Source of the DNA: Alphaproteobacteria bacterium | GTDB lineage: Bacteria; Pseudomonadota; Alphaproteobacteria; Rs-D84 | Length of the DNA stretch: 34,067 bases | Direction of reading: 5' to 3' | NCBI GenBank assembly: GCA_017546085.1 | Contig: JAFYXQ010000017.1 | Location: 1-34,067 of the forward strand | Shown: one piece after another, positions 1 through 34,067 of the stretch | How positions within the stretch are numbered: the first letter of the stretch is position 1 | How the letters are laid out: each line of letters opens with the position of its first letter | The notes under the pieces: generated by a model | What the model was told of the DNA's origin: nothing | The model's database searches: none | Seen by the model: the letters and a program-made list of their open reading frames with translations, nothing else | Position numbers and translations under genes: made by a program

Positions 1-657
1 AATATCCAACGCATTGTGATGTGTTGTAAATGGACGCGCAGCTGCACCTGATGCAACATTCTGGAGTACTGGGGTTTCAATTTCCAAAAAGCCATTTCTA
101 TTCATATAATCGCGCCAATACTGCGTCATCTTGAAGCGACCCAACAATGCATTACGGGATTCTGGATTTGAAATAATATCCAGATAACGCTGACGATAAC
201 GTGTTTCCGTGTCTGTCAAACCGTGATATTTTTCGGGCAATGGGCGCAGTGCCTTGGACAAGATTTCATAACCCGATACACGTACCGTCAATTCCCCCGC
301 AGTTGTATGGTATAGAGTACCGGTAATACCAATAAAATCGCCCAAGTCAACATTTGCCTTCATAAATTTGTAATTTTCTTCACCCAATTCTTCGCGGGAC
401 ATAGAAAACTGAATTTCGCCATTGATGTCATAAATGCGCCCGAACATCAATTTGCCCAACCAACGCAGTGCCGTTACACGACCTGCCAATTTTACAGGGG
501 TATCATCCGCCAATTCACGAGCAGATTCAATCGTATGTGTGCGATCAAATTTATCTTTCCATACAACACCGTCACGCGCACGAATGTTTTCAGCCTTTTG
601 CAGGCGTGCCGTTAATTCATTTGTTGAAATCTGTGTGCTGTTGGTGTTTTCTGACAT
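1..657 (-). CDS. lysS: lysyl-tRNA synthetase, class II (5' part; runs off the window)
   Basis: This gene encodes the N-terminal 219 residues of class II lysyl-tRNA synthetase, the cytoplasmic enzyme that charges tRNA-Lys. It is read on the minus strand from the ATG at 655-657, and the frame is still open at base 1, so the catalytic C-terminal half is outside the window. An OB-fold anticodon-binding region is followed by the family hallmark PLPEKYHGLTDTETRYRQRY and then motif 1 (FLEIETPVLQ, AAARPFTTHHNALD). The start is supported by an AGGGG Shine-Dalgarno-like stretch about 8 nt upstream and by a Ser/Thr/Asn-rich N-terminal tail before the conserved core. An intrinsic-terminator-like hairpin lies in the leader just upstream. 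Recognition of the family is secure; nothing in the visible part looks degraded. Confidence 0.96.
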   Translation of the reverse strand, partial: MSENTNSTQISTNELTARLQKAENIRARDGVVWKDKFDRTHTIESARELADDTPVKLAGRVTALRWLGKLMFGRIYDINGEIQFSMSREELGEENYKFMKANVDLGDFIGITGTLYHTTAGELTVRVSGYEILSKALRPLPEKYHGLTDTETRYRQRYLDIISNPESRNALLGRFKMTQYWRDYMNRNGFLEIETPVLQNVASGAAARPFTTHHNALDI

Positions 658-684
658 TTTTTGTTACCCCTGTATTTTTGTTAT

Positions 685-711
685 AAAAAACGGACGCATA
701 AAAGTGCGCCC
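685..711 (-). terminator. terminator-like hairpin in the lysS leader
   Basis: On the minus strand a 7-bp stem (GGGCGCA / TGCGTCC, one G-T pair) with a 6-nt loop is followed by a T-rich run, about 28 nt before the lysS start. It could be a second terminator behind tRNA-Gly or an attenuator of lysS. A competing 6-bp pairing (703-708 with 731-736) would break it. Confidence 0.4.
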
Positions 712-797
712 GCAGTTTAGTCCTGATGGTCGCACTATATTAATTAAAACGTTTCAAAAAGCATTTCATTTTTTTAATGCACCCCTGTTATCGTATA

Positions 798-818
798 AAA
801 CCGCCACAAGGGCGGTTT
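798..818 (-). terminator. terminator of tRNA-Gly
   Basis: The perfect 8-bp stem AAACCGCC / GGCGGTTT (798-805 with 811-818) starts 7 nt after the CCA end of the tRNA on the minus strand and ends in a short T run. Confidence 0.65.
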
Positions 819-825
819 CGAATTC

Positions 826-902
826 TGGTGCGAGCAAAGGGGCTCGAACCCTCGACCTCAACCTTGGCAAGGTTGCGCTCTAGCCAACTGAGCTACGCTC
901 GC
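826..902 (-). tRNA. tRNA-Gly, anticodon GCC
   Basis: A full cloverleaf can be folded on the minus strand. The acceptor stem is GCGAGCG paired with TGCTCGC, the D arm is GCTC/GAGC, and the anticodon stem CAACC/GGTTG encloses the loop TTGCCAA, giving anticodon GCC at 866-868. The T arm is GAGGG/CCCTT with the TTCGAGC loop. Discriminator A and an encoded CCA end the molecule at 826. The gene has its own promoter and terminator, so it is probably a single-gene unit. Confidence 0.97.
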
Positions 903-914
903 ATTGCGTGGTAC

Positions 915-943
915 ATAATGACATATATTTTATATAATTGCAA
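915..943 (-). promoter_or_regulatory. candidate promoter of tRNA-Gly
   Basis: On the minus strand TTGCAA (938-943) lies 17 nt from CATTAT (915-920). The predicted transcription start, near 908, is about 6 nt before the mature tRNA 5' end. Confidence 0.5.
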
Positions 944-962
944 GTGTTTTTTATAAAAATTT

Positions 963-990
963 AAAAGTCCCGATTTTTACGGGACTTTTT
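963..990. terminator. intrinsic terminator overlapping the end of the 84-aa gene
   Basis: A stem AAAAGTCCCG / CGGGACTTTT with a 7-nt loop is followed by T runs on both strands. The TAA stop of the minus-strand 84-aa gene (977-979) sits in the loop, so the last codons form one arm. Confidence 0.75.
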
Positions 991-1231
991 GCAAATTCTG
1001 CGATTTAATGTATTCGAATTTTAGCGAATCCAGCGAATACTGTTTACGCATTTCTTCCAGTTTTTGTTTTTCCAGTTTGTTTGATTCTTTTACCCCAAAA
1101 TTAATCCCGGCAATATTTGCCCATATTCCAATAACTGCAATCGCAATAAACCAAGAACGACCGCCAACCCATTTGGTCCGTATCGGTGATTCACTGGCCC
1201 GTTGAGATATATTAACATTATGTTCTGCCAT
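977..1231 (-). CDS. small single-pass membrane protein, unknown function
   Basis: This 84-aa protein is not recognised. A polar N-terminus precedes one clear membrane segment (about residues 27-46, from WFIAIAVIGIWANIAGI) and then a charged helix rich in Lys and Glu (about 53-75) that looks like a short coiled coil. The ATG at 1229-1231 is chosen because a GGGGG ribosome-binding site lies 7-8 nt before it and it begins 17 nt after the stop of the upstream 328-aa gene. A longer reading to 1333 would overlap that gene. Shared strand and spacing suggest co-transcription with the 328-aa membrane protein, and the two could form a complex. Its stop codon lies inside the terminator loop. Confidence 0.75.
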   Translation of the reverse strand: MAEHNVNISQRASESPIRTKWVGGRSWFIAIAVIGIWANIAGINFGVKESNKLEKQKLEEMRKQYSLDSLKFEYIKSQNLQKVP

Positions 1232-1248
1232 TTTATGCCCCCATGTTT

Positions 1249-2235
1249 TTAAAACCATGTCCATGGTTGGAACACCTTTAACAATCCCAGCGCAGTACGT
1301 TTGTCTGCGTATGTATGACCACAACGTGGACATACGTTAAATGGTTTCAAAATAGATTTTGCCTTTTTAAACATCATGAACCACAGGTATAGACCGACCG
1401 CCCATACTGCAATTACCAATCCCCATGCAACATAGCCAAAATATTTATCAACCGTACCAGTTATAACCGTTATTGTTGTTATGTCTGATTTTGATAAATC
1501 GTTATAAATCTTGGTTGCAACGGGCCATGATGATGGGCGCCATGGATACACATGTTCAATACCATAATTAGTCAATAATGTTGTCCCCAACCCACCAGAC
1601 TGATTATCCAGCGCAGTTTTAATCGCAGAATCCAACATTGTGTCAAATTCTGTCTGGGCAACACGTGTTAAATCTGTTTTTATCTTGTCCAGTTGGGCAT
1701 TTACCTTGGCCGCAGTATTGTCAACGGTCGCAATCGCTTCGTTTGTTTTTTCGATTCCTTTGTCCACTTCGGCAACAGCCTTGTCAACACCGTCTGTTTT
1801 TACACCAAACATTTTTGCAAAACCTGTTAATTTCTTGACCCCAGTTGTGGTTTCTGTGGCCTTGGCGGTTTCTGCCTTGGCCTTGGCGGTGGCATCTGTT
1901 GCCTTGGCAACGGCGGTTTCTGCCATTTTAACCTTGTCAATAGCAATGGCAATTGGTTTTTCTAAATTAATCGATTTTGCAACACCGTCCAGTAATGCCT
2001 CGTACTGCTTTACAATGCCACGTTGCAAGTCAAAGAACATTGACACAACCATTGATTTCTTTATCGGCGCAGAATACGTGTTTTTGACGTATAATGGGAA
2101 CCACGCAACCAACGCGAGCCACACAATGCTAATAATAGTAAATGTACGCTTGGTCCAGGTAATCACAGATTGTTTCTTGGCGACAGTTTTTGCGCCGCCC
2201 ATATCGATAACTTCGATTTCTTTCTTTTTGGCCAT
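1249..2235 (-). CDS. two-TM membrane protein with Ala/Lys-rich helical middle and C-terminal CPRCGH motif
   Basis: This 328-aa protein matches no family I can name. Visible order: a basic N-terminus (MAKKKE), a membrane segment at about 32-50, a long helical region at about 65-210 very rich in Ala, Lys, Thr and Glu with low-complexity runs such as AKATDATAKAKAETAKATET, a Trp/Pro-containing stretch (VYPWRPSSWP, about 229-238), a second membrane segment at about 266-289, and a tail with one CPRCGH motif (C302, C305, H307), like half a zinc ribbon. If both termini are cytoplasmic, the helical middle lies in the periplasm. The ATG at 2233-2235 has AAGGAGT upstream, but that site forms the 3' arm of a perfect hairpin. 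The 84-aa membrane gene follows after 17 nt. Confidence 0.85.
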   Translation of the reverse strand: MAKKKEIEVIDMGGAKTVAKKQSVITWTKRTFTIISIVWLALVAWFPLYVKNTYSAPIKKSMVVSMFFDLQRGIVKQYEALLDGVAKSINLEKPIAIAIDKVKMAETAVAKATDATAKAKAETAKATETTTGVKKLTGFAKMFGVKTDGVDKAVAEVDKGIEKTNEAIATVDNTAAKVNAQLDKIKTDLTRVAQTEFDTMLDSAIKTALDNQSGGLGTTLLTNYGIEHVYPWRPSSWPVATKIYNDLSKSDITTITVITGTVDKYFGYVAWGLVIAVWAVGLYLWFMMFKKAKSILKPFNVCPRCGHTYADKRTALGLLKVFQPWTWF

Positions 2236-2239
2236 AAAA

Positions 2240-2260
2240 AAACTCCTTTGATAGGAGTTT
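2240..2260 (-). promoter_or_regulatory. hairpin enclosing the ribosome-binding site of the 328-aa gene
   Basis: On the minus strand AAACTCCT (2260-2253) pairs perfectly with AGGAGTTT (2247-2240) across a 5-nt loop. The 3' arm is the ribosome-binding site of the gene starting at 2235, and a run of seven T begins inside that arm and reaches the ATG. It can be read as an intrinsic terminator ending the upstream queuosine unit, as an RBS-masking element, or as both. Confidence 0.6.
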
Positions 2261-2289
2261 AAACGATTTTAACAAATCATTGCAATAGT

Positions 2290-2649
2290 TTATTTTAATT
2301 TGACAGCATCAGATTTTAACTTGTTCATTAATGCGTTAAAATCATCTATTTCTTTTTTATAAGTGCTAAGTAGCGCATAAAATTTTGGATTTGCCGCAAG
2401 AAAATATCTGCGTTGTTCCTTTAAGCTGTCAATATACATTTTTAAGGCTTCGCTGTCGCGCATAAATGCAGAACAATATATTTCGGGAATTGCAGACCAT
2501 CTTTTCGGATTCATGGGATCCGTACGGCACGCCAGAGTATAAACATATTCAAATTTCGATGGGGTCGTGCCAGATCTTATAACATCGTAATCTAAAACCA
2601 AATCGTTTTCTAGTTTCATATATAGGTTGTTGTCTGTATTATCCTTCAT
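2290..2649 (-). CDS. hypothetical protein downstream of tgt
   Basis: This 119-aa soluble protein is not recognised. There is no signal peptide or membrane segment. The middle holds Tyr and Trp residues and cysteines (TLACRTDP, EIYCSAFMRD), and the C-terminal half looks like a long amphipathic, Lys-rich helix (about 75-119). I prefer the ATG at 2647-2649, which lies 1 nt past the tgt stop and about 8 nt after an AGGTGA ribosome-binding site. A GTG at 2658 inside tgt is the alternative and adds three residues. The tight coupling argues for co-transcription with tgt, but the sequence gives no functional link to queuosine. Confidence 0.75.
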   Translation of the reverse strand: MKDNTDNNLYMKLENDLVLDYDVIRSGTTPSKFEYVYTLACRTDPMNPKRWSAIPEIYCSAFMRDSEALKMYIDSLKEQRRYFLAANPKFYALLSTYKKEIDDFNALMNKLKSDAVKLK

Positions 2650-2650
2650 A

Positions 2651-3763
<1,113 letters not shown>

Positions 3764-3780
3764 TTATATCCCCCCAATGT

Positions 3781-4191
3781 TTATTTTACGCGTTCAAACC
3801 AACGTTCGATATACGGTCTGCGCATTGCCAAGAAACCCAACGCCCCCTTGCAATCAAGAAATGTACGGAAGCCTTCTGCAACGTCCTGTAATAAAACACG
3901 GGCATTTTTTGGGGTACGATAATCGTGAATGTATTTTTCACATGCGACAATACAATTACAGTATTGCGACCAACCCTTGGCTGGTGCAGATATATCTTCA
4001 CGATTTTTTAAATTTGTTTGAAAAACTAATGCGACAACCGGATCCCGCCAAAATATTTCTCGAAAAAATTTAACATCATTGGCCGTCAGCAAGATATGAT
4101 TATAATATGCAATGCCCGCCAAAACAGCCCCAAGGTCGCGTTGAACATCTGGGGATAATGTATTTACAATATTTTGTTTATTTTGAATCAT
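3781..4191 (-). CDS. hypothetical protein between queA and tgt
   Basis: This 136-aa protein is not recognised. It appears soluble and mainly helical, with a central Cys pair (QYCNCIVACEKY, about 79-90) and a basic, Arg/Trp-rich C-terminus (RRPYIERWFERVK). The ATG at 4189-4191 overlaps the end of queA by 14 nt and has an ACAGG ribosome-binding site about 7 nt upstream, so translational coupling to queA is likely. tgt begins about 20 nt after its stop. The position between two queuosine enzymes is suggestive but does not prove a role in tRNA modification. It does not resemble QueC, QueD, QueE, QueF, QueG or QueH. Confidence 0.75.
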   Translation of the reverse strand: MIQNKQNIVNTLSPDVQRDLGAVLAGIAYYNHILLTANDVKFFREIFWRDPVVALVFQTNLKNREDISAPAKGWSQYCNCIVACEKYIHDYRTPKNARVLLQDVAEGFRTFLDCKGALGFLAMRRPYIERWFERVK

Positions 4192-5239
4192 GTTTTACCT
4201 GTGTGTGTTTTTGCTTTCCTTCCTTGTTAAACAGCAAACAGCAATCACCATAGCTGAAAAACCTATATTTTTCATCAACTGCATGTTTGTATGCCGCCTG
4301 CATTTCGGGCAATCCAGCAAATGCTGACACCAACATAAACAATGTTGATTTTGGCAAATGAAAATTCGTCAGCAACACATCAACCGCACGAAAATTATAA
4401 CCAGGGGTAATAAATATACGTGTATTCCTGTTAAACGGGGCAACACGACGATATTTCGATGGATTACGGTTGTATTTTGCCGAACTTTCAAGCAAACGCA
4501 TCGATGTTGTTCCAACTGCAATTACACGTTTTGCATTATTTATAATTTCTGCCTGAGATTCTGTGATACGTCCCCATTCGCTGTGCATTTTATGTTCTGA
4601 TAAATCCTCGGTCTTGACTGGCATCCATGTGCCCGCCCCAACATGCAATGTAATGTTTACTATCTTTGCACCGCGGGCACGTATTTCATCCAATAATTCA
4701 GGTGTAAAATGCAACCCCGCCGTTGGTGCAGCCATTGAACCCAACGGTGCGGAATATACAGTTTGATAACGTTCGCGATCTTCGAGTTGTTCTTCGCGTT
4801 TCATATATGGTGGCAATGGCATTTTTCCAACGCGTTCCAATACCGCAAAGACATCTTCGCATAGAAAGTTTATTTTTATGCCGCTGTCCTGATTTTTTGC
4901 AACGATTTCTATTTCTGTGCCATCGTCCAGTGTTAAAATTCGCCCCAATTGTAATTTGGTAAATTTTTTACACAACCCCCACCAACATCCATCACGTGTT
5001 TCTGTGTGTAAGGTAATCTCGTACTTACCGTCCGCCATAAAACGCGCGGGGATTACACGCGAATTATTAAAAACAACAACGTCGCCTGGGCGCAGATAAT
5101 CCAAGAAATCACGAATGTGTTTGTCGTGGGTGTTTTTACCATCAACCACCAACATGCGTGATGCATCACGTTGTGGTAACGGGTGGGATGCAATTAATTC
5201 AGGTGGTAATTCAAAATCAAAATCAGATGTCGTTAACAT
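4178..5239 (-). CDS. queA: S-adenosylmethionine:tRNA ribosyltransferase-isomerase
   Basis: QueA (353 aa, normal length) transfers and isomerises the ribosyl group of SAM onto preQ1-tRNA to make epoxyqueuosine. Diagnostic segments are FDFELPPELIASHPLPQRDASRML at the N-terminus (quoted in part: PPELIASHPLPQRDASR), DVVVFNNSRVIPAR, the catalytic-core stretch AAPTAGLHFTPELL, VTLHVGAGTW-like NITLHVGAGTWMPV, and LTNFHLPKSTLFMLVSAFAG near the C-terminus. The ATG lies 7 nt after the stop of the 127-aa exported protein, and no strong ribosome-binding site is visible, so coupling to the upstream gene is likely. The C-terminal tail (about 15 polar residues) is not conserved in the family. With tgt downstream, this is a queuosine operon segment. 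Confidence 0.98.
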   Translation of the reverse strand: MLTTSDFDFELPPELIASHPLPQRDASRMLVVDGKNTHDKHIRDFLDYLRPGDVVVFNNSRVIPARFMADGKYEITLHTETRDGCWWGLCKKFTKLQLGRILTLDDGTEIEIVAKNQDSGIKINFLCEDVFAVLERVGKMPLPPYMKREEQLEDRERYQTVYSAPLGSMAAPTAGLHFTPELLDEIRARGAKIVNITLHVGAGTWMPVKTEDLSEHKMHSEWGRITESQAEIINNAKRVIAVGTTSMRLLESSAKYNRNPSKYRRVAPFNRNTRIFITPGYNFRAVDVLLTNFHLPKSTLFMLVSAFAGLPEMQAAYKHAVDEKYRFFSYGDCCLLFNKEGKQKHTQVKHDSK

Positions 5240-5246
5240 TGTTCAC

Positions 5247-5630
5247 TTATCGCATTTTTGGTTGCCCTGCCTTGGCACGCAGTCTATTTGTGTTATATAT
5301 TTTACGTAATTCTTGCTCAGACCGGCTGTTTACTGATTTTAGTGTAAAATCCCCCCTTGACGATAAGGAGTGCCCCTGTAGGTCGCCGAAATAATTTTTA
5401 AAAACAATTGTATCACCTTCCCTTAGGTAATCATAAATATGAGACCAGTTATAATCGTAGAAAAGAATCCGATAATCAACCAAACTATCGCCGTCTTTGT
5501 CGCAATAGACCCATTTTTCTTCGTCGATTTTTTGCACCACACCCTTTTCAATTGTTGGTTCAACACAAGATGGCATTGCAAGTGGCGACGCCGCCAATAG
5601 ATATGGCAAAACCTTTTTATATATTTTCAT
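5247..5630 (-). CDS. small exported protein with a DxDGD acidic loop
   Basis: This 127-aa protein is not recognised. A signal-peptide-like N-terminus (MKIYKKVLPYLLAASPLAM) ends at PSC, an imperfect lipobox, so secretion is likely and lipidation uncertain. The mature part contains DKDGDSLVD (about 44-52), which resembles the calcium loops of EF-hand or thrombospondin type 3 repeats, then an aromatic stretch (YDYNWSHIYDYL) and a basic tail. An AAAGG ribosome-binding site lies about 7 nt before the ATG, and the gene begins 9 nt after the era stop. It is probably co-transcribed with era and queA. A similar DSDGNGIPD loop occurs in the GT61 protein at 8895-10103. Confidence 0.72.
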   Translation of the reverse strand: MKIYKKVLPYLLAASPLAMPSCVEPTIEKGVVQKIDEEKWVYCDKDGDSLVDYRILFYDYNWSHIYDYLREGDTIVFKNYFGDLQGHSLSSRGDFTLKSVNSRSEQELRKIYNTNRLRAKAGQPKMR

Positions 5631-5639
5631 TTTTAACCT

Positions 5640-6536
5640 TTACTTCTTGAATTCTAGACCCTGATCGATGTAATTTTCTGCCTTGTCTTCCCAGTCGGGT
5701 TCGACACGTACAAATAAATGCAGGCGTGCGTTAACATCCCATTGGTCCTGAATATCATGGCGGGCCGCCGTTCCAATGCGTTTTAACTGTTCCCCACCAC
5801 GACCAACAACAATCTTTTTATGACCGTCGTTACGTACCGCAATTTTCTGATAAATATCCAAAACACCATCAGCACCAACATCCACGCGTTCAGTAACAAC
5901 ATTGATATGATATGGTAATTCCTGATGAATATATTTGTAAATCTTTTCACGGGTTAATTCGGATAAATACAATTCGTCTGGAACATCAGGTGCGTCCACT
6001 GTATCAAATAAATACGGACTTTCCGGTATTACATCAGCCAAGGCCGTCAACATTTTTTCAATACCGTCATTTTTTAATGCAGAAATCATAAATATTTCAC
6101 GCCATGGTGCCATTTGTGAAATTTCCGCAACCATCGGCAATAAATCTAACTTCGCAATTGCATCAACCTTGTTCAAGGCAACAAAGATATTTGGGCGATC
6201 TGCAATTTTTTCCGCCAATGTACGAATTGTTTCGGTTATCCCCTTTTGTGCATCAATCAGCAACAATACAGCATCTGCATCAGATACGGCATCCATGGCC
6301 GCCGCAACCATAGCCCTGTCCAGACGGCGCGAAGGCTTGAATACCCCAGGGGTATCGACGAATATCAACTGACGCGCACCAACCATTTTAACTGCGCGCA
6401 AACGGGTTCGGGTTGTCTGTACCTTGTGCGAAACAATCGACACCTTGCGCCCCATGATTTGATTTAACAATGTGCTTTTGCCGGCATTTGTTGGACCAAT
6501 TATCGCAACAAAGCCCGAATATGTTTTGTCTGTCAT
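5640..6536 (-). CDS. era: GTPase Era
   Basis: Era (298 aa, normal length) is the essential GTPase that binds the 3' end of 16S rRNA during small-subunit maturation. The G domain shows G1 GPTNAGKST (14-22), G2 TTRTRLR, G3 DTPGVF, G4 NKVD and G5 SALK. The C-terminal KH domain is present with VVGRGGEQLKRIGTAARHDI. The start at 6534-6536 (MTDKTYSGF) fits the family best. It has no Shine-Dalgarno but lies 1 nt after the transcription start predicted from a TATGGT -10 (weak -35), so it may be leaderless. An in-frame ATG at 6548 is the alternative. Era heads the minus-strand unit and diverges from parC. Confidence 0.97.
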   Translation of the reverse strand: MTDKTYSGFVAIIGPTNAGKSTLLNQIMGRKVSIVSHKVQTTRTRLRAVKMVGARQLIFVDTPGVFKPSRRLDRAMVAAAMDAVSDADAVLLLIDAQKGITETIRTLAEKIADRPNIFVALNKVDAIAKLDLLPMVAEISQMAPWREIFMISALKNDGIEKMLTALADVIPESPYLFDTVDAPDVPDELYLSELTREKIYKYIHQELPYHINVVTERVDVGADGVLDIYQKIAVRNDGHKKIVVGRGGEQLKRIGTAARHDIQDQWDVNARLHLFVRVEPDWEDKAENYIDQGLEFKK

Positions 6537-6619
6537 GGGACAAACCATACCACACCATTTTGAAAAGTGAATTAAAATCTTAATATTTTTCCCTGTTTTT
6601 GGTTATGGCATTTTTTCTG

Positions 6620-6648
6620 TTGTTATTTTTTTTCAAATGTTCTAAATT
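6620..6648 (+). promoter_or_regulatory. candidate promoter of parC
   Basis: TTGTTA (6620-6625), a 17-nt spacer and TAAATT (6643-6648) predict a start near 6655, three nt before the parC ATG. There is no Shine-Dalgarno, which points to a near-leaderless message. Confidence 0.5.
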
Positions 6649-6657
6649 TCTAGCATT

Positions 6658-8889
6658 ATGAGTAAGGAAATTATCGAAAATATTGATTCACAGCAGCTAT
6701 CAGACGCATTGTCTGAACGCTATCTTTCATACGCAGTCAGCACGATTGTATCACGCGCCCTGCCCGATGTGCGCGACGGGTTGAAGCCCGTACATCGTCG
6801 AATTCTGTATTCCATGTTGCGACAGAAATTGTCCCCAAATGCCGCGTTTCGTAAGTGCGCGACTGTTGTTGGGGACGTATTGGGGCATTACCATCCACAC
6901 GGGGACAGTTCTGTGTATGATGCCATGGTACGTTTGGCCCAGGATTTCTCGGTTCGGTATCCGTTAATCGATGGACAGGGAAACTTTGGTAATATCGACG
7001 GCGATCCACAGGCGGCATATCGATACACTGAATCCAAAATGACCGAAGCAGCAATGCTGATCATGGAAGGGTTGGATGAAAATAGTGTTGATATGATGCC
7101 TAATTTCGATGGCACAACGATGGAACCCGTGGTTATGCCTGGGGCGTTTCCAAATCTGCTCGCAAATGGTGGAATGGGGATTGCCGTGGGTATGGCAACA
7201 AATATTCCAACCCACAATGTGGCAGAGGTTTGCGATGCGCTGAATTTTGTTATTGACAAGCCTGATGCGACAACCGCGCAAATTATAAAAAAAATGGTTG
7301 GCCCTGATTTTCCAACCGGCGGTATATTAATCGATAGTTTTGATACGATTGTTAAAAACTATGAAACCGGCAAAGGTGCATTTAGAATTCGTGCACGTTG
7401 GGAAATCGAAAACCTTGAACGCGGTGGTTGGCAGGTTGTTATATCTGAAATTCCATATGGAATAGTTAAATCAAAGTTAGTCGAACAAATAGCAACATTG
7501 ATTGATGCAAAAAAACTGCCACTGGTTGACGATATTGTCGATGAATCAACAACCGATGTTCGTATTGTTATCACCCCAAAATCGCGCAATATTCCCGCAG
7601 ATAAAATGATGGCTCATTTATTTGCGATGTCCGATTTGGAATATCGCTTTAACATGAATTTCAATGTTATTGATTCCAAGGGTGCCCCACGCGTTATGCC
7701 GATTGGTGATGTATTGCGTGAATTTATTACACATCAGAAAGATGTTCTGTGCCGACGAACACAATGGCGTCTGAATAACATTGCACGCAGATTGGAAATT
7801 CTGGGCGGTTTATTGGTGGTTTATTTGAATTTAGACCGCGTTATTGAAATTATCCGTAATGAAGATGATGCCAAGCTTGTATTGATGTCCGAATTCAATC
7901 TGACAGAAATTCAAGTGGAGGCAATATTAAACACACGTCTGCGTTCATTGCGCAAGCTCGAAGAAATGGAAATCAAGCGTGAAGATGCCGCCCTGCGCGA
8001 AGAACAGGAACAATTACAAGCATTGCTAGCCAGCGAAGAAGCACAAAACAACCAATTAAAAGCTTGGTTTAACGACATTAAAAAGACATATGATAAAAAA
8101 ACTAAATTGGGACGTCGTCGCACAACATGGACAGAACAGACCGAAGAAATTGTCGTAAATGCAGAAGAATTTATAGAAAAAGAACCACTGACGATTATCC
8201 TGTCCACAATGGGATGGATTCGTGCAGCCAAAGGACATTTGGATTTGAATTCGCTGGATATGAAATTCAAAGAAGGCGATGAGTTGTATTCCGCATTCCA
8301 TGCAATGTCCACTGATAAAATTAATTTATTTAGTACATCAGGCAAAATGTTTACATTATCCGCAAACGAATTGCCGTCAGCACGCGGTTTCGGTGAGTCT
8401 GTACGTATGATGGCAGATATTGCCGCCGACGAAGATATTGTTCGCGTATTCGTTTTAGATATGAAGGCGAAATATCTGTTGGTATCAAAGCATGGTAATG
8501 GATTTATCATCGCAGGGGAAAATTGTTTGGCACAAACTAAAAATGGAAAGCAAGTTATGAATATTGAACCGAAGAACCCTGCGCATATGTGCGTCGTGGT
8601 TTCAGGGGATAGCGTCGCCATGTCTGGTTCAAACGATAAATTGCTGATATTTAAAACAGCAGAGATTCCAGAAATGTCCCGCGGCAAGGGTGTTATCTTG
8701 CAAAAGTATAATGCTGAACGCACATACGTTTTGGATGTAATGTTCTTTGACGCAGAAAATGGATTCGGATGGACAACTGGACGCGGGGTTACAAAACTTG
8801 AAAACTGGGTGCCATGGTGCGGGAAACGCGCATCCCAAGGACGCACAGTGCCAGTAGGATTCCCACGTAGTGGAAAATTTGGGAAATAA
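6658..8889 (+). CDS. parC: DNA topoisomerase IV subunit A
   Basis: ParC (743 aa) is the DNA-cleaving subunit of topoisomerase IV, which decatenates daughter chromosomes. The winged-helix/tower core shows [34 protein letters not shown] and the active-site tyrosine in [10 protein letters not shown] (Tyr123). The quinolone-resistance region has Ser84 and Asp88, the usual susceptible-type residues. GyrA carries a GyrA-box in its C-terminal beta-pinwheel; none is visible here and the C-terminal region is short (about 250 residues), which favours Par[21 protein letters not shown] and [17 protein letters not shown] are typical. The partner parE is not in this window. No ribosome-binding site precedes the ATG. 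The GT61 gene begins 5 nt after the stop. Confidence 0.95.
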
Positions 8890-8894
8890 TAACC

Positions 8895-10103
8895 ATGGAA
8901 ACATTATTATATACGACTAATAAATTTCGTAGTTTTTTTGACAACATTACAAAGAATCTGTTTTTAAAAGACGACCTTAATCTTAAGCATTATCGAAATG
9001 CAACCATTGTAATCGACAAAAAATCTGAACGGATTGGCCTGTTTGATTCTGATGGCAACGGTATTCCTGATGCAAGTTTGACCCGTCATAATAACAAAAA
9101 ACATCCATTGCCGAAATATAAACTTTCTTCGTCAGATGATTTTATCGATGAAGATGTTATATGTTGCTTTAACTTGAATCAACACTTTGGACATTTCCTT
9201 ATCGAAGGACTAACATTACTGTGGCCATTGGTTTCTGAACCATACAAAAGTTATAAAATCGTTTTTGCAAGCACTTTTCATAAAAAACTGCCTGATTATA
9301 TTATAAATTTCCTTGAAATATTAGGAATTAAATCCGAACAGATATTATATACAACAAAAACTACACGTTTTCGCAATGTTCTTGTCCCTGAGCAAGCGGG
9401 GGTAATAAGTTCATACAGCAGCAGACACATGGCAAAACTGTACAAAACAATCGCAGACAACGTATCTGATACCCGTAACAAATCAGACATGCAAAAAATA
9501 TATGTATCACGTGCAAAGTTTGGTCAGCATAAGGATTTTGGTGAATTAAAAATACAGAATATCTTCGAAAAAAATGGTTATACTGTTATCTATCCTGAAA
9601 CGTTATCGTTGACACAACAAATTAGCCTGCTTAGTAAGTGTTCGCACCTAGCTGGTCTGTGCGGAACCGCGCTGCATTTGTCTGTTTTTATGCCACAGGG
9701 CGGAACCGTTATAGCTATGCGCAGAACAACAGCCTTGGACAGCCCTGATGCAGTGCAATATTTACTTAATAAAATTACCGGATTGAATTCTGTTTTTATA
9801 GATACCAGCATTGAAACGCATGAATCACCACATTGGAGCCTTGATTTCCCGCAGATTGTTGGTGTAACAAAATATTTGAGACAATTTTTTGATGATAACA
9901 AATTTGAATACACGGATGCCGACTTAAAAACAAATCAAGCAGATATGGAAAACTATGAAATCGTATATGCAAAATGGCAAAAGAAACAAAAGAAAATAAA
10001 AAAACTCAAACCGATAATTAGGCTGCTAACCATCGTATTGCCCAGAAGATCTTGGCGCAGGAAATGTCGAAATTGGTTTGAAAACGTTTTACATGTGAAA
10101 TAA
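8895..10103 (+). CDS. glycosyltransferase family 61 protein
   Basis: This 402-aa protein resembles GT61 (DUF563) glycosyltransferases, which add sugars to glycans or glycoproteins. Matching segments are NLNQHFGHFLIEGLTLLWPL (about 93-112), KIYVSRAKFG (about 198-207), GYTVIYPETLSLTQQISLLS and LAGLCGTALHLSVFMP (about 252-267). The N-terminus has no signal peptide, so it should act in the cytoplasm on envelope or capsular glycans. A DSDGNGIPD loop (about 50-58) is unusual for the family. The C-terminus is strongly basic (KWQKKQKKIKKLKP; PRRSWRRKCRNWF), perhaps for membrane contact. It starts 5 nt after parC and shares its transcription unit, which ends at a strong terminator. The donor and acceptor cannot be inferred. 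Confidence 0.85.
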   Translation: METLLYTTNKFRSFFDNITKNLFLKDDLNLKHYRNATIVIDKKSERIGLFDSDGNGIPDASLTRHNNKKHPLPKYKLSSSDDFIDEDVICCFNLNQHFGHFLIEGLTLLWPLVSEPYKSYKIVFASTFHKKLPDYIINFLEILGIKSEQILYTTKTTRFRNVLVPEQAGVISSYSSRHMAKLYKTIADNVSDTRNKSDMQKIYVSRAKFGQHKDFGELKIQNIFEKNGYTVIYPETLSLTQQISLLSKCSHLAGLCGTALHLSVFMPQGGTVIAMRRTTALDSPDAVQYLLNKITGLNSVFIDTSIETHESPHWSLDFPQIVGVTKYLRQFFDDNKFEYTDADLKTNQADMENYEIVYAKWQKKQKKIKKLKPIIRLLTIVLPRRSWRRKCRNWFENVLHVK

Positions 10104-10130
10104 AAAAAATGCGCGGTTTGCGCATTTTTT
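10104..10130. terminator. bidirectional terminator between the GT61 gene and bamD
   Basis: GCGC/GCGC flanked by A and T runs forms an 11-bp stem with a 5-nt loop. T tracts follow on both strands, so it serves the converging GT61 and bamD genes. Confidence 0.85.
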
Positions 10131-10851
10131 ATTTTAATTTCTTGGTCCATTCATTGTCTGGGAAATTTAATCGCAACATTTCCGCATATCCTGCCGCCTG
10201 AGATGGTAATCCAATCGCAGTATAACATTCGGTTAGGCGATACATTGCCTCTGCCGTCATGACAGATTCCTGAGCATCTTTTACGACCGATTGCAGGCGA
10301 TTAATTGCGCTGGGCCAATTTTCACGACGCATATCATTGCGAGCCGCATACATAACCTTGCCTGCGATATAATTTTTTAGGATTATTATCTTATTTTCTG
10401 CATTCTTGGCATATGGGCTGCGCGGGAAACGGTTTACCAATGTTTGAAACTGCTGTAATGCATATGCAGACATTCCAGGTTCACGACGAACATCACTGAC
10501 CTGACGATAGTAGCACATACCACGTAAATACATTACATATGGTACATCCCTGTGTCCAGGATGAAACCGCATAAAACGATCCGTGGCAAGTAAAGCACCC
10601 GCAAAATCATCGTCCATATAATGCGAATAAGCCGCCATTACCAATGCGTCTGGCGCCCAAGGACTTGAAGGATGTTGGTTTTCCGCAGTCAAAAAATCAA
10701 CAGCTGCTTGCTCGTAATCATCATCTTCGAATTCTGCGTATGCCTTGGCATATAATTCTGACAATGGTTGTTCGGCAACTACCTTTGTGTCTGAGCCTGT
10801 GCAACCTGCCAAAATCGCTGCAAGTACCACTAGTAAAAACTGTTTTTTCAT
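10129..10851 (-). CDS. bamD: outer membrane assembly lipoprotein BamD
   Basis: BamD (240 aa) is the TPR lipoprotein that works with BamA to insert beta-barrel proteins into the outer membrane. A signal peptide with lipobox LAGC (lipidated Cys17) opens the protein, and TPR-type helices follow: LYAKAYAEFEDDDYEQAAVDF, SPWAPDALVMAAYSHY, RFMRFHPGHRDVPYVMYLRG (typical of BamD/ComL), FQTLVNRFPRSPYAKNA and YAEMLRLNFPDNEW. The ATG at 10849-10851 is chosen over an open frame reaching 11292 because it starts the signal peptide and has AGGA 8 nt upstream; the longer frame is only antisense to murJ. The gene diverges from murJ and shares an interlocked promoter region with it. Confidence 0.96.
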   Translation of the reverse strand: MKKQFLLVVLAAILAGCTGSDTKVVAEQPLSELYAKAYAEFEDDDYEQAAVDFLTAENQHPSSPWAPDALVMAAYSHYMDDDFAGALLATDRFMRFHPGHRDVPYVMYLRGMCYYRQVSDVRREPGMSAYALQQFQTLVNRFPRSPYAKNAENKIIILKNYIAGKVMYAARNDMRRENWPSAINRLQSVVKDAQESVMTAEAMYRLTECYTAIGLPSQAAGYAEMLRLNFPDNEWTKKLK

Positions 10852-10866
10852 ATTTTTATTCCTGTC

Positions 10867-10896
10867 TTGATTTTTGTTTCGTAATCGCAGTATAAT
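10867..10896 (+). promoter_or_regulatory. promoter of murJ
   Basis: TTGATT (10867-10872), an 18-nt spacer and a consensus TATAAT (10891-10896) predict a start at about 10903, 1 nt before the murJ ATG. The -10 overlaps the bamD -10 on the other strand. Confidence 0.65.
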
Positions 10897-10917
10897 CGAA
10901 ACTATGAAACTAGGCAA
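10889..10917 (-). promoter_or_regulatory. promoter of bamD
   Basis: On the minus strand TTGCCT (10912-10917), a 17-nt spacer and TATACT (10889-10894) predict a start near 10882, giving a 30-nt leader with an AGGA site. The -35 lies inside the murJ coding start. Confidence 0.55.
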
Positions 10918-12364
10918 ACATATTTTCGGGGTCGGTGCAATGACAGGCATAAGTCGCGTGTTCGGATTCGTGCGCGACATGCTGATTGCGCGTGTTATGG
11001 GCGCAGGAAGATTATCCGACATTTTTTTAGCTGCGTTTAAATTGCCGAATCTGTTTCGCGATTTGTTGGGCGAAGGCGCCTTGTCCGCGATATTTATCCC
11101 GATGTTTACAGATGCCAAAAAAGACGAAAATTTTGCAAAAAATGTTTTTTCGTGGCTGATGTTGGGACTGTTGATAATAACAATCGTATTCGAAATATTT
11201 ATGCCGTTGGTGGTATGGGGATTGGCACCTGGGTTTGATATGGTACCTGGCAAGATGGAAACGACTGTCTTGATTTCTCGTATCATGTTCATATATGTGA
11301 TTTTTATTTGCGCATCAGCGTTTTTATCCGCAATATTAAATGCGTTTTCAAAATTTTTGCTGGCGGCGTTTATGCCTGTAATGCTGAATATTATGCTGAT
11401 ATGCGCACTTCTAATCGCGATGGTATTTGGTTCGCAAAATATATTGTATCTGATGTCTGGGACGGTTGTTTTGTCGGGAATTATTCAATTCGCAATTCTA
11501 TGGGCGCGTATTAGACGTGGACATTTTGGATTACGACTGATCGTGCCACGATTAACGCCGAAGATAAAAAGTATCTTTAAACGACTGAGCATCAGCATTG
11601 TGGGCAGCGGTTTTTATCAAATTACCATCATTGTCGGCACACTGGTCGCGAGTTTTCAAAGTGGGGCCGTATCGTGGCTATATTATTCAGACAGAATTGT
11701 TCAATTGCCATTTGCGATGGTCGGTTTGGCGGTTGGAACTGTCTTAATGTCATCTATATCAAATGCAATCGCAAATAAAAATATGCGCAGTGTTTATATC
11801 CAACAAAATTCTTCTATGCGAAAATCAATGATGCTGATACTGCCATGTATGGTGGGACTGATTGTGTTGGCACATCCAATCATTAAATATTTGTTCCAAT
11901 ATGGCGCATGGACCGCAGAATCAACACAGGCTGTTTCAATCGCAATTATGATTCAGGCACTTGTTCTGCCAGCGATGTTGATTAGTCAGATTTACAGTAA
12001 AACACTTTATGCAGCACAGGATGTTAAGACGCCAGTTAAAACAAGTATTATTTCACTGGTTGTGGCTGCAGCTATATATTTGTCCCTGTTCCCGTTTGTC
12101 GGATATTTGTCAGTACCAATTGGCGTTGTGGTTAGCGGATACCTTAAAAATGCATTATTGTGGCGCGCATGTAAAAAACGTGCACTGATTAATACAGATA
12201 AACGAACAAAACGATCGATATTTATAATGGCGATTTTGTCGGTAATATTAGGGATAGGGCTTGCCACGTTGCAAATATCCAACATTTGGGTTTTAGCATT
12301 CGCAATTGTCGGATACGCAATCTTGTATCTGCCAGTTGCATATGTGATTGATAGAAAAATATAA
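10904..12364 (+). CDS. murJ: lipid II flippase MurJ
   Basis: MurJ (486 aa) flips lipid II across the inner membrane for peptidoglycan synthesis. It belongs to the MOP superfamily, and 13-14 hydrophobic segments can be seen. The charged cavity residues known from E. coli occur at the same positions: Arg18, Arg24, Asp39 and Arg52 (in ISRVFGFVRD, GRLSDIF and LPNLFRDL). LGEGALSAIFIPMF and QLPFAMVGLAVGTVLMSSIS are family signatures. The ATG at 10904 (MKLGKHIF) is chosen over an upstream in-frame codon at 10874 because it aligns with the family and lies 1 nt after the predicted transcription start; the upstream codon would lie before it. No Shine-Dalgarno is visible, so a leaderless mRNA is likely. 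The gene diverges from bamD. Confidence 0.97.
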   Translation: MKLGKHIFGVGAMTGISRVFGFVRDMLIARVMGAGRLSDIFLAAFKLPNLFRDLLGEGALSAIFIPMFTDAKKDENFAKNVFSWLMLGLLIITIVFEIFMPLVVWGLAPGFDMVPGKMETTVLISRIMFIYVIFICASAFLSAILNAFSKFLLAAFMPVMLNIMLICALLIAMVFGSQNILYLMSGTVVLSGIIQFAILWARIRRGHFGLRLIVPRLTPKIKSIFKRLSISIVGSGFYQITIIVGTLVASFQSGAVSWLYYSDRIVQLPFAMVGLAVGTVLMSSISNAIANKNMRSVYIQQNSSMRKSMMLILPCMVGLIVLAHPIIKYLFQYGAWTAESTQAVSIAIMIQALVLPAMLISQIYSKTLYAAQDVKTPVKTSIISLVVAAAIYLSLFPFVGYLSVPIGVVVSGYLKNALLWRACKKRALINTDKRTKRSIFIMAILSVILGIGLATLQISNIWVLAFAIVGYAILYLPVAYVIDRKI

Positions 12365-12380
12365 TATTGAAAAAATAAAT

Positions 12381-12409
12381 TTGAAAACGGCCCTTCGTTA
12401 TGATAAAAT
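12381..12409 (+). promoter_or_regulatory. promoter of the RlpA-like lipoprotein gene
   Basis: TTGAAA (12381-12386), a 17-nt spacer and TAAAAT (12404-12409) predict a start near 12416. This leaves a 29-nt leader with the Shine-Dalgarno AAGGAG at 12429-12434. Confidence 0.6.
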
Positions 12410-12444
12410 AAAATTATAAATTGAATGTAAGGAGTCCAAAAATC

Positions 12445-13344
12445 ATGAAAAAAATAATTTCTTTGGCGGTCTTGACAGCAATGCTGGCAGGCTGTATGGA
12501 TTTAAACAGAACAGGTACAGGCACATCATACGGTGCTGATGGTTTCGGTGAAGAAACACTGACTGGTGCAGATTCAACCGCATCATTGAATGACACATAT
12601 CTGATGGCCGCAGCACCCAAATATTATGTCGGAAGTGCATACAAGGTTGACGATGTACAGTATATCCCTGTGGAAGATTTGACATATAATCAAACCGGCA
12701 TGGCAGGCATTATCCCTGTTGAATTAAATGGAACAAAAACAAGCAACGGTGAAATATTTGACATTAACCAAATGGTCGCGACGAGCAAGACTTTGCCACT
12801 GCCAACGATTGCACGTGTTACAAATCTTGATAACGGTCAATCTGCAATTGTTCGTGTAAATAATCGTGGTCCATTTGTAAATACGCGTCTGATGGATTTG
12901 TCCCCTGCGGCTGCTGAAAAAATCGGCATGAAAGGTCAAGCTAAGATTCAAATTCAAGTTCTGCCAGAACAAACAATGGTTGTAAAAAATGCAACATTGG
13001 GCATAAATGAACCACAACCAGTTGTTACAGAAACAACCACAACGGTTACAGAAACAGTTGCCGCGCCGGTTGAAGCAGCACCGGTTGCAACAGCGCCAAT
13101 TTCCGGTGATTACAGTGTACAGGTTGCCGCATTCTATGCACAGGATACCGCGGATTCTTTGGCACAAAAGTTAAAGACATACGGCGATGCAGTCGTTATT
13201 AACGAAGGCGACATGTTCAAGGTTCGCATAATAAACCTTGATGCAACAAAGGCACGCAGTGTTATTGACGCATTGCGCGCAAACGAAGGCATGGCACCAG
13301 GATTGTTGAAAGACGGCCGATGGATAAATGCCGATAGTATTTAA
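12445..13344 (+). CDS. rlpA: RlpA-like septal lipoprotein with SPOR domain, catalytic residues replaced
   Basis: This 299-aa protein has the RlpA plan: signal peptide with lipobox LAGC (Cys17), a double-psi beta-barrel at about 82-172 (TSNGEIFD, KTLPLPTIARVTNLDNG, RGPF, LMDLSPAAAEKIGM), a Thr/Ala/Pro linker (about 192-219), and a C-terminal SPOR domain (GDYSVQVAAFYAQDT, 221-299) that should bind denuded septal glycan. RlpA of Pseudomonas is a lytic transglycosylase whose essential His (in AHKTLP) and Asp (in NDRGPF) are 26 residues apart. Here those positions are Ser114 and Asn140, also 26 apart, so cleavage is doubtful. The ATG at 12445 has AAGGAG 10 nt upstream. Transcription is from its own promoter, downstream of murJ. 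Confidence 0.93.
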   Translation: MKKIISLAVLTAMLAGCMDLNRTGTGTSYGADGFGEETLTGADSTASLNDTYLMAAAPKYYVGSAYKVDDVQYIPVEDLTYNQTGMAGIIPVELNGTKTSNGEIFDINQMVATSKTLPLPTIARVTNLDNGQSAIVRVNNRGPFVNTRLMDLSPAAAEKIGMKGQAKIQIQVLPEQTMVVKNATLGINEPQPVVTETTTTVTETVAAPVEAAPVATAPISGDYSVQVAAFYAQDTADSLAQKLKTYGDAVVINEGDMFKVRIINLDATKARSVIDALRANEGMAPGLLKDGRWINADSI

Positions 13345-13346
13345 AA

Positions 13347-13374
13347 AAAGTCGCCCAAATGGGCGATTTTTTTT
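13347..13374. terminator. bidirectional terminator between the RlpA-like and GNAT genes
   Basis: TCGCCC/GGGCGA (13351-13356 with 13361-13366) is extended by A and T runs on both sides. It serves two convergent genes; the GNAT stop codon overlaps it. Confidence 0.8.
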
Positions 13375-14083
13375 AACGAGTTTTATTGATATAATGGTTC
13401 ATCACTGATTCTACACTAAATTTTGCAATCCCGTTTGATGCCGCGACAATAAGCCTATCATTATCAGATAAAACGGAAAAACCATCAATACTACCCCGGT
13501 CATTACAATATACAAACATTGGGGAATCCATGGCGTTTATCATTTCAGAGTCAAATTCTGCAGACAATTTTTCACACGCCTTGGCCAATTTTGTGGTGCA
13601 ATGAAAAACAGGTATTGTTGCCAAATGACCAACATCTGACAAAGAACGAACGAAACGATTGTTCGTTTCGCCCAACCGATAACCATTTTTTATATAAAAT
13701 GGCTTAGCCTGATCCATCGCAATCAAATTTATATTTTTCGCAACCAAGGAAGATGCTTTTTCTGCCTGTTTTAATAAACGTAAACCTATGCGCATGTGTT
13801 GATATTCGTGCAAAACATACAAATGACGAATATACGCATTACCGTGCAACGCATCACCATTTACACACCCAACTACCTTGTCGCCATCATACGCAGCAAA
13901 GGCGAAACAAAAACTATTATTTCGATACGATTCCCAAAATTCTTCGAATGCAGCAAAATGCTGAAATGATGTAAGCGCCATACTATACGTATCCCTTAAT
14001 GTAGCGACACGAACAGCCCAAAAATCGTCCCATATTTTTGGCTGATCTGATTTAAAAATAGGTCTGATACTTATATCTTTCAT
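13373..14083 (-). CDS. GNAT-family N-acetyltransferase
   Basis: This 236-aa protein carries a GNAT acetyltransferase domain in its first 140 residues. Motif A/B is seen in AYIRHLYVLHEYQHMRIGLRL, where the acetyl-CoA loop reads Q95-H-M-R-I-G100 rather than the usual Q/RxxGxG, and in FYIKNGYRLGE. About 95 further residues have no recognisable domain, so the protein is longer than a simple GNAT. The substrate is unknown. The ATG at 14081-14083 (MKDISIRP) is chosen because a consensus-like promoter places the transcription start 1 nt before it; an in-frame codon at 14119 would lie upstream of the transcript. No Shine-Dalgarno is present. It is convergent with the RlpA-like gene. Confidence 0.85.
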   Translation of the reverse strand: MKDISIRPIFKSDQPKIWDDFWAVRVATLRDTYSMALTSFQHFAAFEEFWESYRNNSFCFAFAAYDGDKVVGCVNGDALHGNAYIRHLYVLHEYQHMRIGLRLLKQAEKASSLVAKNINLIAMDQAKPFYIKNGYRLGETNNRFVRSLSDVGHLATIPVFHCTTKLAKACEKLSAEFDSEMINAMDSPMFVYCNDRGSIDGFSVLSDNDRLIVAASNGIAKFSVESVMNHYINKTR

Positions 14084-14090
14084 ACAAAAG

Positions 14091-14119
14091 TATATAGTAC
14101 ACAACTGTTGTTTTGTCAA
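14091..14119 (-). promoter_or_regulatory. promoter of the GNAT gene, with a palindrome in the spacer
   Basis: On the minus strand TTGACA (14114-14119), a 17-nt spacer and TATATA (14091-14096) predict a start at 14084, adjacent to the ATG. The spacer contains ACAAC-T-GTTGT (14101-14111), a short palindrome that could be an operator. Confidence 0.7.
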
Positions 14120-14121
14120 TA

Positions 14122-14847
14122 TTAAAATTTCAAATCTAAGTCTGGGAACCGATTATGTTTGGAATTTGGTACAATTATTAATTCCCCATCCCCAACCCAT
14201 TTTTTCGATAATTCAAAAGGCACAACAGAATCATGCGATGCAACATAATGCGCCTGTAATACATGCGGCAATCCGTTCAGGTTTTCCGAATTAAATAGCG
14301 GTCTATCACCAAAATATTCCGTCCAATCTGAATGATTTAAGACCCCTGCAATAGTTATCCATTTTACAATATTTAATTGCGGATTTTGCCTTATTGCCAA
14401 GCCGGATAACAATGCACCACCAGAATATCCAATCAAAACAATTGGGCGTGAACCTGCGACCTTGGCTATTGCGCTTGAGATATCGTTTACAACACCTGTC
14501 GAAAAACGCCCATCCGTCCAATCTGAAATATCGCAATTAGTATTCATAACATATTGACATGGACGCGCCATATAAACAACATTTGGATTTAGATCAGATA
14601 CCGCTAAATCACGCAAAAATGTGTTTCGTGGGGTTGGATTATCTGTTGGGATTCCGTGTATGTCAAAGGAATTCCCATCCCCTTCTATGTAAATATGTAT
14701 TGGATTCACAGAATCAAAAATACGCTGATATGTAAAAATATCATACGTTTTTTCATGCATAACAATTGGCAAAAATTCAGCAGGCGGTATCCAATTTGCC
14801 GTACAGCCCATAACAAACAATAATAAAAACAAAAACATTCGCCACAT
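14122..14847 (-). CDS. alpha/beta-hydrolase lipoprotein
   Basis: This 241-aa protein is a probable exported alpha/beta-hydrolase. The short signal peptide ends in VMGC, a fair lipobox (Cys15). The fold signature GYSGGA gives nucleophile Ser142; HDSVVP supplies Asp206 and NSKHNRF supplies His231, in the correct order and spacing for a catalytic triad. IYIEGDGNSF at about 52-61 would be the oxyanion region. Two Cys (97 and 105) could form a disulfide. The substrate is unknown; an esterase or lipase acting in the periplasm is the best guess. The ATG at 14845-14847 lies exactly at the predicted transcription start, so upstream in-frame codons to 14904 are rejected. GNAT follows on the same strand after 38 nt with its own promoter. 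Confidence 0.87.
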   Translation of the reverse strand: MWRMFLFLLLFVMGCTANWIPPAEFLPIVMHEKTYDIFTYQRIFDSVNPIHIYIEGDGNSFDIHGIPTDNPTPRNTFLRDLAVSDLNPNVVYMARPCQYVMNTNCDISDWTDGRFSTGVVNDISSAIAKVAGSRPIVLIGYSGGALLSGLAIRQNPQLNIVKWITIAGVLNHSDWTEYFGDRPLFNSENLNGLPHVLQAHYVASHDSVVPFELSKKWVGDGELIIVPNSKHNRFPDLDLKF

Positions 14848-14853
14848 GTTTAT

Positions 14854-14882
14854 AGAATACAAAAAAACATATAAAAAATCAA
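14854..14882 (-). promoter_or_regulatory. promoter of the hydrolase lipoprotein gene
   Basis: On the minus strand TTGATT (14877-14882), a 17-nt spacer and TATTCT (14854-14859) put the predicted start on the A of the ATG at 14847, a fully leaderless arrangement. Confidence 0.55.
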
Positions 14883-14910
14883 AAGTTTTATCTATAGTTG
14901 ACAAAAATAC

Positions 14911-14939
14911 TTGACAAATCTAATTGCATGCGCTATTTT
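14911..14939 (+). promoter_or_regulatory. promoter of the 20-residue-repeat membrane protein gene
   Basis: TTGACA (14911-14916), a 17-nt spacer and TATTTT (14934-14939) predict a start near 14946. A second TTGACA at 14898-14903 lies 13 nt upstream without a good -10. Confidence 0.6.
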
Positions 14940-14985
14940 TTTCACTAAAATAAGATTTTGCTCGTACAAAAAAAAGGATTTTGAT

Positions 14986-15696
14986 ATGCCAAGTAAACAG
15001 AACGTAAAAAAGGCTGCAAAAAAGATAAAATCAACAAATAAAACAACGCAAAAAAAGCGCCCTTGTTTAATTAAGCGCACCTTTCATCATATTTGGAGGG
15101 GACTGTGCACAGCGGGTCGCACGATAAAAGAATTTTTTGTTCGTGTTTGGGGCTGGATTTGTAAATTGAATTTTGTCGCGTTATTAAACTGCACCCTGCT
15201 CGTGGCAATTATCGTTTTATTTTCTATGCTAATCATGGATATTTTGGGCTGTAAAAAAACTGTAATCGTTATCGCCGATCAAAAACCAGCAATTGAACAA
15301 GTTGTAATTACAGAAAAAAGCGCACCAGAATCCATTGTGTTACCATTAAAAGGAAAATCAAACAAGGCCGTCAATATCGTACCGCTTAAAAAGTCAGAGG
15401 TACAAACAGCAAAACAAAATAAAACCCTTATGGGTGATGTAATTATTGATTCACGCGCATCTGGTGCAGTGCTGCAAGACAATTCCACAATATCCGGCAA
15501 TTTATATTTACAAAATATGCGTAAATATACATTGCCATGCGACATAAAAATTAACGGCAATTTGTTCCTGCGCGATGTTAATCTACTGCAATTCTGCGGT
15601 GATTTTACAGTTACTGGAAATATTTACGTTAGTCCACGTTCTTCGTTTGGCCCAATCCCAAAGACCGCACGTGTTGGTGGATATGTTGTTTTATAA
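14986..15696 (+). CDS. single-pass membrane protein with 20-residue beta-solenoid-like repeats
   Basis: This 236-aa protein is not a named family. A very basic cytoplasmic N-terminus (1-60, Lys/Arg-rich) precedes one membrane helix (about 62-88), a linker, and a C-terminal repeat region with a near-exact 20-residue period: MGDVIID (149), ISGNLYLQN (169), INGNLFLRD (189), VTGNIYVSP (209) and VGGYVVL (230). Each unit has a conserved Gly followed by alternating hydrophobics, and two contain an LP or IP turn. This resembles beta-solenoid or LRR-like repeats of surface proteins and, more distantly, bactofilin. The solenoid should face the periplasm. The ATG at 14986 has AGGA about 8 nt upstream and lies after the promoter; a strong terminator follows. 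Confidence 0.85.
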   Translation: MPSKQNVKKAAKKIKSTNKTTQKKRPCLIKRTFHHIWRGLCTAGRTIKEFFVRVWGWICKLNFVALLNCTLLVAIIVLFSMLIMDILGCKKTVIVIADQKPAIEQVVITEKSAPESIVLPLKGKSNKAVNIVPLKKSEVQTAKQNKTLMGDVIIDSRASGAVLQDNSTISGNLYLQNMRKYTLPCDIKINGNLFLRDVNLLQFCGDFTVTGNIYVSPRSSFGPIPKTARVGGYVVL

Positions 15697-15722
15697 AAAT
15701 ACCACCACAAGGTGGTATTTTT
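15695..15722 (+). terminator. terminator of the repeat-protein gene
   Basis: The stem ATACCACC / GGTGGTAT with loop ACAA, extended by A and T runs, begins at the stop codon and ends in eight or more T. Confidence 0.85.
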
Positions 15723-15745
15723 TTTATTCAAAAAATTAATATTTA

Positions 15746-15754
15746 TGATATAAT
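15746..15754 (+). promoter_or_regulatory. extended -10 promoter of the 78-aa membrane protein gene
   Basis: TGATATAAT is a consensus extended -10; the -35 position (ATTCAA) is poor. The 15-mer ATTTATGATATAATA (15741-15755) recurs exactly at 19107-19121 before another small membrane protein. Confidence 0.6.
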
Positions 15755-15789
15755 AAAAAACATCCAAACGAACAAAAGGATTAAAAGAA

Positions 15790-16026
15790 ATGTTTGAAAA
15801 ACTTCTGAACGTGTTATCTAAAAATTTGGGTTATACCGTTGTTTTGGCGGTATCAGTATTGTTGTTTGCAGTGTTTTCTGATGGCTTGGTCGCAGGCTTG
15901 ATAACTGCGATTTCTGCATTATTGGCATACACATGCGTTGTCGCGTTGTACAAAGAATATACAAAACTGTCTGTAAAAAAAGCACCCGCTGCAAAGGCAC
16001 CAATAAAAAAGAAATCAAAAAAATAA
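15790..16026 (+). CDS. small membrane protein with basic tail
   Basis: This 78-aa protein is not recognised. A short amphipathic start (MFEKLLNVLSKNLG) leads into one long or two short membrane segments (about 14-30 and 33-53) separated by a turn at Asp31-Gly32. The tail is Lys/Ala/Pro-rich (KKAPAAKAPIKKKSKK) and probably cytoplasmic. An AAAAGGA ribosome-binding site lies about 10 nt before the ATG. The gene is monocistronic, with its own extended -10 promoter and a strong terminator directly after the stop. Basic-tailed small membrane proteins often scaffold larger complexes, but nothing here identifies a partner. Confidence 0.75.
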   Translation: MFEKLLNVLSKNLGYTVVLAVSVLLFAVFSDGLVAGLITAISALLAYTCVVALYKEYTKLSVKKAPAAKAPIKKKSKK

Positions 16027-16056
16027 AAAAATCCCGCAAAACGCGGGATTTTTTTT
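16023..16056. terminator. bidirectional terminator between the 78-aa gene and alaS
   Basis: ATCCCGC/GCGGGAT (16031-16037 with 16043-16049) has a 5-nt loop, with A and T runs on the two sides. It serves the small plus-strand gene and the convergent alaS. Confidence 0.85.
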
Positions 16057-16065
16057 ACACAAAAA

Positions 16066-18144
16066 CTAGTCTGCCAGTGTGCCAACCGACATTGTTATGC
16101 GACGAATACCACTGCTGATAGATTTTTCCTTGTTTATACGTGCCTTGATAATTTCGCCCGTATGTTTTATGTGCGTTCCGCCACACAATTCACAAGATAC
16201 ATCACCCGCAGTTATAACACGCACCGTATCGCCATATTTTTCACCAAATAACGCCATTGCACCACGCGAAACCGCGTCATCCATTGACATTTCTTCGTGT
16301 AATACCGGCATATCGGCAGATATCCATTTATTTATTAAATCTTCGACCGCCTGCTTTTCATCCGCAGTCATCGCACGACCAAATGAAAAGTCAAAGCGAA
16401 CAGAATCTGGACTAACCTTGGAACCGCGCTGCTGAACATCTTCGTTCAAAACAGAACGCAATGCAGCCTGCAGCAAATGCGTGGCAGTATGTGCACGTGC
16501 GGTTTGCTGACGAACAGATGTATTTATAACCGGCACAACAACATCGCCAACAGACAAATCAGATGTTAATGTCCCCTTGTGAATAACAACACTATCAACA
16601 CGTGCCGCTTCTGATACAGTCATAACTGCTTTATTACCCTGCGTTAGCTCACCACTATCGCCGACCTGACCGCCCTGAGTACCATAGAATGTCGTCTTGT
16701 CCAGCGCAACTTCAACTTCGTCCCCAGCAACCGCAGTTTCAACAAATTCACCATTACGCAATATTGATAATACGCGCGATTCCATTTCAACCGGTGAATA
16801 TTTTGCAGCATCGTCTGTACCCGCTAAATCTGTCTGAGATTCCCAGAATATACGCGTCCCCTTGGTATTAGCGCGAGAGCGTTCCTTCTGTTCTGTCATG
16901 GATTTTTCAAAACCCGCAACATCAACATCGATACCCCTGTCGCGCAGAATCATTTGTGTCAAATCCAACGGGAAGCCATATGTATCAAACAATTTAAACG
17001 CAACATCACCTGGCAAGATAGCATTATTCAATTTTGGAATTTCATTTTCTAACAATTTCATACCGTTTTGCAACATGTCTGCAAATGCGTTTTCTTCATT
17101 CTGAATAATTTCAACAACACGTTTTTCTTCACGCGCCAGTTCCGGATACGCATCACCCATTTCTGTAATCAACGCAGGATATAATTTAGACAACAACGCA
17201 CCACGATGTCCCAAAATTTGACCATGACGCATTGCGCGACGTAAGATACGACGAATTACATAGCCACGGTCTGTATTTGATGGAATAACACCATCTGCAA
17301 TCGCAAAACCGACACTGCGCAAATGGTCTGTAATTACCTTGAAACTAGCAATGTTATCAGGATTTTCTGCAACACCTGTGATATCGCTGACTGCACGTTT
17401 TAAGTTTACGAATAAATCCGTATCATAATTATCTGTTTTTCCCTGTAAAATTGCGGCAACACGTTCCAAGCCCGCGCCAGTATCAACGTTCTGTTTTGGC
17501 AGTGGTGTTAAGTTACCATTTGCATCCCGATCGTACTGCATAAATACGTCGTTCCAAATTTCAACAAATCGACCACCATCTTCATCCGGTGTTCCAGGCA
17601 GACCACCCAGCAAATCTTCGCCCATATCATAGTGCATTTCAGTACATGGGCCACACGGACCGGTATCGCCCGCCGACCACCAGTTATCTTTATCACCCAA
17701 CAAAATAGCGTCTTTGCCTGCAACCTGTTTCCATATTTTTGCAGCTTCGTCATCACTGTAATGCGTTGTAACAACAATACGATTTGGATCCAATTTGAAA
17801 ACCTTGGTCAACAATTCCCAAGACATTTCAATCGCGCCCTGCTTGAAATAATCACCAAATGACCAATTACCCAGCATCTCAAAGAATGTATGATGACGAC
17901 CGTCAAAACCAACATCTTCTAAGTCGTTATGTTTACCACCAGCGCGAATACATTTCTGAACGTCTGCAACACGTGGTGCAAATGCGGGTTCCGTGCCCTG
18001 CAATATCCCCTTCCATGGGACCATGCCCGCAACCGTAAACAATAAACTGGGGTCGTTTGGTATCAATGATGCAGACGGAACAATCTTGTGCCCCTTGGAT
18101 TCAAAGTATTCTAAAAAAGCCTTGCGTATATCATTATATGTCAT
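16066..18144 (-). CDS. alaS: alanyl-tRNA synthetase lacking the C-terminal C-Ala domain
   Basis: AlaRS (692 aa) charges tRNA-Ala and clears mischarged Ser and Gly. The class II core is intact: motif 1 region FTVAGMVPWK, motif 2 region GRHHTFFEMLGNWSFGDYFK, DTGAGLERVA motif 3 and RRILRRAMRHG. The editing domain has its zinc ligands HTATH (His552, His556), CELC (Cys651) and THIKH (His658). The protein stops at RRITMSVGTLAD, just after the editing domain, whereas typical bacterial AlaRS continues about 180 residues through a helical linker and the C-Ala domain for dimerisation and tRNA elbow contact. No remnant is seen before the terminator, which begins 10 nt after the stop, so the loss is not a recent frameshift. 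AAAAGGA lies about 7 nt before the ATG. Confidence 0.97.
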   Translation of the reverse strand: MTYNDIRKAFLEYFESKGHKIVPSASLIPNDPSLLFTVAGMVPWKGILQGTEPAFAPRVADVQKCIRAGGKHNDLEDVGFDGRHHTFFEMLGNWSFGDYFKQGAIEMSWELLTKVFKLDPNRIVVTTHYSDDEAAKIWKQVAGKDAILLGDKDNWWSAGDTGPCGPCTEMHYDMGEDLLGGLPGTPDEDGGRFVEIWNDVFMQYDRDANGNLTPLPKQNVDTGAGLERVAAILQGKTDNYDTDLFVNLKRAVSDITGVAENPDNIASFKVITDHLRSVGFAIADGVIPSNTDRGYVIRRILRRAMRHGQILGHRGALLSKLYPALITEMGDAYPELAREEKRVVEIIQNEENAFADMLQNGMKLLENEIPKLNNAILPGDVAFKLFDTYGFPLDLTQMILRDRGIDVDVAGFEKSMTEQKERSRANTKGTRIFWESQTDLAGTDDAAKYSPVEMESRVLSILRNGEFVETAVAGDEVEVALDKTTFYGTQGGQVGDSGELTQGNKAVMTVSEAARVDSVVIHKGTLTSDLSVGDVVVPVINTSVRQQTARAHTATHLLQAALRSVLNEDVQQRGSKVSPDSVRFDFSFGRAMTADEKQAVEDLINKWISADMPVLHEEMSMDDAVSRGAMALFGEKYGDTVRVITAGDVSCELCGGTHIKHTGEIIKARINKEKSISSGIRRITMSVGTLAD

Positions 18145-18171
18145 TCGTTTATCCTTTTCTTTTTCGGGGAT

Positions 18172-18200
18172 ATTGTATAAACAATCCCCAGGTATTTCAA
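18172..18200 (-). promoter_or_regulatory. promoter of alaS with an imperfect dyad over the -10
   Basis: On the minus strand TTGAAA (18195-18200), a 17-nt spacer and TACAAT (18172-18177) predict a start near 18165. GGGGATTGT and ACAATATCCCC (18166-18189) form a dyad with a 2-nt bulge covering the -10 and reaching the start. Confidence 0.6.
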
Positions 18201-18236
18201 TCTGATATTTACGGTTTTTTATTTTTTTATGTAATT

Positions 18237-19058
18237 TTATTCCTGCCCCGCAGGGGCTGCATCATTTAATGCATCACGCACCAGCGTATCATATTGCGAC
18301 AATAATTGCTTTAATTGTGTTTCTGCATTCTTTTTCGGTGCAATCAACTTGTTATATTTCGTTGTTGCTGAATCCAAATCTATGGCAATGTAATTAACGG
18401 TATCAATATAAATCGGGCACGCCAATTCGTTATCGTGTCGCGATATTATATTCAATGCAGACCACATCATCAAATCAGTCGGCGGAAGAAAATCTAAATC
18501 AGAATTCGTTTCAGAAAATTTACACGTCAATGAACGTAATACTTCCCCCATACGAAATGCCGCAGTCGTTCGGATTAATGCACCCGATAAGCCAACGTGA
18601 GGACGTACCAAATATACATTTTCATTATCAACATTATAATCGTTTGGATTTGATATAACACGCAAAACATCACGCAAACGTGTTCGCAACACAACCATAT
18701 TCTGAATTACTGCAAAATTATTCCCAGAAACATTCGGTATATCCGCATTCAACAAAACATCATCGTCATCAATGAACATAATCCAATCCGGTGTACGCTT
18801 CTGAGTACGAGCCACATCCAGTATCGCCAAACGGGCACGCATCAAGCCAATATTTTCCACACCATTTATTATCTGTAATGGCCCCATATAACCATATTCA
18901 CGTATCTGACCGGATGTTACCCGAACATTCGGATTATCATTATATACAACCAATAAAAAACGTTCCGTAATATGCGATAAACCAGAAATTGATATCGCCA
19001 AATTTTCTGTATAATATGTCGTTAATCCAATGATAAGATTTTGTTTCTTGCCAAACAT
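18237..19058 (-). CDS. family 2-like glycosyltransferase
   Basis: This 273-aa protein has a GT-A nucleotide-sugar fold. LIIGLTTYYTENLAISISGL at the N-terminus forms the first beta strand, GLMRARLAILDVA (about 71-83) fits the region before the donor site, and WIMFIDDDDVLL (about 92-103) carries the DxD metal site. LSGALIRTTAAFRMGE (about 157-172) and LDFLPPTDLMMWSAL (about 189-203) suit the acceptor half. There is no membrane segment, so it is cytoplasmic; donor and acceptor are unknown. The last 35 residues look like a helical tail. No Shine-Dalgarno is seen, and the promoter predicts a start 3 nt before the ATG at 19056-19058. alaS lies downstream on the same strand after about 90 nt with a separate promoter. 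Confidence 0.85.
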   Translation of the reverse strand: MFGKKQNLIIGLTTYYTENLAISISGLSHITERFLLVVYNDNPNVRVTSGQIREYGYMGPLQIINGVENIGLMRARLAILDVARTQKRTPDWIMFIDDDDVLLNADIPNVSGNNFAVIQNMVVLRTRLRDVLRVISNPNDYNVDNENVYLVRPHVGLSGALIRTTAAFRMGEVLRSLTCKFSETNSDLDFLPPTDLMMWSALNIISRHDNELACPIYIDTVNYIAIDLDSATTKYNKLIAPKKNAETQLKQLLSQYDTLVRDALNDAAPAGQE

Positions 19059-19067
19059 AGTAAAAGA

Positions 19068-19096
19068 ATTCTAAATAAAAGTTTCATAAATTGCAA
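19068..19096 (-). promoter_or_regulatory. promoter of the GT2-like gene (shares -35 with the divergent promoter)
   Basis: On the minus strand TTGCAA (19091-19096), a 17-nt spacer and TAGAAT (19068-19073) predict a start at 19061, 3 nt before the ATG. TTGCAA is its own reverse complement and also serves the plus-strand promoter. Confidence 0.55.
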
Positions 19097-19120
19097 TTAG
19101 ATAGTTATTTATGATATAAT
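19091..19120 (+). promoter_or_regulatory. extended -10 promoter of the 158-aa membrane protein gene
   Basis: TTGCAA (19091-19096), an 18-nt spacer and TATAAT (19115-19120) with the TG extension at 19112-19113 predict a start near 19127. The leader carries AAGGA before the ATG at 19148. Confidence 0.65.
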
Positions 19121-19147
19121 ATAGATTGATAATAAGGATTTTGTAAT

Positions 19148-19624
19148 ATGAAAAAAACGATGATTTTTACAATTTTGGCACTGATTATGATATTGATGAT
19201 GGTTTCATTTGATATATCTTTTTCGCCAAACGCACCAATACCTGTTCCTGAATCGGTTGCACCAAACGCGTTATACGTTTGTCCCGCCGCCAGTCCTGCG
19301 TGGGAACAATACGCATCAATCTTAGCAAAATTTAGAAGACCAATTGTTATCGGATTTTTTTCTGTTGGAATATTGCTGTGCTTCATTTGGGCGTGGTCGT
19401 TGTATCAGAATTTATTAAAGGATAAGTTCAATCGTGATTCTTTCAAAAAACCATGGGGCGCGACCAAATTTTTCTTTTGGGCAATTATTATTGTAATCAT
19501 ACTGATGGCAACACCAAATCATTTTAGAACGGTGCATTTGAAAAACAACCCCCAAAACTGGGTACTATGCGAAAGCAATACCCCCGGCGCCAAGGTTGCA
19601 CCTGCTGATATGGTAATTCCATAA
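19148..19624 (+). CDS. three-TM membrane protein, unknown function
   Basis: This 158-aa protein is not recognised. The N-terminal hydrophobic segment (about 5-24) may be a membrane anchor or uncleaved signal. A polar stretch with Pro and one Cys (FSPNAPIPVPESVAPNALYVCP, quoted in part: PNALYVCP) follows, then two membrane helices (about 65-85 and 107-121) joined by a basic cytoplasmic loop (KDKFNRDSFKKPWG), and a polar C-terminus containing WVLCESNTPGAK. The two extracytoplasmic Cys (about 45 and 140) could be disulfide-bonded. AAGGA lies about 10 nt before the ATG. It has its own extended -10 promoter and strong terminator, so it is monocistronic. Confidence 0.8.
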   Translation: MKKTMIFTILALIMILMMVSFDISFSPNAPIPVPESVAPNALYVCPAASPAWEQYASILAKFRRPIVIGFFSVGILLCFIWAWSLYQNLLKDKFNRDSFKKPWGATKFFFWAIIIVIILMATPNHFRTVHLKNNPQNWVLCESNTPGAKVAPADMVIP

Positions 19625-19650
19625 AAAAACGCGCGTTATGCGCGTTTTTT
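19624..19650. terminator. bidirectional terminator between the membrane protein and ABC exporter genes
   Basis: ACGCGC/GCGCGT (19629-19634 with 19640-19645) with a 5-nt loop, extended by A and T runs on both sides, ends the two convergent genes. Confidence 0.85.
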
Positions 19651-21443
19651 TATTCCTGTAAAAATCCACCTGATTGCATTTTCCATAGGCGGGCATATTC
19701 ACCGTTTTCCCGCAATAAGGTTTTGTGGTTTCCCTGCTCTATCACATTACCATTTTTTAGAACAACTATTCTGTCCATGTTGCGTAATGTTGATAGCCGG
19801 TGTGCAATTGCAATAGTTGTTCGACCCGATGCCAATTCTTCGAAGGATTTCTGAATTGCAACTTCGGTTTCACTATCAAGCGCAGATGTTGCTTCGTCCA
19901 ACACCAAAATAGGCGCATCTTTTAGGAATGCACGTGCAATCGCAATACGCTGACGCTGACCACCAGACAGCTTTATGCCCCTGTCCCCAACCATGGAATC
20001 ATATTTCTTTTCTGTTCCCATGATAAATTCATGTGCAGACGCACGCTTCGACGCAGTTTGCACTTCACGTGTTGTCGCATCAGGTTTCCCATACGCAATA
20101 TTTTCACGCAACGTTCTGTTAAACATTGTTGGTTCTTGGGGTATAAATGATATACATTCACGCAAGGATTCTTGGGATACAGTTCGAATATCCTGGCCGT
20201 CTATCAAAATCGCACCTTTGTTGACATCGTAAAAACGCATCAGCAGATTTACCAATGTTGTTTTTCCCGCACCAGATGGCCCAACAAGCCCGACACGTTC
20301 ACCAGGTTTAATCGTCAGATTAAAATCGCGCAGCACCCATTTACGTTTATATTTGAACGATACATTCCGAAATTCAATTTGACCATGCGTTACCTGTAAT
20401 GCCGGTGCATTTTCAATATCACGAACATCAAGTGGTGCAGATAATTCTTCGTATGCACGCGATGCCGCACCAAGATTATCCGTTATAGTTGGAATTTTAT
20501 TCACAATCATACCTATTGTGCCCATAACGGTAAAAAATACCGAATTCGTAAATACGATTTCTGCAACCGTTATTTTCCCTTGGGCATATAGATATACACA
20601 CAATAACAGCGTAATACCATAACAAACATCCCAAATAATAAAAGGGAAACCCCAAAACCAACGCTGAATATAAGATTTATGCTTGTACTGCTTTATTTGC
20701 TTTTGACGGGACGGTTCCAAATACGCACGTTCACGAGATGTACCGGCAAATAATTTCACAACTGAAAAGTTTGATATACTATCAACACTTTTACCAGAAA
20801 CTTCGCTGTTAATACTGCTGTAATCCTTGGCTGCGCGATTCATTGGTTTTACCATAAGCCAACTATATATCGCACGAAAAACAAAGACCACCGCGAACAT
20901 AATCGCAACATAGGTATTAATCGAAAATATTAATCGCATATTAATTCCAATTACCGCAATTAGGCATATAATCTGCCAAAAATCAATTATTGATTCAATA
21001 CCCTTGGCAACAAATAAAATCTGCGAATGAACCTTGCCCGCCATACGTCTGGTCCAAAAAGACATCGACTGATCATGCGCATAATCGCTTAGGAATATCC
21101 ATATTCGATTTTGAATTAGTGGCGACCAACGCGAAAGAAAAACGTCACGAAATAGCGAACAGATATCTATTGCCAACAATAATGACGCAATTAAAATAAT
21201 CGTCGGTAATGCATATTGCATAAATGTCATACCTTCTGGTACCGGATTTTCAAACAATGCGATAAACCAACGCTGAAAATTCGGGAACAAAACACCATCC
21301 ATCGCAACACAAAAAAACATTATCGCCCACGCAACCAATGCAGCCCAAGACCCCGGTATTGCGTATTTAAAATAAAACCGCCATAATGATTTGGGCAAGA
21401 CAATATCTTTTTCGTTCTGCTTTTTTGTACTGTTTACCGACAT
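19650..21443 (-). CDS. MsbA-like ABC exporter (fused permease and ATPase)
   Basis: This 597-aa half-transporter has six membrane helices in the first 320 residues and an ATPase domain after about 355. The ATPase is complete: Walker A GPSGAGKTT (388-396), Q-loop in IPQEPTMF, signature LSGGQRQR (492-499), Walker B ILVLDEATSALD (512-523) and H-loop His548 in IAHRLST. Two copies would form an inner-membrane exporter for lipids, lipopolysaccharide precursors, peptides or drugs. The overall length matches MsbA and its relatives, but the substrate cannot be told from sequence. AGGA lies about 8 nt before the ATG. It follows the PBP gene on the same strand after 14 nt, so the two are probably co-transcribed, which hints at an envelope role. 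Confidence 0.92.
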   Translation of the reverse strand: MSVNSTKKQNEKDIVLPKSLWRFYFKYAIPGSWAALVAWAIMFFCVAMDGVLFPNFQRWFIALFENPVPEGMTFMQYALPTIILIASLLLAIDICSLFRDVFLSRWSPLIQNRIWIFLSDYAHDQSMSFWTRRMAGKVHSQILFVAKGIESIIDFWQIICLIAVIGINMRLIFSINTYVAIMFAVVFVFRAIYSWLMVKPMNRAAKDYSSINSEVSGKSVDSISNFSVVKLFAGTSRERAYLEPSRQKQIKQYKHKSYIQRWFWGFPFIIWDVCYGITLLLCVYLYAQGKITVAEIVFTNSVFFTVMGTIGMIVNKIPTITDNLGAASRAYEELSAPLDVRDIENAPALQVTHGQIEFRNVSFKYKRKWVLRDFNLTIKPGERVGLVGPSGAGKTTLVNLLMRFYDVNKGAILIDGQDIRTVSQESLRECISFIPQEPTMFNRTLRENIAYGKPDATTREVQTASKRASAHEFIMGTEKKYDSMVGDRGIKLSGGQRQRIAIARAFLKDAPILVLDEATSALDSETEVAIQKSFEELASGRTTIAIAHRLSTLRNMDRIVVLKNGNVIEQGNHKTLLRENGEYARLWKMQSGGFLQE

Positions 21444-21457
21444 TTTTTATCCTGTTT

Positions 21458-23239
21458 TTATTTTTTTTGAATTATATCCCTGAAAATCTCCGCAGGGATG
21501 GTTCCGCCTGTTACTTTTGAATCCATCGGGGTAAAATCATCGCGACCAACCCAAACCCCTATTACCATCTTGTCAGTGGCACCAACAAACCATGCATCAC
21601 GATTTTCGTTACTGGTTCCCGTTTTACCCCCCAGAACACCCGCTGCACGCGCACGACCGCCCGTTCCACCAATTGCCACAACGTCCGCCAATAACGCCTG
21701 CATAGACTGCACCGTATAAGGTTGCAATACTGTTATTGGTTCAGATGGATTCCGTTCATATATTATATTGCCTGACATATCAGTGATTTTGGTTATAGAA
21801 TAAGGACGCACGGAATTTCCGTTATTCCATATAACTGCATAGATATTTGTTAGGTCCAACAGACTCATTTCCGACGCACCCAGAACCGTTGAATATTCAC
21901 GGCGCAATTTTGTACCAACCCCAAGACGGCCCGCCATATCCAAAACAGAATCAATCCCGTATGTTTCTGTCAACTTTAATGGTACCGAATTAACACTTTT
22001 CGCAAATGCCGTTGCCAGTGTTATATCACCATAATATTTTTCATTATAATTTTTTGGGTTATAATCACCAATTGCAAATGGGGAATCGTTTACATATGAA
22101 TCCGGCAACAAACCATTTTCCAGCGCAACAAGATATACAACCGGCTTAAACGCACTGCCCGGCTGACGGGGGGCCGTCGCACGATTAAACTGACTGACCT
22201 GATAATCGGAACCGCCCGACATTGCGCGCAATGCACCATCAGGTTCCATCGCAACAACTGCGCCCTGATATTCCCCGACACGTTCCGGTAAAATCGCGGC
22301 AATCTGATCCTGAAAATCGGTATCAAGCGTTGTGTAAACATACATATCAGTTTCAAATGCGCCGATACGAGATTTTAATTCATCCATAACATAATCAGTC
22401 CAATAACGATACAGGTTTGTATCTGAATTTGGCGTGGCGGCCCGCAATGATTGTGCAGCTGCGCGTGCCTGATTTATTGTTATATATCCTTGACGTACCA
22501 TCTCTGTTAAAACAACACGTGCACGCGCAATATTTTTTTCTGGGTTGCGAAGTGGACTATATGTTGTCGGCGCCTTTAACATGGCTGCAATTTGTGCAGA
22601 TTGACCAATCGATAGTTTCGTCGCAGGTACACCAAACATCATTCGTGCCGCAGCATCAATTCCCCGCATTCCCCCAACCAACGATACACGGTTCATATAT
22701 AAATCCAAGACCTGATTTTTATTAAACCTGTTTTCAAGCCAATATGACAAGATTAGTTCCTGAACCTTGCGCGAGATTTTCTTTTCACGCGATAAAAACA
22801 CATTCTTCGCAGTTTGTTGGGTTATCGTGGAACCGCCGGACGCCATCTTGCCACGTGCAAGGTTTGAAAAAAATGCGCGCGATATGCCCCGAATATCAAT
22901 CGGACCATGCTGAAAGAAACGTTTGTCTTCGATTGCAATAATTGCCTGCCATACGTGTGGCGGTAATGTTTCCACTGACACAGGCGTTCCCATTATACGA
23001 TTTGCACTGCGAATTTCGTTGCCGTCCCTATCCAAAAAAATGACAGCCGCAGGACGCGTTTCATGTAATATAGAATCCAACGATGGCATGCCGAGGTATA
23101 TAACACCAACATAACACAATACCCCAATGCCGCCCAACAAAAATATATTAAAACACCAAACAAACACACGTCGCCAAAATGACGGTGTGATTGGTTCTGA
23201 CGCACTTCGCGTCGAACGTTTTGATGTGTCGCGTGGCAC
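21458..23239 (-). CDS. bifunctional penicillin-binding protein (class A, PBP1-like)
   Basis: This 593-aa protein polymerises and cross-links peptidoglycan in the periplasm. After a short cytoplasmic tail and one membrane anchor (about 27-49), the GT51 glycosyltransferase domain shows EDKRFFQH (catalytic Glu104), GGSTITQQ (135-142) and REKKISRKVQE (151-161). The transpeptidase domain has SAFK with nucleophile Ser362, SVN (415-417) and KTGT (539-542). All catalytic motifs are intact. The domain order and length resemble PBP1a/PbpC-type proteins of alphaproteobacteria, without the long insertion of E. coli PBP1a. I prefer the GTG at 23237-23239 because AGGGGG lies 5 nt upstream; a GTG at 23281 is in frame but has no such site. 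Confidence 0.94.
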   Translation of the reverse strand: MPRDTSKRSTRSASEPITPSFWRRVFVWCFNIFLLGGIGVLCYVGVIYLGMPSLDSILHETRPAAVIFLDRDGNEIRSANRIMGTPVSVETLPPHVWQAIIAIEDKRFFQHGPIDIRGISRAFFSNLARGKMASGGSTITQQTAKNVFLSREKKISRKVQELILSYWLENRFNKNQVLDLYMNRVSLVGGMRGIDAAARMMFGVPATKLSIGQSAQIAAMLKAPTTYSPLRNPEKNIARARVVLTEMVRQGYITINQARAAAQSLRAATPNSDTNLYRYWTDYVMDELKSRIGAFETDMYVYTTLDTDFQDQIAAILPERVGEYQGAVVAMEPDGALRAMSGGSDYQVSQFNRATAPRQPGSAFKPVVYLVALENGLLPDSYVNDSPFAIGDYNPKNYNEKYYGDITLATAFAKSVNSVPLKLTETYGIDSVLDMAGRLGVGTKLRREYSTVLGASEMSLLDLTNIYAVIWNNGNSVRPYSITKITDMSGNIIYERNPSEPITVLQPYTVQSMQALLADVVAIGGTGGRARAAGVLGGKTGTSNENRDAWFVGATDKMVIGVWVGRDDFTPMDSKVTGGTIPAEIFRDIIQKK

Positions 23240-23271
23240 AACTTCCCCCTTTGCATGAAATTTATGTTGTA

Positions 23272-23301
23272 TTTGTAGCACAAATATCTTGCCAAGCGCA
23301 A
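23272..23301 (-). promoter_or_regulatory. candidate promoter of the PBP-ABC exporter unit
   Basis: On the minus strand TTGCGC (23296-23301), an 18-nt spacer and TACAAA (23272-23277) predict a start near 23265, giving about 26 nt of leader before the GTG at 23239. A neighbouring TTGGCA could also act as -35. Weak match. Confidence 0.35.
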
Positions 23302-23318
23302 GAATTTATCCTTATAAT
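23289..23318 (+). promoter_or_regulatory. promoter of the outer-membrane barrel gene
   Basis: TTGCCA (23289-23294), an 18-nt spacer and consensus TATAAT (23313-23318) predict a start near 23325. The leader includes AAGGAG at 23342-23347. Confidence 0.6.
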
Positions 23319-23355
23319 CCTAGTATAAAAAAGAATGATAGAAGGAGATTTATTT

Positions 23356-24003
23356 ATGAAAAAGATTATACCTGCATTATTCACAATTATGATTTCACCA
23401 GTGTTTGCACAGGAATACTGGGACGATTACAATTCCTATGAAAATTATAACGAACCGCAAAAGTATGATACATATGCGGGAATCCGAATCCATAAAAACG
23501 AAAGACTAGCATTAAAGTATGATATAACAGATGGCGGAAATTCAACTATCAGAAAGGATAATTTTGGATTTGGTGCGGTTATTGGCAATAGACTAACCGA
23601 TAATGTAAAAATTGAATTTGAAACGTCTTATACCGGCATGGAAGAATCCAAGCGCAATCGCGATTTTGATTTTGATATTTGGGCAAATATGCTGAACGTT
23701 TATCTGTTCAAAGAATTTTCAGGAGCGGTTGCACCATACGCGGGTTTGGGAATTGGGTTTGCGACAATTTGGGGCAATGTTGTTGATGCAGACATCCATC
23801 TGAGCGATAATGTATTTGATTTGTCATATCAAGCAATGGTTGGTGTTAATTTCGCACTGAACAATCGAATTGATTTGAATCTAGGTCTAAAATATCAATA
23901 CTATGGCGAAGTAGAACATAAAAAAAGCGGCAATATGTTCGCGATTACAGATGTGGATGCAACAGAATTTTATTTTGGTGCGGTTTATAAATTTGGGATA
24001 TAG
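23356..24003 (+). CDS. outer-membrane beta-barrel protein (opacity/OmpW-like)
   Basis: This 215-aa protein has a clear signal peptide (MKKIIPALFTIMISPVFA, cleavage before QE), a Tyr/Asp/Asn-rich N-terminal stretch, and alternating hydrophobic-polar strands typical of an eight-stranded barrel: YAGIRIHKNERLALKYD, FGFGAVIGNRL, KIEFETSYTGM, MLNVYLFKEF, VAPYAGLGIGFA, DLSYQAMVGVNF, RIDLNLGLKYQYYG and EFYFGAVYKFGI at the C-terminus. Small barrels of the OmpA-like/opacity superfamily have this length and pattern. The role is probably structural or adhesive. The ATG at 23356 is chosen over 23335 because AAGGAG lies 8 nt upstream and it begins the signal peptide. It diverges from the PBP gene. Confidence 0.88.
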   Translation: MKKIIPALFTIMISPVFAQEYWDDYNSYENYNEPQKYDTYAGIRIHKNERLALKYDITDGGNSTIRKDNFGFGAVIGNRLTDNVKIEFETSYTGMEESKRNRDFDFDIWANMLNVYLFKEFSGAVAPYAGLGIGFATIWGNVVDADIHLSDNVFDLSYQAMVGVNFALNNRIDLNLGLKYQYYGEVEHKKSGNMFAITDVDATEFYFGAVYKFGI

Positions 24004-24019
24004 ATAGAATCTTTTTCCA

Positions 24020-24048
24020 TTGTATTGGCAATCTAAATTTTCTATAAT
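24020..24048 (+). promoter_or_regulatory. promoter of ligA
   Basis: TTGTAT (24020-24025), a 17-nt spacer and consensus TATAAT (24043-24048) predict a start at 24055, 1 nt before the ligA ATG. There is no Shine-Dalgarno. Confidence 0.6.
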
Positions 24049-24052
24049 TTGA

Positions 24053-26044
<1,992 letters not shown>

Positions 26045-26147
26045 ATAAAAAGACTAAATTTTATCTGATTATTTTGTTTTTTGCCGAGGACACAAAAACT
26101 GATTCAATTTTTTAAATTTTAAGGTTGTGTATTTCTTTTATTTGCCT

Positions 26148-26168
26148 TAAGACAAATACATTGTCTTA
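26148..26168. repeat. inverted repeat in the ligA downstream gap
   Basis: TAAGACAA (26148-26155) and TTGTCTTA (26161-26168) form a perfect 8-bp dyad with a 5-nt spacer. No U tract follows, so an operator or mRNA structure is as likely as a terminator. The rest of the 202-nt gap 26045-26246 is AT-rich with no gene that I can support. Confidence 0.5.
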
Positions 26169-26183
26169 TCTGCTTAATTTTGT

Positions 26184-26211
26184 TTGCAATTGTTCTTTCT
26201 TGTGTTATATT
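26184..26211 (+). promoter_or_regulatory. candidate promoter of the Cys-rich protein gene
   Basis: TTGCAA (26184-26189), a 16-nt spacer and TATATT (26206-26211) predict a start near 26218. An AAAAGG site lies about 8 nt before the ATG at 26247. Confidence 0.45.
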
Positions 26212-26246
26212 AATCGCCCCAAACATATAGGTACAAAAGGCAACAT

Positions 26247-26582
26247 ATGTCATTTACACAAAAACAAAAACTTAACGTCGGTAAAAACGCACATTATAAA
26301 AACTTTTCAGGTATATCATTTGGCAAAAACAAAATCCCATGCTGCGATGGGTGTGATAAAAGATGCCAACTCGATTGTACACAACTTGGTCAACATTCGG
26401 TCTATATTTTTCCAAAAATTGGCGACAAAGTTATAATGGATTATATCCCAAGAAATGGGAAAGGCGTTGCCTTTACCGGCACATCAATGCGCGCACGCAT
26501 ATTATCTGAATCTGAACGAGAAAACTTTATCGCGTTGGCGCGACATATCGCAAGCCTGTGCGATAATTATAAAACAAAATAA
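26247..26582 (+). CDS. small Cys-cluster protein, unknown function
   Basis: This 111-aa protein is not recognised. It has no signal peptide or membrane segment. A compact Cys cluster reads CCDGCDKRCQLDC (Cys32, 33, 36, 40 and 44), a spacing that could bind zinc or an iron-sulfur cluster; one more Cys (105) lies near the end. Basic residues surround the cluster. The middle (HSVYIFPKIGDKVIMDYIP) looks like beta strands of a small barrel, and the end is helical. The ATG has an AAAAGG site about 8 nt upstream. A short GC hairpin with a T run follows the stop, so it appears monocistronic. Confidence 0.72.
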   Translation: MSFTQKQKLNVGKNAHYKNFSGISFGKNKIPCCDGCDKRCQLDCTQLGQHSVYIFPKIGDKVIMDYIPRNGKGVAFTGTSMRARILSESERENFIALARHIASLCDNYKTK

Positions 26583-26588
26583 CAGTCC

Positions 26589-26606
26589 GCCCTTTGGGCT
26601 TTTTTT
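26589..26606 (+). terminator. terminator of the Cys-rich protein gene
   Basis: GCCC-TTT-GGGC (26589-26599) is followed by seven T. The stem is short, so efficiency is uncertain. Confidence 0.6.
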
Positions 26607-26627
26607 ATTATAAAAAACATCTTTTTC

Positions 26628-26655
26628 TTGACAAATATGTTTTGTGTGCTATTTT
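26628..26655 (+). promoter_or_regulatory. promoter of the HExxH/HTH gene pair
   Basis: TTGACA (26628-26633), a 16-nt spacer and TATTTT (26650-26655) predict a start near 26662. The leader has GGGGAA before the ATG at 26682. Confidence 0.55.
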
Positions 26656-26681
26656 CAAACAAACATATGGGGAACGACAAC

Positions 26682-27515
26682 ATGAAACAGCCCACAATTT
26701 TATTCAAGGAAGCAAAAATTAACGACAGCAATATTCAAGATTTTGTTGGTGACAGCGCTGCTGTTATATATGGCGCAACAAATAAAGACGATGGCACAAT
26801 AACAATATACAGATATATTATTGAACATGTATCTGACGAAGCCCTGCGCTTGAATGCCCATAAACTAGCTGCGCATGTTAAATCCGTAGAAACCATAACA
26901 CAAGCGCACGAAATGCGTCATTGGTATTTATTTCAAAAACACGGTTCCCCCGAAGAAAATGCGAAAAATTTTTTCGAAATGGCCGCCTTGCACGTTATAG
27001 AAGAAATTTCCGCATATTCCGCAGGATTTTTATATGGCGATAAAGAAATGAAAAAATCGAAATATTCTGATGTGGAAAAAGTAATCCTTGCCATGCATGC
27101 CGCCACAGATATTTTTAAGAATGCTGCTAATCTATATCTTGAACAAATTAATCTGCAAACCCAATCGATAATGTTTAAAAAGATACTACAGAATACTATA
27201 TCTTTTGATATGTTACGCAAGTTGCGCGATACAGAAAAACAAAATCCAAATAATTTGTATTCGACTGATTTCCAAGCTATTATAAAGTCTTATTTAACGT
27301 TTGATGGAATTTGCATATATGATGAAAAATCAATTCCGACCCGTATGCAACACCTGTGGAAACAGACACAAAAAAACATTCAAGATATTAAACAAAAATG
27401 CAACCTTTGCATTTCAACAATAATCGAACACGCAATTGGCATTAACGACGTTATGTATGGAATGCAACAAATACAAAATTCGCAAAAAGAACAAAATAAT
27501 ACAAGGAAAAAATAA
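26682..27515 (+). CDS. putative zinc metalloprotease-like protein (HExxH)
   Basis: This 277-aa protein matches no family I can name with confidence. It has no signal peptide. Residues 76-80 read HEMRH, a zincin HExxH motif within the helix QAHEMRHWYLF. About 27 residues on, a second helix VIEEISAYSAGF (105-116) offers Glu107 or Glu108 as a third zinc ligand, an arrangement like gluzincins. The C-terminal half is helical with Gln-rich and Lys-rich stretches and a CNLC pair (240-243). The ATG at 26682 is chosen because it follows the promoter and a GGGGA site; an upstream in-frame codon overlaps the -35. The next gene starts 1 nt after the stop, so the two are co-translated. Protease activity is an inference. 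Confidence 0.72.
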   Translation: MKQPTILFKEAKINDSNIQDFVGDSAAVIYGATNKDDGTITIYRYIIEHVSDEALRLNAHKLAAHVKSVETITQAHEMRHWYLFQKHGSPEENAKNFFEMAALHVIEEISAYSAGFLYGDKEMKKSKYSDVEKVILAMHAATDIFKNAANLYLEQINLQTQSIMFKKILQNTISFDMLRKLRDTEKQNPNNLYSTDFQAIIKSYLTFDGICIYDEKSIPTRMQHLWKQTQKNIQDIKQKCNLCISTIIEHAIGINDVMYGMQQIQNSQKEQNNTRKK

Positions 27516-27516
27516 T

Positions 27517-28443
27517 ATGAGAAAATGTTCCGAAACTAAACGCAATAACACAAATACACAAATGCAGTACTGTTTTGAACGAATGCTGAACGAATGCAAA
27601 AAGAATGGTTACAGACCAAATAAAAAGTCTGAACTGGGGATTGAATTTGACGGACATCTAAGATGTTTATACATCCGCAAAGGCAAAGGAGTTTCGACAC
27701 CTAAGGACATTTTAGATTTATTACGAGAAATTATGTCTTATAAAACATTTTTTTCCGAAGCAACACGTCTAAAAAATATCAAACTGCAAAAAAAAGAAGC
27801 CGAACAAAAGGCCACATTTGCAAAAAAACTGAACGATAAAAGAATCTACTTACCAAAAGTTGATTTAATCCGTCAAATTTATGGCGATGAAATGTACAGA
27901 CAATTCATTGACCAAGATGGTAATGTTTGGGCAGACAAGTTTTTATCAAAATATCTTGATGACGCAATAAAACGCGCAATCCCACAAACACGCAATCCTG
28001 AAAATCAAGATAAAATCTTGAAAATTTTGGACAAGCATTTGGGTGTTGCTGTTTCAGATAATGATTTAGAAAGAATCAATGATTTCTATGAAGCAAATCC
28101 AAACATTTTGTTGGCATTTCATCGATCCAAAGATAAATATAAACCTAGCAAAAATTGGCTGCATGCGCAAGATGTTGGTATTTTATTTAATCTGACTGGT
28201 ACACGCATCCAACAAATAATTGCCGATACTGTATCGAATTTGCGCGCGAATAAAGAATTGCGTAAAACAATTCAATATTACATCAAAGGTAATTTAGATA
28301 AAGTGTTTTCACAGTTTCCAAAAGACTGGCTGCACGATATGAATTTTCAAAAAAAATATAATTTGTCAAAAATCCCATATCATGATTTAGAATATACCGC
28401 ACGTTGGTTTTATGAAAAATATAAACTGTATAAACAAAAATAA
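27517..28443 (+). CDS. hypothetical protein with possible helix-turn-helix, paired with the HExxH gene
   Basis: This 308-aa protein is not recognised. It is soluble, basic and largely helical. Residues 1-110 contain GYRPNKKSELGIEFDGHLRCLYIRKGKG (quoted in part: GIEFDGHLRCLYIRKGKG) and a Lys/Glu-rich helix; residues about 216-245 (WLHAQDVGILFNLTGTRIQQ onward to SNLR) look like a helix-turn-helix similar in outline to sigma region 4. The C-terminus is rich in Tyr and Lys. The ATG at 27517 has AAGGA about 9-10 nt upstream and begins 1 nt after the HExxH protein stop. A strong terminator follows. A peptidase paired with a putative DNA-binding protein recalls protease-controlled regulator pairs such as ImmA/ImmR, but no sequence link to those is visible. 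Confidence 0.7.
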   Translation: MRKCSETKRNNTNTQMQYCFERMLNECKKNGYRPNKKSELGIEFDGHLRCLYIRKGKGVSTPKDILDLLREIMSYKTFFSEATRLKNIKLQKKEAEQKATFAKKLNDKRIYLPKVDLIRQIYGDEMYRQFIDQDGNVWADKFLSKYLDDAIKRAIPQTRNPENQDKILKILDKHLGVAVSDNDLERINDFYEANPNILLAFHRSKDKYKPSKNWLHAQDVGILFNLTGTRIQQIIADTVSNLRANKELRKTIQYYIKGNLDKVFSQFPKDWLHDMNFQKKYNLSKIPYHDLEYTARWFYEKYKLYKQK

Positions 28444-28450
28444 ATGTTAC

Positions 28451-28478
28451 CCCCGCATTAATTTGCGGGGTTGTTTTT
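28451..28478 (+). terminator. terminator of the HExxH/HTH unit
   Basis: CCCCGCA/TGCGGGG (28451-28457 with 28464-28470) has a 6-nt loop, followed by TTGTTTTT. Confidence 0.85.
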
Positions 28479-28496
28479 AGTTTTTATGTCAAAAAT

Positions 28497-28525
28497 TTGA
28501 CATACGGATTTGATAGTTGTATAAT
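28497..28525 (+). promoter_or_regulatory. full-consensus promoter of the LptM-like gene and tRNA-Leu
   Basis: TTGACA (28497-28502), exactly 17 nt, and TATAAT (28520-28525): a perfect sigma70 promoter. The predicted start at 28532 is 1 nt before the ATG. tRNA-Leu follows with no other clear promoter, so it is probably co-transcribed. Confidence 0.85.
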
Positions 28526-28532
28526 TTGCGGT

Positions 28533-28649
28533 ATGAAGAGGTTATTGTTAGTTTTTTTAGCAATTGCAACACTGGCAATGACGTCGTGTGGGGTGAAATC
28601 TGATTTAAAGCGGATTGGTGATTTCCCACGAAACTATCCCGTATATTGA
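28533..28649 (+). CDS. lptM: 38-aa LptM/YifL-like lipoprotein
   Basis: This very short gene encodes a signal peptide (MKRLLLVFLAIATLAMTSC) with a usable lipobox, then GVKSDLKRIGDFPRNYPVY. The layout, Cys-Gly followed by a short tail with a basic residue, Asp-Leu and a Phe-Pro-Arg-x-Tyr-Pro end, matches small alphaproteobacterial lipoproteins related to LptM (YifL), which in E. coli binds the LptD-LptE LPS translocon and helps its disulfide maturation. It begins 1 nt after the start predicted from a perfect promoter and has no Shine-Dalgarno, so its mRNA should be leaderless. tRNA-Leu starts 15 nt after the stop. Its family assignment rests on the short motif and is less certain than its existence. 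Confidence 0.8.
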   Translation: MKRLLLVFLAIATLAMTSCGVKSDLKRIGDFPRNYPVY

Positions 28650-28664
28650 TACGGTGGCAGACCT

Positions 28665-28749
<85 letters not shown>

Positions 28750-28759
28750 AAAAAAATCC

Positions 28760-28821
28760 CGTGTTTTGCTTGTTTATATCTGTTTTTTTCATTCAAAAAT
28801 AATGATATTTTACAAAACACG
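28760..28821. repeat. distant inverted repeat between tRNA-Leu and rpmG
   Basis: CGTGTTTTG (28760-28768) and CAAAACACG (28813-28821) are exact inverted 9-mers 44 nt apart in AT-rich sequence. They could shape the tRNA-Leu 3' trailer; no ordinary terminator is seen there. Confidence 0.3.
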
Positions 28822-28831
28822 CAAAAAAGAC

Positions 28832-28860
28832 TTGATTTTTTATAAGTTATATCATAAAAT
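28832..28860 (+). promoter_or_regulatory. promoter of rpmG
   Basis: TTGATT (28832-28837), a 17-nt spacer and TAAAAT (28855-28860) predict a start near 28867, with an AAAAGG site before the ATG at 28893. Confidence 0.65.
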
Positions 28861-28892
28861 CGGTCGCAGAATATAGATAAAAGGCGAATAAA

Positions 28893-29072
28893 ATGGCATC
28901 TAAAAAAGGTAGCAAAGAAGTTGTACAGTTAAAAAACGCTGAAACTGGCGTGTTTTATATCACAACCAAAAACACAAAATCTGAAAACACACAGGGTAAG
29001 ATGAAGTTCCGTAAGTACGACAAAAAATTGCGCAAGCATGTTGTGTTTACAGAAGCAAAAATGCCTCACTAA
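28893..29072 (+). CDS. rpmG: 50S ribosomal protein L33 (zinc-free form)
   Basis: L33 (59 aa) is a small protein of the large ribosomal subunit near the E site. The sequence MASKKGSKEVVQLKNAETG, FYITTKNTKSENTQGKMKFR, and KYDKKLRKHVVFTEAKMPH is the typical bacterial L33 chain. The zinc-binding CxxC pairs are absent, so this is the Cys-less form that needs no zinc. The ATG follows an AAAAGG ribosome-binding site at about 8 nt, and a strong terminator lies about 35 nt after the stop, so the gene is a single unit with its own promoter. Confidence 0.96.
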   Translation: MASKKGSKEVVQLKNAETGVFYITTKNTKSENTQGKMKFRKYDKKLRKHVVFTEAKMPH

Positions 29073-29106
29073 AAAAAATAAATTTCAGTTTTTTGTAAAC
29101 GAATTT

Positions 29107-29130
29107 AAATCCCCTGATTTGGGGATTTTT
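29107..29130 (+). terminator. terminator of rpmG
   Basis: AAATCCCC/GGGGATTT (29107-29114 with 29121-29128) with a 6-nt loop ends in a T run. Confidence 0.85.
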
Positions 29131-29149
29131 ATTTACCATGATTTATCTT

Positions 29150-29180
29150 AATAAAATCGCCCATTATGGGCGATTTTATT
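29150..29180. terminator. terminator of the P-type ATPase gene
   Basis: A perfect 14-bp stem (29150-29163 with 29167-29180, core CGCCCA/TGGGCG) has a 3-nt loop and T runs on both sides. The ATPase stop codon overlaps its edge, so it ends the minus-strand gene and can also back up the rpmG terminator. Confidence 0.85.
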
Positions 29181-31785
29181 ATTTCAACCCAGACAAAAAA
29201 CGTTTTATAAAGTTTATTGGTATTATTAATACAGATAACCCAAGGATAATCAGCCATTGATTTAATGACAATGGCACAAGTTGCAGAACGCTGCCGCCAA
29301 ACGTTACACATAAAACAGTGCACGCAATTACACCAAATGCAACAAGGATAAACATTGGATTCTTGGACAAACCTGTGAAGATATTATAAGAATCTGCACG
29401 AACACAAAATCCGTTTACAATCGCCATTACAACCAATAACGCAAATCGCGCAGACATATACGCAGCAGATGTATCAAAATAATTTTTAATAAACGGTATT
29501 TCCATTAATGCAAAAACACAAATAAATCCGATTGTTGTCCATAAAATTTGCATCATTGTTGAACGCGATAACAATGGTGCATTTTTGCCCTGAGCAGGTT
29601 CCTGTAAGTATTTCTTGTGTGGAGGTTCACCCCCAAATGCCAACGAATTAAGACTGTCCATCACGATATTTATTATCAGTATCTGAACCGCCGTGAATGC
29701 ATCGAATCCGAACAAAATAGGAAACAGGATACTTAATATCACCAAAGAAAAATTAATTGGCAATTGAAACCGCAAAAAGTTTACAACATTGTGAACAAAT
29801 GTTCGACCCAATAATATACTGTTCGCAATTGATATAAAATTATTATCTGTGATAATTATATCACCAGATTCTTTGCATACGTCTGTGCCGTCGCCCATTG
29901 CAAAACCAACATCTGCACGCTTTAACGCAGGCGCATCATTTGTCCCATCGCCACACATACCGATACACAAGTCCAAAGACTGAGCCAATTTTACAATTCG
30001 CAATTTGGTTCCTGGGGTGGCACGTGCAATAACCTTAATATTTGGTAAGATTTTCTTGGCTTCTTGGTCTGAAATCTTATCCAAATCAGATGCGGTCATT
30101 GATAAATCATCTGAATTTGAAACAATCCCACAATCTATTGCGATTGCGCGCGCAGTTTCAAGATTGTCGCCCGTTATCATCATTACCTGAACACCTGACT
30201 TTGACATTGTTTGAACAACTTCTGGGACCCCTGCCCTGATTTCGTCACGCATTGCAATCAATGAAATAAACACCATATCGTCGGGCAATTTTTCATCCGC
30301 TGCCCATGTTTCCCCATACGCAACCGCAATTAGTCGCATTGCACGTGATGCATTTTGTTTTATCAATCTGTTTATTAATGTTTTATTTAACGACCGAACA
30401 TGTCCCGAGTCGTCAATATAATTTTTCGCATGTTTCAATATTATTTCTGGCGCCCCCATAAAGAAAACCTGATTCTTGGTACGCGCTGCGGAAAATTTAT
30501 TTGCACTGTTAAACGCGATTCTATCCAGAATTTTATTTTTATGCTGCAATTCTGTAATTTGCGAAGAAATTGGTTTTAAAACCATATACAAAGCGCGACT
30601 GGTCATATTGCCGCCAATAATCGCGCCATCTGTGCCATATGTTGTACCGTTTACAAGCGCAACATTTTTCATAAACAATTCCTTGGCCACACCACCTGTA
30701 GTTCCATCAAACCCCATATCAAACCCGGTTGCGGTAAAATTATGAACAGGCTGTAAAAAACCACCTGTTAATGTACCTGTTTTGTCTGTGCATAATAATT
30801 GGATATTGCCTGCCTCTGGTATTTTATTTGGATTTTTTGCCAATATGTTATTACGTATCATACGGTTTACATTTTGTCCGGTTATAATTCCGATAATAAA
30901 CGGCAAACCTTCGGGAACAGCGGCAACAAATATAGTCAAAGAAACCGTCAAACTACTTAACACAATATAAATCATATTTGCGTTTGATGTCGCATCAGAA
31001 CCGCTGATATTTACTATCAGCAATATAACAAATATTGCAATTGCACAAATTGAACCGAATTTACTGATTATTGCAGCCAATTTATCAAGCTGAATTTGAA
31101 GCGTTGTTTTTACCTCGTCAATTGAATGCAAAGTCAGCATTATCTTTGCGTTTTCCGTATGAACACCAACACGCGTTATGCGTATCATGCCCTCGCCCGA
31201 TAGGACAGTTGTACCACCAAAAACACTAAATGCATCGATATAGTCATCTGCACTTATTGTTCGATTAGAATCGTAAACGTATCCCTTTGGTGCCGGCATT
31301 TTTTCACATTCATCACTTTCACCATTTAAAATGGCGTTATTAACTGCGATATTCCCATCAATAACATAGCCGTCCGCACAAATTGCTTCACCTGCCTTGA
31401 CAATAACAATATCGCCAACAACAACGTCTGTGGCTGGTATCCGCTGTAAAACACCATTACGCAAAACAGTCGCATGGGTTAGCGATGTGCGCATACGTAA
31501 ATCTTCAGCACTACGCTGCGCCTTTAATTTCGTCAAAACCGTTGTCAAAGCAACAACCAACAATACGATACCGATACCTATTGCCTCGTATATACTGCCA
31601 TAACCAATGATACTGAAGACAATAAACAGCACCATCATAAGTAATAATATAAGGTTTAATTTATCCTTGAATACATCAACAAAAAATTCCCATGCAGATT
31701 TCAGGCGCGGGTGCGGCATTTCATTTGCGCCATATTTATTTCTGCTTTTCGTTACCTGGGCGGTTGTCAACCCTTTTATATCCAT
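29179..31785 (-). CDS. P-type cation ATPase, PMCA-like (probable Ca2+ exporter)
   Basis: This 868-aa inner-membrane pump has the P2 layout: N-terminal GLTTAQVTKSRNKYGANEMP, two helices, actuator domain, helices 3-4 with PEGLP (291-295), the phosphorylation site CTDKTGTLT (Asp334), nucleotide domain, hinge MCGDGTNDAPALKRADVGFAMG (core GDGTNDAPALKRADVG), and six C-terminal helices. Helix 6 has NIVMDSLNSLAFGGEPP, with the Asn-x3-Asp pair of calcium pumps. The actuator loop reads NGES (154-157) where most pumps have TGES, so Thr is replaced by Asn; the catalytic Glu is kept. Calcium export is the best guess; Mn2+ is possible. GGGGGA lies about 8 nt before the ATG. It is monocistronic, with a strong terminator. 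Confidence 0.93.
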   Translation of the reverse strand: MDIKGLTTAQVTKSRNKYGANEMPHPRLKSAWEFFVDVFKDKLNLILLLMMVLFIVFSIIGYGSIYEAIGIGIVLLVVALTTVLTKLKAQRSAEDLRMRTSLTHATVLRNGVLQRIPATDVVVGDIVIVKAGEAICADGYVIDGNIAVNNAILNGESDECEKMPAPKGYVYDSNRTISADDYIDAFSVFGGTTVLSGEGMIRITRVGVHTENAKIMLTLHSIDEVKTTLQIQLDKLAAIISKFGSICAIAIFVILLIVNISGSDATSNANMIYIVLSSLTVSLTIFVAAVPEGLPFIIGIITGQNVNRMIRNNILAKNPNKIPEAGNIQLLCTDKTGTLTGGFLQPVHNFTATGFDMGFDGTTGGVAKELFMKNVALVNGTTYGTDGAIIGGNMTSRALYMVLKPISSQITELQHKNKILDRIAFNSANKFSAARTKNQVFFMGAPEIILKHAKNYIDDSGHVRSLNKTLINRLIKQNASRAMRLIAVAYGETWAADEKLPDDMVFISLIAMRDEIRAGVPEVVQTMSKSGVQVMMITGDNLETARAIAIDCGIVSNSDDLSMTASDLDKISDQEAKKILPNIKVIARATPGTKLRIVKLAQSLDLCIGMCGDGTNDAPALKRADVGFAMGDGTDVCKESGDIIITDNNFISIANSILLGRTFVHNVVNFLRFQLPINFSLVILSILFPILFGFDAFTAVQILIINIVMDSLNSLAFGGEPPHKKYLQEPAQGKNAPLLSRSTMMQILWTTIGFICVFALMEIPFIKNYFDTSAAYMSARFALLVVMAIVNGFCVRADSYNIFTGLSKNPMFILVAFGVIACTVLCVTFGGSVLQLVPLSLNQWLIILGLSVLIIPINFIKRFLSGLK

Positions 31786-31873
31786 GATACGTTCCCCCTT
31801 TGACTAGAATAAAAAAACGTGATTTGATTTTAGTATTTTAAACGAGAAAAACGCAAGTGATAAAAATTGGCAA

Positions 31874-32659
31874 TTATTTCAAAACATCAATTTCAATCCC
31901 AACAATACCGTATTTTGTTTCGAGTTTTTCGTCATAAAATTTAGATATTTCATTCATTAAATATTCAAGACTAAAAAAACCGGTTCGGGGCATACTGATT
32001 TTGGTGGCCAGATCTGCAAAACTGTGGGCAATATGCAGGCGAACTATTTTGGCACGAATATAATCATTGCGATTTTGCGCGTTGTAAATCAAAACAGTGT
32101 CGCCATTGTGCATTTTGCGACGCTTTTCATCATACAGACGCAGTTCAATATCTTTTTCGCCAGAACGCACCATTTCATAATATTCAGGGCGCAAACTCAT
32201 TGAAAATTTACAGTCCAAGTTTGGCAAGAGATGCGTTGCATAAAATTCACGCATATCATCAAATGGTGTGATTTTTGGGTTTAATAAGTCGTCGGGGACA
32301 ACCCATGCAACCGAAATTTCCTCGGGGCGATTTTCGCAGAAATTCAATTCCATATCATCTGGGACGTGAACGATATAAAAATGATGCTCTTCTGCCCATG
32401 CGCCACGACGTTGCGCACGTTCGGGGATTGGGTGACGAAACGCATATGGCATCGGAATTTCAATCGTATTGTCCACCAGCGCAGATACAGATTCGCCCAG
32501 TTCTTCGGTCAGTTCACGCCGCAGCGCAGTCTTAAAATCTTCGCCGTCATCCAGTCGCCCGCCGATTGGTCCATATCCGTTTTCGCCGTATTTTAATAGC
32601 GCAACCCGTCCATCACGCACTGGCAAAATATATGCAGAATAACTTAGTTCTTTTATCAT
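31874..32659 (-). CDS. Nudix hydrolase fused to an ASCH domain
   Basis: This 261-aa protein joins two nucleotide/RNA-related domains. Residues 1-140 are a Nudix hydrolase with the box GGRLDDGEDFKTALRRELTE followed by ELGES (Gx5Ex7REUxEExGU kept). Residues about 150-261 are an ASCH domain: FSMSLRPEYYEMVRSGEKDI, ELRLYDEKRRKMHNGDTVLI and the late strand GIVGIEIDVL. ASCH proteins include YqfB, an N4-acetylcytidine amidohydrolase, and others thought to bind RNA or modified nucleosides. The fusion therefore suggests sanitising or remodelling of modified nucleotides. The ATG overlaps the upstream Nudix gene stop by 4 nt (ATGA), so the two are translationally coupled. It is the last gene of the cassette. 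The substrate is unknown. Confidence 0.88.
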   Translation of the reverse strand: MIKELSYSAYILPVRDGRVALLKYGENGYGPIGGRLDDGEDFKTALRRELTEELGESVSALVDNTIEIPMPYAFRHPIPERAQRRGAWAEEHHFYIVHVPDDMELNFCENRPEEISVAWVVPDDLLNPKITPFDDMREFYATHLLPNLDCKFSMSLRPEYYEMVRSGEKDIELRLYDEKRRKMHNGDTVLIYNAQNRNDYIRAKIVRLHIAHSFADLATKISMPRTGFFSLEYLMNEISKFYDEKLETKYGIVGIEIDVLK

Positions 32660-33129
32660 TTTGTATCCTTTGATGCACTGCGATATGATTTACATTCTGA
32701 ATATATCTCGCCATTGGCCAATCCGGCCAATGATATACGTGTGGTTGATACTACGTTTTTCAGATTTGCAACCTCATCCAATGTAAAGTATTGCATATCG
32801 GCGCATTTATCCCCTTCGCAGTTGCGAATTGTGCCGGTGTATTTTGACACCTCGAAAAAGAAATCAAAAGATTCAGTGCGACTGGCCAAATTGCTGGTAA
32901 CGTGTACGCATTTGATGTCGCCTGGGGCTATATCGATATCCAGTTCTTCTTTTGCCTCACGTATTGCTGCTGCCATGGCAGTTTCGCCTTGTTCAATGTG
33001 TCCTGCCGGCAGAACCCACCAACCACCATCATAATTAAAGAAGCCATCATTGCGGAAGAATAACAAGACTTTGTCGTCTTTTTTTATAATCAGGTTAATT
33101 ACACCCTTGAACATTGCACGTTCTGACAT
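32656..33129 (-). CDS. Nudix hydrolase
   Basis: This 157-aa protein is a Nudix pyrophosphohydrolase. The box GHIEQGETAMAAAIREAKEE with LDI is complete, so metal binding and hydrolysis of a nucleoside diphosphate derivative are expected. WWVLPAGHIEQGE is typical of the MutT/ADP-ribose pyrophosphatase type, but the substrate cannot be set from sequence. The last 35 residues (ISLAGLANGEIYSECKSYRSA) lie outside the fold. AGGAG lies 10 nt before the ATG at 33127-33129. It begins 12 nt after the kinase stop and overlaps the Nudix-ASCH start by 4 nt, so it is the third gene of a four-gene unit. It shares only the Nudix box with its neighbour, so a recent duplication is unlikely. Confidence 0.92.
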   Translation of the reverse strand: MSERAMFKGVINLIIKKDDKVLLFFRNDGFFNYDGGWWVLPAGHIEQGETAMAAAIREAKEELDIDIAPGDIKCVHVTSNLASRTESFDFFFEVSKYTGTIRNCEGDKCADMQYFTLDEVANLKNVVSTTRISLAGLANGEIYSECKSYRSASKDTK

Positions 33130-33141
33130 TTTGGTTTTCTC

Positions 33142-33651
33142 CTATCGTTGTTTGGTAACATAATATGCGATTTGTTTGGCGGTCTGGTGTGGGGTCTGTC
33201 CGTCATTGTTTATTATCAAATCTGAATTTATCGGTCTGTGATAATTTTCGTTATACATTTCACGTATGCGCCCAATTTCCCAGTCGGTCAATGTACGTGT
33301 TCCACGATTGGTCAAACACTTTTCCAAACTGGGCGCCAGTGTAACTGCAATAAAACGTGTGTTCTTATCAATATGTGCCGACCAGCGTCGATACAAATTT
33401 TCTGTCATTGGATACGCAAAAATAATTGTTTCGTATTGGCGTTGATTTTTTTGGTCGGCAATAATTCCATCCAATCGTTTCAGGCGTTCGCCCCAGCCGC
33501 CCTGCATGGTCAAACCTAATTTTTCCTCTTCATCATCTGATAACAGGTCATCAACTTCTATAAAAACTGCGCGTGGCAACATTTGCACCAACAGTTTAGA
33601 TACTGTTGATTTGCCAGAATTTATCGGTCCATTGATATTAAGAATCAGCAT
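33142..33651 (-). CDS. P-loop nucleotide/small-molecule kinase
   Basis: This 169-aa protein is a small P-loop NTPase. The Walker A motif GPINSGKST lies at residues 8-16, and FIEVDDLLSDDE (about 30-41) has the Asp pair that in kinases such as shikimate, gluconate or AMP kinases binds metal and substrate. RTLTDWEIGRIREMY (about 119-133) fits the lid region. The length and order match small-molecule kinases rather than AAA+ ATPases. The phosphate acceptor is unknown. An AGGGGG ribosome-binding site lies before the ATG at 33649-33651, which overlaps the end of the CYTH gene by 14 nt, so it is translationally coupled to it. Confidence 0.85.
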   Translation of the reverse strand: MLILNINGPINSGKSTVSKLLVQMLPRAVFIEVDDLLSDDEEEKLGLTMQGGWGERLKRLDGIIADQKNQRQYETIIFAYPMTENLYRRWSAHIDKNTRFIAVTLAPSLEKCLTNRGTRTLTDWEIGRIREMYNENYHRPINSDLIINNDGQTPHQTAKQIAYYVTKQR

Positions 33652-34067
33652 TGTTCACCCCCTGTTGTTTCTTGCGCAGCATCAGTTCTGGTTTCCCCGC
33701 ATTCAATTCAGGCGACACAGCAAAGCCCAGATTATCAATAAAGGATTGAATCCGTGATTTTATTTGCGCCACATCTACGTCATCAGGGGTGCAATATTCC
33801 ACTTCTAAAAACAACCCCAGATCTGCCACAGTTTCAAATTCAATTATGTAATCGCCAGCACGATATGTTCGTTTCAGATTATCAATTTTTATCAATTCAC
33901 GCAGTCCCAGCGCATGCATAATTTCACACATTGTGGACATGTCTGCGACGGTTGTTTCCGCCTCGTCAGAATAAAGCCATGTATCACCATCAAAATGGTC
34001 ATTCTTATATGTGATATAATTCACCCCGTCCTTTTGGCGCGTGCGACAGCAAGCATACAGGCGGCCG
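33638..34067 (-). CDS. CYTH-domain protein (class IV adenylate cyclase/thiamine-triphosphatase type), 5' truncated by the window edge
   Basis: About 142 codons are visible and the frame is open to the window edge, so the true start is outside. The visible part fits the latter two thirds of a CYTH triphosphate-tunnel domain: RTRQKDG (an Arg-x-Arg strand), YITYKNDHF, ETTVADMSTMCEIMHALGL, LIKIDNLKRTYRAGDYIIEF and VADLGLFLEVEY, which match the order of CyaB and bacterial thiamine- or inorganic-triphosphatase relatives. Alternating basic and acidic residues in these strands line the tunnel in known members. A GTG at 34022-34024 is a possible internal start but would cut off the Arg-x-Arg strand. 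It is the first visible gene of the kinase/Nudix cassette. Cyclase and triphosphatase roles cannot be told apart here. Confidence 0.83.
   Translation of the reverse strand, partial: GRLYACCRTRQKDGVNYITYKNDHFDGDTWLYSDEAETTVADMSTMCEIMHALGLRELIKIDNLKRTYRAGDYIIEFETVADLGLFLEVEYCTPDDVDVAQIKSRIQSFIDNLGFAVSPELNAGKPELMLRKKQQGVNNADS

Follow-up and report, generated by a model that had tools for sequence, protein, structure and literature searches.

A clade-fixed, probably non-cutting RlpA with replaced active-site residues in an alphaproteobacterial family with reduced genomes

The His and the NDRGP Asp of Pseudomonas aeruginosa RlpA are reportedly essential, a finding attributed to Jorgenson (2014). 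In a 34,067-nucleotide stretch of alphaproteobacterial DNA (GenBank assembly GCA_017546085.1, contig JAFYXQ010000017.1; the window), an RlpA-like lipoprotein carries Ser and Asn at these two places, and the question arises whether it is a decaying enzyme, a changed enzyme or a protein that no longer cuts glycan. The features of the locus are collected in Table 1.

Table 1. Position, strand and supporting evidence of the features at the rlpA locus (positions in the window).
Feature	Position	Strand	Evidence
murJ (lipid II flippase), directly 5' of rlpA	10907..12364	+	pair kept in most of the family
Promoter-like site TTGAAA-17-TAAAAT, 10/12	12381..12409	+	match to consensus alone
Altered RlpA CDS, 299 aa (P0001)	12445..13344	+	ORF translation; TIGR00413 rlpA score
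Signal peptide and lipobox to Cys17 (LAGC)	12445..12495	+	LPAM_1 match
Conserved pre-DPBB segment, residues 56–83	12610..12693	+	median dN/dS 0.028
DPBB (RlpA lytic transglycosylase-like) domain, residues 84–172	12694..12960	+	Pfam, AlphaFold, 4avr match
Gly-Ile-Ile-Pro (residues 88–91) replacing Ser-Trp-Tyr-Gly	12706..12717	+	Gly88, Pro91 in 152/152
Ser114 replacing RlpA His	12784..12786	+	Ser 148/153, His 5/153
Asn140 replacing NDRGPF Asp	12862..12864	+	Asn 151/153, Thr 2/153, Asp 0/153
Asp151, equivalent of the superfamily general acid/base, kept	12895..12897	+	Asp in 153/153
SPOR domain, residues 219–296	13099..13332	+	Pfam, 6i05 match, glycan residues
Terminator-like hairpin directly 3' of rlpA stop	13341..13376	+	match to consensus alone

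The frame runs without a frameshift from ATG 12445 to the stop codon at 13342–13344, and its product has all three parts of the RlpA-family architecture: lipobox, DPBB (DPBB_1 Pfam match: residues 96–171, E 2.8e-20) and SPOR (Pfam match: residues 220–284, E 1.1e-7). The score was above the cut-off of the RlpA subfamily model TIGR00413 (119.6 bits; cut-off 82.15) and below that of NF007953, the equivalog model of the endolytic peptidoglycan transglycosylase RlpA (115.3 bits; cut-off 201). The lipobox Cys is present in 151/153 orthologues and a +2 Asp in 0/153; with Met after Cys17 and the +2 Asp absent, sorting to the outer membrane would be expected. An opposite-strand gene was rejected: no such frame is open over the whole stretch, and a 147-aa ORF inside rlpA (12724–13167, minus strand) was ascribed to chance. 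Promoter-like sites near rlpA were little more numerous than in shuffled sequence.

Residues 112–120 read A-T-S-K-T-L-P-L-P and residues 138–144 read V-N-N-R-G-P-F; on alignment with PA4485 (4avr; AAHRTLP and INDRGPF at the aligned sites), with the orthologues and with Escherichia coli RlpA, the His position is taken by Ser114 and the Asp position by Asn140 at a spacing of 26, as the original prediction had it. A third active-site element is replaced besides these two, Ser88-Trp89-x-Gly91 having become Gly-Ile-x-Pro. With this groove motif also gone, the proposal that the DPBB domain binds glycan without cleaving it was not borne out; it is for the SPOR domain, not the DPBB groove, that a case for glycan binding can be made. 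The accompanying statement that both catalytic residues are replaced goes too far: the His and the NDRGPF Asp are indeed replaced, but the general acid/base is kept, and the Asn occupies the place of a −2 subsite contact.

These roles follow from the superfamily layout. Asp151 aligns with MltA D308, EXLX1 D82 and P. aeruginosa RlpA D168, and Asn140 aligns with MltA Asp297. The catalytic carboxylate of MltA and YuiC is Asp308 and Asp162, respectively, with Thr99 and Thr91 as the orienting residues, and the Asp 11 residues N-terminal of it (MltA Asp297, YuiC Asp151) contacts the −2 N-acetyl group (PMC4499186). Asp71 and Asp82 of EXLX1 are equally spaced, and its Thr12 lies within an ATYTG motif. 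Asp168 was named as catalytic in P. aeruginosa RlpA, and E. coli has Ser there (PMC9712689); this Ser was found to align on Asp151 of the altered RlpA, the NDRGP Asp of E. coli being retained. Because of the homology to MltA, YuiC and EXLX1 and of the E. coli Ser alignment, Asn140 is read as the substrate-contact position and Asp151 as the general acid/base; the Asp-orienting position is occupied by Gly88. As judged by alignment, then, the orienting residue, the aromatic residue, the His and the contact Asp are lost and the general acid/base is kept, so that loss of activity is likely rather than proven. An Asn serving as the catalytic base, as in GH45 subfamily C, was rejected, since that Asn occupies a different position and is partnered by a kept acid.

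The source genome is of 822 kb (0.82 Mb; 62 contigs, 94.6% complete). Close orthologues were found in records of Candidatus Enterousia, a gut alphaproteobacterium (order and family Rs-D84) with a reduced genome and a probable dependence on partners (PMC12306168); the source organism would belong to this or a near genus. The family comparison comprised 153 orthologues from 12 genera, and the residue pairs at positions 114 and 140 were 146 Ser/Asn, 2 Ser/Thr and 5 His/Asn, with Asp140 in none; SWYG is replaced by GIIP, GIVP or GVIP in every family orthologue that covers the motif. Four of the His/Asn loci belong to genus g10, and the fifth, a partial one, to g12; Thr at the Asn140 position was seen in L160 and L162, both members of the genus. 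Of the sister families in the order, f2, f3, f5 and f6 were compared, and all four retain His, Asp and SWYG; His and Asp together with SWYG-type motifs also occur in 97 of 98 other relatives. Set against these 97, the complete absence of Asp140 from the family is a pattern far beyond chance. The sole exception of the 98 is a Rhizobiales RlpA (L245), in which Ser stands at the His position, Asp and SWYG being kept.

In the tree the family forms one clade (support 100/100), whose stem measures 2.36 changes per site. Within it the His/Asn genus falls next to the Ser/Asn remainder, whose own node has weak support (81/46). This grouping suggests a stepwise change, following one long stem branch, in which Asp and SWYG were lost first and His later. 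The neighbouring murJ lies on the same strand across a gap of 80 bases; its adjacency was rejected as a cause of the switch and is a mere correlate, since it is missing from the four complete His/Asn loci and from some Ser/Asn loci. In one locus of the His/Asn genus (L060), a D,D-carboxypeptidase-like gene was observed 3' of rlpA, with murJ not upstream.

The substitutions were also predicted to be fixed in the clade under selection, and this was confirmed by the distribution above and by the strong purifying selection in DPBB. Median dN/dS was 0.027 in DPBB, the most constrained domain, as against 0.056 in SPOR and 0.32 in the linker. With dS close to saturation these values are approximate, and the contrast between domains is the safer reading. 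Type-II switches, i.e., positions near-fixed within both groups and different between them, were found in DPBB mainly at active-site positions (S88G, W89I, G91P, F94L, A113T, H114S, D140N), the other being I150M. Ser114 is encoded across the family by AGY as well as TCN codons, and its retention over both codon families indicates selection for Ser itself. The changed site is thus fixed and not decaying.

Both folds are intact in the predicted structure (AlphaFold; mean pLDDT 83, DPBB about 95); the model matched 4avr (Z 15.2; rmsd 1.1 Å across 92 residues) and 6i05, the SPOR domain of P. aeruginosa RlpA (Z 10.2). The expected preservation of the SPOR domain was found, residues that hold the denuded-glycan ligand being conserved. 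Lit. data for the contacts in P. aeruginosa SPOR: Q270, A273, F274, R309 and R311 (PMC6895207); counterparts here: Gln226, Ala229, Phe230, Lys259 and Arg261, of which Gln226 and Ala229 are invariant and Lys259 and Arg261 are present in 149/150. P. aeruginosa R302 falls in an alignment gap.

The reading to which moderate confidence is given is that of a clade-fixed, probably non-cutting RlpA working as a SPOR-targeted septal lipoprotein or adaptor anchored in the outer membrane. On this reading it is the family's own RlpA, passed down vertically, and its groove would have been remodelled in the family's ancestor and held unchanged since; the lipid anchor would retain the protein in the outer membrane, SPOR would direct it to septal glycan denuded by the amidase, and DPBB may offer a docking site to a partner, e.g., to one of the other lytic transglycosylases or a synthase, or alternatively act as a non-cutting glycan clamp. 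Docking or clamping is the most economical account, because cutting has probably been lost and DPBB is more constrained than SPOR. The cutting of glycan would be left to Slt, an MltB-type enzyme and MltG: profile matches in the source genome gave one lytic transglycosylase of each of these three types and one Amidase_3, which would supply the denuded glycan; on visual inspection, SLT, amidase and MltG have the active-site motifs expected of them. The protein's identity, the substitutions with their fixation and constraint, the fold, the SPOR residues and the amidase and other lytic transglycosylases of the genome are observed; we infer the loss of activity, the septal targeting, the outer-membrane sorting and the docking role.

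The putative role as scaffold or regulator is reasonable by precedent. E. coli RlpA showed no detectable activity and yet bound FtsK (PMC6113214); the active-site mutant D145A of Vibrio cholerae RlpA did not support growth and kept its septal localisation (PMC8820737); P. aeruginosa RlpA bound several LTs and PBPs at nM affinity (PMC9712689); and DipM of Caulobacter is an inactive-domain regulator of autolysins (PMC10336132). Against a non-enzymatic role stands the conservation of Asp151 in 153/153 together with the invariant Glu103: a fully non-enzymatic protein needs no Asp151, and in E. coli RlpA, which is inactive, Ser takes its place. Nor does Asn140 preclude hydrogen bonding at the −2 contact, since it could still act as an acceptor there.

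The same residues lend weight to the strongest alternative, a doubtful one on balance, that the protein is still an enzyme, its groove re-shaped and Asp151 its only acid/base, with either a changed specificity (e.g., for glycan that is modified or carries different substituents) or lytic transglycosylase activity at a slower rate. Besides Asp151, Glu103, Asn139 and Arg141 are invariant in the family, the substitutions are fixed and not drifting, the catalytic carboxylate of MltA and YuiC is the equivalent of Asp151, and the equivalent of Asn140 contacts the −2 N-acetyl group only (PMC4499186); a passage of PMC8820737 describes a single active-site change that made the MltG relative MpgA a muramidase. 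What weighs against an enzyme is that the Asp-orienting residue is Gly in 152/152, that Trp is lost and His is lost in nearly all, and that no activity was detected for E. coli RlpA, which has the His and the NDRGP Asp and is without SWYG and the Asp151 equivalent (PMC6113214). It is possible, if tentative in the same degree, that the coordinated replacement of the seven active-site residues listed above (S88G to D140N) around Asp151, instead of merely breaking an enzyme, gave DPBB a novel site for binding or catalysis; the family would then depend on the altered specificity or partner of this site.

An expansin-like action, in which DPBB would bind and strain glycan strands uncut and so loosen the septal wall, is improbable. 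The DPBB fold is common to expansins (Z about 9), and these keep the Asp82 equivalent, here Asp151, with no hydrolysis (PMC5072189); however, EXLX1 activity needs Asp71, Tyr73 and Asp82, with Thr12 hydrogen-bonded to Asp82, and the aligned residues are Asn140, Gly142, Asp151 and Gly88, so that three of the four differ and the Asp82 equivalent alone is kept.

Relaxed selection on a leftover of genome reduction, heading for loss, is very improbable. It would suit the reduced 0.82 Mb genome, the 8 of 156 genus genomes, mostly incomplete ones, in which no RlpA match was found, and the extra canonical RlpA (AHKTLP and NDRGPF) in 13 of the 156; it is at odds with a DPBB dN/dS of about 0.03, with frames intact over 12 genera and with near-invariance at the switched positions. 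The extra copies, moreover, form a separate clade that groups in the tree with gamma- and zetaproteobacterial RlpA, and where both are listed the canonical protein accompanies the altered copy and never substitutes for it. These extra copies (L002–L008, L032–L037), some with SPOR and some without it, were probably acquired by transfer. Near-complete genomes, G075 and G080 among them, have the altered RlpA only. The case that would have undone the original prediction, an intact second RlpA beside a decaying copy, is excluded as far as 94.6% completeness allows: the altered RlpA is the one DPBB_1 (PF03330) match in the source genome, and this single match, the low dN/dS and the separate clade of second copies rule out a decaying paralogue. 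An annotation or assembly artefact (miscalled bases or a wrong frame in a draft of 62 contigs) has a practically negligible chance and was rejected, identical residues recurring in >140 separate genomes, near-complete ones included.

Among known systems, the endolytic lytic transglycosylase RlpA of P. aeruginosa (PF03330 and PF05036) is like the altered RlpA in being a lipoprotein with DPBB and SPOR, in fold, in Asp168/Asp151 and in the Gln and basic residues of SPOR; unlike it, the altered protein has its His, NDRGPF Asp and the Ser, aromatic residue and Gly of SWYG replaced. E. coli RlpA shares 41% identity over DPBB, the LPxP motif, the loss of SWYG (AAIYD) and catalytic silence in published assays, but keeps His and the NDRGP Asp and has Ser at Asp151, the altered RlpA being the reverse. 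Since E. coli K-12 RlpA (L317:2103-3191) reads AAIYD for SWYG, RlpA proteins have lost the motif on at least two occasions. The 3D-domain lytic transglycosylases MltA and YuiC have the same superfamily layout, with two Asp positions 11 apart and an orienting Thr/Ser, whereas the altered RlpA has Asn at the first Asp, Gly at the orienting position and no second domain of MltA. DipM, EnvC and NlpD, regulators with inactive LytM domains, are comparable by analogy (a wall-enzyme domain that lost its active site and was kept as regulator); their fold is unrelated, and their activator role is demonstrated, while that of the altered RlpA is only proposed. A literature search for RlpA and pseudoenzyme together found no paper with both terms.

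The altered RlpA is real, clade-fixed and more than a single odd gene, and E. coli RlpA is a partial precedent. One order holds a natural series from His/Asp through His/Asn to Ser/Asn, a route by which a septal wall-cutting enzyme would have been converted while its DPBB remained more constrained than the targeting domain; the series separates which RlpA active-site residues matter. E. coli had raised the suspicion that RlpA has a non-enzymatic role, and such a role becomes testable where the altered form is usually the sole RlpA.

Four SPOR matches were found in the source genome: the altered RlpA, an FtsN-like protein, a D,D-carboxypeptidase with SPOR and, weakly, a VirB9/CagX-like protein. 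The last (L312:512-2128, contig C32) is a conjugation protein with a C-terminal partial SPOR match, and partial SPOR matches, in frames of about the same length, recur throughout the family and the sister families.
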